This document shows, in pieces, positions 1 to 64,000 of a DNA stretch of 64,000 nucleotides. The notes under the pieces were generated by a model. That model saw only the letters and a program-made list of their open reading frames with translations. It had not been told where the DNA came from and searched no databases. The DNA is from Deltaproteobacteria bacterium (lineage in GTDB: Bacteria; UBA10199; JACPAL01): NCBI GenBank assembly GCA_016180845.1, contig JACPAK010000002.1:248001-312000 (forward strand), read 5' to 3'. Made by a program: the position numbers and the translations under genes. Within the stretch, counting starts at the first letter, position 1. Each line of letters starts with the position of its first letter.

Positions 1-14
1 AAAAGTGGGGGACC

Positions 15-458
15 TTAATGAAATAACTCCGTCGGCAGGAGGATCTTTCGAAAAATCTTTCGTCCTTTTTTGCGGAGCCCTTCATCGAGTGTAATGAGAG
101 GAATGTCGCGTACCCGAGCCAAGGCGAGATAGGAGCTGTCGTACACCTTGGTCGAGTCAAGTTTCGTGGCGACCTGCTGAGTTTCTTTTATGAGATTCGA
201 TTTCCATTGGAATAAGAGGGGTAGTTTAAAGAGGTGGTCGATCAACACCTCTACCTCTTCCGAGGTCATTTCACCCTTCATTGTTTTTTTATGCAGCGCC
301 GAGACGACTTCATAGAGAACAAGGCCTGGTTCATAGAGGAGAACTTGCTCCTCCTGGACCTTCTTTAAAACATCGTGGCAAATCTTGTGGTGCTCTTCGC
401 TTGAGGAAAGGGCTGCAATAAAGATATTCGCATCCAGGCAAAGTTCTTCTCCAAACAT
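15..458 (-). CDS. PIN-domain (VapC-type) toxin
   Basis: A 147-residue PIN-domain protein, the usual length for VapC ribonuclease toxins. The acidic residues expected to hold the metal are visible: D9 (in LDANIF), E50 (in YEVVSAL), D107 (in YDSSYLALA) and D125 (in TLDEG). VapC toxins typically cut tRNA or rRNA; the target here cannot be read from sequence. The ATG lies directly after the stop codon of the upstream Phd-type antitoxin with no gap, so the two are translationally coupled. The complete acidic set suggests an active enzyme. Confidence 0.9.
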   Translation of the reverse strand: MFGEELCLDANIFIAALSSSEEHHKICHDVLKKVQEEQVLLYEPGLVLYEVVSALHKKTMKGEMTSEEVEVLIDHLFKLPLLFQWKSNLIKETQQVATKLDSTKVYDSSYLALARVRDIPLITLDEGLRKKGRKIFRKILLPTELFH

Positions 459-761
459 TTATCCCTCTTCGTCTCGGATTTGTCGAACCAGTTCAACAGC
501 GGAGAATGGTTTTGCGTCCGGGTGATTTTTTTTGATGCGATCAAGCAGCCTATCAAGTTCGACAACCCAAGGGTGGGGAGGTTTTGTTTCTTCCTCAGCC
601 TCCCGGAGTCGTATCCATTGTTCTGAATCAACAAGAACAGCGACAGGCCTGCCATTTTTTTCAATGGTAAGCGGTTCCCTCTGGTGGGTTACTTTTTTGA
701 GATAGTCTCCAAAGCGATTCTTGATTTCCGTTGCTGGTGCTGATTTTTTGGGGAGATGCAT
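459..761 (-). CDS. Phd/YefM-family antitoxin
   Basis: A 100-residue protein whose first half matches the Phd/YefM DNA-binding fold: an ATEIKNRFGDYL helix is followed by EPLTIEKNGRPVAVLV. The C-terminal half (about residues 55-100) is charged and would be the toxin-binding tail. It is the first gene of a two-gene operon with the PIN toxin. The ATG is only 6 nt from a -10 box and has no Shine-Dalgarno, so the mRNA is probably leaderless. A 10-bp palindrome in the promoter spacer is a likely autoregulatory operator. Confidence 0.88.
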   Translation of the reverse strand: MHLPKKSAPATEIKNRFGDYLKKVTHQREPLTIEKNGRPVAVLVDSEQWIRLREAEEETKPPHPWVVELDRLLDRIKKNHPDAKPFSAVELVRQIRDEEG

Positions 762-796
762 GGGTGCAGGATATTAGAAATTAGCTAATAAGTCAA
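762..796 (-). promoter_or_regulatory. Promoter and palindromic operator of the phd-PIN operon
   Basis: On the minus strand: TTGACT (-35, 791-796), a 17-bp spacer, TATCCT (-10, 768-773), then 6 nt to the antitoxin ATG. The spacer contains the perfect palindrome ATTAGCTAAT (780-789), well placed for repression by the antitoxin. The spacing puts the transcription start at or very near the ATG. Confidence 0.6.
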
Positions 797-813
797 TAAG
801 ACAACAAGAATAG

Positions 814-1500
814 CTATTTCATGAGAGACAAGAGTTCCTCGCCCAGTTGCTGCAATGAAGCCCCTTCTCTCATCACGGCACGTTTCCCTCGCTGGAGGGT
901 TTCCAACGGGGCCTTCGCAATCAGGTCCGCCAGGGAAAAGAGGCGAGCGTCAATTTTTTCCGATGTGACAACTTCATTGACGAGACCCCACTCGCGTCCC
1001 TGAATCGGATCGACAGGCCTTCCGGTGTAGACCATTTCAAAAAAGTGCCTCTTGCCGATTACCGGCACGAGGAGCGGAGAGATAATAAAAGGGAAAAGGC
1101 CGAGTTTCAACTCAGGCGTCCTGAAATGCGCCTTCTCGGAGGCGATCACGAGATCGGCGAGGGCGACCAGCCCGAGCCCTCCACCGACCGCCCCTCCCTC
1201 AACGCCGACAAGAAACGGTTTTGAAAACTGCTGGATCGACTGAACCATTTCACAATATCCCTGAACCGCCCGTCGACGTCCCTCATCTCCCTTCTTGAAT
1301 TCATCGGTGTCTGCCCCGGAACAAAAATTCCCTCCCGCCCCCTTCAGGGTGACGACCTTGAGATCCGCTGCTTTTTCCGCTGATTGAAAGGCAAGACGAA
1401 GCGCCTCAATTGACTCTATCGAAAGGGCATTCGCTTTTTCAGGGCGATTGAGGGTCAGCGAAAGGACCGCCCCTTTTCGTTCTGAGAGAAGAATGGACAT
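814..1500 (-). CDS. Enoyl-CoA hydratase/isomerase-family protein (LiuC-like)
   Basis: Crotonase-fold enzyme of 228 residues, shorter than the usual 255-265. The oxyanion-hole segments are visible: NFCSGADTDEF (about 58-68) and EGGAVGGGLGLV (101-112). The segment GLFPFIISPLL (134-144) resembles methylglutaconyl-CoA hydratases more than classical crotonase, which has a GGTQRL-type motif there. It is the last gene of a four-gene acyl-CoA operon, 2 nt after the BKACE stop codon. A role in hydrating a branched or unsaturated acyl-CoA is likely; the substrate is inferred from context and is not certain. Confidence 0.88.
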   Translation of the reverse strand: MSILLSERKGAVLSLTLNRPEKANALSIESIEALRLAFQSAEKAADLKVVTLKGAGGNFCSGADTDEFKKGDEGRRRAVQGYCEMVQSIQQFSKPFLVGVEGGAVGGGLGLVALADLVIASEKAHFRTPELKLGLFPFIISPLLVPVIGKRHFFEMVYTGRPVDPIQGREWGLVNEVVTSEKIDARLFSLADLIAKAPLETLQRGKRAVMREGASLQQLGEELLSLMK

Positions 1501-1502
1501 CG

Positions 1503-2351
1503 TTAGGCAAGCCCCATGATTTCTTTCGCCTCCTGAACTGTCGCGACCTCTTTTCCCGTCTCCCGGATCATCCGAGTTGCCGCCATGACAAGATCTCCAT
1601 TCGATTTTGCCATCTCACCCTGCGGCAGGTAGAAGTTGTCCTCGAGTCCCACGCGAATATCCCCCTCCAGTTGCAGCGCCTCGCGAACGAGTCGCCATTG
1701 GTCCCGTCCGATCCCGATCACCTCCCAATGCGAACCGCTCGGCAGGTTCGCCACCATGTGTGCCAGATTCCCGGGGCGGGTTGAGATGCCGCCCAGGACA
1801 CCGAGGATCAGTGAAAAATGGGCGGGGGTCTTCAGCAATCCCATATCAATGAACGGTTCGGCATTCGTGATATGACCGGTATCGAAACATTCAAGCTCCG
1901 GTTTTGCACCGGCCTCGACAATCTGCCGGAGACAATACTCAATATCCCGAAACGGATTCTCGAAGACATGATCGTGATAAAATTTTTTCGCCTTCGGGCT
2001 GTAGATCGCGTAGTTCATCGAGCCCATATTGAGGGCGGCAATCGCCGGCCGGTGTTCCACAATATGAAGCGTTCTCTCCTGGATCGGCACGCCGATTCCG
2101 CCGCTCGAGAAATTCAGGATCACGGGACAACGTTTTTGAATCTCGGCCTTGATCTCTCCGAAGACCGCTGATTCCCAGCAGGCGGCCCCTTGGACGGTTC
2201 GTGCATGGATGTGAACGACTGCCGCGCCGGCGTCATAGGCCCTCTTTGCCTCTTCGGCAATCTCAACAGGTGAATAGGGAATCGCCGGGCACTGTTCCTT
2301 TTTGGCCAGCACACCGGTCAGGGCGCAGGTAATGATGACCTTAGGACTCAT
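1503..2351 (-). CDS. Beta-keto acid cleavage enzyme (BKACE, DUF849 family)
   Basis: 282 residues from the ATG that overlaps the upstream stop codon as ATGA; an 11-residue upstream extension is possible but would run into the preceding gene. The zinc ligands of the 3-keto-5-aminohexanoate cleavage family are present: HIHAR (H47, H49) and the Glu of VGLEDNFYL (about E237). Family members condense a beta-keto acid with acetyl-CoA to give acetoacetate and a new acyl-CoA. The substrate is unknown here. Its place between a carboxyltransferase and a hydratase suggests it handles a keto acid made by this operon, or takes the place an HMG-CoA lyase would fill. Confidence 0.9.
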   Translation of the reverse strand: MSPKVIITCALTGVLAKKEQCPAIPYSPVEIAEEAKRAYDAGAAVVHIHARTVQGAACWESAVFGEIKAEIQKRCPVILNFSSGGIGVPIQERTLHIVEHRPAIAALNMGSMNYAIYSPKAKKFYHDHVFENPFRDIEYCLRQIVEAGAKPELECFDTGHITNAEPFIDMGLLKTPAHFSLILGVLGGISTRPGNLAHMVANLPSGSHWEVIGIGRDQWRLVREALQLEGDIRVGLEDNFYLPQGEMAKSNGDLVMAATRMIRETGKEVATVQEAKEIMGLA

Positions 2352-3922
2352 ACCGGAGCGACCCCGTGCCTCTTTTTCGGCCAATGGATCTCTTTGTTTT
2401 GAACAAGCTCAAGGGTTCGGATGATCCAGCGTTTCGTCTCTCGCGGGTCGATGATGTCATCAATATAAGCCCCGCGGGCCGCCTTTTCGAGGCTGATCTC
2501 CTTTTGATATCTCTCCACCAGCTCCGCGCGGGTCTTTTCGGGGTCCTTCGAAGATTCAATCTCCTTCCGAAAGATAATATTGACCGCCCCCTCAGCCCCC
2601 ATCAGTGAAATCTCGGCGGAGGGCCAGGCGACGAGACCGTCAGGTTCGTAACCACGGCCGCACATGACGTAGTAGCCGGCGCCATACGCCTTTCGAATCA
2701 CCACGGTCAGTTTCGGGACCGAGGCGCGTGAAACGGCGTAGAGCATCTTCGCCCCGTGCCTGATGATCCCCTGCCTCTCCACCTTCGATCCGACCATAAA
2801 GCCGGGGACATCCTGCAAGAAGAGGAGGGGGATATTAAAGGCATCGCAGAGGTTGATGAAGCGGGACGCCTTGTCGGCCGCATCGACATCAATCACGCCA
2901 CTGAGCATCGCGGGTTGATTCGCCACAATTCCCAGGGGCCACCCGCAGGTTCTGCCAAATCCGACAAGTATGTTTTTGGCAAAGGCCGGTTTGAGCTCGA
3001 GGAAACGACCATGGTCAACCAATCGCGTGATCACCTCATGCATGTCGTACGGCTTCTTTGGATTATCGGGCAGGACGCTGAGAATTGAATCATCAACATG
3101 ATCGTCAGGGGTCTCTTCGAAATCAAGTCCTCCACTGGGGGCGTATCGCAAAGGCTTTTCACCGGAATGGGAAGGAAAGTAGCTCAAGTATTCTTTAATC
3201 ACCTCAAGACAGGTACGGTCGTCCGGCGTTTCGAGGTCTCCGACGCCACTTACCTCACAATGGATTCGCGATCCCCCCAACTCCTCCATACTGATCTCCT
3301 CGCCGATCACCGCCTTCACCAAGGGTGGTCCCGCAAGCGCCATCGAACTTGTCCCTTTGACCATCGGCACGAAGTCGGAGAGGGCCGGGATATAGGCGGT
3401 TCCGGCCGCGCAGGGCCCCATCATCGCGGCGATCTGAGGAACAACCCCGCTCATTTTTACCTGGTCGTAAAAGAGTTTCCCGCTTCCGGCAAACTGCGAC
3501 CCCGCCAGTTCCTGGATTCGGGCGCCGGCAGAATCAAGCAGCCAGATCATCGGAATTCTTTCCCGCAGGGAGACCTCACGCAGCCGTTCGACTTTTCTCT
3601 CCTGAACCTCGCCAATAGAGCCGGCCATCACGGTAAAATCATAGGCGGCACAGGCCGCCATGCGGCCGCGGATTTTTCCCGTACCGGTCACACAGCCATC
3701 GGCTGGCGTATAACGACCCTGCATATCGGGATGAGTCGATTGCTGGTGACCGAGGATTCCGATTTCGACAAATGTCCCCTTGTCAAACAACAGGTCGATT
3801 CGCTCGCGTGCGGTCAGCTTCCCCGCCTGATGCTGGCGTTGGACCTCGTCAGGTCCGCCCATCTGCCGGATTTTTCCCTTCTCCTCGGCTAATGATTCTA
3901 TCTGTTTTTTCGTTTTGCTCAC
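2348..3922 (-). CDS. Acyl-CoA carboxylase, carboxyltransferase (beta) subunit
   Basis: 524 residues, GTG start, typical length for propionyl- or methylcrotonyl-CoA carboxylase beta subunits. N-terminal segment GKLTARERIDLLFDKGTF and the two crotonase-like halves are recognisable, with LAGPPLVKAVIGEEI and EELGGSRIHCEVSGV in the first half and LFLQDVPGFMVG and VIRKAYGAGYYVM in the second. The LAGPPLVKA segment is closer to methylcrotonyl/geranyl-type subunits than to PccB. The enzyme needs a biotin carboxylase partner, which is not in this window. It lies 3 nt after the acyl-CoA dehydrogenase gene. Confidence 0.93.
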   Translation of the reverse strand: MSKTKKQIESLAEEKGKIRQMGGPDEVQRQHQAGKLTARERIDLLFDKGTFVEIGILGHQQSTHPDMQGRYTPADGCVTGTGKIRGRMAACAAYDFTVMAGSIGEVQERKVERLREVSLRERIPMIWLLDSAGARIQELAGSQFAGSGKLFYDQVKMSGVVPQIAAMMGPCAAGTAYIPALSDFVPMVKGTSSMALAGPPLVKAVIGEEISMEELGGSRIHCEVSGVGDLETPDDRTCLEVIKEYLSYFPSHSGEKPLRYAPSGGLDFEETPDDHVDDSILSVLPDNPKKPYDMHEVITRLVDHGRFLELKPAFAKNILVGFGRTCGWPLGIVANQPAMLSGVIDVDAADKASRFINLCDAFNIPLLFLQDVPGFMVGSKVERQGIIRHGAKMLYAVSRASVPKLTVVIRKAYGAGYYVMCGRGYEPDGLVAWPSAEISLMGAEGAVNIIFRKEIESSKDPEKTRAELVERYQKEISLEKAARGAYIDDIIDPRETKRWIIRTLELVQNKEIHWPKKRHGVAPV

Positions 3923-3925
3923 GAC

Positions 3926-5074
3926 TTAGGCCCACCCCATTTTTTTGGCGATGATTTCTTTCATAATCTCCGACGTCCCCCCTCCTATGGTAATCAGACG
4001 GATATCCCTGGCAAATCGTGCGCAATCATATTCCTCCATATAACCGTATCCCCCATGGGCCTGAAGGCATTCATATGCGGCCTTCTGGGCCAGATCGCCT
4101 GCGAAGAGTTTGGCCATCGAGATCTCCTTCACACATTCCGCCTTTGCATCAAAAAGGGCGACGGCATGGTACGTCAACCGACGGGCCGCCTCGATCTCGG
4201 TGGCGAGAGTCGCGAACGTGTGTTGCCAGACCTGAAAATCAAGAATCCGGTTTCCAAAGACCTGGCGTTCCTTTGTGTAACGGATCGCATCGTCCAGGGC
4301 GAGCTCCGCACCTGCCACCGCCATCAGGGCCGCCACCAATCGCTCTCCCTGGAAATTTTTCATGATGTAGACAAAACCCTTGTTTTCCTCGCCGAGGAGA
4401 TAACGACGGGGGATTCGACAATTCTCGAAGAAGAGGAGCGCCGTATCTGAGGTGTGATTTCCCAATTTCTCCAACTTCTTGCCTACCATAAAACCTTTTG
4501 TGTCGGTCGGAAACGTGACAAGGCTGATACCTCGATGCCCCATCTCCCCTGTCCGGACCGCCAATGTGATAAAATTTCCGCGTCCGCCGTTTGTGCAAAA
4601 CATCTTGGCACCATTGATAACATAATCGTCCCCTTCACGACGGGCGGTTGTCTTGATGGCGGCGACATCCGATCCACAACCCGGTTCCGTAATCCCCAAT
4701 GCTCCGATTTTTTCACCCTGAATCGCAGGGACCAAAAACTCTTTCTTCTGCTCCTCGGTACCGAGGGCGTCGATGACCGGCGTTGCGATATCGGCCTGGA
4801 CGAGAAAATCCATCACCAGCCCGGCCATCCGGCAGCGGATCATCTCCTCGCAGAAGATGACCTTGAACCAGTAGTTTCCTCCACTCCCCCCGACCTTTTC
4901 CGGGTAACAAATACCGAAGAGGCCGAGCCTGCCCGCCCGCTGGTAGATCTCCCGGGGAAAGCCACGCGCCTTTTCCCATTCCTCTTTGTGTGGAAGGAGC
5001 TCCCTTTCGGCAAAGTCCCGCACCGTCTTTCGAAAGAGTTCATGCTCGGCAGTGAAGGGAGAAGAAAGCCCCAC
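3926..5074 (-). CDS. Acyl-CoA dehydrogenase (LCAD/isovaleryl-CoA dehydrogenase-like)
   Basis: 382 residues with N-terminal helical domain, the FAD-contact segment GITEPGCGSDVAAI (127-140), the middle beta domain and C-terminal helical domain. The position holding the catalytic Glu in medium-chain enzymes reads IGGGTSEIM, with Gly instead of Glu. The alternative base used by long-chain and isovaleryl-CoA dehydrogenases is present as E244 in QGERLVAAL. First gene of the acyl-CoA operon. The start is GTG, 6 nt from a TATAGG box with no Shine-Dalgarno, so a leaderless mRNA is likely. Exact chain specificity is not readable. Confidence 0.93.
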   Translation of the reverse strand: MGLSSPFTAEHELFRKTVRDFAERELLPHKEEWEKARGFPREIYQRAGRLGLFGICYPEKVGGSGGNYWFKVIFCEEMIRCRMAGLVMDFLVQADIATPVIDALGTEEQKKEFLVPAIQGEKIGALGITEPGCGSDVAAIKTTARREGDDYVINGAKMFCTNGGRGNFITLAVRTGEMGHRGISLVTFPTDTKGFMVGKKLEKLGNHTSDTALLFFENCRIPRRYLLGEENKGFVYIMKNFQGERLVAALMAVAGAELALDDAIRYTKERQVFGNRILDFQVWQHTFATLATEIEAARRLTYHAVALFDAKAECVKEISMAKLFAGDLAQKAAYECLQAHGGYGYMEEYDCARFARDIRLITIGGGTSEIMKEIIAKKMGWA

Positions 5075-5108
5075 GCGGTGCCTATACCTTAAAATATTTC
5101 GAGGGCAA
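5075..5108 (-). promoter_or_regulatory. Promoter of the acyl-CoA operon, leaderless type
   Basis: Minus strand: TTGCCC (-35, 5103-5108), 16-bp spacer, TATAGG (-10, 5081-5086), 6 nt to the GTG start. No ribosome binding site fits in the gap. The divergent gene at 5144 shares this region but has its own AAGGG site. Confidence 0.5.
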
Positions 5109-5143
5109 CGTTTTTAAGTGAACGGCGAAATTAAGGGTCAGCA

Positions 5144-7141
5144 ATGGCAAACGACATCAAAATTCGGGTCTCGGGAGCAACATTTGGCGGTGGTGAGATC
5201 GGGGAGGGGAGTGTTGGAGGGGCTGAGGTTTCCGCCGGGCCGGTTTTGCCGGAGTGGCGGGCGCTCGAGTTCCTCGCCGGCTTGAAGGTTGGTTTTCTTG
5301 CCAATGGTCAAGGTTTGGATTCTGTTACGGCCGATGCCGGTGTCGGGGTTGATTACTCCTGGGCAGAGACGAATGGTTTTGACTTCCTGGATCGTACGAC
5401 GCTTGAGGCGGGGGCTGTTTATGAAAGGGCGGATCGGAACTTCGATCCCGATGTTGGCCTTCGCCAAGGGATCGCCTCGTACACCTTCGGATCCGATGAT
5501 CAATACAGGATCGGTCTCGATTTTATTGCCCGGGCCGATCCGACAGGGATTCGAGAAGGAAGAGGTATGCGGTTTCTCGGGGCGCTGACTTTTGAATTTG
5601 GTGGGGCGAGGCTTTCGAGAAGATTACCCGACGAGCTTCGGAAGGAATTGGAGGAGATCGGGAAAACTGACTTGGGTCGACGTCCGGTTCCGTCTCCCCG
5701 AACAGATTGGCATGATCTTTATGCGGCGGTGACCTACGATTCCTTAAAGAAAGGGGAAAGCGTTTCTGATTATCGTTTGCGTGAGGGGCATGAGGCGATC
5801 CTCTTCCAGCCGGTTGCGATCATGGAAACGGATGGAAAAATAACCCAACTTTCAGAGGAGGGGATACGACAATGGGTCCTCGCCTCTCTCGAGGCACATC
5901 GTGAGAAGGGGGTTCCGATCGAACAGTTTGATATCCTGATTCGAAGGCAGCCGAAGGTTTTTCGACGCGAGGCGATCGACACGAGCGGGAAAAATACCGC
6001 CGTTCCCCTCGAAGGTGGCTGGGAGTTTGATCAAGACGAAAAGGTGCGGATCTTCGGGGCTCATTCGAAGCGGCTTGCCTACAGTTTTCAGATCATTCCG
6101 ACGAAGGGACGCTCCCAGTCGACCGGTGTCGCTATGGAACAGGTTCAGAAGACCCTGAGCGATCCGAAACGACTGATGAAATATATTCATGCCGGAAGGC
6201 TCTGGGATAATTTTTCAAAAATGCGGTCTGGAGATCTGAAGGATCCAAAAAAATGGGAAGCGGCTATTTTAGGATCACTTTGGGATGGGGAAGAGTTCGG
6301 CTGGAGGGCGGCGCTTCGAGCGATGTCTGATATGGAGGGGTATGTTTCTCAGGTCTTTGTTGGCGATCCAACCTCAGAAGGGCTTGCGAGTCGTGCCGAC
6401 TCGGCCGATGTCAGTACGCATGAGGGGTTGACGGTTCATTTCTTGAATCTCGTCGATGAGTATGGTCGCGGTGAGTTCACCGAGGTGGTGGATGATCTCA
6501 GAAAAAAATGGATCAGGGCCACAGGAATCGATGGGCCTGACAAGACACCACCGATCTTTGAGTTGCTTCACAATTTACGGATCAGACCTTTGATTAACGA
6601 ATTGGCAGATCAACTTCAGGAGAGGGGGTTGGGACCGGTAGCCAAGTTGGTTGTGAAACTCGGCAAAAGAGTCCCGGCGGACCTTAAGATCGATCTTTCG
6701 CAGCTCGAACGAAACGATCTTGTCGAGGCGTTGATCCCTTTTGAGCTTTTGAATGTCGCCTTTTCACCCGATGAGCTTTGGAAAAAATTTGATCGATTCA
6801 TTGTCCCGAACTTTCCACATCACAACGAATTTCGTCGGCTTCTTTGTGTCAAGGAAGGGGGGCTTCAGGAGGAAAAGGGGGTTTATCACTTCGAGTGGAA
6901 GGAGGGGGCCAGGGTCCATGAATGGGTGAATGGCGGTTGGAGAGATCCCCACTTCCAGTGGTTTGAAAAGGGTTCTTCGAAAAATTTGTGTGACAATCCC
7001 CAGGACACCAATGCAGAGAAATCCCACTCGACGACCGCCCCTCTCTCTCCGTTTGCGATCGTGATCCTCTACGAGATGGGGGCGTTCGGCGGCAAATTCA
7101 AACCCTATTGGGACCGGCCACTTCATCGACCGATTCAATAA
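5144..7141 (+). CDS. Large protein of unknown function, N-terminal beta-rich
   Basis: 665 residues; family not recognised. The ATG follows an AAGGG ribosome site. Residues about 40-160 show alternating hydrophobic/polar stretches and Gly/aromatic-rich strands (for example AGVGVDYSW, MRFLGALTFEFGG) like part of an outer-membrane barrel, yet there is no signal peptide. Residues about 190-300 include a DWHDLYAAVTYDSL stretch, and the C-terminal half is mostly helical and charged. It is followed 52 nt downstream by another large orphan (7194) on the same strand, so the two may work together. Codon use is like the neighbours, with no decay seen. Confidence 0.75.
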   Translation: MANDIKIRVSGATFGGGEIGEGSVGGAEVSAGPVLPEWRALEFLAGLKVGFLANGQGLDSVTADAGVGVDYSWAETNGFDFLDRTTLEAGAVYERADRNFDPDVGLRQGIASYTFGSDDQYRIGLDFIARADPTGIREGRGMRFLGALTFEFGGARLSRRLPDELRKELEEIGKTDLGRRPVPSPRTDWHDLYAAVTYDSLKKGESVSDYRLREGHEAILFQPVAIMETDGKITQLSEEGIRQWVLASLEAHREKGVPIEQFDILIRRQPKVFRREAIDTSGKNTAVPLEGGWEFDQDEKVRIFGAHSKRLAYSFQIIPTKGRSQSTGVAMEQVQKTLSDPKRLMKYIHAGRLWDNFSKMRSGDLKDPKKWEAAILGSLWDGEEFGWRAALRAMSDMEGYVSQVFVGDPTSEGLASRADSADVSTHEGLTVHFLNLVDEYGRGEFTEVVDDLRKKWIRATGIDGPDKTPPIFELLHNLRIRPLINELADQLQERGLGPVAKLVVKLGKRVPADLKIDLSQLERNDLVEALIPFELLNVAFSPDELWKKFDRFIVPNFPHHNEFRRLLCVKEGGLQEEKGVYHFEWKEGARVHEWVNGGWRDPHFQWFEKGSSKNLCDNPQDTNAEKSHSTTAPLSPFAIVILYEMGAFGGKFKPYWDRPLHRPIQ

Positions 7142-7193
7142 TCATTTTTCGGCCTTGATAAACCGCCCTATTTAATTGATAAGGCGTGCCGCC

Positions 7194-9350
7194 ATGTCCT
7201 TTCGAGTAGACCAGTATAAGCCTTTCCAGCTCTTTACCGAAAACGGAGGTTTCAGCGGTGAAAGTGAAGAGACCACTCTTCCTCCACCACCAAAATCTTC
7301 TTCTCCTTGGGTTTTCCCCGTCAGTCTTTCACTAGGCCTGTTCGGGGTCGGCGCTGTGATCTTATGGAAAGTTCAGCCATTAATGCATCTCAGAAATTTA
7401 ACGACAGGATTGGAGCGGGACATCCTCGCGTTTCTGACCCGAAAAGATCCCCCAGCCCGACTGACCGGGGCCCCTCTGCAACAGCTTCGTGACAATCTAA
7501 ATGACCTTCTGCGTGCCCTCGCCTCAAAAGAAGACGGGCTCCCCCTTTTCCGCAAAGTCGAACACCTCTCCGGTTCACCGCTTCCGACCTATCTCTTGGA
7601 GGGGAGAATCGCTGCGGCAGGAGGGGGTGGTTCCCGGAATCTGAAGCTCACAATTCATGCCCTCGAGAATCCGTTCACCGATCCTTCGAAACCTCATCGG
7701 GTTCGGTCGACTGTAATTCGGGTTTCGATTAATCCGACGACGGGGATCGTCGCGCTCGATTCGAGATCTGTGAAGCTGGGGGAGGTGTGTGATGATCAAC
7801 TTATAAAAGTGCGGCTTCATCAGAGCGGGCAGGAAACGACCCTTCCTCCTCTGGGTGATGAGATCGCTCTGGAGAGATCGTCACTCGGGCTTCCCATAGG
7901 AAAAGAGCTGACTGACTTCTATCCCCAGGATGGTTTTCGAATTGTCGGCCTCCAGCCGGAACGAATCAGAGGTTGGAGTGATCTCTTGAGGGATGATCGT
8001 TGGACCGGGAATCTTCGTTTCTGTGGTCGGCTTCCGAAACCGATCTATCGCAGAGAACATCTGGGCGAGTATGCCGGTCTCTATGAGGATATCACCGCTC
8101 AGGCAGAGAAGGGGACCTCGGTATTTTTTCGTGTCGGTTCGGTGACGCCGCCGGGAGCTGGAGAGGATAAGGCAACTGTTTTTGGAACAATCTACCGTTT
8201 CACACGCGGAGGGAGATTAGCAAAAATTGAGCTCGTCGAGCGCGGGTTTGGGGCGTCTCCAAACCCTCTCTTGGACATTGAATATGCTGGGACGACAACG
8301 GTTGTAGAATTCCTGGCTCCTGGCACAGTCCATGCGCAACCGAAGATCGATATGGGGAGGGTGGCGGAAGGGATCCTTCAGAGGCTGAAGATGCTTGTTT
8401 GGGGGGAAAAACCACCGGCTCAATTTAGTGCGGATGATTGGCAGCTCTATCGTTCGATTGATCAGGCTCTTCAGAACAATCTGTTCCCGAGACTGGCCCG
8501 GGAAGAAACGACACTCCCACGCGGAGTCAGTTTTCTGTATTCGACCAACAAGGGGAAGAAGACGAGTCGGGCTCTCCTGAATATTCAGGGAAACTATCAT
8601 CAAAAAGATGGGGTCTGGCATCTCTACTTTACGATGGAGCAACTCGCCGAAGAGGGGGCTCAGGGACAACTGAGAAGACAGTATCGAACCGTCCGCTTCC
8701 CGATCGATCGACGGAATGGTTCGTTAGATTTCGGTGACAAGATTCATACCTATCCGCCGGAGCTCGTTGATGACTCTATCGGTCTGGTCCATTTTTATCC
8801 AAGCGGATCGGATCGCCCTGTTGTGCAGGGATTTCGCCAGTCGTTTTTAGGGAGGGGTGATGTCGATCTCGCCACTCTTTTTGAAACCGATCAGCCCGGC
8901 AAGGTTTTCGCAATTCAGGCGTTTGATCCTTACACTTTTTATGCCTGGGGTCGTGAGATCGATAGTTCTCGTTTAACACACGCCTTGGTGACCCACGGAG
9001 AGCGGGATGGTGGACGTGTGCCCGTGGTCATCCATAATATGGATGTCTTCTTGGGACGTCCCTCCTTCCCTAAGGAAATTCCCGGTGTCCGAAGAGAGGG
9101 GAATCGTCAGATTTTTCCAATTGCCGAAATTACACGCGAGGTCCCATGGGCAACAGGGTCAGAAGGCGTTCTTCTCGAGGTGGTTCACCAGAGGGATGCA
9201 GCGGGACGTTATTTGAGTCATCAACTCGTCGAGAGATGCGGGGCTTCAACTTACGTTGGGTTTGAGGTTCGGGCCTTTGAGGTTGGTCGAGGTCAGGGTC
9301 TCCTTCCGTCTTCGTGGACAGGGCGATCCGCCGGTCATCCATATCGATAG
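7194..9350 (+). CDS. Large single-pass membrane protein of unknown function
   Basis: About 718 residues from the ATG at 7194; an in-frame upstream start at 7176 adds six residues. A soluble N-terminus of about 40 residues with a PPPPKSSS stretch is followed by one transmembrane segment (about 40-65, FPVSLSLGLFGVGAVIL). The rest, about 650 residues, is mixed alpha/beta with several short beta repeats such as GTIYRFTRGGRLAKIEL. No family was recognised. A TTGATA box (7155-7160) and TAAGGC (7180-7185) precede the gene, but the spacing is poor. It probably forms a pair with the orphan upstream. Confidence 0.75.
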   Translation: MSFRVDQYKPFQLFTENGGFSGESEETTLPPPPKSSSPWVFPVSLSLGLFGVGAVILWKVQPLMHLRNLTTGLERDILAFLTRKDPPARLTGAPLQQLRDNLNDLLRALASKEDGLPLFRKVEHLSGSPLPTYLLEGRIAAAGGGGSRNLKLTIHALENPFTDPSKPHRVRSTVIRVSINPTTGIVALDSRSVKLGEVCDDQLIKVRLHQSGQETTLPPLGDEIALERSSLGLPIGKELTDFYPQDGFRIVGLQPERIRGWSDLLRDDRWTGNLRFCGRLPKPIYRREHLGEYAGLYEDITAQAEKGTSVFFRVGSVTPPGAGEDKATVFGTIYRFTRGGRLAKIELVERGFGASPNPLLDIEYAGTTTVVEFLAPGTVHAQPKIDMGRVAEGILQRLKMLVWGEKPPAQFSADDWQLYRSIDQALQNNLFPRLAREETTLPRGVSFLYSTNKGKKTSRALLNIQGNYHQKDGVWHLYFTMEQLAEEGAQGQLRRQYRTVRFPIDRRNGSLDFGDKIHTYPPELVDDSIGLVHFYPSGSDRPVVQGFRQSFLGRGDVDLATLFETDQPGKVFAIQAFDPYTFYAWGREIDSSRLTHALVTHGERDGGRVPVVIHNMDVFLGRPSFPKEIPGVRREGNRQIFPIAEITREVPWATGSEGVLLEVVHQRDAAGRYLSHQLVERCGASTYVGFEVRAFEVGRGQGLLPSSWTGRSAGHPYR

Positions 9351-9357
9351 TGTGAAA

Positions 9358-9612
9358 TTAGCGATAAACCTCTCTTCGATGCCCTATTCGATAAATTCGT
9401 ATGATAGAGTTTTGATCATCGACTGTATAGAGGAGACGGTAGTCTCCCTTTCGGATCCGATACCCCTCAAGCCCTGTTAACCTTTTTGCGCCCGGGGGAC
9501 GGGGGTTGGATTGCAAATCATCAATAACATCGGTAAATCTTTTTTGAACTTCTTTCGGGAGTTCCAGAAATTCCCTTCTGGCTCTGGATTCCAGTTCAAC
9601 ACGAAATGACAC
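9358..9612 (-). CDS. RelE/ParE-family toxin
   Basis: 84 residues, GTG start preceded by GAGG at suitable spacing. The RelE/ParE fold is recognisable: SRARREFLELPKEVQKR helices, then GYRIRKGDYRLLYTVDD and a closing RIGHRREVY strand. RelE toxins cleave mRNA in the ribosomal A site and ParE toxins poison gyrase; the basic C-terminal IGHRREVYR is RelE-like. It lies 9 nt after its antitoxin gene and is transcribed as the second gene of the pair. Confidence 0.9.
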   Translation of the reverse strand: MSFRVELESRARREFLELPKEVQKRFTDVIDDLQSNPRPPGAKRLTGLEGYRIRKGDYRLLYTVDDQNSIIRIYRIGHRREVYR

Positions 9613-9621
9613 TGGGCATCC

Positions 9622-9843
9622 TCATTTCTTGAGTTCTTTTTTGACCTTATCCCAGGGATGAAATCCAGATGCCTCCCGGATCGCCTCCTGCAAGTCGTGG
9701 GAGTCCATAAGATCTTCCAGCTTCTCTCTTAATGCGGATTCAACGACATAATTTTTTCGAAGACCCAGCTTCTCACAGACCTGGTCCAAGGTCTCTTTCA
9801 GATCGGACGGCAGTTTTGTCGCAAACGCCTCAGCCTTGCTCAT
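9622..9843 (-). CDS. Ribbon-helix-helix-type antitoxin
   Basis: 73 residues from ATG 9843, chosen because GGAGGT (9848-9853) precedes it. An upstream TTG would add four residues and lacks a site. The start AEAFATKLPSDLKETLDQV and LRKNYVVESALREKL fit a ribbon-helix-helix DNA-binding domain; the tail GFHPWDKVKKELKK would neutralise the RelE-type toxin encoded just downstream. First gene of the operon, with its own promoter. Confidence 0.85.
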   Translation of the reverse strand: MSKAEAFATKLPSDLKETLDQVCEKLGLRKNYVVESALREKLEDLMDSHDLQEAIREASGFHPWDKVKKELKK

Positions 9844-9866
9844 CGTGACCTCCAAAATCTAGACAA

Positions 9867-9895
9867 ATCTTACTATTTCATGAAAAAATTAGCAA
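9867..9895 (-). promoter_or_regulatory. Promoter of the RHH-RelE operon
   Basis: Minus strand TTGCTA (-35, 9890-9895), 17-bp spacer, TAAGAT (-10, 9867-9872). The start codon is about 23 nt downstream with a clear Shine-Dalgarno, so this operon has a normal leader, unlike several others here. Confidence 0.5.
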
Positions 9896-9920
9896 TTAAA
9901 ATCTTAGAAGAAGTTAATCC

Positions 9921-9949
9921 TTTAAATTCAGAGGAAAATCGGGTACTAG
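9921..9949 (+). promoter_or_regulatory. Possible leaderless promoter of lysC-cimA
   Basis: TTTAAA (9921-9926), 17-bp spacer, TACTAG (9944-9949), then 10 nt to the lysC ATG. No Shine-Dalgarno precedes the ATG. The -35 match is weak. Confidence 0.35.
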
Positions 9950-9959
9950 CCTGTCCCTG

Positions 9960-11177
9960 ATGCTCATTGTCCAAAAATATGGCGGGACATCCGTCGGCGA
10001 TGTTGATCGGATCAAGGATGTCGCGCGACGCGTAATCAAAAGTCGTGAGGGAGGGCACCAACTCGTCGTGATCCTCTCCGCGATGGCAGGAGAGACGAAC
10101 CGGCTTGTTGATTTAGCCAACAAGGTCGCCGGAGAGCCGGACGGGCGTGAATACGATCAGCTTGTCTCGACCGGTGAGCAGGTCACAATCGCCTTGCTCG
10201 CACTCGCGCTTCAGGCGCAAGGGGTTACGGCCCGCTCTTTTCTGGGCCATCAGATCCGGATCCTGACTGATTCCAGCTTTTCGAAGGCGAGGATCAAGTC
10301 GATCGATGCCCCTCTGATTCATAAACAATTAAAACTGGGGACGGTCGTCGTGATCGCCGGGTTTCAGGGGATCGATCCGGAGGGGAATATCACCACACTC
10401 GGTCGTGGTGGATCTGATACCACGGCGGTCGCGATTGCGGCGGCGTTGAAGGCCGATCTCTGCGAGATCTACACCGACGTCGATGGGGTCTATACGGCCG
10501 ATCCGCGGATCTGCCCATTGGCTCGCAGGCTTTCCAAAATTACCTATGAAGAGATGCTTGAGTTGGCCGCTTCCGGGGCGAAAGTTCTTCAGACACGCTC
10601 GGTAGGGCTTGCCGCGAAGTATCATGTTCCGGTATGGGTTAAATCGTCATTTGCCCCAGCAGGGGAGGATGGAGGAACGCTTGTGTCAGAACAAGGAATG
10701 GAAGAACTGGTTGTCTCGGGAATTTCCCACGACAAATCGGAGGCGAAGATTTCGGTGAGACATCTCGCCGATCACCCCGGGATCGCGGCGCGGCTTTTTG
10801 CCCCTGTTTCCGAGGCGAATATTAATGTCGATATGATCGTGCAGAATATCAGCGCCGATGGCTTCACCGATCTGACCTTTACGGTGCCGAAGGTTGATTT
10901 GAAGGGGGCACTTCGGATTGTTGAGAAGACCGCAAAAGAAATCGGCGCCTCCTCGGTCGAGTCGGATGAAAAGATTGCGAAGGTCTCGATTGTCGGTTTC
11001 GGGATGAAAACCCATGCTGGAATTGCGGCGAGGATGTTTCGCGCACTTGCGGATGAGAAGATCAATATCCAGGCGATCTCGACCTCTGAGATCAAGGTGG
11101 CGGTCATTATCGAGGAAAAGGATATGGAGAAAGCGGTGCGGGTACTTCATAAGGTTTTCGGTTTGGACAAAAAATGA
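9960..11177 (+). CDS. lysC: Aspartate kinase
   Basis: 405 residues, the length of monofunctional aspartokinases. It phosphorylates aspartate, the first step to Lys, Thr, Met and diaminopimelate. The N-terminal [14 protein letters not shown] motif binds ATP and aspartate; [16 protein letters not shown] and [16 protein letters not shown] are the kinase core. Two C-terminal ACT domains (about 265-405) indicate feedback control by Lys and/or Thr. The ATG has no Shine-Dalgarno and sits 10 nt from a -10-like box. The stop overlaps the cimA start as ATGA, so the pair is coupled. Confidence 0.97.
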
Positions 11178-12730
11178 AAAAAATTGATCTCTACGACACA
11201 ACGCTCCGGGATGGGGCCCAAGGGGAGGGGGTTTCATTCTCCGTCGAAGACAAGCTTCGAATTTCCCACAAGCTCGATGAGCTCGGGGTTTCTTATATTG
11301 AGGGGGGATGGCCCGGCTCCAATCCGAAAGACGACGAATTTTTTTCGAAAAAGATAAAACTTCATTCAGCAAAACTTGTTGCTTTTGGAAGCACACGGCG
11401 TCGTGGGGTAAAGGCGGGTCAGGACAAGGTGCTGACGTCGCTTCTGAAGGCGGGGACTTCTGTTGTCACGATTTTTGGAAAGAGCTGGGATCTGCATGTC
11501 CGGGAGACCTTGCGCGCCTCTCTCGAAGAGAATCTGGAGATTATCGCCGATTCCGTCTCTTTTCTGAAAAAAAGGACTGATCAGGTTTTCTTCGATGCCG
11601 AACATTTTTTCGACGGTTTCAGGGCAAATCGGTCCTATGCCTTGAAGGCGATTCGAACCGCCACAGAGGCGGGTGCGGATCTGATTGTCCTCTGTGATAC
11701 GAACGGCGGAACCCTGCCTTTTGAGGTCGCTGAGGTGGTTCGTGCCGTTCATAGGGAAATCCGGACGCCTTTGGGGATTCATTGCCATAATGACGGTGAA
11801 CTTGCCGTGGCGAACTCACTTGCCGCTGTTAAAGAAGGGGCGATCCAGATCCACGGAACGATCAACGGTTTTGGTGAGCGGTGTGGAAATGCGAATCTGA
11901 TTTCTATCGCTGCCAATCTTAAACTCAAGATGGGACTTTCGTGTCTCTCGGATCCCCAGTTGAAGAGGCTTCGCGAGACCTCCCATTTTGTTGATGAACT
12001 GATGAATCGAAGTCACACAAGCCACCAGCCATTTGTCGGAAATTCGGCCTTTGCCCACAAAGGGGGGGTTCATGCGAGCGCCGTCATGAAAAATTGGAGA
12101 ACCTACGAACATATTCATCCTGAGACGGTCGGGAATCGCCGGCGGATCTTGATCTCGGATCAATCCGGCCGGTCCAATGTCCTCTATAAGGCGAATCAGT
12201 TTGGACTTAAGCTCAAGGATGAGGAGACAAGGGATCTCTTGAAGTCGCTGAAGGATCTTGAAAATCGCGGGTTCGAATTTGAAGGAGCCGAGGCGTCGTT
12301 TGAGATCCTCATGAAGAAGGTGCTCAAGAAGCATCGACGATTTTTCCGTTTGATCGGTTTTCGTGTGATCGATGAAAAGAGGACGGTGGGTGAGGCCCCT
12401 TTTGCCGAGGCGACGATCCAGATGGAGGTCGATGGGAAGATCGAACATACCGCCGCGAATGGTGTTGGTCCCGTGAATGCCCTTGATAACGCCCTTCGGA
12501 AGGCGCTGGAGCGTTTTTATCCGAAGTTGAAGGAAGTCCAGCTCGTCGATTATAAGGTGCGTGTTCTTCCGGGACCGAAGGGGACTTCTTCACTGGTCCG
12601 TGTCCTGATCGAATCCCAGGATAAAAAGGAAAAGTGGGGAACCGTCGGCGTCTCTGAAAATATCATTGAAGCCTCCTGGATGGCGCTCGTGGATGCTCTT
12701 GAATATAAACTCATGAAGGAAAAACGTTGA
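11174..12730 (+). CDS. cimA: (R)-citramalate synthase
   Basis: 518 residues. Condenses pyruvate with acetyl-CoA to citramalate, the first step of the threonine-independent route to 2-oxobutanoate and isoleucine. TIM-barrel motifs: [16 protein letters not shown] at the N-terminus, CDTNGGTLP, and [16 protein letters not shown] metal ligands. The C-terminal LeuA-type regulatory domain (about 385-515) suggests isoleucine feedback. Length and the GEGVSFS variant fit the citramalate synthase branch rather than isopropylmalate or homocitrate synthase. Overlaps lysC by 4 nt. Confidence 0.94.
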
Positions 12731-12761
12731 TAAAATTTTATTATATTCTAAAGGAAAGGGG

Positions 12762-14195
12762 ATGAGGTTTCTCAAGCTTACTTTCATTGCCTTTCTCCTG
12801 ATTCTCCCAAAAATTGCAGCAGCCGAGACCGGCGCCTCGTTACAGAATTTTATGCCGGTCGCGGGTTCCACCCCCTATTTTGCGGTTTCCAATTCCCAGA
12901 CGCTGAAACCGATGACGCTCCATGGCGCCTTGTTCATCAACTATGCGCGCAAGACGATGACGAGGGGAAACGATGTCATCATGAATGGGCTTCTCATGGA
13001 GGATGCTATCTTCTCTTTTGGGATCCTCCCCTGGCTCGAGACTGGTTTTGCCGTTCCCTTTGCCTTTTCGAACGACACCGAAAATCTTGAAGATCTCAAT
13101 GCGAATCGGGCAGTGAGCCGCGAGACCGACATGGGGCTCGGCGATATCCGTCTGGAACCTAAGTTTCGGATTCTCGATAACAGTCAGTATCCGGTGGGAC
13201 TTGCCTTGACCCCATTCATCTGGTTCCCGACCGGTGATGAGAATCATTTTGTGGGAAATGGCGGTTTTGTCGGTGGGGCCCGTGCGATCCTCGATTACAA
13301 ATATGAAGAGATCGCGGAGATCGCGCTGAATTTTTCATATCTGGCCCGTTCCGATTTTGTTTTTCCGGGAACGACCACGGCGACGGTTTTGGGACTCGAG
13401 CGTGACGATCAGTATCTGATCGGTCTTGCCGGTCGCTACACCCCTCTCGAATGGCTCGATCTGATTGGGGAGGTCGATTCTTCGCTCCTCGTGAAGGCGC
13501 CGTTTGATCGGACAGCAGAGACACCACTCGAGTTTTTGGTCGCGGGGCGTGCGCGAATCCCACAGGTAGCAGGGCTTGCTGTCAATTTGGGAGGTGGAAC
13601 CGGACTTACCTCGGGGTATGGTTCTCCAAGTTTTCGGGTCGTGACGGGGGTCAGTTATACGTATGGTTTTGAGAAGGCCCCACCACCGCCGCCACCCCCT
13701 CCAGAGCCTGTAGCCCCCCCTCCGCCGCCGAAGGTGGAGATCAAGAGGAAGATCCATTTTGAAAAAGGGAAGACGACACTTCGGCCTGTTTCGACACAGA
13801 TTCTTGATGATGTGGCGAGTACACTGAAGGAAAACCCTCAGGTGAAGAAGGTCCAGATCGAGGGGCATTCTGATGGTGGCGGAAAAGAGGCAGCCAATCT
13901 CAAGTCCTCCATCAAACGAGCGGAGGCGGTCAGACAGTACCTCGTTGATCATGGAATTGAACCGGAGCGTCTGACGGTAAAAGGCTTTGGATCGTCTCAA
14001 CCGGTTGACTCGAACGATACCGATATTGGCAGGGCCAAGAATCGACGCGTTGAATTTAACATCCTGGAGCAAGGAGAAATTGTCGAACCCCCGAGCACCC
14101 CTGAAGCCACTGATCCTGGCGTCCCCGAGGGAGCTCCCACAGGAGCCCCTGAGGAACCAGCCCCCCCAGCATCCACAGTCCCTCCAACAGAGTGA
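12762..14195 (+). CDS. OmpA-family outer-membrane protein
   Basis: 477 residues: signal peptide (about 1-21, ending IAAAE), a beta-strand-rich membrane domain (about 25-300), a proline hinge (APPPPPPPPEP, about 306-325), an OmpA C-terminal peptidoglycan-binding domain (about 327-440, with IEGHSDGGG, VKGFGSSQPVDSN and NRRVEFNI) and a Pro/Ala/Glu-rich tail. It likely anchors the outer membrane to peptidoglycan. The ATG has a GGAAAGGGG ribosome site. The 3' end overlaps the probable recG start. Confidence 0.9.
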   Translation: MRFLKLTFIAFLLILPKIAAAETGASLQNFMPVAGSTPYFAVSNSQTLKPMTLHGALFINYARKTMTRGNDVIMNGLLMEDAIFSFGILPWLETGFAVPFAFSNDTENLEDLNANRAVSRETDMGLGDIRLEPKFRILDNSQYPVGLALTPFIWFPTGDENHFVGNGGFVGGARAILDYKYEEIAEIALNFSYLARSDFVFPGTTTATVLGLERDDQYLIGLAGRYTPLEWLDLIGEVDSSLLVKAPFDRTAETPLEFLVAGRARIPQVAGLAVNLGGGTGLTSGYGSPSFRVVTGVSYTYGFEKAPPPPPPPPEPVAPPPPPKVEIKRKIHFEKGKTTLRPVSTQILDDVASTLKENPQVKKVQIEGHSDGGGKEAANLKSSIKRAEAVRQYLVDHGIEPERLTVKGFGSSQPVDSNDTDIGRAKNRRVEFNILEQGEIVEPPSTPEATDPGVPEGAPTGAPEEPAPPASTVPPTE

Positions 14196-16269
14196 GAAGC
14201 CGCGAGAGACGCCGGTCCGCTTTGTCCCTGGGGTTGGTCCGAGGCTTGGCTCGATTTTGAATGAAAAAGGGGTGCAGACCGCCGAGGACCTCTTCTATTT
14301 TTTTCCGTACAAATATATCGATCGCCGTCGTCTTGATTCGATCCGTGGTCTGGCGCCCGGACAGCGAACCGTTGTCGGTCAGGTCGTGACGTCGGGACTC
14401 GTCTTTTTTCGAAACAGACGGCGTCTCTTCGAGGTTATCTTGAGTGATGGGACCGGCGCCGTTTCACTGAAGTGGTTTCATTTTTACCCCCAGATGCAAT
14501 CGCGGTTCAAAAAAGGGACGACATTGATGGTCTCCGGTCCGGTCACCCATTATCGCCATGAACCGCAGTTTGTGCATCCCGAGGTTCAGATTCTGAATTC
14601 CGATCTCATGGAGGAGGTTAGCGCCCCCGGCATCATTCCTGTCTATTCCGAGATTCCCGGCTTGGGTCAGAGGCGATTTCGAAAAATTATTGAAAACAGC
14701 TTTTCCCGTTTTGTGATCGAGGAGGTCCTTCCATCGGAAATCATTGCCAGATATCAATTTCCGGAAAAAAAGGAGGCGCTTTTTCAGCTCCATTTTCCTC
14801 CTCCGTCGGCGGATGTCGACGAATGGAATCGTGCCATCTCTCCGGCGCATCGCAGGGAGATTTTCGAGGAATTCTTCCTCATGGAATTGGCACTGGCCCT
14901 GAAGAGGAGGGGAAACAAACAGGATCTGGGGATCGTGTTTCGTTGGACGGTTGAAGCGGTAAAAGAGTCGCTTCAAAAACTTCCGTTTCCCTTGACCCGT
15001 GCGCAGAGGAGGGTACTGCACGAGATCTTGCAGGATATGGCCCAGCCGATGCCGATGAATCGACTCGTGCAGGGGGATGTCGGGAGCGGAAAGACGGTTG
15101 TTGCTTTGCTCTCGGCGCTCGTGGCGATCCAAAACGGGTATCAGGTCGCCCTCATGGTTCCTACCGAGATCCTGGCCGAGCAACATTTTCGGACTGCCAG
15201 CGAACTCTTGTCTTGCTTCAAGATTATTCCGGCCCTGCTCACAGGCTCCTTAACCCAATCGGAAAAAACCAAAATCCGTTCACGCATCAGGCGTGGTCTG
15301 CATCCGTTGATTATCGGGACCCACGCGGTGATCTCGGAGGGGGTTGAGTTCCAGAATTTGGGACTTGTGATTATTGATGAACAACATCGATTCGGAGTTC
15401 TTCAGAGGCAGGCGTTGCGTGCGAAGGGAAAACCAGACGTCCTCGTGATGACCGCAACACCGATCCCAAGGACACTCGCGATGACCGTTTACGGTGATCT
15501 GGATGTTTCGATCATTGACGAGATGCCGCCGGGGCGTCAGCCGATCCGGACCGATATTGTCGAGTCCCGAGAGAGGGGAAGACTCTATCAGTTGATTGCA
15601 CAAGCCCTGGATCGGGGGGAGCAGGGGTATATTGTCTATCCGCTTGTCGAGGAGAGCGAGAAGCTGGTGCTCAAAGATGCCGATCGGATGTATCAGGAGC
15701 TGAAGAAGATTTTTCCGGACCGGACACTCGCGCTGCTGCATGGGCGTGTGAAAGGGGAGGAAAAGGAAAAAGTTTTTCGGGATTTCAAGGCGGGGCGGGT
15801 CGGGCTCCTCGTCTGCACGACCGTGATCGAGGTCGGCGTCGATGTCCCGAATGCGACCCTGATGGTGATCGAACATGCCGATCGGTTTGGTCTCTCCCAG
15901 CTCCATCAGTTGCGTGGAAGGGTCGGAAGGGGGGAGAAGCGGTCGACCTGCATCCTCGTCAGTGATTATCAGAAAACCGAGACCGCCTATAAACGACTGA
16001 GGGTGATGTGCGAGACGCAGGATGGTTTTCGAATCGCTGAGGAGGACTTGAAGATCCGTGGTCCCGGTGATTTTCTGGGGACACGGCAGGCGGGACTGCC
16101 TGAATTTCGGATGGCGAATATCCTGCGTGACCAAAAAATCCTGATCGAGGCGAGGAAAGAGGCGTTTCAATTGATCGAGCAGGATCCTGATCTTCGTCAT
16201 GTTCCCCAGCTCAAGGAAGGGCTTATGATTCGTTGGAAGGAAAGGTTGGCCCTGGCCGAGGTGGGATAG
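14080..16269 (+). CDS. recG: ATP-dependent DNA helicase RecG
   Basis: Branch-migration helicase that remodels stalled forks and Holliday junctions. The wedge/OB domain begins at VRFVPGVGPRLGS. Helicase motifs: QGDVGSGKTVVALLSA (Walker A), IIDEQHRFG (DEQH box), VMTATPIPRTLA, VCTTVIEVGVDVPNA and QLRGRVGRG. The start is uncertain: the reading frame extends upstream to an ATG at 13987, deep inside the OmpA-family gene. A TTG at 14080, 3 nt after AAGGAG, is the best compromise. Homology proper starts near 14200, which would give about the E. coli RecG length. Confidence 0.95.
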   Translation: MSNPRAPLKPLILASPRELPQEPLRNQPPQHPQSLQQSEKPRETPVRFVPGVGPRLGSILNEKGVQTAEDLFYFFPYKYIDRRRLDSIRGLAPGQRTVVGQVVTSGLVFFRNRRRLFEVILSDGTGAVSLKWFHFYPQMQSRFKKGTTLMVSGPVTHYRHEPQFVHPEVQILNSDLMEEVSAPGIIPVYSEIPGLGQRRFRKIIENSFSRFVIEEVLPSEIIARYQFPEKKEALFQLHFPPPSADVDEWNRAISPAHRREIFEEFFLMELALALKRRGNKQDLGIVFRWTVEAVKESLQKLPFPLTRAQRRVLHEILQDMAQPMPMNRLVQGDVGSGKTVVALLSALVAIQNGYQVALMVPTEILAEQHFRTASELLSCFKIIPALLTGSLTQSEKTKIRSRIRRGLHPLIIGTHAVISEGVEFQNLGLVIIDEQHRFGVLQRQALRAKGKPDVLVMTATPIPRTLAMTVYGDLDVSIIDEMPPGRQPIRTDIVESRERGRLYQLIAQALDRGEQGYIVYPLVEESEKLVLKDADRMYQELKKIFPDRTLALLHGRVKGEEKEKVFRDFKAGRVGLLVCTTVIEVGVDVPNATLMVIEHADRFGLSQLHQLRGRVGRGEKRSTCILVSDYQKTETAYKRLRVMCETQDGFRIAEEDLKIRGPGDFLGTRQAGLPEFRMANILRDQKILIEARKEAFQLIEQDPDLRHVPQLKEGLMIRWKERLALAEVG

Positions 16270-16277
16270 GGGGATTT

Positions 16278-17867
16278 ATGACTCGATTGGATCAATGGAT
16301 CGTCAGATGCCACTCTTTATGTATGGCGGTTGTTTTGATGGTTGTCGGCGTTGCTGTCTTGATCGGCTGGTGGTTGGACCTCCCCATATTAAAATCAGTT
16401 ACACCCGGTCTTGTCACGATGAAGGCGAACGCGGCGCTCGCCTTTTTTTTCTCAGGGCTTGCCCTTTTTTTGCTGCGTCGAAAAAAAGACAAAACCCGAT
16501 TTTACCTGCCTGGAAAAATCTTCAGTCTCTTTGTCTTCTTGATCGGCGTTTTATCTTTGTCCCAATATCTTTTTGGGTGGGATCTGGGGATCGATCAGCT
16601 GCTGTTTTTCGAGGATCCTGACCCTCTGTATACAGTTTATCCGGGTCGCATGGCGCCGGAGTGCGGGTTTGCCTTTACGGTGGGAGGACTCGCTCTTCTC
16701 CTGATCGATATCAGGATTGGAAAATTGATTTATCCCTCGCAGACCCTGTCACTTTTTATTGGCTTCATCGGATTGACCAGTCTTTTGGGATACCTGTTCG
16801 GTGATGATGCGATCCATCTGAAGGAGATCCTGTATTATACGAGGGTCGCCCTCCACACCTCTGTGGCATTTATTGTCTTTTGTACCGGCCTTTTGTTTTT
16901 ACGCCCCCAGGAGGGGCTTATGCTCCCTGTTACGGCAGATGACGCCGGGGGGCTTATGGCAAGGCGACTCCTGCCGATGGCGGTTTTGATTCCGGTACTT
17001 TTAGGGGGGTTCCGGTGGTGGATTGTCTCTTCAGGTCGCTCCGATATGATTTCGGAGGTCGCGCTCTTCGTGACCCTCAATATGGGGGCCCTTGTTATTT
17101 CGATCTGGATTGGCGCTGGTATTCTGCATCATATTGATACGAGACGACAAAAACTCGAGACGATCAGGGATGAATTCGTCAATATGGTCTCTCATGAGCT
17201 TCGAACCCCGCTTGCCGCGATGAAAATGGCCTTGGATAATCTCGAAGCGAATACAGGAGGGCCACTCACAGAGAGGCAATCAAAAACGATAAGACTCATC
17301 AATGGGAATACCGATCGTTTGATCCGGCTTCTGAATAACCTGCTCGATCTGGCACAGCTCGAGTCTGGAATGGTCAGGATGAATCTCCGGTCGTTGGATC
17401 CAGAGAGGTCGATTTCAGAGGTCGTGAGGACTTTTCGGCTTGGAATGTCGGTGGGGAGAGAGATTCAATTGAAGACAGAGATTCAATCTCCGCACCTGAT
17501 TTTGGCTGATGATGATTTCTTCTCCGAGGTGCTTGTGAATCTCGTCAACAATGCCGTTCGGCATGCGAAAGGTCATGTGACGATCAAGGAGGAGGAGAAA
17601 GAAGGAGCGCTTGAAGATGGGCAAAAAGGGGTCGAATTTTCCGTGATCGATGATGGACCTGGAATTCCCCCTGACAGGATGAAGCTGCTTTTTCAGAAAT
17701 TTGCGCAGATTGATCAAAAGGAAGAGGCGAACGACTCTGTTTATAGGGGAACCGGTCTGGGGCTTGCCATCTGCAAAAACATCGTGGAGCAGATGGGGGG
17801 GAAGATCTGGGCGGAGAGTCAGGTCGGGAAGGGGAGTGAGTTTCATTTTGTCTTGCCTGAAGCGTAA
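16278..17867 (+). CDS. Membrane sensor histidine kinase
   Basis: 529 residues from the ATG preceded by AGGGGG. The N-terminal half has about eight hydrophobic segments (residues about 12-290) without an obvious periplasmic domain, so it probably senses within the membrane. The kinase core follows: H-box SHELRTPLAAMK (H near 305), N-box LVNLVNNAVRHAK, DDGPGIPPDR, and GTGLGLAICKNIVEQMGG. No response regulator is adjacent, so it is an orphan kinase. It starts 8 nt after recG, probably by read-through rather than shared function. Confidence 0.93.
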   Translation: MTRLDQWIVRCHSLCMAVVLMVVGVAVLIGWWLDLPILKSVTPGLVTMKANAALAFFFSGLALFLLRRKKDKTRFYLPGKIFSLFVFLIGVLSLSQYLFGWDLGIDQLLFFEDPDPLYTVYPGRMAPECGFAFTVGGLALLLIDIRIGKLIYPSQTLSLFIGFIGLTSLLGYLFGDDAIHLKEILYYTRVALHTSVAFIVFCTGLLFLRPQEGLMLPVTADDAGGLMARRLLPMAVLIPVLLGGFRWWIVSSGRSDMISEVALFVTLNMGALVISIWIGAGILHHIDTRRQKLETIRDEFVNMVSHELRTPLAAMKMALDNLEANTGGPLTERQSKTIRLINGNTDRLIRLLNNLLDLAQLESGMVRMNLRSLDPERSISEVVRTFRLGMSVGREIQLKTEIQSPHLILADDDFFSEVLVNLVNNAVRHAKGHVTIKEEEKEGALEDGQKGVEFSVIDDGPGIPPDRMKLLFQKFAQIDQKEEANDSVYRGTGLGLAICKNIVEQMGGKIWAESQVGKGSEFHFVLPEA

Positions 17868-17888
17868 AAAAAAGTGATTCCATCGCCT

Positions 17889-19181
17889 ATGAAAAAAGAG
17901 AGAAAGGATCTCTCCGAGAGACGCCCCTACAAAATGGGGACGCATCTCATCCATGGAAAGTTTCACTCGAAGAAGTGGGAATACCGCCATCATGTGGTTC
18001 CCCCATTGACCTCATCGACGACCTTTCGTTTGGATACACAGCACCGTGGGGCGCATGGCTTCTTTGATTTTGCCTGTGATCACCCGACCGAGAAGAAGCA
18101 TGTCCCGATTTATATCTATGACCGTCTCGATGAGCCGACACGCGGGATGCTGGAGGAGAACCTTGCCTTTGTGGAAGGGTCGGAGGTGTCAGTTGCCTTT
18201 GCCTCCGGCATGGCGGCGGTCTCTGCCGCCTGTCTCGTTTCTCTGAAGGCGGGGGATGAGATCCTGGCCAATGATATCCTGTACGGCTGTACGTACAGTC
18301 TTCTGACCAACTGGCTTCCACGATTGGGGATCAAGGTCCACTTCGCCGATCTGACCCGAGAGGGGTATGAAAAATCGATAACACCGAAGACAAAGGCGAT
18401 CTACTTCGAGAGCCCCTTGAATCCCAATCTCAAACTGGTCGACATCGGCCGCCTGCGCAAGAGAGTCGATCAGGTCAATGCCAAGAGAAACGAAGATCAG
18501 AAGATTGTCCTGATTATTGATAATACCTTTGCGACGCCGTTCTGCCAGCGACCGATCTCGCTTGGTGTCGATATCGTCGTTCACAGTCTCACGAAGGATA
18601 TCGGGGGGTTTGGGACCGATATGGGAGGGGCAGTCATGGCCTCGGAGAAATATCATAATTCCCTGCTTCTCTTTCGAAAGGACTTCGGGGCGGTCCTTTC
18701 CCCAAAAAACGCCTGGCCGATCCTCGTCTATGGGCTTCCGACCTTGGGGTTAAGAATGAAACAGCAGCAGGTGACGGCACTCAAGGTAGCCAGGTTTTTA
18801 GAAGGGAATCCCAAGGTTGAAAAAGTTTATTATCCGGGGCTCCCTTCGTTTCCTCAACTCGCCCTGGCGAAGAAACAGATGATTGACTTCGATGGAAATT
18901 TTGCGCCGGGGAGCATGATTTACTTCCTTCTTAAGGGAAAGACGGAACATGAGGCAGAGCGTTTTATCGATCGGATTGCGAAGGATTCTTATTCCATTAC
19001 GCTTGCTGTGAGTCTCGGTCAGGTCCGAACCTTGATTGAGAATCCATTTTCAATGACCCACTCAGGGTTGCCGGAAGAGGAGAAGAGAAAAAAGGGGGTG
19101 GAACCCAACGGAATCCGGCTTTCAATTGGACTCGAGGAGCCGGAGGACATTATCTCCGATCTGAAACGGGCGTTGGGATGA
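17889..19181 (+). CDS. Trans-sulfuration PLP enzyme (cystathionine gamma-synthase/lyase family)
   Basis: About 430 residues from ATG 17889; a GTG at 17874 would add five. Cys/Met metabolism PLP fold: YDRLDEPTRGMLEENLA, ASGMAAVSAACL, IDNTFATPFCQRP, and the PLP lysine in VVHSLTKDIGGFG. The C-terminal SLGQVRTLIENPFSMTHSG is typical. The family includes cystathionine synthases and lyases, O-acetylhomoserine sulfhydrylase and methionine gamma-lyase, and the specific reaction cannot be assigned from motifs. The 3' end overlaps the convergent ygfZ-like gene by 60 bp. Confidence 0.9.
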   Translation: MKKERKDLSERRPYKMGTHLIHGKFHSKKWEYRHHVVPPLTSSTTFRLDTQHRGAHGFFDFACDHPTEKKHVPIYIYDRLDEPTRGMLEENLAFVEGSEVSVAFASGMAAVSAACLVSLKAGDEILANDILYGCTYSLLTNWLPRLGIKVHFADLTREGYEKSITPKTKAIYFESPLNPNLKLVDIGRLRKRVDQVNAKRNEDQKIVLIIDNTFATPFCQRPISLGVDIVVHSLTKDIGGFGTDMGGAVMASEKYHNSLLLFRKDFGAVLSPKNAWPILVYGLPTLGLRMKQQQVTALKVARFLEGNPKVEKVYYPGLPSFPQLALAKKQMIDFDGNFAPGSMIYFLLKGKTEHEAERFIDRIAKDSYSITLAVSLGQVRTLIENPFSMTHSGLPEEEKRKKGVEPNGIRLSIGLEEPEDIISDLKRALG

Positions 19182-20027
19182 GATTTGTTTCTGATCCAGA
19201 TATCCCATCACGATTGTTTTCTGGTCGAGCGGGTTATAAAGGGCTGAAGTCGTTTCACCAACCTTCGATCCATTCTGATCCAGAATCTCTGCTTTTGCCG
19301 GGATAGAGTGCTGACCCTCAAGATAAAGTGAGCAGAGTTTCTTCGGTGTCCTTCCCTGACCGTAGGCGAGGATCCGTTCAACCACCTCCTGTCCCGGATA
19401 ACACCCCTTGTTCCTTTTGTAGGTATGAGAGAGATTTGCCTCGAGGAGGATGTGTGTTTCGTCGATGTCGACCCCGTATTCCGGGATGCCGGATTCCATT
19501 CGGATCAGATTGAAGGCGGTTTGGGAGAGAGGGGAGAGATCTTGCGGTAGGGGCGTATCGCCATACGCCCCAACGGGATAGAGCAAATTCCAGATCGGTT
19601 GATTGTAGAAATTATCTTGCCAATGGTAACACTTGGCGGCGGGTCCTGTCTCGGATTCCGCCCACCCGTGCTCACCCGTTGCGCGCGGGCGGGCGCCCGA
19701 CCCGAGCCACCCGCCGCTACTCAAACCAACCCACTGAAACAATCTCCACTCCGTCGTGACATCCGTAATCGTCACCTTTTCCATAATCTTGAATTTCTTC
19801 AAAACCTCCTGAGCCCGTGTGACTGCCAGTTGGTTACCAATGCCGAGATAAGACTGTTCCTTGATCCTCACAAGACAGAAGAGCGACAGCACCATCCCTT
19901 TTCGATCCAGCAGGGCATTGTGTCTCGCTTCGCCGACGGACATGGAAAGAATATCATTCGTCACCATCCGTTGGAGGTACGCGGTGGCATCAGGACCCTC
20001 GATCTGAAAAAATTCGTCCATTTCCAT
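19122..20027 (-). CDS. ygfZ: YgfZ/GcvT-like folate-binding protein
   Basis: 301 residues. YgfZ-type proteins bind tetrahydrofolate and support Fe-S enzymes such as MiaB. The signature KGCYPGQEVVERI is present near residue 205; N-terminal DATAYLQRMVTNDI and LLDRKGMVLS fit the aminomethyltransferase-like fold. Two palindromic inserts interrupt the frame without breaking it: residues about 104-130 (GC-rich, GARPRATGEHG) and about 151-160 (VGAYGDTPL). Two Met codons at the start (20027 and 20021) are both possible. Converges on the PLP gene with 60 bp of coding overlap. Confidence 0.88.
   Translation of the reverse strand: MEMDEFFQIEGPDATAYLQRMVTNDILSMSVGEARHNALLDRKGMVLSLFCLVRIKEQSYLGIGNQLAVTRAQEVLKKFKIMEKVTITDVTTEWRLFQWVGLSSGGWLGSGARPRATGEHGWAESETGPAAKCYHWQDNFYNQPIWNLLYPVGAYGDTPLPQDLSPLSQTAFNLIRMESGIPEYGVDIDETHILLEANLSHTYKRNKGCYPGQEVVERILAYGQGRTPKKLCSLYLEGQHSIPAKAEILDQNGSKVGETTSALYNPLDQKTIVMGYLDQKQISSQRPFQIGDNVLRLLESN
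19547..19574. repeat. Palindromic repeat, GAYGDTPL family, inside ygfZ
   Basis: Perfect inverted repeat GGGGCGTAT/ATACGCCCC (19550-19558 and 19563-19571) with a 4-nt loop, read in frame as VGAYGDTPL. The same palindrome and peptide occur inside carB at 53450-53477. Confidence 0.85.
19637..19716. repeat. GC-rich 80-bp imperfect palindrome inside ygfZ
   Basis: Outer arms CGGCGGGT (19637-19644) and ACCCGCCG (19709-19716) match perfectly; inner CTCGG/CCGAG and CGCCC/GGGCG arms continue the fold. It encodes an Arg/Gly-rich loop in frame and is far richer in G+C than the rest of the gene. Probably an inserted element; no second copy is in the window. Confidence 0.65.
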
Positions 20028-20068
20028 TTTCTATAGTAAACATTTTTACCACTTCAACCTGTTTTCTC

Positions 20069-20096
20069 TTGACTCATCGTAATTTCTGGATAGGTT
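20069..20096 (+). promoter_or_regulatory. Promoter of the lipoprotein gene
   Basis: TTGACT (20069-20074), 16-bp spacer, TAGGTT (20091-20096). The gene has a 33-nt leader with a strong AGGGAGGG ribosome site (20116-20123), 6 nt from the ATG at 20130. Confidence 0.5.
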
Positions 20097-20129
20097 CCTT
20101 GTCCAAACTAAAAAAAGGGAGGGTTTTCT

Positions 20130-21917
20130 ATGAAGATCAAACATCTGCTTCCGCTTCTTGTAATCATCTCGTCCCCCATTTATCTTGGGATCGGGAGTTG
20201 TGGTGGTGGAACAAACCTGGCCGATGAAGTGGCAAAAGAGATTGGTATCTGCTTTGGTCGTGTCATCGATCGGTCGACACGCTCCGGTATTGCGGATGCG
20301 ACGGTTGAAATTTATGCCGGTTCCGTCCAGACCGAGAAGGATAATACAACGAAAAAACAAAAAGAGACCAATTTCGTCGCTAAAACGACAACAGGAACGG
20401 ATGATGCCGACACAACCCTCTTTAATGAGGCGGGGATGTTTCGGTTTGAAAATCTCCCGACAGATACCGGTGGAACTGGATTTCGTGTACGTGTCGGGGC
20501 GACCAACTATGCAACATTAGAGGCCACCTGTGTCTTTTCCGGTGCCTCTCAGGATAACACCCCATTGGCAGAAGATATGGGGGATCTGGCCTTGGCGAGA
20601 GGGATCAGTCTCTCAGTGAACTTGATGAACAACGGTATCGCTGTTGCGACCTGTCCAATTTATGCATTCCCGACTGCTGCAACCTCTACAGTTGATGACG
20701 GTGGTGGAACGGGAACATTTTCTGTTCTGGGAGGGGTTGAAATTTCCGGCACCACAGATGCAAACGGAGCTGTAACCTTGAGTGGTTTGAATCCGCTCCT
20801 GGATTATACGATCGTTGCCCCTGCCTGCGATAACAACAGTGACAACGTCTATGATTTCTCAACAGCAGTAGCGGCCTATGACAGTGCGATCGATAGCAGT
20901 ACGACGATCCAGATCGAGGCGAATCCTGTCGGTCGGAATGAGGCGCTTGCGTTGGTTGATCTGAACGCGACGGTTATTACCGATACGGCTGTTGCCGGCT
21001 TTCCGGTCACTGATCTTGTTACCGATGTTTTCAGTGAAGGAACCGCAACAACTGTACTTGGAGGAATTAACGACCTCTTGGGTATCAGTACCAGCCAAAA
21101 CATTGTCCTTGTTTTCAACTTCCCGGTCAGTATCGCGAGCAGTCCGGGGATTGGATTGGACTTTACGAATAACTTGATCGCCTTGGCCGGTGTCACCGGT
21201 TTCCCATTGCCTGGTTCAGTGGATGCAACCTGTACACTCAGCGCTGGGGACACGGTTCTGACCTGTGACCCTGCAGCTGATCTCACGACGAATGAGATTT
21301 ATACCTTCTCAGGAACGGTTGCCGCAAATGAGCCATTCGGAACGAATGGAACCACGGCGAATGAGATTCTTAACCTGAGTGACCTCGATGATGATGGAAC
21401 ACTTGATGGTGGTTTCTATGTCTATAATTCGGGGTCGGGAGGTATTTCGAGCACATCGTCGTTTACAGCTGACAACTACGATGGGGTTACCAATGCGACT
21501 GGAACGGTGGATGGTGTCTATCTTGAATTCCCCGAGTTTGTTTATGGGACCTGGGAGGTGATTTCGGTCGTCCGGGCAGGGACAAGTGTGAGCCTTGTCG
21601 GTGCTGGTTGCCGTGGGACCCTCCACACCACCTCGGCCTTTCTCTTTGAAGGGAATGATCCCGACACAGCGGGTGTTATTACAGGTACCGCTAGTGACGG
21701 AACTGAGGCGGCCGGACAGGGTTCCGCGGTTGTCTACCGCGTTCCTTTGATTGCCGCTGCTGCTTGTGATACGGCGGATGTCGCAGGGGATGGTGGAACG
21801 GATGTTGACATGAATAACAATTTCACGGGTACAGCTAACACCGTCACCCTCTTCATTGATGCGACCGACGTCGAAGGAAACCGTCGGCAGGGTGAGTTTA
21901 CGCTGGCAATACAATAA
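20130..21917 (+). CDS. Large secreted lipoprotein with carboxypeptidase-regulatory-like domain
   Basis: 595 residues. The signal peptide ends in the lipobox IGSC with Cys24 as the lipidated residue, so the protein is membrane-anchored and exported. Residues about 38-155 look like a carboxypeptidase regulatory-like (CNA-B type) beta-sandwich (GRVIDRSTRSGIADATVEIY); further Thr/Ala/Gly/Asp-rich sandwich-like repeats follow to the end. Composition is low in Lys and high in Thr and Ala, as in surface adhesin-like proteins. Strong ribosome site, its own promoter and a strong terminator suggest a well-expressed single gene. Function unknown. Confidence 0.85.
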   Translation: MKIKHLLPLLVIISSPIYLGIGSCGGGTNLADEVAKEIGICFGRVIDRSTRSGIADATVEIYAGSVQTEKDNTTKKQKETNFVAKTTTGTDDADTTLFNEAGMFRFENLPTDTGGTGFRVRVGATNYATLEATCVFSGASQDNTPLAEDMGDLALARGISLSVNLMNNGIAVATCPIYAFPTAATSTVDDGGGTGTFSVLGGVEISGTTDANGAVTLSGLNPLLDYTIVAPACDNNSDNVYDFSTAVAAYDSAIDSSTTIQIEANPVGRNEALALVDLNATVITDTAVAGFPVTDLVTDVFSEGTATTVLGGINDLLGISTSQNIVLVFNFPVSIASSPGIGLDFTNNLIALAGVTGFPLPGSVDATCTLSAGDTVLTCDPAADLTTNEIYTFSGTVAANEPFGTNGTTANEILNLSDLDDDGTLDGGFYVYNSGSGGISSTSSFTADNYDGVTNATGTVDGVYLEFPEFVYGTWEVISVVRAGTSVSLVGAGCRGTLHTTSAFLFEGNDPDTAGVITGTASDGTEAAGQGSAVVYRVPLIAAAACDTADVAGDGGTDVDMNNNFTGTANTVTLFIDATDVEGNRRQGEFTLAIQ

Positions 21918-21945
21918 CGCCCCCACCGGTTAATTCCTGAATTTC

Positions 21946-21984
21946 AGATACCCCCCTCTTACACTAAGAGGGGGGTATCTTTTT
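21946..21984 (+). terminator. Strong intrinsic terminator after the lipoprotein gene
   Basis: A perfect 16-bp stem (21946-21961 with 21965-21980), 3-nt loop and a T-run. The stem's CCCCCCTCTT/AAGAGGGGGG core resembles the palindromes found inside shc, carA and carB. It lies in the 206-nt gap between the lipoprotein gene and the next gene; nothing else was recognised in that gap. Confidence 0.9.
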
Positions 21985-22123
21985 GAGGGGGATATTCCCC
22001 GCAACTGGTCAGATCCCACGCCGATTGTTGGTTTGAAAAGGGGGCCATCTGGATTCAACCAGTCTCTCAAATCTCTGTTGGAATGGTCATCTCTCCGAGG
22101 ATTGGAGTCGGAAGACATTTGAA

Positions 22124-22612
22124 ATGGACCGCTTCGGTTTTGCCGCATCCACAACCATTTCAGTCGTCAGTTTTCTGGGGTGGCGCGGGATGAAGAGACA
22201 TCAGGCGGCTATTCAAAATAGGGTGGATGCCTGGCCAGGACTCTCTTTGGCCGAAAAACTTCGCCATCCCCTCTGGAAACATTTGCGAACAATCACCGGG
22301 ATCAGTTGTGGGGTGACGTTGTTATTTTCGGGATATTTTTTGGGTCAGCTTTTGGTTCTTCAGGATCATCTGAAACCAAATTCCAGCTTAGGAAAGACCT
22401 ATCTGGAAGGATTTACACCTCTTTGGGCACTTTCCACTTCCTTTTGGTTTCTCGTGAAATTTGTACCTTTCCTGAATCGGTCGACCGGCAACTCAGTTCG
22501 ACTTGGTTTAGGTCTGACATCGCAGTTTTCAGGAGTCCTAACCGCCTTTGGACTTGGTATCTGGACTATTTCGAATCTAAAAGAGAGTTGTCGGGGGAAA
22601 ACTTTCCTTTGA
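22124..22612 (+). CDS. Small multi-pass membrane protein, unknown
   Basis: 162 residues with about four hydrophobic segments (near 5-20, 58-80, 98-115, 130-150) and basic loops. Not recognised. No clear Shine-Dalgarno precedes the ATG. It lies between the lipoprotein terminator and pheA and ends 31 nt before pheA. One of several lone orphan membrane genes placed between housekeeping operons here. Confidence 0.6.
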   Translation: MDRFGFAASTTISVVSFLGWRGMKRHQAAIQNRVDAWPGLSLAEKLRHPLWKHLRTITGISCGVTLLFSGYFLGQLLVLQDHLKPNSSLGKTYLEGFTPLWALSTSFWFLVKFVPFLNRSTGNSVRLGLGLTSQFSGVLTAFGLGIWTISNLKESCRGKTFL

Positions 22613-22637
22613 TTTTTCTCTCACACCTCCCTATTTA
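22609..22637 (+). promoter_or_regulatory. Possible leaderless promoter of pheA
   Basis: TTGATT (22609-22614), 17-bp spacer, TATTTA (22632-22637), then 6 nt to the pheA ATG with no ribosome site. The -10 match is only partial. Confidence 0.35.
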
Positions 22638-22643
22638 TCAGTA

Positions 22644-23720
22644 ATGTCCAAAAAAGAAATCGATCGACTCCGCCGTCAAATCGACCTTCTCGATCGAAAA
22701 ATTCTTTCTACTCTTAATGATAGGGCGAAGGTTGCCTTGAAGATCGGCAGGCTGAAGGCCTCGCGTCAGGAGGAGCTTTACACCCCCTCCCGCGAAAAAA
22801 TCCTGATTGACCGTCTCAAAAAGCGAAACAAGGGTCCTTTTCCGTCCCATGCCCTCCAGACGGTCTATCGAGAGATCATCTCGGCATCCAGGTCTTTGAA
22901 CGCCCCGATGAAGGTGGCCTACCTCGGTCCCGAGGCGACATTTACGCATATGGCAGCGATCAAACATTTCGGGCGCTCCTGTGAAATGATCCCTGTCGTG
23001 TCGATTCCACGGGTCTTTGAGGAGGTCGAGAATAACCGTGCGCATTGTGGTGTTGTCGGGATTGAAAACTCGACAGAAGGGGTGGTAGGGGCAACACTCG
23101 ATCGCTTCCTCGATTCTCCACTAAAAATTATCGCGGAGGTGACGTTACCGATTACCCATAATTTCTTAAGTCATTCCGGAACGCTTCGAGGGATCCGAAA
23201 GATCTATTCCCATCCGCAGGCATTTGGTCAATGCCGCTCCTGGCTTGAGGACCATTTCCCCAGTACACCGCTCGTTGAGACCGAAAGCACCTCACAGGCG
23301 GCGGCAAGGGCTGCCGAGGAGCCAAATGCCGGTGCGATTGCGAGTGAAGAGGCGGCCTTGATCTACCGTCTCAAAATCGTCCAGCGCCATATCGAAGACA
23401 ATCCGAACAACATGACCCGCTTTCTTATTCTCGGCAGGAAAAGCCCGGGACGGACAGGGCATGACAAGACATCGATCCTTTTTTCCGTAAAAGACGAGGT
23501 CGGGATCCTCTTCCGGATGTTGAAGCCTTTTTATCAGGCGGGAATCAACCTGACCAAGATCGAATCACGCCCCTTAAAGAAAAAAGTCTGGGAGTATATC
23601 TTCTTCCTCGATATGGATGGGCATCTGGAGGAGAAGAGGATTGCGACGGCGATTCGTGAGCTTTCGAGACACTGTCTTTTTGTAAAAGTGTTGGGTTCGT
23701 ATCCGAAAGCAACGTCGTGA
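22644..23720 (+). CDS. pheA: Bifunctional chorismate mutase / prephenate dehydratase
   Basis: 358 residues. Chorismate mutase domain at about 1-88 (RLRRQIDLLDRKILSTL), prephenate dehydratase at about 90-265 (VAYLGPEATFTHMAA; NNMTRFLILG carries the catalytic TRF) and a C-terminal ACT domain with ESRP (Phe-binding) in KIESRPLKKKVWEY. It converts chorismate to phenylpyruvate and is expected to be inhibited by Phe. The stop overlaps tyrA as GTGA, so the aromatic genes are coupled. Confidence 0.96.
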   Translation: MSKKEIDRLRRQIDLLDRKILSTLNDRAKVALKIGRLKASRQEELYTPSREKILIDRLKKRNKGPFPSHALQTVYREIISASRSLNAPMKVAYLGPEATFTHMAAIKHFGRSCEMIPVVSIPRVFEEVENNRAHCGVVGIENSTEGVVGATLDRFLDSPLKIIAEVTLPITHNFLSHSGTLRGIRKIYSHPQAFGQCRSWLEDHFPSTPLVETESTSQAAARAAEEPNAGAIASEEAALIYRLKIVQRHIEDNPNNMTRFLILGRKSPGRTGHDKTSILFSVKDEVGILFRMLKPFYQAGINLTKIESRPLKKKVWEYIFFLDMDGHLEEKRIATAIRELSRHCLFVKVLGSYPKATS

Positions 23721-24592
23721 AAATCTGCTCTCGAGTCATCATCATCGGTTGCGGTCAGATCGGGGCCTCGATCGGGCTCAACTTGGTCGCTAGAAAGTTA
23801 GCCGATCGGGTGATCGGGATTGACACCAATAAAGAGAATCTCTCTCAGGCATTGAAACGAAGAGCTGTCGATAAAATTTTTCCTCTAAAAAAAGCCCCTG
23901 ATCTTTTCAAATTAAAACTTTCCGAACAAGATCTTATGATTCTTTCCACGCCTGTTCTGACGATTCAAAAATATCTTGAAATCCTTCCACGAGGACCGCT
24001 GCTTATGGATGTCGGGAGCACGAAACGTCACAGTGTCGCCATTGCAAAGAAAAGAAGACTCCGTTTCGTGGGAGCTCATCCGATGGCGGGGACGGAGAAG
24101 GAAGGGGCGGAGGCGGCAAATAAAGATCTCTTTCGAGGTCACGTCTGTCTCATCACGCCAGTCAATGGGGTTAAAAGAAGCGATGAAAAAACAATCAGAC
24201 AAATTTGGGAAAAAATGGGAAGTCGCGTCTTCTCTCTTGATTCGGCCTTGCATGATACCCTCCTCGCCTTTATTTCCCATCTCCCTCATCTGGTTGCCTT
24301 TAGTCTGATGGAGGTGGCCGGCAGAAAAATTCCGTTAAAGGAGATTGCCCGCTATTTGGGAGGTGGATTTCGCGATACAACCCGGATTGCCGCGAGTTCC
24401 GCGGAGATGTGGGCCGATATTTTTCTGGATAATCCGAAAATTCTTGAGGCGACAGACCGTTTTCGTGAGACCCTCTCGAGGTTTCAATCAATGATTCGAA
24501 AGAAAAAACGGGGGGGACTTCGAAAGCGGCTGCAAGAGATTTCGTGGATGAGGAAGAAACTTGATGTCTCAGCTAATCGTTCAACCCGCTAA
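23717..24592 (+). CDS. tyrA: Prephenate (or arogenate) dehydrogenase
   Basis: 291 residues. Makes the tyrosine precursor by oxidative decarboxylation. N-terminal Rossmann motif IIIGCGQIGASIGLNL binds NAD(P); VGAHPMAGTEKEG contains the active-site His region; the C-terminal half is the helical dimerisation domain. No ACT domain, so Tyr regulation would have to act elsewhere. The GTG start overlaps the pheA stop and the 3' end overlaps aroA by 29 nt. Prephenate versus arogenate preference is not readable. Confidence 0.94.
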   Translation: MKICSRVIIIGCGQIGASIGLNLVARKLADRVIGIDTNKENLSQALKRRAVDKIFPLKKAPDLFKLKLSEQDLMILSTPVLTIQKYLEILPRGPLLMDVGSTKRHSVAIAKKRRLRFVGAHPMAGTEKEGAEAANKDLFRGHVCLITPVNGVKRSDEKTIRQIWEKMGSRVFSLDSALHDTLLAFISHLPHLVAFSLMEVAGRKIPLKEIARYLGGGFRDTTRIAASSAEMWADIFLDNPKILEATDRFRETLSRFQSMIRKKKRGGLRKRLQEISWMRKKLDVSANRSTR

Positions 24593-25826
24593 GATTCTTG
24601 AGGGGGAGGTCAAGCTCCCCGGTGACAAATCGATTTCACATCGGGCGATCATCTTCGGGGCGCTTTCACACGGAAAAACAGTGATACGGAACCTTTTGGA
24701 GGGAGATGATGTCTTAAGGACAATTCAGATCTTCAGGGATCTCGGGGTTCGTATCGAAAAAAATGGGGATCGCTGGGTTGTCCATGGGAAGGGGGCTGAG
24801 GGGCTCAAGAGATCGCCGACCCCGCTTTACTGCGGGAATTCCGGGACCACGATGCGTCTCATGACCGGTCTCTTGGCGGCGCTCCCTTTTGAATCGGTCT
24901 TGACGGGGGATGCCTCACTCGATCGCCGGCCGATGGGTCGTGTGATCGTTCCCCTTTCCAAAATGGGGGCGAGGATCTTTGAGGAATGGCAGGAGGGGCG
25001 GCGTTTTATCCATGTTTGGGGGACAAAACTGAAGGCGATCCGGTATCGGCTTCCGGTCCCTTCGGCCCAGGTCAAGTCGGCGCTGCTTTTGGCCGGTCTT
25101 GTTGCCGAGGTATCGGTTCAGGTCCGGGAGCCGATCAAGACGAGGGATCATACGGAAAGGATGCTAAAACTCTTTCGGGATCGCCGAGGCAAAAATCTCA
25201 TAATCCCCGGTGATCCCTCATCCGCCGCTTTTTTTGTTGTGGCGGGTCTTATTCACTCAAATCCAAAGAGTCATCTTCTGATTAAAAATCTCTTGTTGAA
25301 TCCAACCCGGATCGGATTTTTAAAAGTTTTGGGCAAGATGGGGGGGGAGATAAAAATTCAGAGGCAGGGGACAATGGCCGGAGAACTGACAGGAAATCTG
25401 ACTGTTTCCCCAAGCTGCTTAAGGGCGGTTTCTCTCGGGGGGGAACTGGTTCCCAGTTTGATTGACGAGGTGCCGATCCTTGCCGTCGCTGCCTCAAGGG
25501 CGGGGGGGAAGAGTCGCTTTCGCGATATGAAAGAGTTGCGTATCAAGGAGAGCGATCGGATCAGTTCCATCGCCTCCGAATTCCCAAAATTTGGGGTCAA
25601 GGTAGTTGAGAAAAAAAACGGTTTTGAGATCAAAGGCACCGATCGGGTTCAAGGCGGTATCGGGGAGAGTTATGGGGATCACCGGATTGCGATGTCGCTC
25701 GCGATCCTTGGGACGGCCGCCTCGGCAGAGAGCCTGATAAATGACGTTGATTGTATACAGACCTCTTTCCCGAGCTTTATTTCAACGCTAAGAAAAATTG
25801 GTGGTAACGTCCATCAAGTTCGCTGA
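24564..25826 (+). CDS. aroA: 3-phosphoshikimate 1-carboxyvinyltransferase (EPSP synthase)
   Basis: 420 residues from ATG 24564 (a TTG one codon upstream is possible). Joins shikimate-3-phosphate and PEP to give EPSP. Motifs: LPGDKSISHRAIIFGAL, CGNSGTTMRLMTGLLA, RRPMGRVI, and LRIKESDRI. The LLEGDDVLRT stretch looks like the class II (Gram-positive/Agrobacterium-type) group rather than the E. coli type; this is a motif impression. Starts inside tyrA. In enterobacteria cmk lies between aroA and rpsA; here it is absent. Confidence 0.96.
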   Translation: MSQLIVQPAKILEGEVKLPGDKSISHRAIIFGALSHGKTVIRNLLEGDDVLRTIQIFRDLGVRIEKNGDRWVVHGKGAEGLKRSPTPLYCGNSGTTMRLMTGLLAALPFESVLTGDASLDRRPMGRVIVPLSKMGARIFEEWQEGRRFIHVWGTKLKAIRYRLPVPSAQVKSALLLAGLVAEVSVQVREPIKTRDHTERMLKLFRDRRGKNLIIPGDPSSAAFFVVAGLIHSNPKSHLLIKNLLLNPTRIGFLKVLGKMGGEIKIQRQGTMAGELTGNLTVSPSCLRAVSLGGELVPSLIDEVPILAVAASRAGGKSRFRDMKELRIKESDRISSIASEFPKFGVKVVEKKNGFEIKGTDRVQGGIGESYGDHRIAMSLAILGTAASAESLINDVDCIQTSFPSFISTLRKIGGNVHQVR

Positions 25827-25860
25827 ACCCCACTCATAACCCATTGAACAAAAAAGCAAA

Positions 25861-25890
25861 TTGACATTCCCCACCTACTTGTACTACACG
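25861..25890 (+). promoter_or_regulatory. Possible promoter of rpsA
   Basis: Consensus TTGACA (25861-25866) followed at 18 bp by TACACG (25885-25890), a weak -10, then 9 nt to the rpsA ATG. The layout matches that upstream of pyrB (TTGACA, 18 bp, TACACA, 10 nt, ATG). Confidence 0.4.
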
Positions 25891-25899
25891 CACTCACCG

Positions 25900-27489
25900 A
25901 TGGTCACACACGAAGATTTTGCAAGCCTTTTAGAAAAAAGCTTTACCAAGTCCCTTCCGCAGGAGGGGGATGTGATAAAGGGCAAGGTCGTTGCGATTAC
26001 CAAAGATTTTGCCTTGATCGACTTTGGGTATAAGCAAGAGGGGCAGATCCCGATCTCCGAGTTTCGGACCGGTCCGTCTGAACTTTCTGTCAAGATTGGC
26101 GATGAGGTTGAGGCGTATCTCGATGTACTGGAATCTCCCGAGGGGTGTGTATTTCTCTCGAAAGAGAAGGCGGCGACATTCAAGGTTTGGGACAAACTCC
26201 AGGAGGCCTTTGACCAGGATGGTTTTGTGGAAGGGGTGGTGGTTTCAAAGGTCAAGGGAGGGCTGTCTGTTGATATCGGGGTGAAGGCGTTTCTCCCTGC
26301 CTCTCAGATCGATGTCCGTCCTCCGGGAAATCTCGATCGTCTGCTCGGGAAAAATTTTAAGCTCAAAATCCTGAAACTGAACAAGAAGAAAGGAAATATC
26401 ATCGTTTCGAGAAGGGCCCTGCTTGAGAAGAATCGTGAATTTGCAAAACAGGAAATTTTGGGAAATCTTTCGGAGGGGGAGGCGGTCACTGGAAGTGTGA
26501 AGAATCTGACCGACTACGGCGCTTTTATTGATCTGGGCGGATTGGATGGGCTTCTCCATATTACCGATATGAGTTGGTCCCGGGTGGGACATCCGAGTGA
26601 GATTTTAAGTGTCGGTCAAGAGATCCAGGTGAAGATTTTAAAGATCGATGGGGAGACTGGACGGGTTTCTTTGGGGCTTAAGCAGTTGACCGCTGATCCG
26701 TGGGAGAAGGTTCCTGAAAAATATCCGATCGGATCACAGGCCCGGGGACGTGTCGTGAATGTGACGGACTACGGCGCTTTTGTTGAGCTCGAAGAGGGGA
26801 TTGAAGGCCTCGTGCATGTCTCCGAGATGAGTTGGTCGCGGAAGATCAAACATCCCTCAAAAGTTGTCTCTGTCGGAGACTTTGTCGATGCCGTTATCCT
26901 TGATCTGGATCGAGAGGCGCACAAGATTTCCCTTGGCATGAAACAGATCTCCAAAAACCCATGGGAGACAGCTGCTGAAAAATTTGCTGTTGGGACGAAG
27001 GTAAAAGGCTCTGTCCGCAATATCGCTGATTTTGGTCTTTTTATCGGTCTCCTGCCGGAGCTCGATGGTCTCATTCATGTTTCGGATCTCTTTTGGGTAC
27101 GGAATGCACGTCCGTTGACCGAGATCTATCACAAGGGGGATGAGATCGAGGCGATTGTTTTAAACCTTGATAAGGAAAACGAAAGACTGGCCCTCGGTAT
27201 CAAGCAGCTTACAGAAGATCCATGGACCAGAATCAAAAAAAATTATGCCATTGGAACGCGTTGTGAGGGGACAGTCCTCTGGGCCGCCTCGAAGATGATT
27301 GCTGTCGGCTTGGAAGAAGGGGTTGAGGCGCTTCTTGATTTTTCAAAAGAAGAAGAAGGCCTTGAGGCGAAAGTCGGGGATAAAATTTCAGTTGTGATCC
27401 ATTCCCTCGATGAAAGAGACCGAAAAGTTCTTGTAGGTCCGTACGTTGAGGAAGAATCCTCCAAGGGGAAGAGCAAAAAGAAAAAATGA
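25900..27489 (+). CDS. rpsA: 30S ribosomal protein S1
   Basis: 529 residues from ATG 25900; a TTG at 25861 is part of a promoter-like TTGACA and is unlikely to be the start. Six S1 repeats are visible: two divergent ribosome-binding repeats at the N-terminus, then GSVKNLTDYGAFIDL, GRVVNVTDYGAFVEL, GSVRNIADFGLFIGL and a last divergent GTVLWAASKMIAVGL. S1 helps mRNA bind the 30S subunit. No Shine-Dalgarno precedes the start; E. coli rpsA is also unusual in this respect. Stop overlaps sppA as ATGA. Confidence 0.96.
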   Translation: MVTHEDFASLLEKSFTKSLPQEGDVIKGKVVAITKDFALIDFGYKQEGQIPISEFRTGPSELSVKIGDEVEAYLDVLESPEGCVFLSKEKAATFKVWDKLQEAFDQDGFVEGVVVSKVKGGLSVDIGVKAFLPASQIDVRPPGNLDRLLGKNFKLKILKLNKKKGNIIVSRRALLEKNREFAKQEILGNLSEGEAVTGSVKNLTDYGAFIDLGGLDGLLHITDMSWSRVGHPSEILSVGQEIQVKILKIDGETGRVSLGLKQLTADPWEKVPEKYPIGSQARGRVVNVTDYGAFVELEEGIEGLVHVSEMSWSRKIKHPSKVVSVGDFVDAVILDLDREAHKISLGMKQISKNPWETAAEKFAVGTKVKGSVRNIADFGLFIGLLPELDGLIHVSDLFWVRNARPLTEIYHKGDEIEAIVLNLDKENERLALGIKQLTEDPWTRIKKNYAIGTRCEGTVLWAASKMIAVGLEEGVEALLDFSKEEEGLEAKVGDKISVVIHSLDERDRKVLVGPYVEEESSKGKSKKKK

Positions 27490-28307
27490 AGCGATGGTTT
27501 TTTGTCTTTGTCCTGCTGGCAGGTCTGGCGGCTCTTTTGTTGGCCAGATCTCCATCAGGAAATCTTGCTGTGGTGAAGATCGAGGGGGGGATTTTTGAAT
27601 CCGATCCTACGTTGCGCCAATTTGAAGATCTAAAAAAATCAGAGGAAGTCAAAGCGGTCGTCTTGAGAATCGAATCGCCCGGGGGGAGCATCGGAGCGTC
27701 TCAGGAGATTCATGATGGGGTTGAGGATCTGAAGAAAGTGAAGACTGTCGTCGCTTCCTTGGGAAGTGTCGCTGCCTCGGGAGGGTATTATGTCGCGCTT
27801 CCAAGCCACAAGATTGTTGCGAATCCCGGGACAATTACGGGAAGTATCGGTGTCCGTATGGAGTATCTGAATGTGGAAAACCTTCTAAACTTCGTCAAGG
27901 TGCATCAAGAGACCTTGAAGAGCGGTCGATGGAAAGATGTTGGTTCCCCGACGCGTCCCATGGATGCGGAAGAGAGGGCCTTTCTGGAAACGATCTTGAA
28001 GAAACTTCATGACCAGTTTAAAAAGACAGTTGCCTCTCATCGCGGACTTTCAGCTGAACAGGTGGGTGAGTTGGCCCAAGGCCAAATTTTCACCGGGGAA
28101 GAGGCAAAAGAAAAAGGGCTTGTTGATGAGTTGGGAAATCTGCAGACCGCTATTCAAACAGCCGCCTCTCTTGCCGGTCTTGAAAAACCTGAGATCTTCT
28201 ATCCTGAAAAAGAATATAAAGGTTTTCTTGAGTGGATTTTTGGACGGGCCGGGACAGCCGTCAGGAAAATGTTTATTGATGTTCCAAGGGTGCAGTTTTT
28301 TTATTAG
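27486..28307 (+). CDS. sppA: Signal peptide peptidase SppA, short form
   Basis: 273 residues with an N-terminal membrane anchor (about 4-20). Serine/lysine-dyad protease of the S49 family that clears cleaved signal peptides from the membrane. The nucleophile Ser is in SVAASGGYYVA and the general-base Lys in ETLKSGRWKDVG. The length fits the single-domain form rather than the 618-residue E. coli type. Coupled to rpsA by a 4-nt overlap. Confidence 0.94.
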   Translation: MKRWFFVFVLLAGLAALLLARSPSGNLAVVKIEGGIFESDPTLRQFEDLKKSEEVKAVVLRIESPGGSIGASQEIHDGVEDLKKVKTVVASLGSVAASGGYYVALPSHKIVANPGTITGSIGVRMEYLNVENLLNFVKVHQETLKSGRWKDVGSPTRPMDAEERAFLETILKKLHDQFKKTVASHRGLSAEQVGELAQGQIFTGEEAKEKGLVDELGNLQTAIQTAASLAGLEKPEIFYPEKEYKGFLEWIFGRAGTAVRKMFIDVPRVQFFY

Positions 28308-28318
28308 GAGGGATTGCC

Positions 28319-28606
28319 ATGACAAAGAGTGAACTGGTACAGAAACTGATCGATAAGGCCTCCCATATTTCCCAGAAGGATATGGAGAGGATCGTCAATT
28401 CCATATTTGACATGATGTCCGATGCGCTTTGTCAGGGAAACCGGATCGAGCTGCGTGGATTCGGGACATTTGAAGTCAGAAAGCGCGAGCCGCGTGAGGG
28501 AAGAAACCCAAAATCCGGTTCCAAGGTGATGTTGGGCCTCCGAAAAACCCCTTTTTTCAAGGCAGGAAAAGAGTTAAAAGAGATCATTAATAATCATAAA
28601 GGATAA
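28319..28606 (+). CDS. ihfB: Integration host factor / HU-family DNA-binding protein, IHF-beta-like
   Basis: 95 residues. DNA-bending protein: MTKSELVQKLIDKA N-terminus, RIELRGFGTFEVRKREPREGRNPKSG arm region (split here as RIELRGFGTFEV and KREPREGRNPKSG), and TPFFKAGKELKE. The position downstream of rpsA is the same as E. coli ihfB, which supports IHF-beta over HU. Strong GGAGG ribosome site before the ATG. The alpha partner is not in the window. Confidence 0.9.
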   Translation: MTKSELVQKLIDKASHISQKDMERIVNSIFDMMSDALCQGNRIELRGFGTFEVRKREPREGRNPKSGSKVMLGLRKTPFFKAGKELKEIINNHKG

Positions 28607-28611
28607 TAATC

Positions 28612-29565
28612 ATGGACAGAAATCTGGCATTGGAGGCGGTCAGGGCGACAGAGGCGGCGGCGCTCAACTCCGCTCGGCTGATGGGACGTGGAGACAATAA
28701 TGCCGCGGATCAGGCAGCGGTGGACGGGATGCGTCGTGCCTTGAACTCAATTGCATTTCAAGGGACCGTCGTGATCGGAGAGGGGGAACGCGATGAGGCG
28801 CCGATGTTGTATATCGGAGAAAAGGTCGGATTGGGAAACGGCCCTCATGTCGATATTGCGCTGGATCCTCTCGAAGGAACCAATCTGACGGCAAAAGGAG
28901 AACCCAACTCGATCTCTGTGATGGCTTTTGCGGCGCGTGGTTGTTTCCTGCATGCCCCTGATACCTACATGCAGAAAATTGCAGTGGGACCTATGGCCAA
29001 GGGGGTCATTGATATCCGGCAGAGTGCCACCTGGAATCTCCAGCAGATTGCGAAGAAGAAGGGATGTGAGGTCGAAGATCTGACTGTAGTTATTCTGGAG
29101 CGTCCACGCCACGAGGATTTGGTCTGTGAGGTGCGCAAGGCGGGGACCCGGATCAAATTAATTTCTGATGGTGATGTCTCTGCCGCGTTAGCGACCTGCT
29201 GGAAGGAGAGCGGCATTGATGTCTTGATGGGGGTTGGGGGGGCTCCGGAGGGGGTTATTTCTGCCGCTGCGCTGAAGTGTCTTCATGGGGATATCCAGGG
29301 GATTTTGAAACCGAGAAACCAGGAGGAGATTTCAAGGATGAAGCGGATGGGAATCACCGATCTGAATCATGTCTACACGCTCGAAGAACTTGCGGCAGGC
29401 GAGGTGATGTTTGCCGCGACCGGTGTCACGACAGGCGATTTTCTGAAGGGGGTCCGGTTTTTTGGGGGAGGGGCTGAAACCCATTCTGTCGTGATGAGAT
29501 CGAAGTCCGGGACTATACGGTTTATTGAGGCGAGACATTATTTTGACACGAAACCGGTGTATTAA
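28612..29565 (+). CDS. glpX: Fructose-1,6-bisphosphatase, class II (GlpX)
   Basis: 317 residues, close to E. coli GlpX (336). Dephosphorylates fructose-1,6-bisphosphate in gluconeogenesis. Motifs: GRGDNNAADQAAVDGMR, GEGERDEAPMLYIGE and IALDPLEGTNLTAKG (metal site), and GGAPEGVISAAALKC. Ribosome site AAGGA 8 nt before the ATG. It follows ihfB by 5 nt and is likely cotranscribed with the rpsA group. Confidence 0.95.
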   Translation: MDRNLALEAVRATEAAALNSARLMGRGDNNAADQAAVDGMRRALNSIAFQGTVVIGEGERDEAPMLYIGEKVGLGNGPHVDIALDPLEGTNLTAKGEPNSISVMAFAARGCFLHAPDTYMQKIAVGPMAKGVIDIRQSATWNLQQIAKKKGCEVEDLTVVILERPRHEDLVCEVRKAGTRIKLISDGDVSAALATCWKESGIDVLMGVGGAPEGVISAAALKCLHGDIQGILKPRNQEEISRMKRMGITDLNHVYTLEELAAGEVMFAATGVTTGDFLKGVRFFGGGAETHSVVMRSKSGTIRFIEARHYFDTKPVY

Positions 29566-29570
29566 TTTTT

Positions 29571-29999
29571 ATGCCACAGGTGACCGAATCCATTATCATC
29601 AACGTCTCCCCGAAAGTGATCTACGAAGTAGCGCTCGATTTTGAGAAGTACCCTGAGTTCCTCTCTGATGTGAAACAGGCGACCATCCAAAACGGCAAGG
29701 GGAAGTCGTTAATCGTTGATTTTGATATCAAGGTCATCAAATCGATCCAATACACGCTCAAGGTGACGGGAAATCCGTATAAAAGTATTCAATGGGATCT
29801 GATCAAGGGGGAGCTCTTCAAGAAAAATAGCGGGGGATGGGTGTTCAAGGAGGAGGGGAAGGGGAAGACAGAGGCGACCTATACAGTGGATATCGATTTC
29901 GGTCTTTTTGTCCCCTCAATGATTACCTCGAAATTGATCGGTTCGAATCTCCCCTCGATGATGAAGAAATTTAAAGAGCGTGCCGAAAGTCTCGCCTGA
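29571..29999 (+). CDS. COQ10/START-domain protein (polyketide cyclase family)
   Basis: 142 residues covering one START-like hydrophobic-pocket domain: MPQVTESIIINVSPKVIYE, DFEKYPEFLSDVK, and YTVDIDFGLFVPSMI. Similar to the RatA/COQ10 family, which bind quinones or act as toxins or ribosome-associated factors; the role here is not determined. Begins 5 nt after glpX and overlaps the next gene by 1 nt. Confidence 0.85.
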   Translation: MPQVTESIIINVSPKVIYEVALDFEKYPEFLSDVKQATIQNGKGKSLIVDFDIKVIKSIQYTLKVTGNPYKSIQWDLIKGELFKKNSGGWVFKEEGKGKTEATYTVDIDFGLFVPSMITSKLIGSNLPSMMKKFKERAESLA

Positions 30000-30229
30000 T
30001 GGGTACCCTTAAAAAAATTATCCGAACCGGTCTTGGCGCCGCCCTGATGACGGAAGAAGGGGTCCGGACGGCACTCACCAATCAGGCCAAACAACGAAAA
30101 GCGGATCTGGAGAATATCATCGCGCGCGAGGTTGGAAAATTCCTGCAGCGGATTAATATCCACCAGGAGATTCGCAAGGCGCTTGAAGGGCTCACGATCG
30201 AGGTGAAGATCAAGGGGTCTAGAAATTAG
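29999..30229 (+). CDS. Small helical protein, phasin-like, unknown
   Basis: 76 residues, amphipathic and largely helical (LTNQAKQRKADLENIIAREV). The start shares its A with the stop codon of the COQ10-like gene (TGATG), so translation is coupled. The look is phasin-like (short coiled helices), but the family was not recognised. It converges on the vWA gene with an 11-bp overlap. Confidence 0.65.
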   Translation: MGTLKKIIRTGLGAALMTEEGVRTALTNQAKQRKADLENIIAREVGKFLQRINIHQEIRKALEGLTIEVKIKGSRN

Positions 30230-31484
30230 ACCGGCGAATCACTTCGTAGCGGATTCCTTTTCGTGTTGCGGCATCCCTCACCTTCACAACAGAATTATCC
30301 CCTGTGCCTTGGGGACAATATTGCTCTAGGCCTTTTATAAAAAAACAGGCTGATTCGTCGTCGGTGATGGCAATAATGACCTTACCAACTTCGTTTAGGG
30401 TTGAAAAGGATTCAGTGTTCATGAGTGCTATTGAGGTGTCCCACGTATATTCAGGACCGGCAGCTGGCTTGGTTTCTATGATCTCTATAGCCTGCTCAAT
30501 TGCAGTTTTCATTGCTGTTAATTCAGCGCTATCAGACAATTCAGAGATTTCGGAATCCGGTTTAAGATGTTTTAAAGGAAAACCAGCCCCCATATAGATC
30601 CATAGCGCGAATGTGACATGTCCCCCTTCAATGACCTGGCTTTGGCCATGCTCCATGATTTGGTCTATCAGGTCCCGAATCTTTTTGGCGTACGGGAGCA
30701 TGCTTCCGGAACGGTCAATCAGGAGGGCGATTTGGTAGTGGTCTTTCTTTTCTCTGAGGGTTAAGTGATCTAAAAGCTGTTGTCCAAATTGGGTCAGACG
30801 TCTTCTATTATCTGGTTCCTCGGCCTCTATGACACGTCCTTGATAGAGACTTGCCGGAAGCTGCTCCAACGGTGTCATCGATTCTCCATCAGAATCCCCT
30901 TTATCTGACCCGTTCGGCTCCCCCTCCTCAGCCGCCTGAGGTGCATCACCCTCCTCGCCCAGTGGGGCATTTGACGACAACGGCCCTCCAAAATTGGCCT
31001 TCGGGGCAGTGATCTTTGGGGTTCCCCTGTTTGAACGAGAGGGATGCTGAGGAGCTTTCTTTTGCGAGTCGACAACCAACTCCGGCCCTTTATTTCTTGT
31101 CGGTTTCGGAGATGTCCCTTCGTTGCCCGGTGGTAGAAAAGGAGGGGGTTCTTTTGGCAACGGAGTTTGAGGTTCCGGTGATACGAACTCAACTTCAATC
31201 ACCTGAGGTTCTTCAGGCTTCTTTGTCAGTCGGGTAAAGAGTTTGAGGAGGCCGATGTGGAGAAGAATGGAGGCGCCGACGTAAGGGTAAAACCGTCGAG
31301 GTTTTCCTCGAGAAAGAACTGCCGCAAAGAGGGTCAAGCTTCCGGAGAGTGAGAATGAGGGGGCTGCAAATTTTTCCCACGACCTTTCCCTCTCTGCTCC
31401 CCCACTCCTTGTTAAGGAGAAGGGGGGCGGGGGGTGAGTTGGTAAAAGTCGACAGTCTACTTTTGATCGAAAATCGATAGTCAT
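30219..31484 (-). CDS. Membrane-anchored von Willebrand factor A (vWA) domain protein
   Basis: 421 residues. A transmembrane segment (about 70-92, YVGASILLHIGLLKL) is followed by a TonB-like acidic/proline linker (about 95-180) and a vWA domain (about 240-421) with a complete MIDAS start, LIDRSGSM. The linker repeats Pro, Gly and Glu. Residues about 15-32 come from a palindromic insert (31388-31438), so the real start may lie downstream. Second gene after shc, with a 20-nt gap. Function unknown; vWA-plus-linker proteins often work in envelope assembly. Confidence 0.8.
   Translation of the reverse strand: MTIDFRSKVDCRLLPTHPPPPFSLTRSGGAERERSWEKFAAPSFSLSGSLTLFAAVLSRGKPRRFYPYVGASILLHIGLLKLFTRLTKKPEEPQVIEVEFVSPEPQTPLPKEPPPFLPPGNEGTSPKPTRNKGPELVVDSQKKAPQHPSRSNRGTPKITAPKANFGGPLSSNAPLGEEGDAPQAAEEGEPNGSDKGDSDGESMTPLEQLPASLYQGRVIEAEEPDNRRRLTQFGQQLLDHLTLREKKDHYQIALLIDRSGSMLPYAKKIRDLIDQIMEHGQSQVIEGGHVTFALWIYMGAGFPLKHLKPDSEISELSDSAELTAMKTAIEQAIEIIETKPAAGPEYTWDTSIALMNTESFSTLNEVGKVIIAITDDESACFFIKGLEQYCPQGTGDNSVVKVRDAATRKGIRYEVIRRSNF
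31388..31438. repeat. Palindromic repeat in the 5' part of the vWA gene
   Basis: Stem formed by CTCCTT/AAGGAG around AAC (minus strand), extended by C-runs and G-runs on either side. It reads in frame as a Pro/Ser-rich then Arg/Glu-rich peptide (PPPPFSLTRSGGAERER). Similar in design, not in sequence, to the shc/carA inserts. Confidence 0.7.
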
Positions 31485-31504
31485 CGGTCCTTATATCGTT
31501 TAAA

Positions 31505-33460
31505 TCAGCGGAATTGTTGTGAGTATCTTCCCAATGCAAGCAGTGGAAAATACTGTTGATACCCATGATACCGGATGTAAAAATGCCCCGGAAATCCGGT
31601 ACCGGTGAAATGTCGCTCCTCCCATCGTCCGTTTGCATCCTGAGAATTGATCAAGAATTCAACACCGCGGCGAATTTCTTCGGTGTATAAATCTCCCCCC
31701 GCGGCGATGAGACCTAACAATGCCCAAGCGGTCTGAGAGGGGAGGGAGAGTCCCAATGGAACATAGTGCCCTTCTCGATCCGAGAGGCATGACTCGCCCC
31801 AACCCCCATCCGGATTCTGGATCGATTTGAGCCAATGGACCGCCTTCCGTATCCGCAGATCGTTTTTTGAGATTCCAATCGCTGTGAGACCGACAAGGAC
31901 GGCCCAGGTGCCGTAGATAAAATTGACCCCCCAGCGTCCACGCCAGGAACCATCTGGTTCTTGGGTCTTGAGGAGGAAATTAAGTGCTCGTTTTAAATCC
32001 CCCCCCAACCCCCCTCTTTGCAAAAGAGGGGGGCGAAGGGGGGAGATTTTTCTAAGATCAGCCAACAATTCCAAAACACGTGCCGTGATATCGGGTGTCG
32101 AAGGGTCAAGACAGGCGCCATGATCGGAGAAGGGGATCCTGTTGACCCACGATGAAACGTTGTTCTTATCAAATGCACCCCAACCGCCATTTTTTGATTG
32201 CATCGAGAGGAGCCATTGGAGGCCGCGTTCAATCGCCGGTCTCTTCTCTTGTGTCGGAAGATCGACCGTTCCAAGAAACCGGAGGATCTCAATCGTATCA
32301 TCAACATCGGGAAAATAATCGTTTTGAAACTCAAACGACCATCCGCCGGGCAGGGCGTCTCGATTTTTTTGAGACCAGTCCCCTTTAAGATTGGTGATCT
32401 GTTTTGAAATCAGATAACGAGCCGCCTTAAGCAACTGTGGATCATCCTTTTGTAGGCCGGATTCGAGTAGGGTTCGGGCGACCCATGGGGTGTCCCAAAG
32501 GGGGGAGATACAGCATTGTTGATGGATAAATCCCCCCCCAACCCCCCTCTTTGGCAAAGAGGGGGGCGAAGGGGGGAGATTTTCTTTTTGCCGAAATCTC
32601 TTCAATCCCCCCAGTGCCTTCTGAATCGTCGGATCTGAAAGGGGATACCCGAGCGCCTTGATCGCTAGCGCCGCATACGCCATTGCGGGATAAATATCTT
32701 CAGTCCGTTCGATATGCTCACGAATCCATTTTTCAGCAAGTTGCTCGGCCTTCTTTTTCCCAGGATGCCAGGGAAGTTTTTCTGCATATTTAAGGAGGCG
32801 ATCGAGAAAAAAGAAAATCCCCCCCTCGATCCCCCTCTTTGACAAAGAGGGGGAAGGGGGAGATTTTAATTCGTCGAGGCTGAATGGAATTTCTATCACC
32901 GGTTTCCTGTCCAGGATAATCAAGAGAGGCACAATCGACGCGCGTGCCCAGCTAGAAAACTCATAGATGGAAAAGCCAGACCAGAGAGGGAGCTGCATGA
33001 GCCAAAGAGGCATCGAGGGGCATTCGATCCAGGGGACAAGGCCGAAAAGGGCGAGATGGATCTTTGTAAAAACCCGAACCTGAGAAATCCCTCCAAGCTC
33101 ACAGATCTTTTCACGCGCCTTTTTGAGAGAGGGGTGATCCGGTGGAAATCCGGCGAGTCGAAGGGAAAAATAACACTCGACCGTTATGGAGAGATCGGGA
33201 GGACCGTCAAAGAAAAGCGCCCAGCTTCCGTCAGTACGTTGCAGAGAAAGGATTCTTTGCGACAATCCCCCCTCGATTTCCCGATCGACAGCTCCCAACC
33301 AATGCATGAGTTGGATCAGACCGGCCCCAATCGACTCATTCGCCTCCAGTGTGTACCACCAATAACCTTCAGGCTGTTGATCTTTGAGCAATGCATCCCG
33401 CGCACGACTGATCGCAAGAACCAAAGGATCAAGATCTTCTTTTTGAGCTGGTTGTTGCAT
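31505..33460 (-). CDS. shc: Squalene-hopene cyclase
   Basis: 651 residues; cyclises squalene to hopene for hopanoid membranes. The catalytic DXDD motif is DVDD at residues 385-388 (in YFPDVDDTIEIL). Many QW repeats (for example QSKNGGWGAFD, QEPDGSWRGRWG, QNPDGGWGES, QDANGRWEERH) mark the two alpha-barrels. Three in-frame palindromic inserts lie at residues about 198-215, 293-311 and 471-489, each giving a Pro/Arg/Gly-rich loop. No other hopanoid genes are adjacent. The start codon has no clear ribosome site. Confidence 0.95.
   Translation of the reverse strand: MQQPAQKEDLDPLVLAISRARDALLKDQQPEGYWWYTLEANESIGAGLIQLMHWLGAVDREIEGGLSQRILSLQRTDGSWALFFDGPPDLSITVECYFSLRLAGFPPDHPSLKKAREKICELGGISQVRVFTKIHLALFGLVPWIECPSMPLWLMQLPLWSGFSIYEFSSWARASIVPLLIILDRKPVIEIPFSLDELKSPPSPSLSKRGIEGGIFFFLDRLLKYAEKLPWHPGKKKAEQLAEKWIREHIERTEDIYPAMAYAALAIKALGYPLSDPTIQKALGGLKRFRQKENLPPSPPSLPKRGVGGGFIHQQCCISPLWDTPWVARTLLESGLQKDDPQLLKAARYLISKQITNLKGDWSQKNRDALPGGWSFEFQNDYFPDVDDTIEILRFLGTVDLPTQEKRPAIERGLQWLLSMQSKNGGWGAFDKNNVSSWVNRIPFSDHGACLDPSTPDITARVLELLADLRKISPLRPPLLQRGGLGGDLKRALNFLLKTQEPDGSWRGRWGVNFIYGTWAVLVGLTAIGISKNDLRIRKAVHWLKSIQNPDGGWGESCLSDREGHYVPLGLSLPSQTAWALLGLIAAGGDLYTEEIRRGVEFLINSQDANGRWEERHFTGTGFPGHFYIRYHGYQQYFPLLALGRYSQQFR
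31994..32050. repeat. Palindromic repeat, CTCTTT/AAAGAG G-run family, shc copy 1
   Basis: C-run, CCCCCCTCTTT, short loop, AAAGAGGGGGG, then GGGGGG and ATTT. Reads in frame in shc (minus) as SPLRPPLLQRGGLGG. Other copies are at 32528, 32815, 50206 and, shortened, 53238. Confidence 0.88.
32528..32583. repeat. Palindromic repeat, same family, shc copy 2
   Basis: Nearly identical to the first copy; reads PPSPPSLPKRGVGGG in frame. Confidence 0.88.
32815..32867. repeat. Palindromic repeat, same family, shc copy 3
   Basis: Slightly diverged copy with CCCCCTCTTTG/CAAAGAGGGGG arms; reads PPSPSLSKRGIEGG in frame. Confidence 0.85.
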
Positions 33461-33478
33461 GAAAATCAGCGGAAATAA

Positions 33479-33685
33479 TTAGCAGGTAGGGAGGGGGTGC
33501 TCAACCCAATTCATCAGCTGGGTTGACTGCCCGAGCAATTTATTCGCGAGGTCCCATTCCTGATCATCCAGGTAAATTCCAGATTCAATCAGGAGCGTGT
33601 TAAATTTCTTCCCACCGATCTGATTCAAGGCAATTTCTATACAGAGTTTTCTGAGGAGTCTTTCCTGAGGGGTCATCTCGATCAT
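33479..33685 (-). CDS. Small acidic protein, unknown
   Basis: 68 residues with no family recognised. Leucine-rich helices (LLRKLCIEIALNQI) and a Trp-containing tail (QLMNWVEHPLP). It precedes shc by 18 nt on the same strand, so it may be the first gene of the shc-vWA operon. A TATAAT box (33695-33700) lies 9 nt upstream of the ATG, which suggests transcription starts at or near the codon. Confidence 0.55.
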   Translation of the reverse strand: MIEMTPQERLLRKLCIEIALNQIGGKKFNTLLIESGIYLDDQEWDLANKLLGQSTQLMNWVEHPLPTC

Positions 33686-33819
33686 GAGAGAGTAATTATA
33701 TTATTAAAAAATTAGTTAAAGTAAGTCAATAGGTATATAATTTAATATAATTTAACTAAATTTATATCTCATTTTAGGATGCTTGATGTTGGGGAAATCC
33801 TTTGATACTCCCTAAGGTT
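33686..33819. promoter_or_regulatory. AT-rich divergent promoter region between the shc operon and the kinase
   Basis: 134 nt, unusually A+T-rich from about 33690 to 33780, with several TATAAT-like boxes on both strands (TATAAT at 33695-33700 on minus). For the kinase on plus: TTGATG (33783-33788), 17-bp spacer, TACTCC (33806-33811), 8 nt to ATG 33820. Confidence 0.5.
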
Positions 33820-35100
33820 ATGAGGCTTGGTCGCTATAAATTAGAAAAAAGAATTGCCGTGGGGGGGATGGCCGAGCTTTTCCTCGGGAAGTTAGAAGGG
33901 GCGGCGGGGTTCGAAAAAACGGTCGCCATCAAGAAAATCCTGCCGCAGTGGTCATCCGATCCCGATTTTATTTCAATGCTCGTTGATGAGGCGAAGATCG
34001 TCGTCTCTCTCAATCACCCGAATATTGTCCAGGTGATCGAATTAGGACACGAAGCGGAATCTTACTTTATTGTGATGGAGTATGTTTCCGGCATGGATTT
34101 AAGGTCTCTGCTTCGTGAAGCTGGCCCGTTGCCGGTCGATGTCTCTTGCTTGATTATTCAGGAACTCTTGTCGGGTCTTTCTTATGCGCATTCAAAAAAG
34201 ATCGTCCACCGTGATATTTCGCCGCAAAATCTGCTGCTTTCCTCCGAGGGGCAGGTCAAGATCACTGATTTCGGGATTGCGAAGGCGGCGAGTCGGAGTC
34301 GCGAATCTCATACGGGAGTTTTGAAGGGGAAGTTCGCCTATATGTCTCCTGAACAGGCCTCGGGACTCGAAGTGGATACCCGCAGCGATCTGTTTTCGGC
34401 AGCGGTTATTTTTTATGAGATGTTGACGGGAGAACGTCTTTTCGAAGGGAAGGGGGAGATTGACACACTGGACAAGGTCCGTCGCGGACAGGTTGTTTTT
34501 ACGCCTCATTTTGAATCTAAAGTGGATCCTGAGTTAAAAAAGATTTTTCAAAAATCGCTTACCGCGGATCGATCGGCACGGTTCCAAACCGCATCAGAGT
34601 TTCGTGAGGCGCTTCTCTTTTATGCCCAGCAAAAGGGGATATCGCTTCGTCCCGAAGCGCTTGTTGCCTGTCTCAAAAAAAGAGGGACGGGAAAGAAGGA
34701 AAATTTTTTGAAAACGGAAACAGTTTCCTGGAGGCCTCAGAGACAGAGAAAAAATGTTCCAGCGACTCTTATCCTGCTGGCAGGTGTTTCCGGCGCCCTC
34801 TTTTTTGGATACCAAACCTGGCGAAATCGATCGCACCCTGAAGATCTTCTCTCTCCTTCAGAAGTAAAATCCGGTTATTTGAGCGTTCAGGTGGTTCCAT
34901 GGGGCAAGATCGTTATTGATGGAAGGGATTCGTACGAGTCACCCCTTCAGCAACTTCCCCTGCCTGAGGGAACCCATCATCTGCAGGTTTCCTATGACCC
35001 TGAGAAGAAACAGTATTCGAAAGAGGTTCAATTGGTTTCGGGAGGACATACCGTCTGTTTCACCGATGTCAAAAGCGGGCGGGGGATCGAATGTCGCTGA
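33820..35100 (+). CDS. Membrane Ser/Thr protein kinase with PEGA-like C-terminal domain
   Basis: 426 residues from ATG 33820 (a TTG at 33802 would add six). Hanks-type kinase: glycine loop IAVGGMAELFLG, catalytic VAIKK (K38), VHRDISPQNLLL (about 127-138), ITDFGIAKA and SPEQASG. A juxtamembrane linker leads to one transmembrane segment (about 313-333), and a C-terminal PEGA-like domain (about 350-425: YLSVQVVPWGKIVIDG, PLPEGTHHLQV) probably lies outside the membrane. The layout is typical of myxobacterial-style kinases. It overlaps the M16 peptidase gene by 10 nt. Confidence 0.93.
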   Translation: MRLGRYKLEKRIAVGGMAELFLGKLEGAAGFEKTVAIKKILPQWSSDPDFISMLVDEAKIVVSLNHPNIVQVIELGHEAESYFIVMEYVSGMDLRSLLREAGPLPVDVSCLIIQELLSGLSYAHSKKIVHRDISPQNLLLSSEGQVKITDFGIAKAASRSRESHTGVLKGKFAYMSPEQASGLEVDTRSDLFSAAVIFYEMLTGERLFEGKGEIDTLDKVRRGQVVFTPHFESKVDPELKKIFQKSLTADRSARFQTASEFREALLFYAQQKGISLRPEALVACLKKRGTGKKENFLKTETVSWRPQRQRKNVPATLILLAGVSGALFFGYQTWRNRSHPEDLLSPSEVKSGYLSVQVVPWGKIVIDGRDSYESPLQQLPLPEGTHHLQVSYDPEKKQYSKEVQLVSGGHTVCFTDVKSGRGIECR

Positions 35101-36416
35101 AAATCAAAATCGTATTCTTTCTCTTCTGTTTCCTCATTTCATTTTCTGGTTTTGCCGATCCTGAATTAATCCAGCCTCAATTTCCGCCGGTCAAAGAGAT
35201 GAGATTGAAAAATGGGATGAAATTTCTTCTGGTTTATCGAAAAGGCCCTCCTATCTTCTCGGCCTATATCCGGTTTCGTGTCGGTGGGGCGGATGAAGAG
35301 AAGGGGAAGACCGGACTCGCCCATTTTCTCGAACATATGGCCTTCAAGGGGATTCAAGGGATGAATGAGGCGGATCTGTCACGGCTCATTGAGAAAAAGG
35401 GGGGAAAGGGGTTCAATGCCTCTACCTCGAAAGATATCACCAGTTACATGGTCAGTTTCCCCACCGATCAGCTCGAGTTTTGGGCGACGATCGAATCCGA
35501 GAGAATTTTTCGGCCAAATTTTTCCGATTTTGACAAGGAGAGGGAGGTGATCCTCGAGGAGAGGCGGATGAGGGTCGAGGATGATCCTGACGGACGGCTT
35601 TATGAGGAATTGCTTCTGCGCGCCTTTAAAGACACCCCGTACGAATGGCCGACGATCGGTCTGGCCGAAGACCTTCGTAAGGTGACACAGGAAGACTTAA
35701 AGGAATTCTGGGGCAGGCATTATCATCCCGATCAGGCGGTCGGGGTTCTGGTCGGAAATTTTGATCTCGTTGCTGCCGGAAAAATTCTAACCAAAACTTT
35801 TGGTAAAATTCCCGCTGGCCTTCGTCGGGGGGAAAAAGAATTTGAGAAAAACGCGTTTGTCTCTGAAAATTTCAAGATGACTGATGAGGTGAGGCCGCGT
35901 ATTGCGATTGTCTATCTCAAGCCTCCTCCCCCCAATAGGGAGGATTATGTTTTCGACCTTATTGACGGGATTTTAGGGAAGGGGCGATCCTCGAGGCTCT
36001 ACAGGAAACTTGTCATTGAGAAGAAGGTTGCAGCAGGGGTGGAGGTCTATTCCGGGGCACCAGGTATTCGAGGCCCGAATCTTTTTTTCGTGCGTCTTAC
36101 CCCTTTTGAGGGGCACTCTGTTGAGGAGGTCACGAAGGCGTATGAGGAGGAGATCGAGAAATTCAGGAGAGAGGGGCCAACAGCAGAAGAGGTACAGAAG
36201 GCGATCAATAACCTTTTGATAGAGCTCCTCTGGAGCCTGAAGACAAACGAAGGACTCGCTGAACAGCTCTCTTATTTTGAAACAGCACTCGGAAGTTGGC
36301 GTTATTTGGAAACCTATCTCGGAAAAATCACCGAGATCTCACGTGAGGAGATTCAGGAAGTGGCGGAGAGATATTTGGATCCCTCTCAAAAACTGACAGG
36401 AGTTCTCGCGCCATGA
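35091..36416 (+). CDS. M16 zinc metallopeptidase, catalytic subunit
   Basis: 441 residues with a signal peptide (about 1-23). The inverted zinc motif HxxEH is present as HFLEH (H78, E81, H82), with the third ligand expected about 77 residues on, in an EERRMRVEDDPDG region. Pitrilysin/processing-peptidase fold. It is followed with a 4-nt overlap by a second M16 protein that lacks the zinc motif, as in mitochondrial-type alpha/beta pairs. Likely periplasmic; substrates unknown. Confidence 0.93.
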   Translation: MSLKIKIVFFLFCFLISFSGFADPELIQPQFPPVKEMRLKNGMKFLLVYRKGPPIFSAYIRFRVGGADEEKGKTGLAHFLEHMAFKGIQGMNEADLSRLIEKKGGKGFNASTSKDITSYMVSFPTDQLEFWATIESERIFRPNFSDFDKEREVILEERRMRVEDDPDGRLYEELLLRAFKDTPYEWPTIGLAEDLRKVTQEDLKEFWGRHYHPDQAVGVLVGNFDLVAAGKILTKTFGKIPAGLRRGEKEFEKNAFVSENFKMTDEVRPRIAIVYLKPPPPNREDYVFDLIDGILGKGRSSRLYRKLVIEKKVAAGVEVYSGAPGIRGPNLFFVRLTPFEGHSVEEVTKAYEEEIEKFRREGPTAEEVQKAINNLLIELLWSLKTNEGLAEQLSYFETALGSWRYLETYLGKITEISREEIQEVAERYLDPSQKLTGVLAP

Positions 36417-37786
36417 AGTTTAAATTATTTTTCTTTCTCTTGTTTCTCATTCCAAAAATTAGCATCGCAGGATCTTTTTTTGAACCTCCAGAGATCCATC
36501 GGGAGACCCTCTCAAATGGTCTCGTTTTGTTTGACCTTGAAGATCATGAGTTGCCAACAGTCGAGCTGGTTGTCCTGGTTCGGGACGCCGGTTTGGTTCG
36601 CGACCCAAAGGGAAAAGAGGGGCTTGCCCAGCTCGCTATGGATGGGATCCGGCTCGGGGGGACCAAAACACGTTCTCCGGAGGGGGTCGAGGAGGAGCTT
36701 GAGTCGATGGGTGCCTCCCTCGAAATGGGGGCGAATGCGGAGTGGAGCTATGCCTCTCTCAAGATATTGCGCAAAGACCTGGAGAAAGGTCTCGAACTCC
36801 TCTTCGATCTCTTTCGAAATCCCCTGTTTGATCCCGATCAGATTGATCTCATCAAGAGACGGGCTACAGAGAGGATCCTGCGTGGTGACGAGGAGCCGCT
36901 CGAGCGGGGGCTCAAGGAGTTTGCCAAACAGGTTTATGGGAAAAAAAGTCAGTGGGGGAGGGCCCCTTCACCGAAATCGATCAAGAAAATTCATCGTGAA
37001 GATCTTATTGAATTTCACAAGAGACATATCGTCCCCAATCGTCTTGTCATGGCGGTCAGCGGCGATGTGACCTCTGTAGAGCTTGGACGTTCTCTGAAAA
37101 TCCGGACAGCAGACTGGCCGCAGGTGTCGGTTGACCTCTCCCCTCTCCCGAAGGTCAAAAAAAGTTTTGAGGGGGGGCAGTGGTTTGTCGCGAGCAAGGG
37201 GTTGAAACAGGCGACAATTCTTGTCGGCCATTTGGGGGGACGTCGCGACAATCCGGATAAATATGCCCTTTTTCTGATGAACTATATTTTGGGGGGGAGT
37301 GGTTCGCTGAGTTCCCGTCTTGGCGAGAAAATCCGGACCGAAGGGGGGAAGGCGTATGGGGTCTGGTCTCATTATGGGATGAATGTCGAAGAGGGGTTGT
37401 TTTATGCCGTCGCGCAGACGGAAGGATCTCAGGCCAAAGAGGTGACAGAAGAGATGATGCAAATCATCCAGAAGATGTCCCAGTCGCCTGAAATTTCAGA
37501 GGAAGAACTGGCGCGTGCGAAGGAGGCAGCCCTGACCTCGTTTTTCTTTTTGTATGAAACCTCCTTTTCTTTGGTGAAAGATCTGGCAAAATTTTATCTG
37601 TGGGGATATCCGGATAATTATCTCGAGGTTTTCCAGCAGGAGATTTCTTCTTTAACACATGAAGATCTGGAAAGGGTTTCTAGACAATATTTGTATGCTG
37701 ACGGACTCAAAAAAGTGATTGTTGCTGATAAATCTGTTCTTAAAGGATTAAAACCTTTGGGCAAATTTAAGGTAGTCAAACGATGA
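36413..37786 (+). CDS. M16-family protein, non-catalytic partner
   Basis: 457 residues with a signal peptide (about 1-19). M16 fold with C-terminal QTEGSQAKEVTEEM and ARAKEAALTSFF segments, but the position of HxxEH reads LAQLAMDG, so the zinc site is lost. Most likely the structural and substrate-binding partner of the upstream peptidase. Overlaps argS by 4 nt. Confidence 0.9.
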   Translation: MKFKLFFFLLFLIPKISIAGSFFEPPEIHRETLSNGLVLFDLEDHELPTVELVVLVRDAGLVRDPKGKEGLAQLAMDGIRLGGTKTRSPEGVEEELESMGASLEMGANAEWSYASLKILRKDLEKGLELLFDLFRNPLFDPDQIDLIKRRATERILRGDEEPLERGLKEFAKQVYGKKSQWGRAPSPKSIKKIHREDLIEFHKRHIVPNRLVMAVSGDVTSVELGRSLKIRTADWPQVSVDLSPLPKVKKSFEGGQWFVASKGLKQATILVGHLGGRRDNPDKYALFLMNYILGGSGSLSSRLGEKIRTEGGKAYGVWSHYGMNVEEGLFYAVAQTEGSQAKEVTEEMMQIIQKMSQSPEISEEELARAKEAALTSFFFLYETSFSLVKDLAKFYLWGYPDNYLEVFQQEISSLTHEDLERVSRQYLYADGLKKVIVADKSVLKGLKPLGKFKVVKR

Positions 37787-39438
37787 AAAAGAAGGTTCGA
37801 AAATATCTACAGGAGGCTCTTGGAGGAGATCTCCCTGAATATCAGATTGAGCGGTCAAAATTGAAGGTGCACGGGGAGCTTACAACAAACCTCGCGATGA
37901 TCCTTGCGAAAGAGCGGAAGCAAAATCCACGTCAACTTGCCCAGGAGATTGTCTCGCATCTCTCACGACACGCCGATTTTTTTGAAAAGATAGAGGTGGC
38001 GGGGGCAGGGTTTATTAATTTTACCTTGAAGAAATCCGTTTGGCAGGAGTCTCTCAAAGAGCTCGCTACGGTCGATTGGCGGTCCCTCGTGACGAGGTCG
38101 GGGGAGGGGAAAAAAGCGCTTGTAGAGTTTATCAGTGGAAACCCAACCGGCCCTCTCCATGTTGGTAATGCACGTGGGGGGCCTCTGGGGGATGTGATTG
38201 CGAGTTTACTGCAGGCGATCGGTTATGAGGTCACGAGAGAGTATTATATCAACGACATCGGGGGGCAGATTGATCACCTGGGGGCCGGGATACTGTATGA
38301 ATATCTGAAGCTGTTTGGAATCGATCCGGGTTCCGAGCCGCCCCAATATAAAGGGGCCTACGTCCACGACCTGGCTGAGAAGGCGAAGGAGAAATTTGCA
38401 CGTCGGTTTATTGATACCCCTCGAGAGGAGGCGATCTCCGTACTCGGTCCTTATGGGGTAGAGCTTGTTCTGGAGTGGATCCGGAGCTCCTGTGAGAAGA
38501 TCGGGATTCGCTTCGACAGCTGGGTCCATGAAAAAGGAATCCTTGCCTCAGAAACCAATAAAACCCTCCAGAGCCTTGAGGCCAAGAAAGTGGTTCAGGA
38601 GAAAGAGGGGGCGTTATGGTTCGCCCCGAAGGATGAGTTTCTCGAGGATCGCGAGGCGGTCCTTAGACGATCTGATGGAAGGCCGACCTACTTTGCGAAT
38701 GACCTTGCCTATCATGCCTTGAAATATCGGAGGGGATTCGATTTTATGGTCAATGTCTGGGGAGCGAATCACCATGGCCACCTTCCACGAATGAATGCAG
38801 GGGTCTCTGCGTTGGGGTTTGATCCCGAAAAACTTCACGTTGTTTTTTATCAGACCGTTCGCTTGAAACGTGGGGGAGAGATCGTCGCGATGTCGAAGAG
38901 GGAAGGGAACCTCATTACGGTCGAAGAGGTTGTCGATGAGGTCGGAAAAGATGCACTTCGCTTCTTTCTCTTGATGAGGGCGGCGGAATCTCATCTCGAT
39001 TTTGATCTCGATCTGGCCAAGAGACACACACAGGAAAATCCTGTCTACTATGTCCAATATGCCCATGCCCGATTGGCCAGTATTTTCCGAAAAGCGGAAA
39101 ATCAGGGCATTTCGATGACAGCAGATCCGCATCTGACGCGACTCGATCTCCCGGAAGAGATCGAACTGATCCGGCTGCTTCACGAATTTCCGGAGGAGGT
39201 AGAGCGGGCGGCAAATTCGCTAGAGCCGCATCGGATCCCCTTTTATCTCCTTGAGTTGGCCAAGGCCTTTCAGTCGTACTACGCGCGGGCCAAGGAGGAT
39301 AAAAGATATTGGATCCTTGGGACCGATATTGACACGACTCGGGCTAAATTGTATCTTGGCGCGATTCTTAAAAAAACATTGGCACAAGGCTTGGAATTAA
39401 TCGGAGTCTCGGCTCCAGAGGTCATGGACAGTGAGTGA
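37783..39438 (+). CDS. argS: Arginyl-tRNA synthetase
   Basis: 551 residues, typical for bacterial ArgRS. Class I signature HVGNARGGPLGD (HIGH box), and the KMSKS region reads AMSKREGNL, matching the Arg enzymes that lack the canonical first Lys. The C-terminal DALR anticodon-binding domain (about 435-551) contains YVQYAHARLASI and SYYARAKE. Overlaps its upstream neighbour by 4 nt and its downstream neighbour by 8 nt. Confidence 0.97.
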   Translation: MKKKVRKYLQEALGGDLPEYQIERSKLKVHGELTTNLAMILAKERKQNPRQLAQEIVSHLSRHADFFEKIEVAGAGFINFTLKKSVWQESLKELATVDWRSLVTRSGEGKKALVEFISGNPTGPLHVGNARGGPLGDVIASLLQAIGYEVTREYYINDIGGQIDHLGAGILYEYLKLFGIDPGSEPPQYKGAYVHDLAEKAKEKFARRFIDTPREEAISVLGPYGVELVLEWIRSSCEKIGIRFDSWVHEKGILASETNKTLQSLEAKKVVQEKEGALWFAPKDEFLEDREAVLRRSDGRPTYFANDLAYHALKYRRGFDFMVNVWGANHHGHLPRMNAGVSALGFDPEKLHVVFYQTVRLKRGGEIVAMSKREGNLITVEEVVDEVGKDALRFFLLMRAAESHLDFDLDLAKRHTQENPVYYVQYAHARLASIFRKAENQGISMTADPHLTRLDLPEEIELIRLLHEFPEEVERAANSLEPHRIPFYLLELAKAFQSYYARAKEDKRYWILGTDIDTTRAKLYLGAILKKTLAQGLELIGVSAPEVMDSE

Positions 39439-40069
39439 ATTCAGAAAAGATCTTGAAGACTATTTCTGCAAGTTCACTTTTGGTCAGTTCGTGACGCTCA
39501 TCCTTCTTGAACTCGTCACCCTTTTCCTCGTTTTCTATCTTGGGGCGCGGTTTGGGCCTGATCTCATTGGATCAAGACAGGAAGTGGCACAAAAAGAGAC
39601 GACCTCTGAAGAGGAATCGGGAAAACCGAAAGAGGTGTCCCTGACCTATCCGGAACTCCTCACCGATCAGACAGAAGGGGCGATTCGGGTAAAACCGTCG
39701 GGGGTGACAGCCAAGGAGATGGTTGAGCGGGAGGCCCCTATAATTGTCCCGCTCGAAGAAGAGAAGGTTCCTGTCATCGTAGAGAAAAAGCCCGACGTTG
39801 TGGAACCGGCTCCTCGGGAAATAGAGAAAGGGAAATATTCCATTCAGGTCGGCTCTTATCAATCTTCGAATGAGGCGACGACCCAGATGGAAAGATGGAG
39901 GGGGAAGGGGTATTCCACATTTATGACGGTAGGTGAAATCCCCAATAAAGGGACCTGGTATCGGGTTCGTATCGGCCATTTTGGGAATCAGGAAGAGGCA
40001 AAGGGTTTTCTGAAGAGGTTCAAGGAAAAGGAAAAAACGAACGCCTTGGTGGTTCCCTCAAAAAGTTAA
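39431..40069 (+). CDS. SPOR-domain membrane protein
   Basis: 212 residues, GTG start inside argS. One transmembrane segment (about 17-40, FVTLILLELVTLFLVFY), a charged linker, and a C-terminal SPOR domain (about 135-210: GKYSIQVGSYQSSNEA, GTWYRVRIGHFGNQEE). SPOR domains bind denuded peptidoglycan at division sites, so an FtsN/DedD-like role is likely but unproven. Ends 4 nt before a small RHH gene. Confidence 0.88.
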   Translation: MSEFRKDLEDYFCKFTFGQFVTLILLELVTLFLVFYLGARFGPDLIGSRQEVAQKETTSEEESGKPKEVSLTYPELLTDQTEGAIRVKPSGVTAKEMVEREAPIIVPLEEEKVPVIVEKKPDVVEPAPREIEKGKYSIQVGSYQSSNEATTQMERWRGKGYSTFMTVGEIPNKGTWYRVRIGHFGNQEEAKGFLKRFKEKEKTNALVVPSKS

Positions 40070-40073
40070 GGTT

Positions 40074-40295
40074 ATGCCACGGAAAAAGATTACAACAACG
40101 ATTTACATTACTCCGGAGCAGAATGAGAAGTTGAAGCTTCTGCATGACAAGACCAAAGTTCCTGTCGCTGAATATATCCGTCAGGGGATTGACCTCGTTT
40201 TGGAGAGGAATAGCGAGGCGCTCCCGAGACAACTGAGTTTTTTGGAGACCACCACTTTCTTCCCTAATGGCCTAAATGGGAAATTGCCGGTTTAG
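40074..40295 (+). CDS. Ribbon-helix-helix protein
   Basis: 73 residues. PRKKITTTIYITPEQNEK and KVPVAEYIRQGIDLVLE fit a ribbon-helix-helix DNA-binding fold. No toxin gene is next to it, so it is either a standalone regulator or an orphan antitoxin. Set between the SPOR gene and lepA (4 nt and 9 nt gaps), suggesting cotranscription with argS-lepA. Confidence 0.8.
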   Translation: MPRKKITTTIYITPEQNEKLKLLHDKTKVPVAEYIRQGIDLVLERNSEALPRQLSFLETTTFFPNGLNGKLPV

Positions 40296-40304
40296 CCCGC
40301 TACA

Positions 40305-42098
40305 GTGACCAAAAACATCAGAAACTTCTGTATCATTGCCCACATCGATCATGGCAAATCGACATTAGCCGACCGGATACTCGAATATACCGGCGCGATT
40401 TCGGAGCGGGAGAAGAAGGATCAGTTCCTTGACAAGATGGATTTGGAACGCGAGCGCGGGATTACGATCAAGGCACAGACGGTCCGGTTGCATTATAAAG
40501 CCAAAGACGGCCAAGAGTATATTTTCAATCTGATTGATACCCCCGGCCATGTCGATTTCCATTACGAGGTTTCCCGGAGCCTTGCCGCCTGCGAAGGGGC
40601 GCTGCTGGTCGTCGATGCCTCTCAGGGGGTCCAGGCCCAGACGGTCGCCAATGCCTATCTCGCGATCGATAACAATCTCGAACTTGTTCCCGTCATTAAC
40701 AAGATGGACCTGCCGACCGCCAATCCGGATGCGGTGAAGAAGGAGATCGAAGATGTGATCGGAATTCCTGCAGAGGATTCGGTGCTTGCCTCAGCGAAGA
40801 CCGGTTTGGGAGTTGCCGATATCCTCGAGTCGATAGTGAGACGGATTCCTCCTCCGAGTGGTGACAACAAGGGTCCCTTAAGGGCGCTACTTTTTGATAG
40901 CTGGTTTGATAACTATCTGGGGGTTGTTATCCTGATTCGAGTCATGGATGGCGAGATCCTTCCCGGGATGAAGATTCGTTTTGTCTCGACAGGAAAGGAT
41001 TATGAGGTTCAAAAGGTTGGTGTTTTTTCCCCTCATCCGGTTGAGGCGTCACGTTTAGGAACAGGAGAAGTTGGTTTTTTAACGGCAAATATCAAGTCGG
41101 TTCATGAGACTCGTATTGGTGACACTGTTACCGAGAGCTTACGACCCACCCTGAAACCACTTTCAGGATTCCGTCAGGCGAAACCGATGGTCTTTGCCGG
41201 CTTTTATCCGATCGATTCGACGCAGTACGAGCCGCTGAAGATGGCACTTGAGAAACTCCGACTCAATGACTCTTCGTTCTCTTTTGAGCCGGAGACATCG
41301 CAGGCGCTGGGCTTTGGATTTCGGTGCGGATTTTTGGGCCTGCTCCACATGGATATTATTCGGGAAAGGTTGGAGAGGGAGTACAACCTGCAGCTTGTTA
41401 CCACCGCCCCAACCGTTTCTTTCAAGGTCAAAACGACTAAAGGAACCTGGCGGACAATAGATAACCCGCAGCTTCTTCCCTCGGAACAGGAGATCGAATC
41501 AATGCAGGAGCCGTTCATCCGGGCGACGATCCATCTCCCGACACGGACGGTTGGCAATATCATCCAACTCTGTGCGGATCGGCGCGGCGTTCAAACGAAA
41601 CTTGAATATATCACACCGGAACGGACCCTCTTGAGCTATGAGCTCCCGTTTAGCGAGATCATGTTTGATTTTTACGACCGATTGAAGTCGCTCAGCCAGG
41701 GGTACGCCTCTCTCGACTATGAGTTCCTGGAATGGAGGGACGCCGATCTGATACGACTCAACATCCTGATTAACAACAGCCCTGTCGATGCGCTTTCGAT
41801 GATCCTGCATCGGGAAAAAGCGGCTGAGCGCGGACGAGAGATCGTCAAAAAACTCCGGGAGGCGATCCCGCGTCAGATGTACGAAGTCGCCTTGCAGGCG
41901 GCGATAGGGGGGCGCGTTATCGCGAGAGAAAATGTCAAGGCGCTTCGAAAGAATGTGACGGCTAAATGTTACGGTGGTGATATTACCCGTAAAAGGAAGT
42001 TGCTAGAGAAACAAAAAGAGGGTAAAAAACGGATGAAGCAGGTGGGAAATGTTGAGATCCCGCCCGAGGCTTTTTTGGCTGTATTGAAGGTTGATTAA
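40305..42098 (+). CDS. lepA: Elongation factor 4 (LepA)
   Basis: 597 residues, GTG start. Translational GTPase that back-translocates or helps biogenesis of ribosomes. G motifs: [14 protein letters not shown] (G1), [12 protein letters not shown] (G3), NKMDLP (G4). The LepA-specific C-terminal domain is intact ([20 protein letters not shown]). Followed by lepB with a 3-nt gap, the classical lepA-lepB pair. No Shine-Dalgarno precedes the GTG. Confidence 0.97.
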
Positions 42099-42101
42099 AC
42101 G

Positions 42102-42872
42102 ATGAACCCGACAGATCCGATCTTCATAGGACCGAAAAAGAAGGGGAAACTTCGGGAAACTTTCGAGTCTCTTTTCGTCGCCTTTCTGATCGCCTTTTTT
42201 ATCCGTTCTTTTGTGATCGAGGCGTTCAAGATTCCGTCAGGTTCCATGAAGCCGACCCTTCTTGTTGGAGACCATATCTTTGTGAACAAATTTATTTACG
42301 GTCTGCGGATCCCCTTCACAAAAAAACGGATTGTTAACTATAAAACCCCTGAGCGGGGAGAGGCGATTGTCTTTATTTATCCTCTCGATGAAGGGAAGGA
42401 TTTTATTAAACGGGTTGTGGGGCTCCCTGGAGATCAGATTCGACTGAGTGGCGATGAAATTTACGTCAATAGAACCCCGATTGCCAGGAGTGCTTTGAAG
42501 ATCGAATCGGGACAAAAACATGATCTGGCCTTGATTCCAGTCGTTCGTGATGCCGTAGCGGATGAGGCAAAAATCAAGGCGATCCCCTATTCACCCGATT
42601 GGGAAAATTTTTCTTATTTTTCGGAGTCACAGGGGAGAAATCAATATCTTGTCCAGATCGATTCAAATCCGTCCTACTGGAACGGTGAGTTCGCTGTCCC
42701 TCCTCACCATCTTTTTGTCATGGGAGACAATCGCGACAATTCCTCGGACTCACGTGATTGGGGTTTTGTCCCGATGGAGAATGTGAAGGGGAGGGCGATG
42801 TTCGTCTGGCTCTCACTCGACTCTGATCGAAAGACACTCCGTTGGGACCGGTTTGGAAAGTGGATTCACTAA
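42102..42872 (+). CDS. lepB: Signal peptidase I
   Basis: 256 residues. Removes signal peptides at the inner membrane. N-terminal anchor (about 20-40); catalytic Ser in IPSGSMKPTLL and Lys in FIKRVVGLPGD; the C-terminal GDNRDNSSDSRDWG box is intact. Directly follows lepA. It converges on the minus-strand orphan gene without overlap and with no clear terminator. Confidence 0.97.
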   Translation: MNPTDPIFIGPKKKGKLRETFESLFVAFLIAFFIRSFVIEAFKIPSGSMKPTLLVGDHIFVNKFIYGLRIPFTKKRIVNYKTPERGEAIVFIYPLDEGKDFIKRVVGLPGDQIRLSGDEIYVNRTPIARSALKIESGQKHDLALIPVVRDAVADEAKIKAIPYSPDWENFSYFSESQGRNQYLVQIDSNPSYWNGEFAVPPHHLFVMGDNRDNSSDSRDWGFVPMENVKGRAMFVWLSLDSDRKTLRWDRFGKWIH

Positions 42873-42892
42873 TTTTCTAAGTCGGAACGAGG

Positions 42893-43378
42893 TCACTCCA
42901 TTTTTGTAACGGCAATGATTCCTCCAATCGAGAGGGCGCTCAGAACCAACATTAGGGGGATCATTGGCCCCTTGAACACTGCATTAAAGGTACTATGGAC
43001 GGCGTAGCTGAAACCGTTTTTGGCAGTTCTATGTTCAAGATATAGTTTTGTACCAACGATCAAAAAGGCTGTTGCTGAGGCGGCCGCCCATTGGATCGGA
43101 ATGGTTTTAGCCATCGTTTCCAGAAAAAATCCGGTTTCATTCAGACGATCTGTTCCTTTGCGGCGGATATACCATGTTGTCAGAAGAGAGGCCGTTCCAA
43201 ACGCAGCAAGTCCCATAAGCCCATTCCCTCCAGCCGCGGCCAAAACAGACTTAAGACGGATTGTCTTGCATTGAAGTTCTTCGGCCGCCCCTAATCCGGC
43301 CAACAACAGCGCACCAGCAGCTCCCCCGGCAGTCGGTCCCCACCAGAAGTTTCGTTGTTCAACTTTGTTAATTGGCAT
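42893..43378 (-). CDS. Multi-pass membrane protein, unknown
   Basis: 161 residues with about four hydrophobic helices (near 14-32, 45-70, 95-110, 135-157). Not recognised. Small-residue helix packing (GGAAGALLLAGLGAA, AAAGGNGLMGLAA). Last gene of the minus-strand group after the tandem-ACT gene, 18 nt downstream of it. Confidence 0.6.
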   Translation of the reverse strand: MPINKVEQRNFWWGPTAGGAAGALLLAGLGAAEELQCKTIRLKSVLAAAGGNGLMGLAAFGTASLLTTWYIRRKGTDRLNETGFFLETMAKTIPIQWAAASATAFLIVGTKLYLEHRTAKNGFSYAVHSTFNAVFKGPMIPLMLVLSALSIGGIIAVTKME

Positions 43379-43396
43379 ATCGCCTACTCTGCTTCT

Positions 43397-43801
43397 TCAT
43401 TTTTTCAAGAGTTTCAACGTCTCTTCGTTATTATTCGTGCTGAGCAGCAGGATCGGATGGACCTGACCCTGGGCCGAGGTGTAGAGATAACGGATATCGA
43501 TTCCTGCCTGACCCAACTTCGTCGCGATCGCTGCTAACTCACCCGCCTTGTTGTTGAGTTCAATACTGATCACGTCAAACTCCTCAGGATGATAACCATG
43601 CTTCTCCCAGAGTTTTTCGGCCTTCTCGTTGTCACTCGTTAGGATGTCAAGATAGGCCCAGTCGTTTAAGTGAAAGGTGTTGATCGCCTCGACATTGATA
43701 TGCGCCTCAGCAAGCGGGCTCAAGATCCTTCCTAATTCTCCGACATGATCTTGTACCCTAAGTCTCACTCCGCGAAGTCGTTTTGCCTGATAAGAACTCA
43801 T
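43397..43801 (-). CDS. Tandem ACT-domain protein
   Basis: 134 residues made of two ACT domains (about 8-70 and 74-134): VRLRVQDHVGELGRILSPLA and ISIELNNKAGELAAIATKL. ACT domains bind amino acids or other small ligands; no enzyme is fused, so this is probably a free-standing sensor or regulator. AGGAGG ribosome site before the ATG. Ligand unknown. Confidence 0.85.
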   Translation of the reverse strand: MSSYQAKRLRGVRLRVQDHVGELGRILSPLAEAHINVEAINTFHLNDWAYLDILTSDNEKAEKLWEKHGYHPEEFDVISIELNNKAGELAAIATKLGQAGIDIRYLYTSAQGQVHPILLLSTNNNEETLKLLKK

Positions 43802-43810
43802 GAGATCCTC

Positions 43811-44239
43811 CTATTCCTTTACCGTAACGGTAATCTTTTCCGAAATGACCGGTGGATGATGCGGGATATGAGTCAAATCTCCCAAAAGTAGCTGCAACGT
43901 ATGTTTTCCAGCTGGCAGGGTTATTGTCGTTTCCGTCTCTCCTCCACCAAAGTGGCGATGGTGGTCGTCCTTTGGAATCGGGGCGTTCAGGGCAGGCAAT
44001 TTCTCAAGATCGATCAAGAGATGATGATGCCCGGTGTTCTCCTTCAGGATTCCTGCCGGTGCCACTCCCATTCCTTTCAGACCAAATCGTACCGTCACTG
44101 GATTGGAAACGGTCTCTCCATCTTTTGGTGAAATGAAGTAGAGATGGGCCTCCTTCGGTGCCTTTTTTCGTTCGTCTGCTGAGATCACTCCGATAAAGAA
44201 GGGAAGGACCAGGAGAAAAAGAAAATATTTCCGAAACAT
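43811..44239 (-). CDS. DUF4399-like exported protein
   Basis: 142 residues from ATG 44239; an upstream TTG is possible. Signal peptide (about 1-20, FLFLLVLPFFIGVISA). His-rich conserved core: KENTGHHHLLID and PKDDHHRHFGGGETET, ending in LPAGKHTLQLLLGD, which fits the DUF4399 family. The His clusters could bind metal; this is speculation. Its upstream TTGACA (44269-44274) has no good -10. Confidence 0.8.
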   Translation of the reverse strand: MFRKYFLFLLVLPFFIGVISADERKKAPKEAHLYFISPKDGETVSNPVTVRFGLKGMGVAPAGILKENTGHHHLLIDLEKLPALNAPIPKDDHHRHFGGGETETTITLPAGKHTLQLLLGDLTHIPHHPPVISEKITVTVKE

Positions 44240-44294
44240 GGCGTTTTTTTCACACAAGAGGTTTCTGTTGTCAATCAGCGTTCATGAATGATTT

Positions 44295-45860
44295 CTAGGG
44301 GGGACCGACGTAGACCTTGACGATACTCGGATCACTTTCATCCTTGCCCAGGGGTCTGATAACAAACTCTTCTGAAATTTCATCTGTATAGGACTGCCCA
44401 AGGGTCAAAAGACTATCAAAAGTATCAAACTCCGAAAAGGAATTTGGGCGCATATCCAGCAGACTCGTCTTGGGAACCTGAAATGTGGCACAGGTAATCG
44501 TCGCGGACGTGGGGCCTGTTGACGTGTAAGTCGAATAATCAAACTGAGAGGCACGACGGATGGCGATCGCCCCCGCTTGGGTATTAAAATCGTCGAGGTC
44601 CGATAAATAAAGGGTGAGAAACGGAATCAACTCATCATTGGAATCAATGACGAGTGTTCGTCCAGAACGGTTGATTTCCAGGCAGCGGCAGAGAGAAGAA
44701 GAATCGGAGTCACCAGATAGAGAAGGCAACGAGCTCACACGGCTGTTTAAAGTTTTGAAAGTCCGAATATAGGTCCCATCGCTACCTGTCACCATCGGAT
44801 CGACTTCACAACAGGTCGACCACCCCAGTGATTTTTTGTAATAACCATTGGTATCCTTGAACTGCATCCCTTGTCCCATCACATCATAGTAATCATCGTA
44901 ATCCCCTGATGGGCACGACTCGCGCTCTATTCTCGAGCCGCAGTTAAATGAACCTGCGTGAGACCTGATTCCCAGGCCATGCAAAAATTCCTGCCGCATT
45001 GCATATTCGGCATAGGTTCTGATCGTCTCATAGTCATAATCGCCGTAATCGAGTTCAGGTGAGGGATCGAGCGCGGTCACATTGTACCAGGCGATACCAA
45101 TAGCATTGGGTTGTTCTGCTGTGTAAGCACTAATGAATCCTATATCGCCATAACCCGCAGGTTGCCACCCTCGATCTGGCATAAGATAATTTTCAATTGC
45201 CGGCGTAACGACGATCAGAAACTGGCATTGTGAAAAATCGATACGTGACTCGGCAGCCGGAATAATGAGATCCAAATCTAGCGTGTCAGGATTTGCGGTT
45301 TCAGGCAGGTCCACATCAATCCACTCCTCCGGACAGGGGCCATCGGGATGCAGTCGTTGATAAGAAATCTCCTCAATATCCCTCATGAGCTCACCGAGTC
45401 GATAACAAACCGACCATCGATCCATCGGGAGCGGATCAGAGGGTCTCTTGGCAAGGATAACACAGGTATTAAGACTTCCCGTTGATGAAAACCCTAACTC
45501 CCCACTGCAATAACTCCCCCCATGTCGGCGACCCCCATCTTTTCCGGTATCCATAGGAGGTGGGGTCCGAGTTCGCAGATCTCCTGGAGGAGGAAATTGA
45601 GGTAAGCCAACAACTCCATGACGTTTACCAAATAAACTGGGTTTCTTTTTTAGATAAATCTCTTTTCCGGGGGTTGCTTTTTTAAAATACCTCTTGGCAA
45701 TGGGCAAATGAGCCAGTTTTGTTCGTGCCTGGAGAAGCGTGATCTTCTGGGGTGATTTAACTTTCGGTTTCTTTTGTTTATTTGGAACCTTGGCCTGAAT
45801 GTCTTGTCCCGCAAGCAGGAGAAGTGAAACAGACAGGATAAGAAACAGTTTCCGACGCAT
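44295..45860 (-). CDS. Secreted M11 (gametolysin)-like metallopeptidase with QExxH motif
   Basis: 521 residues with a signal peptide (about 1-23). The active-site region reads QEFLHGLGIRSH (290-301): the first zinc His of HExxHxxGxxH is Gln. Downstream DYYDVMGQGMQF (about 322-335) supplies the Met-turn, followed by KSLGWSTC, an order typical of gametolysin-type M11 peptidases. QExxH is known from Volvox M11 enzymes. Here the third His is one residue farther than usual, so activity is uncertain. Basic N-terminus (about 24-80) and several Cys pairs suggest an exported, processed protein. Leaderless-type promoter. Confidence 0.78.
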   Translation of the reverse strand: MRRKLFLILSVSLLLLAGQDIQAKVPNKQKKPKVKSPQKITLLQARTKLAHLPIAKRYFKKATPGKEIYLKKKPSLFGKRHGVVGLPQFPPPGDLRTRTPPPMDTGKDGGRRHGGSYCSGELGFSSTGSLNTCVILAKRPSDPLPMDRWSVCYRLGELMRDIEEISYQRLHPDGPCPEEWIDVDLPETANPDTLDLDLIIPAAESRIDFSQCQFLIVVTPAIENYLMPDRGWQPAGYGDIGFISAYTAEQPNAIGIAWYNVTALDPSPELDYGDYDYETIRTYAEYAMRQEFLHGLGIRSHAGSFNCGSRIERESCPSGDYDDYYDVMGQGMQFKDTNGYYKKSLGWSTCCEVDPMVTGSDGTYIRTFKTLNSRVSSLPSLSGDSDSSSLCRCLEINRSGRTLVIDSNDELIPFLTLYLSDLDDFNTQAGAIAIRRASQFDYSTYTSTGPTSATITCATFQVPKTSLLDMRPNSFSEFDTFDSLLTLGQSYTDEISEEFVIRPLGKDESDPSIVKVYVGPP

Positions 45861-45869
45861 CTATTTGGA

Positions 45870-45897
45870 ATTTTAGCATATTGAGTGTTTATAGCAA
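45870..45897 (-). promoter_or_regulatory. Promoter of the M11-like peptidase gene, leaderless type
   Basis: Minus strand TTGCTA (45892-45897), 16-bp spacer, TAAAAT (45870-45875), then 9 nt to the ATG. No Shine-Dalgarno. Divergent to the HigB-type toxin promoter. Confidence 0.5.
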
Positions 45898-45902
45898 GCT
45901 CA

Positions 45903-45919
45903 CTAATATTTTCAGAGGT
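45903..45919. repeat. 17-bp direct repeat, left copy
   Basis: CTAATATTTTCAGAGGT, identical to 47367-47383. The two copies enclose the HigB-type toxin, the decayed antitoxin and an orphan gene. Confidence 0.85.
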
Positions 45920-45947
45920 TGACTCCGTACCTGTTGGTTGGTACATC
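45919..45947 (+). promoter_or_regulatory. Promoter of the HigB-type toxin gene, leaderless type
   Basis: TTGACT (45919-45924), 17-bp spacer, TACATC (45942-45947), 8 nt to GTG 45956. It abuts the 17-bp direct repeat, which may act as an operator. Confidence 0.5.
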
Positions 45948-45955
45948 TATCCTCA

Positions 45956-46291
45956 GTGAAACTCGAGATCCGGTTCTTCCAGACGGCGCGTGGCGATGAG
46001 CCTGTAAAGGATTACATGAAAGAATTGTCTGCCAAGGATCGGACCAAGATTGGAGGGTGCCTGCGTGTCTTGGAAGTAACCGGCAGGCTCGATATGCCGC
46101 ACGGGAGAAAGATGGCGGGACAAAAGGATCTCTTTGAGATCAGGGCAGGTCGTCACCGGGTCTTTTATGCATTTTTTGAAGGGGAGATTGTCCTCCTCCA
46201 TGCGTTTATGAAGAAGTCGCAGGAGACCCCCAAGGGGGAGATCGAACTGGCTTTAAGGCGGTTCGCCAATTACGTCAGTTTGGGAGGGTAA
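45956..46291 (+). CDS. RelE/HigB-type toxin (phage Gp49-like family)
   Basis: 111 residues from GTG 45956, chosen for promoter spacing; a TTG at 45938 would lie inside the promoter. Gp49-like/HigB fold: FFQTARGDEPVKDYMKEL, GGCLRVLEVTGRLDMP, KDLFEIRAGRHRVFYAF, and VLLHAFMKKSQETPKGE. Such toxins cleave mRNA on the ribosome. The toxin comes first and the antitoxin second, as in HigBA, but the antitoxin is broken. Confidence 0.88.
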   Translation: MKLEIRFFQTARGDEPVKDYMKELSAKDRTKIGGCLRVLEVTGRLDMPHGRKMAGQKDLFEIRAGRHRVFYAFFEGEIVLLHAFMKKSQETPKGEIELALRRFANYVSLGG

Positions 46292-46292
46292 A

Positions 46293-46554
46293 ATGAAAAC
46301 AAATCCACACAGAGGGTCCAGTTTTTCGAACTTCTTGAAAGAGGAGCTAAAAGACCCGGAATTTGCCCGGGAGTTTCAGAAGGTAACGGCCGAGATCATG
46401 ATCGGGCAGATGGTTCGAAGAATCGTCATATTTTGTGACCTACGCCGATTTTATCAAGTTTCCGGCCGTGGCGGACTACACGAGATTCGGCGGCCATGTT
46501 GCGGAGGACTTTCGCCAGCTTTGCAGGGTGGTATCGGGAGAGGAAGTGTTGTAG
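46293..46554 (+). pseudogene. Decayed HigA-like antitoxin with a fused foreign remnant
   Basis: Begins like a HigA antitoxin just after the toxin stop codon (MKTNPHRGSSFSNFLKEEL, DPEFAREFQK), but no helix-turn-helix follows. From about 46434 a shifted frame (+1) carries a coherent stretch TYADFIKFPAVADYTRFGG to a TAG at 46552-46554, while the original frame runs on as Arg/Gly-rich nonsense to 46655. It looks like a join of an antitoxin 5' end to another gene's 3' end, or a frameshift. A working antitoxin is not apparent. Confidence 0.6.
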
Positions 46555-46562
46555 CCGCTTTT

Positions 46563-47321
46563 TTAACCGGCAAGTGGCATCAGCGGCAAGACCCCATTGT
46601 CAATTTCAACGCCAAGCATTTTCTCCAAAATCTCTTTGGCAACAACCAATCCTGAACGGTTTGCAATAAGATCTTTTCCAGAAATAATCCTACTACCAAG
46701 GGTTACTCTGTGATGAGTACTCTCATAGCCTCGGCTGGAACCATCAATCGTCAGTGTGCCGGTTTTAAAGGGATCACCGCGCATATTACCGGCGCAAACG
46801 ACCTCCTCAGCACCATTGCCGAGAACGAGGCAAGAATGCGGTGCCACTTGATTTGTTGAGTATCTTAAAACATGTTTACCATCTTGTTGATGGACGATCA
46901 CATACTTGACCACGGATCCATCATAGTTACTAAGATCGCCAATCTTCCTGACTTCGTAGACCGGTTTGTCGCCCGCCAGTAATTCCCTGTTAATAGTTGG
47001 AGGCTCGTTTGATTTAAGAGGAAGCGGACGCAACGGCATTCTCACGGGTGGTATTGGATCGAGCACTCTTTCTCTCGGTCGTTCCAGAGGTAAACTAGGT
47101 GGTCTGGTAAGTGAGCGTCCAATTGGTCTCCGGAACAGATAAAGGAGACCTACCGCGGTGACAACACCGATAGCAATTATAAATAGCCTGTTTTTATTGG
47201 AATTTTCATATGAGTCGGTGCTTTGATCAGGAAATTCTGTTGCGGCCAATAAGGTCAGTATAGACAATCCCTGAGAGAGTCCTAAAAATGCTGGTGGTGT
47301 CGCAAATAGGTTGATGGCCAT
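46563..47321 (-). CDS. Single-pass membrane protein, unknown
   Basis: 252 residues. One transmembrane segment (about 46-63, FIIAIGVVTAVGLLYLF) after a soluble N-terminus, a Pro/Arg-rich linker (about 64-105) and a C-terminal domain (about 115-252: PVYEVRKIGDLSNYDG, KYVIVHQQDGKHVLRY). Same layout as the orphan at 7194. Not recognised. It converges on the decayed antitoxin and lies within the direct-repeat-bracketed segment. Confidence 0.65.
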   Translation of the reverse strand: MAINLFATPPAFLGLSQGLSILTLLAATEFPDQSTDSYENSNKNRLFIIAIGVVTAVGLLYLFRRPIGRSLTRPPSLPLERPRERVLDPIPPVRMPLRPLPLKSNEPPTINRELLAGDKPVYEVRKIGDLSNYDGSVVKYVIVHQQDGKHVLRYSTNQVAPHSCLVLGNGAEEVVCAGNMRGDPFKTGTLTIDGSSRGYESTHHRVTLGSRIISGKDLIANRSGLVVAKEILEKMLGVEIDNGVLPLMPLAG

Positions 47322-47366
47322 TACAAGCGGGTTTTCGGCGGACGGGCGAAAAAGTTGCGTCCGGGG

Positions 47367-47383
47367 CTAATATTTTCAGAGGT
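47367..47383. repeat. 17-bp direct repeat, right copy
   Basis: Identical to 45903-45919; here it lies 18 nt upstream of the pyrB -35 box. Confidence 0.85.
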
Positions 47384-47401
47384 GATATCCCGTCCTGTCA
47401 C

Positions 47402-47431
47402 TTGACAACTCCCAGCTCAGTCCGGTACACA
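47402..47431 (+). promoter_or_regulatory. Promoter of the pyrB-pyrC-carA-ilvA-carB operon
   Basis: Consensus TTGACA (47402-47407), 18-bp spacer, TACACA (47426-47431), then 10 nt to the pyrB ATG and no ribosome site. No attenuator or PyrR-binding structure was seen. Confidence 0.45.
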
Positions 47432-47441
47432 CGCTTCTTTA

Positions 47442-48407
47442 ATGACCGCGAAAAAACAGAAGAAACCCTCCGCTCCGCGGGAAGGTTTTTTTTTACCTGG
47501 AAAAGATCTCTTAGGGATTAAAGACCTTCCGACAACGCTTATCACCCGGATTCTTGATCACGCAGACCAGTTTAAAAAAGGGCGGTCGGATTTAACCTTA
47601 CGGGGGAAGACGATCATCAACCTCTTCTTTGAACCCTCAACACGTACCCGAACCTCGTTCGAATTAGCGGCGAGGAAATTAGGGGCTGCTGTGATCAACA
47701 TGAGCCCTCAAACCTCGAGTCTCACGAAGGGGGAATCTCTCAAGGATATGGTGGAAAATCTGGAGGCGATGCACCCGGATCTCCTCGTGGTGCGTCATGC
47801 GGCGAGTGGCGTCCCGGGACTTGTCGCCCACTACACGAAGGCGAGTGTGATTAGCGCCGGGGATGGTTCCCACGAGCACCCGACCCAGGCCCTCTTGGAT
47901 CTTTACACCGTCCGGAAAATTTTGGGGAGGATTGCGGGGATTCGAATCCTGATCGTGGGGGACTTGGCCTACAGTCGAGTGGCCCGTTCCAATATCTATG
48001 GGTTTTCAAAAATGGGGGCGAAGGTGACTGCGGTCGGTCCTGCTACCTTGATTCCACCGGGACTCGAGAAACTAGGGGCCGAGATTTCAACGGACCTTCG
48101 TGCCCATCTCCCGAAGGCCGATGTCGTCATGTTGCTTCGAATCCAACGCGAGAGGCAGGAAACCCTTAATTTTCCTAGTCTGGCTGAGTACACGCGTTTC
48201 TATGGACTCACGAAAGATCTCCTCCCCCTCTTAAAACCCGGGGCGCTCATTATGCATCCGGGGCCAATTAATCGTGGGGTTGAGATCGATCCGGAGATTG
48301 CTGATATGAGGGGGGAAAAGGGGGGGCCGCGTACCGTGATCCTGGATCAAGTCGAAAACGCAACCGCCGTTCGAATGGCGGTGCTCTCGATGTGGGGGAA
48401 GAGATGA
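47442..48407 (+). CDS. pyrB: Aspartate carbamoyltransferase, catalytic subunit
   Basis: 321 residues. Forms carbamoyl-aspartate in pyrimidine synthesis. Motifs: FEPSTRTRTSFELAARKLG (carbamoyl phosphate site), HEHPTQALLDLYT, and HPGPINRGVEI near the C-terminus. No pyrI regulatory gene adjacent. Overlaps pyrC by 4 nt. Confidence 0.97.
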   Translation: MTAKKQKKPSAPREGFFLPGKDLLGIKDLPTTLITRILDHADQFKKGRSDLTLRGKTIINLFFEPSTRTRTSFELAARKLGAAVINMSPQTSSLTKGESLKDMVENLEAMHPDLLVVRHAASGVPGLVAHYTKASVISAGDGSHEHPTQALLDLYTVRKILGRIAGIRILIVGDLAYSRVARSNIYGFSKMGAKVTAVGPATLIPPGLEKLGAEISTDLRAHLPKADVVMLLRIQRERQETLNFPSLAEYTRFYGLTKDLLPLLKPGALIMHPGPINRGVEIDPEIADMRGEKGGPRTVILDQVENATAVRMAVLSMWGKR

Positions 48408-49705
48408 AGCGATCCCTTTTAATTAAAAATGGTTACCTGATCGATCCTCTGAATCGGAAAAAAGGGAACTACGACCTTTTTATCAACGGAGATCGGATTA
48501 TTGAGATCGCACGAACTCTCCGTCATCAGGCTGATCAAGTGATTGATGCCAAAGGGATGGTTGTTTGCCCCGGTTTTATTGATCTTCATACCCACCTCCG
48601 GGAGCCTGGATTTGAATATAAAGAAACAATCCGGACGGGGACGGAAGCGGCAGCGGCGGGTGGTTTTACGACGATTGTCTGTATGGCAAACACCCAACCG
48701 GTCAATGACAATGCCGTCATCACGGAATTCATCCGTGAAAAGGCAAGGAGTGAGGGGATTGTCAATGTCTTGCCGGTTGGCTCTATTTCACGAGGACTCA
48801 AGGGAGAGGCACTCTCGGATATTGGTCAAATGGCCGAGGCGGGGATAATTGGAATCTCCGATGATGGAAAAACAGTCATGAATAGCGCCTTGATGAGAAA
48901 GGCGCTCCAGTATGCCCGCGGGTTTGAACTGCTGGTGATCAGCCATTGTGAGGATGAAAATCTCTCCGGGGAATCTTCGATTAACGAGGGGCTTGTGGCG
49001 ACAGAGTTGGGTCTTCCTGGGTCCCCCAATGCCGCCGAGGAGTTGATGATTGCTCGGGATATCGCGTTGGCAGAATTGACGAAGGCACGGCTTCATATCG
49101 CCCATCTGACGACCCGTGTCGGTCTTGAGCTTGTTGCCGCCGCGAAAAAGAGGGGGGTGCGGGTTACCTGTGAGGCAACTCCCCACCACCTGACGCTTAC
49201 GGACGAGGATGTACGGGGGTATCGACGAAGTTGCAAGGTTCGCCCTCCGTTACGAACCGATGAGGATCGACGCGCCCTTCTGAAAGGGATTCAGGAGGGG
49301 ATTGTCGATGCGATCGCAACCGATCATGCCCCTCATGCCACTTTCGAAAAAGAAATTGAATTTGTGAATGCCTCCAACGGGATCATCGGTCTCGAGACGG
49401 CGCTCCCTGTCATGCTCGGTTTTGTCCAGAAGAAGCAGCTGACGTTAGATAAGTTGCTTCATCTTCTCACCGCAGGACCTGCGGCGGTTCTGGGTCTTAA
49501 GGCCAAAGGGCATCTGGGAGAGGGAAGGGCGGACGCCGATCTTGTCCTATTTGATCCCGAAGAGACGGTCGTGATCGATGCCTCAAAATTTCGTTCGAAG
49601 TCAAGAAACTGCCCCTTTGACGGCTGGAAGCTAAAGGGGAAGGTTCACCAAACTATTGTCGGAGGAAAGGTCGTTTATGACAAAGGCACTTCTGATTTTA
49701 GCTGA
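48404..49705 (+). CDS. pyrC: Dihydroorotase
   Basis: 433 residues from ATG 48404, preceded by GGGGGAAGAG; the GTG at 48392 is less likely. Cyclises carbamoyl-aspartate. Motifs: [18 protein letters not shown] (metal His), [14 protein letters not shown] and [13 protein letters not shown]. The length and motifs fit the long (type I) dihydroorotases that often associate with PyrB. Its 3' end overlaps carA by 29 nt. Confidence 0.96.
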
Positions 49706-50816
49706 CGGAACGACCTTTGAAGGGGAATCGTTTGGTTACGAGACTGAGGCAATCGGCGAAGTCGTCTTCAACACCAGCATGACCGGTTATCAGGAGATCC
49801 TGACCGATCCTTCGTATAAGGGACAAATTATCGTGATGACCTATCCGGAGATCGGAAATTACGGCGTGAACAAGGAAGATGTCGAATCCTGGCGCCCGTT
49901 TGTCGAAGGATTTGTCGTGAGGCATTACAATCCTGTTTTTTCCAACTTTCGCTCAAAGCTTGACCTCGGCAGTTATCTCAAGAAAAACAAAATCCCTGCC
50001 GTAGAGGGGATCGATACGAGGGCGTTGACGAGACTCTTGAGGGACAAGGGGTCGCAGATCGGGATCCTTTCTGCAGGTGGCCAGGATAAAAAGAGACTCC
50101 TGAAAAAGGTCCGGGAGGCACCAACGATGGTAGGACGAGATCTCGTCAAAGAGGTGACGTGCGAGAGACCGTATCGGTGGAAGGAGGGGGTGTGGAACCT
50201 TCGAAAAAATCCCCCCCCAACCCCCCTCTTTGACAAAGAGGGGGGCGAAGGGGGGAGATTTAAGGTCATCGCCTACGACTTCGGCATTAAACGCAACATC
50301 CTCCGAAACCTTGTTGATGTCGGGTGCGACGTCACTGTCGTCCCTGCTTCAACAACTGCCAATAAGGCCCTCGCGATGAAGCCGGATGGGATCTTCCTCT
50401 CGAATGGTCCCGGGGATCCGGAACCGGTGACTTATGCGATCGAGACAATCCGTCAGCTAATCGGAAAAGTTCCTATTTTTGGAATCTGTCTGGGGCATCA
50501 ACTGATTGGCCTCTCCTTGGGAGGCAAAACCTATAAACTTAAATTCGGACATCATGGAGGGAATCAACCTGTCATGGATCTTCAAACGAGGAAGGTAGAA
50601 ATTACGGCACAGAATCATGGATTCGCTGTCGATACCGATTCGTTAAAGGGGAGGGCGGAACTGACCCATATCAACCTGAATGATCACTCGGTTGAGGGGC
50701 TCCGATCTACACGTGACCCTGTCTTCTCCGTCCAATACCATCCCGAGGCCTCACCGGGACCGCATGATGCAAACTATCTCTTTAAACGCTTCGTCGAAAT
50801 GATGAACCCATGTTGA
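49677..50816 (+). CDS. carA: Carbamoyl-phosphate synthase small subunit
   Basis: 379 residues from ATG 49677, preceded by GGAGGAAAGG at good spacing. Releases ammonia from glutamine for CarB. Small N-terminal domain (about 1-165) and class I glutamine amidotransferase domain (about 197-375) with the nucleophile Cys in [13 protein letters not shown] and His/Glu in [14 protein letters not shown] palindromic insert (residues about 177-195, [15 protein letters not shown]) fills the linker between the domains without breaking the frame. Overlaps ilvA by 7 nt. Confidence 0.96.
50206..50262. repeat. Palindromic repeat, CTCTTT/AAAGAG G-run family, inside carA
   Basis: Almost identical to the shc copies but in the opposite orientation relative to the host frame; reads [15 protein letters not shown] in frame. 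Arms CCCCCCTCTTTG/CAAAGAGGGGGG. Confidence 0.88.
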
Positions 50817-52012
50817 CACTTAAAGATATTCAGGAGGCGAGGCGACGCTTAAAGGAGTATGTCTATACAACTCCGTTGGAACGATCCTCAGAGCTTGATC
50901 AACGTGAGATCACTCTCTATTCAAAGTTGGAGACATTGCAAAGAACTGGCTCATTCAAGATTCGAGGCGCCCTCAATAAAATTCTTTCACTCACAGCGGA
51001 TGAAAAGAAAAAAGGGGTCGTCGCCGCCTCGATGGGAAATCATGCCCAGGGGGTTGCCTTGGCCTCAAAGATGATCGGAATTCCTGCAACGATCGTCATG
51101 CCGATCGGTGCCCCGATTGTGAAACTTGAAAATACACGTTCGTTTGGAGCGACTGTGGTTGAAGAGGGGCAATCGTTTGAGGAGAGTCTCGACGCGGCGC
51201 GACGATTGACGCGTGAGAAGGGGCTCAGTTTTATCCCCGCATTCGATGATGAATCGATCATCGCAGGTCAGGGTACTATCGGACTTGAGATTTTGGAAAA
51301 ACTGCCGGATGTCGATGAGATCATTATTCCTGTCGGAGGAGGGGGGCTCATTGCCGGTATTGCGATTGCGATCAAGGAATCACGCCCCCAAGTGAAGATC
51401 ACCGGCGTGCAGGCAGCAGGGGCGAACGCGATGGTCCTTTCATTTAAAAATAAAAAACGGACCAAGATACCGGTCGCTGAGACATTTGCGGATGGGATCC
51501 GGGTCAAAGAGCCGGGAGAAATCACTTTTTCCTACGTCATGAAATATGTCGATCGGATTGTGGAGGTGCCTGAGGATCAGATTGCCTCGGCTGTCTTGAC
51601 CCTCATGGATCGCTCGAAGGCGGTTGTCGAGGGGGCAGCGGCGACAACTCTTGCGGCGGTTCAAGCAGGCTTTGCCGGTCAAAGTGGTAAAAAGACAGTC
51701 CTTGTCCTGTCAGGGGGAAATATTGATTTTACGCAGATTTCACGAATTCTGAATAGAGGATTGGCCCAGATGGGAAGGATTGCACGCCTCGTGGTCCTCT
51801 TGCCTGATGTCCCCGGACAACTGGCGGCCCTTTTGAATATTATCAAGGGAGAAGGGGCCAATGTCCTGGAGGTCGAGCATGATCGTGCCTTTTATTCGGG
51901 ACCGATCAACTGCACGCAGGTGAAGGTGACGTTGGAGACGAAGGGTAAGAGACATATTGATATGATCCTGAAGAAAATAGGGGATGCCGGTTATAAGCCG
52001 GAGGCGATCTAA
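50810..52012 (+). CDS. ilvA: Threonine ammonia-lyase (threonine deaminase)
   Basis: 400 residues. PLP enzyme that turns threonine into 2-oxobutanoate and ammonia. The PLP Lys is in [13 protein letters not shown], and [12 protein letters not shown] holds the phosphate loop. A single C-terminal ACT-type domain (about 325-400) follows, so it is the shorter form rather than the two-ACT E. coli IlvA. It sits between carA and carB, overlapping carA and ending directly at the carB ATG. A biosynthetic or catabolic role cannot be separated by sequence. Confidence 0.94.
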
Positions 52013-55000
52013 ATGCCCAAACGAACCGACTTGAAAAAAATCATGCTGATCGGTTCCGGTCCGATCGTGATCGGTCAGGCGTGTGAGTTTGATTATTCCG
52101 GGACTCAGGCCTGCAAGGCGCTCAAGGCCGAGGGGTATGAGGTTGTCCTGATCAATTCCAACCCCGCGACCATCATGACCGATCCTGAAGTCGCCGATCG
52201 CACCTATATTGAACCGATCACACCGGAGGTGATCCAGCAGATTATTGAAAAGGAGCGGCCTCAGGCGCTCCTGCCGACGCTCGGGGGCCAGACGGCGTTA
52301 AATCAGGCGGTCATCTTGGCCGAGAGTGGGGTGTTGGATCGCTATCAGGTCGAGCTCATTGGCGCCAAATTGCCAGCGATAAAAAAGGCAGAGGATCGGC
52401 AGCTTTTTAAGGAGGCGATGAAAAAGATCGGTCTCGAAGTCCCCACAAGCGGACTAGCCCATTCGATGAAGGAGGCCTGGAAGGTTCTAAAAACCACTGG
52501 GTATCCGGCGATCATCCGACCTGCCTTTACGCTTGGGGGGAGTGGTGGAAATATTGCCAGAAACAAAAAAGAATTCGCCGAATATGCGCAGTGGGGGATC
52601 GATTGTAGTCCCGTAAGACAAATCCTGATCGAAGAATCAGCGCTTGGCTGGAAGGAATATGAGCTCGAGGTGATGCGTGATGGCAAGGATAATGTCGTCA
52701 TTATTTGCTCGATTGAAAATTTTGATCCGATGGGAATTCATACCGGAGATTCTATAACCGTCGCACCGGCACAGACACTCACAGACAAGGAATATCAGAT
52801 CATGCGGGATGCTGCGATCCGGATCATTCGAGAGATTGGTGTCGACACCGGTGGATCCAATATCCAGTTTGCGATCCATCCGAAAACCGGTCGGATGGTG
52901 GTGATCGAGATGAATCCGCGGGTTTCACGAAGTTCCGCCCTCGCCTCGAAGGCGACCGGATTTCCGATCGCGAAGATCGCGACGAAACTCGCCGTCGGAT
53001 ACACCCTGGATGAGATCCTGAATGACATTACACGATCGACACCTGCCTGCTTTGAACCAACAATTGACTATGTCGTGACGAAAATCCCCCGGTTTACGTT
53101 TGAAAAGTTCCCCGAGGCGGAATCGACTCTGACGACCCAGATGAAATCGGTGGGTGAGGTGATGGCGATCGGAAGGACATTTCAGGAGTCATTACAGAAG
53201 GGGATGCGGGCGTTAGAGACTGGGAGTGCCGGGTTTGAAAATCCCCCCATCCCCCCTTTGTCAAAGGGGGGTATGATGGAATTTATTCGAAAGAAATTGA
53301 AAAACCCCAATTCGGAACGGCTTTGGTACATCGGAGAGGCGTTTCGACGTAGGTATTCTGTTCAAGAGATCTATCGACTCACCAAGATCGATCCCTGGTT
53401 TCTGAACCATATCCGGGAGATCATCCGGTGTGAAAGAAAATTAAAACGTGTAGGGGCGTATGGCGATACGCCCTTACAAAAAAGACATTTAATGGATGCC
53501 AAACGGGCCGGTTTTTCGGATCGAAGGATCGCAAAACTCTGGGACACAACAGAAGAGGTCGTTCGCAAGAGGCGAGAGAGGGGAAATATCCGACCGGTCT
53601 ATAAGAGGGTTGACACTTGTGGCGCCGAATTTGTGGCACATACCCCGTATCTTTATTCCACCTATGAGACGGAGGATGAATCTGATCCAACGCAAAAGAA
53701 AAAGGTCGTCATCCTGGGAAGCGGTCCTAATCGAATCGGGCAGGGGATTGAGTTTGATTATTGTTGTGTCCAGGCAAGCATTGGCCTTCAGGAGGAGGGG
53801 TTCGAGACGATCATGGTAAATTGTAACCCGGAGACCGTTTCCACCGATTACGACACCTCGGACCGACTCTATTTCGAGCCACTGACCTTTGAAGATGTGA
53901 TGAATATTCTTGAGACGGAGAGGCCTGATGGGGTGATTGTCCAGATGGGAGGGCAGACCCCCCTTAAACTCGCTGTTCCGTTGAAGAAGGCTGGCGTGAA
54001 GATCTTGGGAACCTCCCCGGAATCGATTGATCGTGCCGAAGACCGAAAACTCTTCGCCGCCTTAATCCATAAATTGGGTCTCAGACAGCCCGAAAATGGG
54101 ACTGCACGTTCCGAGGAGGAGGCGGTCGAGATTGCGAGAAAACTCGGTTTTCCGGTCCTGGTCCGTCCTTCTTATGTCCTTGGTGGTCGTGGGATGGCGA
54201 TCGCGCATATTGAGGAATATTTGAGAAAGTTTATGAAGAAGGCGACGGAAGTCACACCCGAACATCCGGTATTGATCGATAAGTTTCTTTCCACCGCTAT
54301 TGAGGTCGATGTTGATGCCCTTTGCGATGGTGAGCAGGTGGTGATTGCCGGGATCATGGAACATATCGAGGAGGCGGGGATCCACTCCGGGGATAGCGCT
54401 GCTTGTCTGCCCCCATTTTCACTTCCTCCGAAGATGATTGCCGAGATTACAGAGGCGACAAAACTTTTGGCACGCGAGTTGAAGGTCATCGGTCTGATTA
54501 ATATTCAGTTTGCGATTCAAAAGTCCCAACTTTACATCCTCGAGGTGAATCCAAGGGCCTCGCGAACGGTCCCCTTTATTTCAAAGGCGACAGGGGTTCC
54601 GATCGCCCGGATCGCTTCAAAACTGATGGTCGGTCGAAAATTAAGAGATTTTGATTTGAAGGGACTCGAGGAGCCGGATTACTTCTCGGTCAAGGAGTCT
54701 GTATTTCCTTTTCAGAAATTTCCTGGAGTTGATACCCTGCTGGGGCCCGAAATGAAGTCAACAGGAGAGGTGATGGGGATCGGTCAAGATTTTGGTGTTG
54801 CCTTCGCGAAGTCTCAGATCGCCGCTGGCAACATATTGCCACTCCAGGGAAAGATTTTTTTGAGCGTGAAGGATTCCGATAAGCCGCTTATTGGTGGAAT
54901 TGTCAAAAAACTCCTCAGGGCCGGTTTTTCAATTGTCGCGACACGAGGGACGGCGAATTATCTTCGAGGGGCGGATATGCCCACGGAGATCATTAATAAA

Positions 55001-55294
55001 GTGGCGGAAGGAAGTCCTCATATTGTGGAGGCGCTTGAGAGAGGCGAAATTACGATGGTGATCAATACGGTGGAAGGACGGATTCCCGCCCTCGACTCCT
55101 TTTCGATCCGCAGAACGACATTGATGAAAGGGATTCCTTATTTCACAACCATCTCAGCAGCGATGGCAGCGGTCGATGGAATTCTGGCCATGAAAGAGAA
55201 GGGGCTGACCGTCCGGTCGATTCAGGAATATCATCAGAGGGCCAGAACATCAGTATCGTCGCATAAGATATATTATGTCAAATCACTTCACTGA
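52013..55294 (+). CDS. carB: Carbamoyl-phosphate synthase large subunit
   Basis: 1093 residues. Makes carbamoyl phosphate from bicarbonate, ammonia and two ATP. Two homologous ATP-grasp halves (about 1-400 and 555-935: [33 protein letters not shown]), an oligomerisation segment between, and a C-terminal MGS-like regulatory domain (about 940-1093). Two in-frame palindromic inserts lie in the oligomerisation segment: residues about 409-420 and 480-488 ([11 protein letters not shown]). The ATG follows the ilvA stop codon with no gap. It converges with a 7-bp overlap on an orphan membrane gene. Confidence 0.97.
53238..53272. repeat. Shortened palindromic repeat, G-run family, inside carB
   Basis: CCCCCCTTTGTCAAAGGGGGG with a preceding C-run; lacks the distal G-run. 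Reads [12 protein letters not shown] in frame. Confidence 0.8.
53450..53477. repeat. Palindromic repeat, GAYGDTPL family, inside carB
   Basis: Stem GTAGGGGCGTAT/ATACGCCCTTAC (one G-T pair) with loop GGCG; reads VGAYGDTPL in frame, as in ygfZ (19547-19574). Confidence 0.85.
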
Positions 55295-56331
55295 GAGGGA
55301 TTCAGGACCGCCTTCCAGTGACGTTTCTCTTTTTCAATCGTTTCATTTGTTCCAATGATCATAAGACCACCAATTGCCACCGATGCTGCAACTCCCATCA
55401 GAATAAAATCATCACTAAGATTGTTCCCTCGAGGAAGTAGTGCCAAGGCAATCCCTCCTACCCCAACTGCCATTCCGCAAAGTAATCCAAAAACATTAAC
55501 ACCAAGGCCCACTCTATCAGTCTCATGCTTTTGGGAGGCGGTGCCAAGACAGTAGGCCAAAAGGACACCCGAAATTGAAGCGGCAGCAACACTAACAGCC
55601 AGCAGAGGGTGTGCCGGGATGAACTTGCCAGGATGGTGTCGGTAGAGACCCAATCCCAAAAAGGAAAACCCAACACCATCGATCAGGTAATTTCCAGCAG
55701 ATAAAACTCTTTCTCGAGTCGTTATTTTTCCAGGTGACGGCGAGATTTCTGGTCGCATAAGATTAAACAGAAGACCGATTGCCAAAATTCCAGCGCCTCC
55801 CAAGGATAAATAGTATGGTAGAGTTGTCAGATTGACCATGGAGCGTCTTGTTAATGCTGTCCAAAGAGCACCAACTCCGACACCAACCGGTACTGCTGTC
55901 CCGAGATTCCCTCCAAAGCTCTCCGAATCAGGCAATGAGATAAGATGAAAAGCGACGGCACCGATCAAAAATGGTATACCTAACCAGAGGAAATTATTGG
56001 GGCTTATATTGAGTTTGATCTTTTCTCTCAAGGCACCGCAACCGATAAGTGTGGCGCCAAAACCCACCATCATACCGGAAAATGTAAGCCCAACTTTATT
56101 ACCGGCACCAATTTTTTGAGACCAGGGCTCGAGACAATGATTATAATTTTCAACAGAAACATGAGCTAAGCCAAGAATCCGATCACGTTCTGTTTTTGTT
56201 CGTGGGAGAAAACAGGAGTCTTTGTTCGAACAGTTTGCCTCGATCGTCCTGATGACCGAAGGCATGCATGCGCGGACAGAAGGATCTAAAGAATCGATTC
56301 GAATCCCCTCATTCCGAATCTGCTCCGTCAT
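55288..56331 (-). CDS. Multi-pass membrane protein, unknown
   Basis: 347 residues. A soluble N-terminus of about 75 residues with four Cys (near 22, 34, 40, 66) precedes about eight hydrophobic helices (from about 80 to 325). Not recognised. GGGGG ribosome site before the ATG. It converges on carB (7-bp overlap) and diverges from aguB. Confidence 0.65.
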
Positions 56332-56418
56332 AGGCTCCCCCTTTCCTTGCTCTCTAAATCGGTTTAAGCTTCAAATGGTTGCGGACTCCTTTTTCCTATG
56401 GTAGCCGAGGCTACAAAT

Positions 56419-57240
56419 ATGCCTAAACGAAACAAAGTTTCAGTTGGTTTGATCCAAATGGCGTGTACGGAAGATTCAGAAGGGAATCTTAAAAAGATCG
56501 TCGACCGGATCCAGACAGCGTCAAGTCGTGGGGTCCATGTCATCTGTCTCCAGGAGTTATTTCGAACAGGCTATTTCTGTCAAGAAGAGAAGAAGGAATA
56601 TCTCCGATTGGCGGAGTCGATTCCGGGCCCGACACTGGAGCTCCTCTCCCCTCTCGCTAAAAGAAATCAGATAGTGATCGTCGCCTCGATTTTTGAAAAA
56701 GACGAAGAACGCTACTTCAATACCGCTGTGGTTATCGACGCTGATGGACGGTTTCTTGGAAAGTATCGCAAGGTCCATATTCCGGATGATCTCAAGAATT
56801 ATTATGGAGAATCCTATTATTTTCAAAAAGGGGATCTTGGTTACCCGATCTTCAAGACCTCGTATGGAACCGTGGGACTTCAAGTCTGTTATGACCAGTG
56901 GTTCCCCGAGGGGGCACGCGCGTTAGCCCAAGCGGGGGCGGAGATTATCTTTTATCCGACGGCGATTGGCTATAATAATACCCCAAATGAAATTGAAAGG
57001 GATGCGTGGATTACGGTTCAACGAGGTCATGCGATTTCAAATGGCGTTTTTGTCGCCGCCTGTAATCGGGTCGGTCAGGAGAACCATATTAATTTTTGGG
57101 GAACCTCGTTTGTCTGTGATCCGATGGGAAAGATATTGGGGAAGGCATCGGCCGATAAAGAGGAAACTCTCATTGTCGAGTGTGATTTGTCGAGGATTGA
57201 AGAGGTGAGGAAGGATTGGCCCTTTTTGAGGGAGTGTTAA
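56419..57240 (+). CDS. aguB: N-carbamoylputrescine amidase
   Basis: 273 residues from ATG 56419 (GAGG 8 nt upstream); an ATG at 56398 would add seven. Nitrilase-fold enzyme, final step of the agmatine route, giving putrescine, CO2 and ammonia. Catalytic triad: E in CLQELFRTGYF, K in YRKVHIPDD, C in VGLQVCYDQWFPE. A 6-bp inverted repeat GTAGCC/GGCTAC (56400-56413) lies just upstream and might be an operator. Stop overlaps the convergent orphan (TTAA). Confidence 0.94.
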   Translation: MPKRNKVSVGLIQMACTEDSEGNLKKIVDRIQTASSRGVHVICLQELFRTGYFCQEEKKEYLRLAESIPGPTLELLSPLAKRNQIVIVASIFEKDEERYFNTAVVIDADGRFLGKYRKVHIPDDLKNYYGESYYFQKGDLGYPIFKTSYGTVGLQVCYDQWFPEGARALAQAGAEIIFYPTAIGYNNTPNEIERDAWITVQRGHAISNGVFVAACNRVGQENHINFWGTSFVCDPMGKILGKASADKEETLIVECDLSRIEEVRKDWPFLREC

Positions 57241-57806
57241 GCTCCTAAACAAAAGTCGGCCATTCTTATACGAATCATTTCGGCATCTGCTACTGCCACA
57301 CGAAGAGTTTTTAGTGTCGAGCGCTCCCCCTTGGTAATTTTTAGCTCGCCTTCAGTGAGCCCTAAAACTTCTCGAAGAAAAGAAACAACTGTTTGATTTC
57401 CACCCATTCGTGGGGCCTGGATGTCAAGAAGAAGAGATCCTTCGTCAGAACACCCCCTGATAGATGTCATTGTGGCATCAGGAGTCACCCTAACTGAAAA
57501 GGTATGCAGTCCCTGTATCATCGGGTGGCGGTCAATTTTTAACTGCCTTAGGATCTCCATTCGGGCTTCTCTTCCAAGAGTCCCCCAAGTTTTTCCCAAC
57601 AAAAGGGAAGCGACTACCGCACTGGTCGTTAAAAACAGAAAACTTAGAGTCATCCTTCGAGTAGATGTGAATGTTGGGGAAACAGCCCGAGAATAAGAAG
57701 AACAATTTGTTGCCGAAGCGCGAGGAGAAGAAAGATCCGAGTTTAACAATGGTTGTTGCTTTCCAGCCAGAAGGTCTGAATTTGAAATTTGGAGATCAAA
57801 AGCCAT
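57237..57806 (-). CDS. Single-pass membrane protein, unknown
   Basis: 189 residues. Ser/Thr-rich soluble N-terminus (about 1-50), one transmembrane segment (about 52-70, LSFLFLTTSAVVASLLL) and a small C-terminal domain (about 72-189). Not recognised. The layout again matches the orphans at 7194 and 46563. A TAACAA box lies 6 nt before the ATG. Set between aguB and aguA on the opposite strand, dividing the polyamine genes. Confidence 0.6.
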   Translation of the reverse strand: MAFDLQISNSDLLAGKQQPLLNSDLSSPRASATNCSSYSRAVSPTFTSTRRMTLSFLFLTTSAVVASLLLGKTWGTLGREARMEILRQLKIDRHPMIQGLHTFSVRVTPDATMTSIRGCSDEGSLLLDIQAPRMGGNQTVVSFLREVLGLTEGELKITKGERSTLKTLRVAVADAEMIRIRMADFCLGA

Positions 57807-57880
57807 AAACTCTTGTTAATTCTCGGGTAAAAGGCAAATTAGTTGCTAAATATTCATAATTTCGATTAGTTTACTGTCTT

Positions 57881-58924
57881 ATGAACTGGTTCGTGCCCAA
57901 AGTGTCGCAGACGGCGTACTCTTACAGAATGCCCGCCGAATGGGAATTCCACGAGGCGACCTGGCTCGCCTGGCCTCATAATCCTGATACCTGGCAGGGA
58001 CGTCAGAAATTTGTCTTCCCGATCTGGGTCGAACTGATCAAGGTGCTTCACCTCCATGAGAGAGTCCATATCCTTGTGAATGATGAAAAGATGGAGACAG
58101 AGGTACGAGCGAGACTCGAAAAAGCGGACATCGACTTTAAAAAGGCGAGGCTTCACAAGATTCCAACCAATGATTGCTGGATGCGGGATATCGGTCCGAC
58201 ATTTCTGTCCCCTCCCGCTTTAATTAACTGGGTTTTCAACTCCTGGGGCGAAAAATGGCCCCCGTGGGATCAGGATGCCCTTGTCTCCTCGCGGATCGCC
58301 GAAAAGATGAGACCCCTCCCCTTCCTTCGGCCTGGAATTGTCCTCGAGGGGGGATCGATCGAGACCAATGGTCAAGGAGTTCTCCTGACCACAGAATCCT
58401 GTCTTCTCCATCCGAAAAGGAACCCGAATTTAAGGAAAGAGGAGATCGAAAAAGTCCTCAAAGATTATTTAGGTGTCACAAAAGTCCTTTGGCTTCAAGC
58501 GGGGGCTCCTGAAGGCGACGATACGGATGGGCATATTGATAATCTGGCCCGTTTTGTCTCTCCGAATCAGATTATGGCACCCCATACGGATGACCCCAAA
58601 GATCTCAACTATTCTCTCTATAATGATAATCTCGACGCCCTAAAATCAATGACCGATCTGCAGGGGAAACCCTTTGAGGTTATCCCCCTCCCTGTTCCGA
58701 AACCGATCATTTTCAACAACACCCCGCTCCCCGCTTCGTATGCAAATTTTTATATTGCCAATGGTGTTGTGCTCTTGCCGATATTTGGTGATCCAAAAGA
58801 TGACGAGGCGATTCGACTCTTCAAGACCCTGTTTCCGAAGAGGCGTATCGTTCCCATTTTGTCACGGGATCTGGTGATTGGATTTGGCGGGATTCATTGT
58901 GTGACGCAGCAACAGCCCCGCTAA
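57881..58924 (+). CDS. aguA: Agmatine deiminase
   Basis: 347 residues. Converts agmatine to N-carbamoylputrescine. Guanidine-group-modifying fold: MPAEWEFHEATWLAWP, NDCWMRDIGPTF, GDDTDGHIDNLARF and the catalytic Cys in GGIHCVTQQQP at the C-terminus. With speA and aguB it completes arginine to putrescine. The stop interlocks with that of convergent speA (CTAA). Confidence 0.96.
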   Translation: MNWFVPKVSQTAYSYRMPAEWEFHEATWLAWPHNPDTWQGRQKFVFPIWVELIKVLHLHERVHILVNDEKMETEVRARLEKADIDFKKARLHKIPTNDCWMRDIGPTFLSPPALINWVFNSWGEKWPPWDQDALVSSRIAEKMRPLPFLRPGIVLEGGSIETNGQGVLLTTESCLLHPKRNPNLRKEEIEKVLKDYLGVTKVLWLQAGAPEGDDTDGHIDNLARFVSPNQIMAPHTDDPKDLNYSLYNDNLDALKSMTDLQGKPFEVIPLPVPKPIIFNNTPLPASYANFYIANGVVLLPIFGDPKDDEAIRLFKTLFPKRRIVPILSRDLVIGFGGIHCVTQQQPR

Positions 58925-60918
58925 AACTGCCCATCCGAAAGATATGTATAATCGGAGAGTGCCTTCCGATACTCATCAATCCAAGACATTCCGACGGAGG
59001 GCCGAAGACGATCCTCTTTGATCGCATCATCGATTAATTTCTTGAAATTTCGTGCCAGATCATTGGTGTCGTACTGCGTGTTGTGGAGGACCTGATCGAT
59101 TGTAGAACCTGGAATCACCTCTTCTAGATAGAACCCTCCTTCTTCCTCGGGATCAAAAAAGACATGCACTTCATTCGTTCGCCCGAAGAGGTTATGCTGA
59201 TCCCCCATGATATCCTGATAGGCCCCGATCAGGAAAATCCCGAGATAGTAAGGCTCTTTTTTAATCTTGTGGACCGGAAGAAATCGTTTTGAATCCTGGA
59301 GATCAATAAACTCATCAATCACCCCTTCTGAGTCACAGGTAATATCGACAAGCTTGGCACGATGTTTTGGTTCTTCATTCAAACGGTGAATCGGGATAAT
59401 CGGAAAAACCTGCCCGATCGCCCAATTATCCATGACCGACTGAAAAATAGAAAAGTTACAAATATACTGATCACTGAGTTTTTCACTGAGCTCTACGATC
59501 TCTTTGGGAACCCTTCCATTATTCATGAATCGATTCACGATCTGCTCGGCGATCTGCCAATAAAGATAGTCAACCTTCGCTTTTGTCACGAGATCGAGCA
59601 TGCCGACATCAAAAAGCCGATAAGACTCCTCACGGATCTGCTGCAAGGCATGATAGACCTCGATCAGTTTCTTTTTATAAGGCAACTGCTTCTTGAGGGC
59701 GACGATGTCTCGAATGATCTTGTGTTCCTTTTCGAGATCCTGAATTTCCATAAACTTCGAACGCTGGCTTTTTTCGACATTGCCAAAGGCCTCGACGACA
59801 AGAACCGTATGGTGGGCCACTGTGGCCCGTCCACTTTCTGAAACAATAATCGGCTGAGGAACCTTCTCCTGATCACAGATATCTTTTACGTTATAGACGA
59901 TCGTGCTTGCATACTCATCGAGCGTATAATTTGTTGAGGAGGAGTTTGTCGTCCCTGTCCCGTCATAGTCGACCCCGAGTCCCCCACCAACATCGAGATA
60001 CTCAAGCTTCGCCCCCAGCTGGACGAACTTTGCATAATAACGAGCCGCTTCACGGACCGCCTGTTTGATATGCATAATATTCGGTACCTGAGATCCGATA
60101 TGAAAATGGACCATTTTGAGGCAATGTTCCAATTTGTTTTCGACGAGAGTTTCCCAGGCATCCAACGCCTCTGAGGCGCTGAGGCCAAATTTGGCTGTTT
60201 CTCCGGAGGAGGTTGCCCATTTTCCGGAGCTCTTGCTTATCAAGCGAAGACGGATTCCGAGGACAGGTTCAATCTCGAGCTCCTTGGCGATTTTCACAAT
60301 CCTCTCAACCTCATCTGCCTTTTCAACAACAAGGATAATCGACCTCCCAACTTTCTGCCCCATCAGGGCAAGCCGGATGAAATGATTGTCCTTGTAGCCG
60401 TTACAAACAATGAGACTGTCCGGGATGTCGTTGATCGCCAGCGCAGCAACAAGCTCCGGTTTGCTACCGACTTCAAGTCCATGATGAAACTCACGGCCGA
60501 CATCCAGAATCTCCTCAACAACCTCGCGAAGCTGATTGACCTTGATCGGGAAGACGCCTCGAAAGGTTCCCTTATAATCCTGATCGAGAATCGCGCTTTG
60601 AAAAGCGAGATTGATCGCCCGAACACGGTGACGCAGGAGGTCTTGGAAACGGATCTGAAGGGGAAAGTTCATTCCCCTCTTCTTCGCCTCACGGACGACA
60701 TCCATAATCGAAAGCCGCGCCTCTTCGAGAGGGACAGGAATACAGACAACCTCGCCTTGATCGTTAATAGAGAAGTGGCCGGATCCCCAACTATCGATAT
60801 TGTACAAACGAATAGCCTCTTCGCGCGTCCATTCCTTTTCCTTAGAAGGGATCTTGACTGGCTGGACATTGTCGCGAACTTCACTCGGCGGAAGTTCTTT
60901 CAAAGTGGCGTGAGACAT
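58921..60918 (-). CDS. speA: Biosynthetic arginine decarboxylase
   Basis: 665 residues, the length of SpeA-type enzymes. Decarboxylates arginine to agmatine with PLP. PLP Lys in FPIKVNQLREVV, HFHIGSQVPN, VSESGRATVAHHT, and GGGLGVDYDGTGT. The N-terminal segment (EAIRLYNIDSWGSGHFSIN) is typical. It has its own sigma70-like promoter. Transcribed convergently with aguA. Confidence 0.97.
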   Translation of the reverse strand: MSHATLKELPPSEVRDNVQPVKIPSKEKEWTREEAIRLYNIDSWGSGHFSINDQGEVVCIPVPLEEARLSIMDVVREAKKRGMNFPLQIRFQDLLRHRVRAINLAFQSAILDQDYKGTFRGVFPIKVNQLREVVEEILDVGREFHHGLEVGSKPELVAALAINDIPDSLIVCNGYKDNHFIRLALMGQKVGRSIILVVEKADEVERIVKIAKELEIEPVLGIRLRLISKSSGKWATSSGETAKFGLSASEALDAWETLVENKLEHCLKMVHFHIGSQVPNIMHIKQAVREAARYYAKFVQLGAKLEYLDVGGGLGVDYDGTGTTNSSSTNYTLDEYASTIVYNVKDICDQEKVPQPIIVSESGRATVAHHTVLVVEAFGNVEKSQRSKFMEIQDLEKEHKIIRDIVALKKQLPYKKKLIEVYHALQQIREESYRLFDVGMLDLVTKAKVDYLYWQIAEQIVNRFMNNGRVPKEIVELSEKLSDQYICNFSIFQSVMDNWAIGQVFPIIPIHRLNEEPKHRAKLVDITCDSEGVIDEFIDLQDSKRFLPVHKIKKEPYYLGIFLIGAYQDIMGDQHNLFGRTNEVHVFFDPEEEGGFYLEEVIPGSTIDQVLHNTQYDTNDLARNFKKLIDDAIKEDRLRPSVGMSWIDEYRKALSDYTYLSDGQF

Positions 60919-60934
60919 TGATAAATCTGATGTG

Positions 60935-60964
60935 ATTATAAAGGAAATTTTTCCATTGCGTCAA
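60935..60964 (-). promoter_or_regulatory. Promoter of speA
   Basis: Minus strand TTGACG (60959-60964), 18-bp spacer, consensus TATAAT (60935-60940), then 16 nt to the ATG. The leader is too short for a regulatory structure. Confidence 0.6.
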
Positions 60965-61665
60965 ACCTTTTTTGATTTTTGTTCAAGAGAAAATATTTTT
61001 TCGATCTTTTTGAAGGCATTTTTGTCCAAGGCGAATGAGATACTCTGGGCAAAGACATTCAAAATGGCGACGGCATTGGCCACTGCATCCTGTTCGAGGA
61101 CGCTCGTCAGCCGCTCACTGAACGCCTTGTTCACGATTTCAATCTCGTCATAGATTTTCTCAAGCCCCTTGAGATCCCAATCGGGTTCTTTTTTGTTCCG
61201 ATATTGGATAAACTGGGACAAGAGGTACATCGAGAGGACGCGATATTGAGTTTCCTCAAGACTCGCAAATGGAAGATGAAAACGAACCATCGGTTTCAGA
61301 CTTCCGAGAACAGGACAGCCACTCGTTACCATATAGATCCCCATCAAAGAACTGATCCCCTTCTGCAGAGACGCCTGTTTGAAGTAGCCTCTTTCAGCCG
61401 TTTCAATTCTGATCTCCGCCTCTTCGAAAGAAAGGCAATCTTTGAAGGATTGAATCAGATCGGAGAGATTTAAGGCGACGGGACAATAAGGAGACCGAAC
61501 TTCGGACAACGGACAGTTTGGGCACTGATGAAAACCCAGACGTGTCCACTCGGGTGGTTTCTCTCTCTGAGGGTTAATTAAATCGAGAGTCTCCTCATCG
61601 AGTGAAACAACGAACTCCTTTTTCGAGCCGTCCTTGAATTGAAAGAGGTATCGAAACCGAATCAC
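60961..61665 (-). CDS. Conserved protein with a four-Cys cluster, unknown
   Basis: 234 residues. A CPNCPL motif (about 48-53) followed by SPYCPVAL (about 59-66) could hold a metal or Fe-S group; the rest is mostly helical. It resembles a small family of bacterial proteins of unknown function (possibly DUF6901), from memory and not confirmed. Starts 2 nt after the SWIB gene, so the two are cotranscribed. Confidence 0.75.
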   Translation of the reverse strand: MIRFRYLFQFKDGSKKEFVVSLDEETLDLINPQREKPPEWTRLGFHQCPNCPLSEVRSPYCPVALNLSDLIQSFKDCLSFEEAEIRIETAERGYFKQASLQKGISSLMGIYMVTSGCPVLGSLKPMVRFHLPFASLEETQYRVLSMYLLSQFIQYRNKKEPDWDLKGLEKIYDEIEIVNKAFSERLTSVLEQDAVANAVAILNVFAQSISFALDKNAFKKIEKIFSLEQKSKKV

Positions 61666-61667
61666 TC

Positions 61668-61919
61668 TTACTTCAGATGAGCTGAAACAAGCTTCGTCAT
61701 TTCAAACATATTGACCTGTTTCTTGCCGTTGAAGACCTTCTTCAATTTGTCATCGGCATTGATGCACCGTCTGTTTTTTGCATCCTGAAGCTTGTTCTTC
61801 TTGATGTAGACCCAAAGTTTTTTGACAACTTCGGTTCGTGGGATTGCTTTGGAACCAACAACCTCAGCAAGGGCTGCATCGGGTGTGAGTGGTTTCATGA
61901 ACGCCTTGTTTGCTGGCAT
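61668..61919 (-). CDS. SWIB/MDM2-domain protein
   Basis: 83 residues: FMKPLTPDAALAEVVGS, RTEVVKKLWVYIKKNKLQD, and a FNGKKQVNMFEMTKLV end are a full SWIB domain. In eukaryotes SWIB is part of chromatin remodellers; in bacteria its role is poorly known, with DNA or chromosome condensation proposed. ATG 61919 is chosen for its AAGGAGG site; a long upstream extension in frame is a tRNA shadow. The ribosome site is in a hairpin. Confidence 0.9.
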   Translation of the reverse strand: MPANKAFMKPLTPDAALAEVVGSKAIPRTEVVKKLWVYIKKNKLQDAKNRRCINADDKLKKVFNGKKQVNMFEMTKLVSAHLK

Positions 61920-61923
61920 AATG

Positions 61924-61942
61924 CCTCCTTGTTTGTAGGAGG
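61924..61942 (-). promoter_or_regulatory. Hairpin sequestering the SWIB ribosome-binding site
   Basis: Minus strand CCTCCT, 7-nt loop, AGGAGG. The 3' arm is the Shine-Dalgarno of the SWIB gene, so the folded leader would block translation. Possible thermosensor or protein-controlled switch; this is inference. Confidence 0.5.
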
Positions 61943-62106
61943 GATCTTCTGCCTTAAAAATAAAATTAACACAATGTTTTTTTAATGCGCTCGTGTCGGC
62001 TTCAAATCCCACCACGGGAATCGTAAATAATGAAAGTACCTCTTGCGGGGGATGATAGGAGCGAAGCCTATGAAATTGGATTGATGGGCAACAGGAAACA
62101 GAGAGT

Positions 62107-62130
62107 GCCTTCCGCCCGAAGGCGGAAGGC
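62107..62130 (-). terminator. Hairpin downstream of the initiator tRNA, probable terminator
   Basis: Perfect 10-bp stem GCCTTCCGCC/GGCGGAAGGC with a TTCG loop on the minus strand, 20 nt past the tRNA. The following T content is weak (ACTCTCTGTTTCC), so termination may be partial. Confidence 0.65.
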
Positions 62131-62149
62131 CTGTACTCACTGTTGGATG

Positions 62150-62223
62150 TAGCGGGGGTGGGATTTGAACCCACGACCTCCGGGTTATGAGCCCGGCGAG
62201 CTACCGGACTGCTCCACCCCGCA
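62150..62223 (-). tRNA. Initiator tRNA-fMet (CAT)
   Basis: Full cloverleaf of 74 nt without encoded CCA: anticodon loop CTCATAA, T-loop TTCAAAT. Initiator marks are the three G-C pairs of the anticodon stem (CCGGG/CCCGG), the A11-T24 D-stem pair and an unpaired 1:72 position, here T1 with T72 rather than the common C1/A72. Own promoter upstream. Confidence 0.95.
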
Positions 62224-62279
62224 GGGGAAGGGGTTTGGGCCCCCTCATCTTCGGTGTGGATTTTTTTAGTCGCTACGTG

Positions 62280-62308
62280 CTCTTACGCAGGGAAGTTCCC
62301 CTTGTCAA
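62280..62308 (-). promoter_or_regulatory. Promoter of the initiator tRNA
   Basis: Minus strand consensus TTGACA (62303-62308), 17-bp spacer, TAAGAG (62280-62285), about 57 nt before the mature tRNA. A G-run/C-run fold (GGGG, CCCAAA, CCCC) lies between. The 196-nt gap to the next gene also holds the inverted repeat CGTACC/GGTACG (62321-62339). Confidence 0.65.
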
Positions 62309-62419
62309 GCCGAGGTTCCCCGTACCCTCCTAAGGTACGAAAAATTCTCTCTCAATGATGCTTTTTTAGCACCGTTTATTACCTATGGATCGATAAGTAA
62401 AATCAGAGGAGATCATTTT

Positions 62420-63082
62420 ATGACCACTCGACCCCTTGTTAGTGCCGACAGTCAGTTTGCGGAGTATCATGATGCTTGGATGACGTTCGCTCAAGGATTT
62501 GAACGTCGCCCAGGCGATCCTGCTCTCGCCGAGCTACTCGCGCCGCGGATAGTTCAGGCTGAGTTTTCAAGAGTTTATGCAGATGGGTTGAGCGCACTAC
62601 ATAAAATAAGATACCTTCATCCAGGCTATTTTCAAACATCATCATACGCTGCGACCCGTGCAAACGAACTGTGTGGATTGGCACTTCATCTGGACGCATT
62701 AGAATATAGACTCCACCTCTACGGAAAGGTTTGTGAGGGAGGGGTGCGTAACAGCGCATCGACTTATTTCACACCATTTGGTGTCTACAGACGGAGTCTT
62801 GAAGAGGCCCGCTCTGAAATAAATAGCGCTTATACCGCTTTGGAGTCGTTTGTTGGCCAAACGATGGAGAGGCATTATCAGGGTACGGCACAAACGATGG
62901 TTGGTGGTGCTGCTGGAGTTGTCAGTCCAGCCCCTGCTGCGCGCATATCGCTAGGTCAATTAATGATGATTGCAGCCGGGGTTATCTTAGTAGCTGGTAT
63001 TGTGAGTGCCTGTATTATTATTTACAACAATTGCGAGTCTGCTACCGATACCGGCGGCGGTGGTGGATCAGGCCACGATTAG
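62420..63082 (+). CDS. Tail-anchored protein, unknown
   Basis: 220 residues. Helical soluble domain (about 1-160, FAEYHDAWMTFAQGF) followed by one transmembrane segment near the C-terminus (about 175-200, LMMIAAGVILVAGIVS) and a short Cys/Gly-rich tail ending GGGGGSGHD. Not recognised. AGAGGAG ribosome site 8 nt before the ATG. Its stop interlocks with that of scpB (TTAG). Confidence 0.65.
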   Translation: MTTRPLVSADSQFAEYHDAWMTFAQGFERRPGDPALAELLAPRIVQAEFSRVYADGLSALHKIRYLHPGYFQTSSYAATRANELCGLALHLDALEYRLHLYGKVCEGGVRNSASTYFTPFGVYRRSLEEARSEINSAYTALESFVGQTMERHYQGTAQTMVGGAAGVVSPAPAARISLGQLMMIAAGVILVAGIVSACIIIYNNCESATDTGGGGGSGHD

Positions 63083-63816
63083 GGAGTCTCCTCCCCCTCT
63101 TCAGACTCGAGCACCTCTTTTTCGACGCTCTTTAGGTCTTCCAGACTTTTCTCAAGCCCGCCAAGGATCTCACGATCTTTTTCGTCCAGATCAGAAAAAT
63201 CGACAGGGAGGGCAGTCAGATCAGAAAGATCCAACCGCTCCGGTTTCTTCTCTGTTTCGGACAGCGCCTGGACCTTCGCCTCAAGCTCGGCGAGGGGTGG
63301 GAGGTCATTCAGATCTTTGAGTTCAAACAACTCCAAAAATTCCCTCGACGTTGCGTAAAGGAGCGGTCTTCCCGCCTCCTCTTTTCGCCCGACAATCCGG
63401 ATCAATTTCTTTTCCATCAAGGCCTTGAGGACGCCTGAGCTATCAACCCCTCGGAGATCCTCAATTGCATTTCGCGTAATCGGCTGACGGTAGGCAATCA
63501 GCGCCAAGGTCTCGACAGCGGGTGTTGAAAGCCTCTGGGGCTTTGAAGGAAAAAGGAGTGAAAGCCAAGGGGCAAGCTCCGGCCTTGTGCGAAATTCAAA
63601 CCCACCGGCAATGGGGACAAGGCGCAATCCCCCTCCCCTTTCCTCCCACTCTCGTGCCAGCAATTCGAGGGCCTCTTCGATCTCAGGTCGTCGACCCGGG
63701 ATCCTTAGGGGGGCATTGCTCAGGATCTCGTCAATTTCCTTCACTGTGAGAGGACGACCTGCCATAAAGAGCAACGCTTCAATGATATTTTTGAGATTCA
63801 TAAGAGTTTCACTCAT
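63079..63816 (-). CDS. scpB: Segregation and condensation protein B
   Basis: 245 residues. Partner of SMC and ScpA in chromosome condensation. Winged-helix pair: NLKNIIEALLFMAGRPLTV, TPAVETLALIAYRQPITR and DLRGVDSSGVLKALMEK are diagnostic. The C-terminal tail (about 195-245) is strongly acidic and longer than in short forms. Overlaps the scpA end as ATGA. Confidence 0.95.
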   Translation of the reverse strand: MSETLMNLKNIIEALLFMAGRPLTVKEIDEILSNAPLRIPGRRPEIEEALELLAREWEERGGGLRLVPIAGGFEFRTRPELAPWLSLLFPSKPQRLSTPAVETLALIAYRQPITRNAIEDLRGVDSSGVLKALMEKKLIRIVGRKEEAGRPLLYATSREFLELFELKDLNDLPPLAELEAKVQALSETEKKPERLDLSDLTALPVDFSDLDEKDREILGGLEKSLEDLKSVEKEVLESEEGEETP

Positions 63817-64000
63817 AATGTTTCCTGATCTCCTTCCGTTTCATTTTTTTCAGATACAAGAGGGCAGACGACAATCACACCACAGGTCATTTCCTGGACA
63901 ATACGGATCAATTTTTGACGTGCCATTTCCAGGATCGCGAGAAATGTAACGATCAGCTCTGTCCGAGATCGATCCTCCTGAAACAGCGCCTCGAAAAGAA
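63813..64000 (-). CDS. scpA: Segregation and condensation protein A, C-terminal part
   Basis: The window ends inside this gene; the last 61 codons are present and read FEALFQEDRSRTELIVTFL, then AILEMARQKLIRIVQE to a TGA overlapping the scpB start. The pattern and scpB linkage identify the ScpA winged-helix C-terminus that binds SMC. The 5' part lies beyond 64000. Confidence 0.85.
   Translation of the reverse strand, partial: LFEALFQEDRSRTELIVTFLAILEMARQKLIRIVQEMTCGVIVVCPLVSEKNETEGDQETL

What the first reader, a model, noticed from the sequence alone, without database searches (positions are those of the whole stretch)
31994..32867. Three in-frame palindromic inserts in one squalene-hopene cyclase gene
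Copies at 31994-32050, 32528-32583 and 32815-32867 share C-run, CTCTTT/AAAGAG stem and G-run. Each adds about 15-19 residues (Pro, Arg, Gly-rich) and keeps the frame, between otherwise conserved blocks. Related peptide-coding palindromes, such as Rickettsia RPEs, are known in concept; the same family hitting one gene three times suggests active spread or a tolerant target. Whether SHC stays active is unknown.
Basis: partly seen in the sequence, partly recalled or inferred. Interest (0 to 1): 0.8.

Follow-up and report, generated by a model that had tools for sequence, protein, structure and literature searches.

The report
Palindromes invading essential genes, nuclease partner
A short self-complementary DNA repeat has spread through this uncultured bacterium's genome and sits in frame inside at least 26 working genes (three times in one hopanoid-making enzyme), and its likely partner is a small DNA-cutting enzyme (DUF559) whose genes lie between copies of such repeats in many bacteria, a link not found in the literature searched.

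Summary
Three copies of a 52-55 nt nested palindrome, AAATCCCCCC-hairpin-GGGGGGATTT, lie in frame in a squalene-hopene cyclase (SHC) gene. They belong to a family of about 50 loci in this 2.13 Mb genome. At least 29 copies are in frame inside genes, including carA and carB in this window, ligA, murF, nadE, purL, purH, miaA and metH.

Relatives lack the SHC copies, but often carry other palindromes in the same loops (OR 7.8, p=2e-5). Each copy partly replaces the native loop: net SHC change is -7 and +11 residues at sites A and C, variable at B. The predicted fold is intact.

So these are Rickettsia-RPE-like protein-coding palindromes in permissive loops.

The unexpected part is the partner. 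The genome has no Y1/RAYT transposase. It has one DUF559 (EDxHD/Vsr-like) endonuclease gene, bracketed by copies of the family. In this class 27 of 48 DUF559 genes have C-run/G-run palindromes on both sides, against 0 of 122 control genes (p about 1e-18). The same holds on plasmids and viral contigs from other phyla. DUF559-less doublets with the same ends abound in one genome. I propose that DUF559 nucleases mobilise these palindromes, probably by break repair. This is inferred, not shown.

The parts
31505..33460 (-). Squalene-hopene cyclase gene, 651 aa, hit three times
   Evidence: ORF; SQHop_cyclase_N E 3e-100 and SQHop_cyclase_C E 1.5e-124; AlphaFold2 pLDDT 85.6, pTM 0.88; best PDB match 3sqc, TM 0.89/0.94
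31995..32049 (-). Palindrome copy, site C; codes about residues 471-489, [19 protein letters not shown]
   Evidence: the loop is 11 aa longer than in nearly all relatives
32528..32582 (-). Palindrome copy, site B; codes about residues 293-312, [20 protein letters not shown]
   Evidence: a different relative (G032) carries a palindrome of the same superfamily in this loop
32815..32866 (-). Palindrome copy, site A, 52-nt subfamily; codes about residues 198-216, LKSPPSPSLSKRGIEGGIF
   Evidence: the loop is 7 aa shorter than in relatives, so native residues were replaced
49635..50813 (+). carA open frame (stop to stop, start codon not assigned), in-frame palindrome between its two Pfam domains
   Evidence: CPSase_sm_chain and GATase
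50207..50261 (+). Fourth copy, in carA ([20 protein letters not shown]); differs by one or two loop bases from the two SHC 55-nt copies
52013..55291 (+). carB open frame (stop to stop, start codon not assigned), with an in-frame truncated copy just before the oligomerisation domain
   Evidence: CPSase_L domains; relatives G002 and G003 have other insertions at the same point
53239..53275 (+). Truncated copy in carB ([16 protein letters not shown]), right outer arm lost

Best explanation
Shown: the inserts belong to a multi-copy family of short protein-coding palindromes (AAATC-C-run, C-run/G-run hairpin, G-run-GATTT) that is dispersed in this genome and tolerated in frame in variable surface-type loops of conserved enzymes. 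Shown: DUF559 (EDxHD/Vsr-like) endonuclease genes lie between inverted copies of such palindromes in this class and in other phyla, and doublets with the same ends but no DUF559 gene exist in many copies. Inferred: the DUF559 nuclease is the mobility partner. It would cut DNA at or near a target; the break would be repaired by copying in a palindrome, with loss of some native bases (hence no target-site duplication, and net gains smaller than the element). Selection would then keep only in-frame insertions in tolerant loops, so SHC, with three long variable loops, collected three. Inferred: SHC is still active.
For: About 50 family loci, 0 in the reversed control. 29 in-frame sites inside genes, 28 with Pfam matches in the host protein, about 14 of them inside a single domain envelope. 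Element lengths AATC..GATT are 41, 44, 47, 50 or 53 nt, i.e. all 2 mod 3, in most full-length copies. Relatives lack the inserts but carry other palindromes at the same sites: 11 in 1,596 aa of site windows against 8 in 9,046 aa outside, OR 7.8, p 2e-5; SHC loops hit again in G001, G030, G032, G037 and L136. No consistent target-site duplication. AlphaFold2 confidence below 50 only at the N terminus and inside the three inserts, with the SHC fold and DVDDT motif intact. Partner: one DUF559 gene in the genome, bracketed by family copies; 27/48 DUF559 loci with C-run/G-run palindromes on both sides against 0/122 control genes, p 1.3e-18, and 1/870 random spans; independent set 15/36 both sides and 27/36 at least one, against 0/34 and 3/34 small plasmid genes; genomes with DUF559 have palindrome copies in 21/24 against 6/21 without, Spearman 0.64; hairpin-GGGGGGATTT-DUF559-AAATCCCCCC-hairpin in G015, G033 and G035, and the same ends about 97 bp apart without the gene among 242 copies in G015.
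Against: No insertion event, cleavage or expression was observed. G032 has many copies but no DUF559 hit, so the nuclease is not needed to keep them, or was lost. For the CCCTCTCCC family, genomes whose DUF559 is flanked by that family do not have clearly more copies than other DUF559 genomes (p 0.11; for the CCCCCTTT family p 0.002-0.012). The genome statistics are not corrected for shared ancestry. Loop replacement could also be a clean insertion followed by later trimming.
Confidence: 0.62

Rival explanations
1. The palindromes are RPE-like coding repeats moved by some other (perhaps lost) transposase. DUF559 genes are themselves homing-type parasites that insert into palindromes, or are cargo of the same element, and do not move the short copies.
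For: EDxHD enzymes are known homing endonucleases that spread their own gene (PMC3943268; PMC9403480). G032 has many copies and no DUF559 hit.
Against: The flanks are inverted pairs of the same sequence family with the gene exactly between them, and multi-copy derivatives without the gene share those ends. That is the autonomous/non-autonomous layout seen for mobile elements.
Confidence: 0.25
2. They are REP/REPIN elements moved by a RAYT (Y1, IS200/IS605-like) transposase.
For: Hairpin-forming, dispersed, short, sometimes in inverted doublets, as REPINs are (PMC3116915).
Against: No Y1_Tnp match in the 98.3% complete genome, while 5 of 14 control genomes ring. No GTAG or CGTC end tag (against PMC3733652).
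Confidence: 0.05
3. The hairpins are kept for an RNA or translational function (pausing, mRNA stability), not as selfish DNA.
For: Very stable RNA hairpins, -37 to -44 kcal/mol.
Against: No Rfam family above threshold in the region. Both orientations occur. Sites are not conserved between relatives. Host genes are unrelated.
Confidence: 0.05
4. The three peptides are old, functional SHC insertions inherited from an ancestor.
For: The inserts are in frame and the loops vary across the family.
Against: Absent from 28 relatives, including the same-family genome at sites B and C. Near-identical DNA occurs in carA and other genes of the same genome.
Confidence: 0.03

Closest known systems
Rickettsia palindromic elements (RPE) and other protein-coding palindromes
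   Same: Palindromic repeats inserted in frame in many unrelated conserved genes, also intergenic, open in most frames, tolerated by the host protein (PMC2229807, PMC10969869)
   Different: Shorter (41-55 nt against about 105-150), C-run/G-run arms, no CGTC end, another bacterial lineage, several sequence families sharing the same loops, and a candidate nuclease partner
REP/REPIN with RAYT transposase
   Same: Short hairpins, singlets and inverted doublets, non-coding copies around a partner gene (PMC3116915)
   Different: Partner candidate is DUF559, not Y1; no GTAG tag; mostly intragenic in this genome; no RAYT found
EDxHD (Vsr-like) homing endonucleases such as I-Bth0305I
   Same: DUF559 genes of this type are reported as EDxHD family members (PMC9403480); a free-standing PDB relative is 3hrl
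   Different: Free-standing, about 110-150 aa, not inside an intron or intein, bracketed by palindromic repeats present in many other copies
Bacterial MITEs (Correia, ERIC, QMITE1)
   Same: Non-autonomous dispersed repeats that sometimes fuse in frame to genes (PMC2229807, PMC10969869)
   Different: No consistent target-site duplication, much shorter, no parent IS found

Membership tests
RPE-like protein-coding palindromes | Palindromic, hairpin-forming repeat unit | tested here: met
RPE-like protein-coding palindromes | Many copies in one genome, inside and outside genes | tested here: met
   about 50 loci
RPE-like protein-coding palindromes | In frame in unrelated conserved genes that appear functional | tested here: met
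   29 sites, Pfam matches in all but one host protein
RPE-like protein-coding palindromes | Absent from orthologues in relatives | tested here: met
Rickettsia RPE family proper | RPE sequence with CGTC terminal tag (as reported for RPE-4/RPE-6) | tested here: not met
   ends are AAATC/GATTT; tag from PMC3733652
REP/REPIN-RAYT | GTAG end tag | tested here: not met
REP/REPIN-RAYT | RAYT (Y1_Tnp) gene in the genome | tested here: not met
   0 matches in G000; controls positive
MITE of a DDE insertion sequence | Constant target-site duplication | tested here: not met
   no k-mer or offset stands out clearly over expectation; weak excesses at some offsets, not corrected for multiple tests
EDxHD/Vsr-like endonuclease (DUF559 gene) | DUF559 domain with conserved catalytic-type residues (E15, D44, E55, D57, H61 of the first row of A4) | tested here: met
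   PF04480 hits; alignment; 3hrl E 1e-27
EDxHD/Vsr-like endonuclease (DUF559 gene) | Site-specific DNA cleavage | not testable with these tools
   needs protein
DUF559-palindrome mobile element (proposed) | Mobility depends on DUF559 | not testable with these tools
   only association was tested

The most novel reading that the evidence does not exclude
Free-standing DUF559 (EDxHD) nucleases and C-run/G-run palindromes form a widespread class of bacterial mobile element. Nuclease genes sit between inverted hairpins, gene-less doublets and single hairpins spread in trans by cut-and-repair, and the single hairpins seed new in-frame peptides in permissive loops of housekeeping proteins across phyla. 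This would give orphan protein-coding palindromes a mobility mechanism analogous to, but distinct from, REP-RAYT.
Probability: 0.5. Interest if true: 0.88.

Novelty: new variant of a known kind. Interest (0 to 1): 0.74.

Why it matters
How protein-coding palindromes such as RPEs move does not appear settled: a review table lists their target-site duplication as unknown (PMC2229807). If a DUF559 nuclease moves palindromes of this kind, the question becomes testable with one small protein and one short DNA. It would also give a common function to a large uncharacterised nuclease family, explain many odd Pro/Gly-rich peptides (PPLSKGG, PLPLAGEG) in metagenome proteins, and supply a natural catalogue of loops in essential enzymes that accept new peptides.

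Tried and rejected
RAYT/Y1 transposase: none in the genome. Target-site duplications: none consistent. Rfam: nothing near a gathering threshold. My first palindrome scan of SHC genes missed hairpins with 1-2 nt loops; corrected. A two-sided private match between a genome's DUF559 flank family and its copy number holds for the CCCCCTTT family (p 0.002-0.012) but not for CCCTCTCCC (p 0.11). Literature: no paper found linking DUF559 to palindromes; 14 papers in the held library mention DUF559, and none treats repeats by title or abstract. Subscription papers were not searched. The hypothesis that inserts simply add 15-19 residues was rejected by anchored loop lengths.

Full report
Observation. 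The window holds three copies of a nested palindrome in one ORF (31505-33460, minus strand): 31995-32049, 32528-32582 and 32815-32866. Each is AAATC + C-run, a short spacer, a C-run-CTCTTT/AAAGAG-G-run hairpin, a spacer, and a G-run + GATTT. Every copy folded (the three SHC copies and the carA copy) is a hairpin of -37 to -44 kcal/mol, 4 to 6 standard deviations below shuffles. The protein is a squalene-hopene cyclase by both Pfam domains and by relation to 1gsz/2sqc. Two more copies lie in the window, in frame in carA (50207-50261) and, truncated, in carB (53239-53275).

A genome-wide family. The window lies in a 2,126,736-base, 98.3% complete genome with no name. The nearest named relatives are MAGs titled 'Deltaproteobacteria bacterium'. 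A covariance model from 13 copies finds 112 strand hits, i.e. 59 places, with only 150 candidates scored. The core pattern CCCCNCTTTN{1,6}AAAGNGGG gives 54/55 hits with 0 in the reversed control. By my reading about ten of the 59 places are a second family (CCCCCTCTTA..TAAGAG) or weak hits, leaving about 50. Copies in carA, SHC and other loci are nearly identical, and L011 and L013 share the same unit, so spread is recent on an evolutionary scale. Lengths from AATC to GATT are 41, 44, 47, 50 or 53 nt in 23 of the 31 rows (one row was a failed parse), all 2 mod 3.

In frame inside working genes. For each place I asked which frames run open through it, read the ORFs and scanned them with Pfam. 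Twenty-nine copies sit in frame inside genes. Twenty-eight of these are in 26 genes with Pfam matches: SHC (three), metH, a CCG Fe-S protein, a radical SAM protein, an Rsm22-like methyltransferase, manA-type isomerase, ispE-like kinase, a DUF2400 protein, prmC, rluD-type, carA, mqnA-type, carB, ubiE-type, nadE, ligA, folC-type, a histone-deacetylase-like protein, purL, nadD-type, hemW-type, miaA, purH, murF, a nitrite/sulfite reductase and a tsaB-type protein. One is in an 834-aa ORF with no Pfam match. About fourteen fall inside a single Pfam domain envelope. A further copy ends thiC. Several of these genes are single-copy essentials in most bacteria (established knowledge), so the proteins are very likely made and functional with the peptide in place. 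The remaining places are intergenic or unassigned; I did not resolve each one.

Relatives and tolerant sites. Twenty-eight SHC proteins from the class lack these inserts. But relatives have other palindromes in the same loops: site A in G001 (CCCCTTAAAATAAGGGG), site B in G032 (same superfamily) and G030 (another family), and site C in G032, L136 and G037 (another family). Sixteen other genes were compared in four genomes. Relatives carried 11 palindromes in 1,596 aa of site windows against 8 in 9,046 aa of flanks (odds ratio 7.8, p 2e-5), of at least four sequence families: CCCCTCTCCCC, CCCCCTCTTA, CCCCCTTTG and GGGGC/GTAGGGGC types. The same permissive loops are thus hit independently. In G003 and G032 the superfamily also sits in frame in genes that look like nuoG, tgt, yggS and mutL (my naming from sequence), whereas copies in G046, from another phylum, lie in short or unassigned frames.

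Replacement, not simple addition. Between fixed anchors the SHC loops differ from relatives by -7 (A, median), -6 (B, range -23 to +16) and +11 (C, in nearly all relatives). In 15 other genes the net gain over most palindrome-free homologues is mostly +2 to +10 aa for elements of 9-20 aa. No target-site duplication stands out clearly. Either insertion removes native bases or loops were trimmed afterwards.

Does SHC work? AlphaFold2 gives pLDDT 85.6 and pTM 0.88. Confidence below 50 occurs only at residues 1-7, 204-210, 294-308 and 482-485, i.e. the N terminus and the inside of the three inserts. The best PDB match is 3sqc with TM 0.89/0.94. The catalytic DVDDT motif is conserved (D385, D387, D388 invariant in 27 sequences). 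Activity is likely, not shown.

The partner. No Y1/RAYT transposase was found. Reading longer family members showed a DUF559 endonuclease ORF between them at G000:C1:414582-414902, the only DUF559 gene in the genome. Its upstream palindrome contains CCCTCTTTGACAAAGAGGG, the core of the third SHC copy and the carA copy. Across 45 relatives, 24 genomes have DUF559. Of 48 DUF559 loci, 41 have a C-run/G-run palindrome within 160 bp on at least one side and 27 on both, against 13 and 0 of 122 control genes (p 1.3e-18 for both sides) and 1 of 870 random spans. The pairs are inverted and of one sequence family. In G015, G033 and G035 the layout is hairpin-GGGGGGATTT-DUF559-AAATCCCCCC-hairpin, while G015 also has doublets about 97 bp apart with the same ends and no gene, among 242 core copies. 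Genomes with DUF559 have exact copies of one of two palindrome cores in 21 of 24 cases, against 6 of 21 without (p 7e-5; Spearman 0.64; counts). In an independent set of 26 viral-collection contigs and 10 plasmids (Azospirillum, Deinococcus, Shinella, Sinorhizobium, Sphingomonas, cyanobacteria), 27 of 36 have such a palindrome on one side or both and 15 on both; small plasmid genes give 3 and 0 of 34. DUF559 is a Vsr-like/EDxHD nuclease family: one paper calls a DUF559 gene an EDxHD homing endonuclease (PMC9403480), and the solved relative is 3hrl.

Mechanism. I propose that DUF559 plays for these palindromes the part that RAYT plays for REPs. The gene between two inverted half-elements is the autonomous form; gene-less doublets and single hairpins are derivatives spread in trans. 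A nuclease-made break repaired by copying in a palindrome would fit the missing duplication and the lost loop codons. Shown: association, layout and gene-less derivatives. Inferred: cleavage, dependence and the repair route. Weak points are G032 (many copies, no DUF559 hit), the CCCTCTCCC copy-number test (p 0.11), and the lack of phylogenetic correction.

Known or new. Coding palindromes in frame in genes are known from Rickettsia and other bacteria (PMC2229807, PMC10969869, PMC3733652). PMC3733652 also notes different REPs at about the same site in recB of two Xanthomonas species. The SHC inserts alone are thus a new member of a known kind. Repeated use of the same loops by unrelated palindromes, and the DUF559 partner, were not found in the held literature, which excludes most subscription journals.

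Noticed in passing
G000:C1:414395-415060 (locus L090): The genome's only DUF559 endonuclease gene lies between nested 100-150 bp members of the palindrome family with two internal hairpins.
   Followed up: yes
window 21949-21980: A second palindrome family, ACCCCCCTCTTACACTAAGAGGGGGGT, apparently intergenic here; 8 copies in the genome, apparently mostly outside genes, perhaps because its TAA stops close several frames.
   Followed up: partly
window 31380-31441: A degenerate C/G-rich palindrome near the start of the neighbouring ORF 30219-31484 (residues PTHPPPPFSLTRSGGAERERS), perhaps a decayed copy.
   Followed up: no
L090, L101, L110 (G000:C1:414951, C2:219159, C3:250940): Roughly 120-155 bp elements AAATCCCCCC-(about 25)-hairpin-(about 25-35)-hairpin-(about 25)-GGGGGGATTT, of which the CCCCACTTTG.. 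half-copies in purL, nadD and the HDAC-like gene look like single ends.
   Followed up: partly
L312, L321, L322 (G008, G035, G033): DUF559 units also carry an outer inverted repeat GAGTGGGTAAA/TTTACCCACT well outside the hairpins, possibly a larger carrier element.
   Followed up: no
L116 around 2883 (G000:C5:72782): A copy sits at the very start of the open thiH-like frame; the N-terminal part of ThiH is not in frame upstream, so this copy may have truncated the gene.
   Followed up: no
L069/L146 (G037 SHC), site C: An unrelated palindrome, CGCTCAGGATTGACCCTGAGCG, coding NPSTRSPLASSLRIDPERM, at the same SHC loop.
   Followed up: partly
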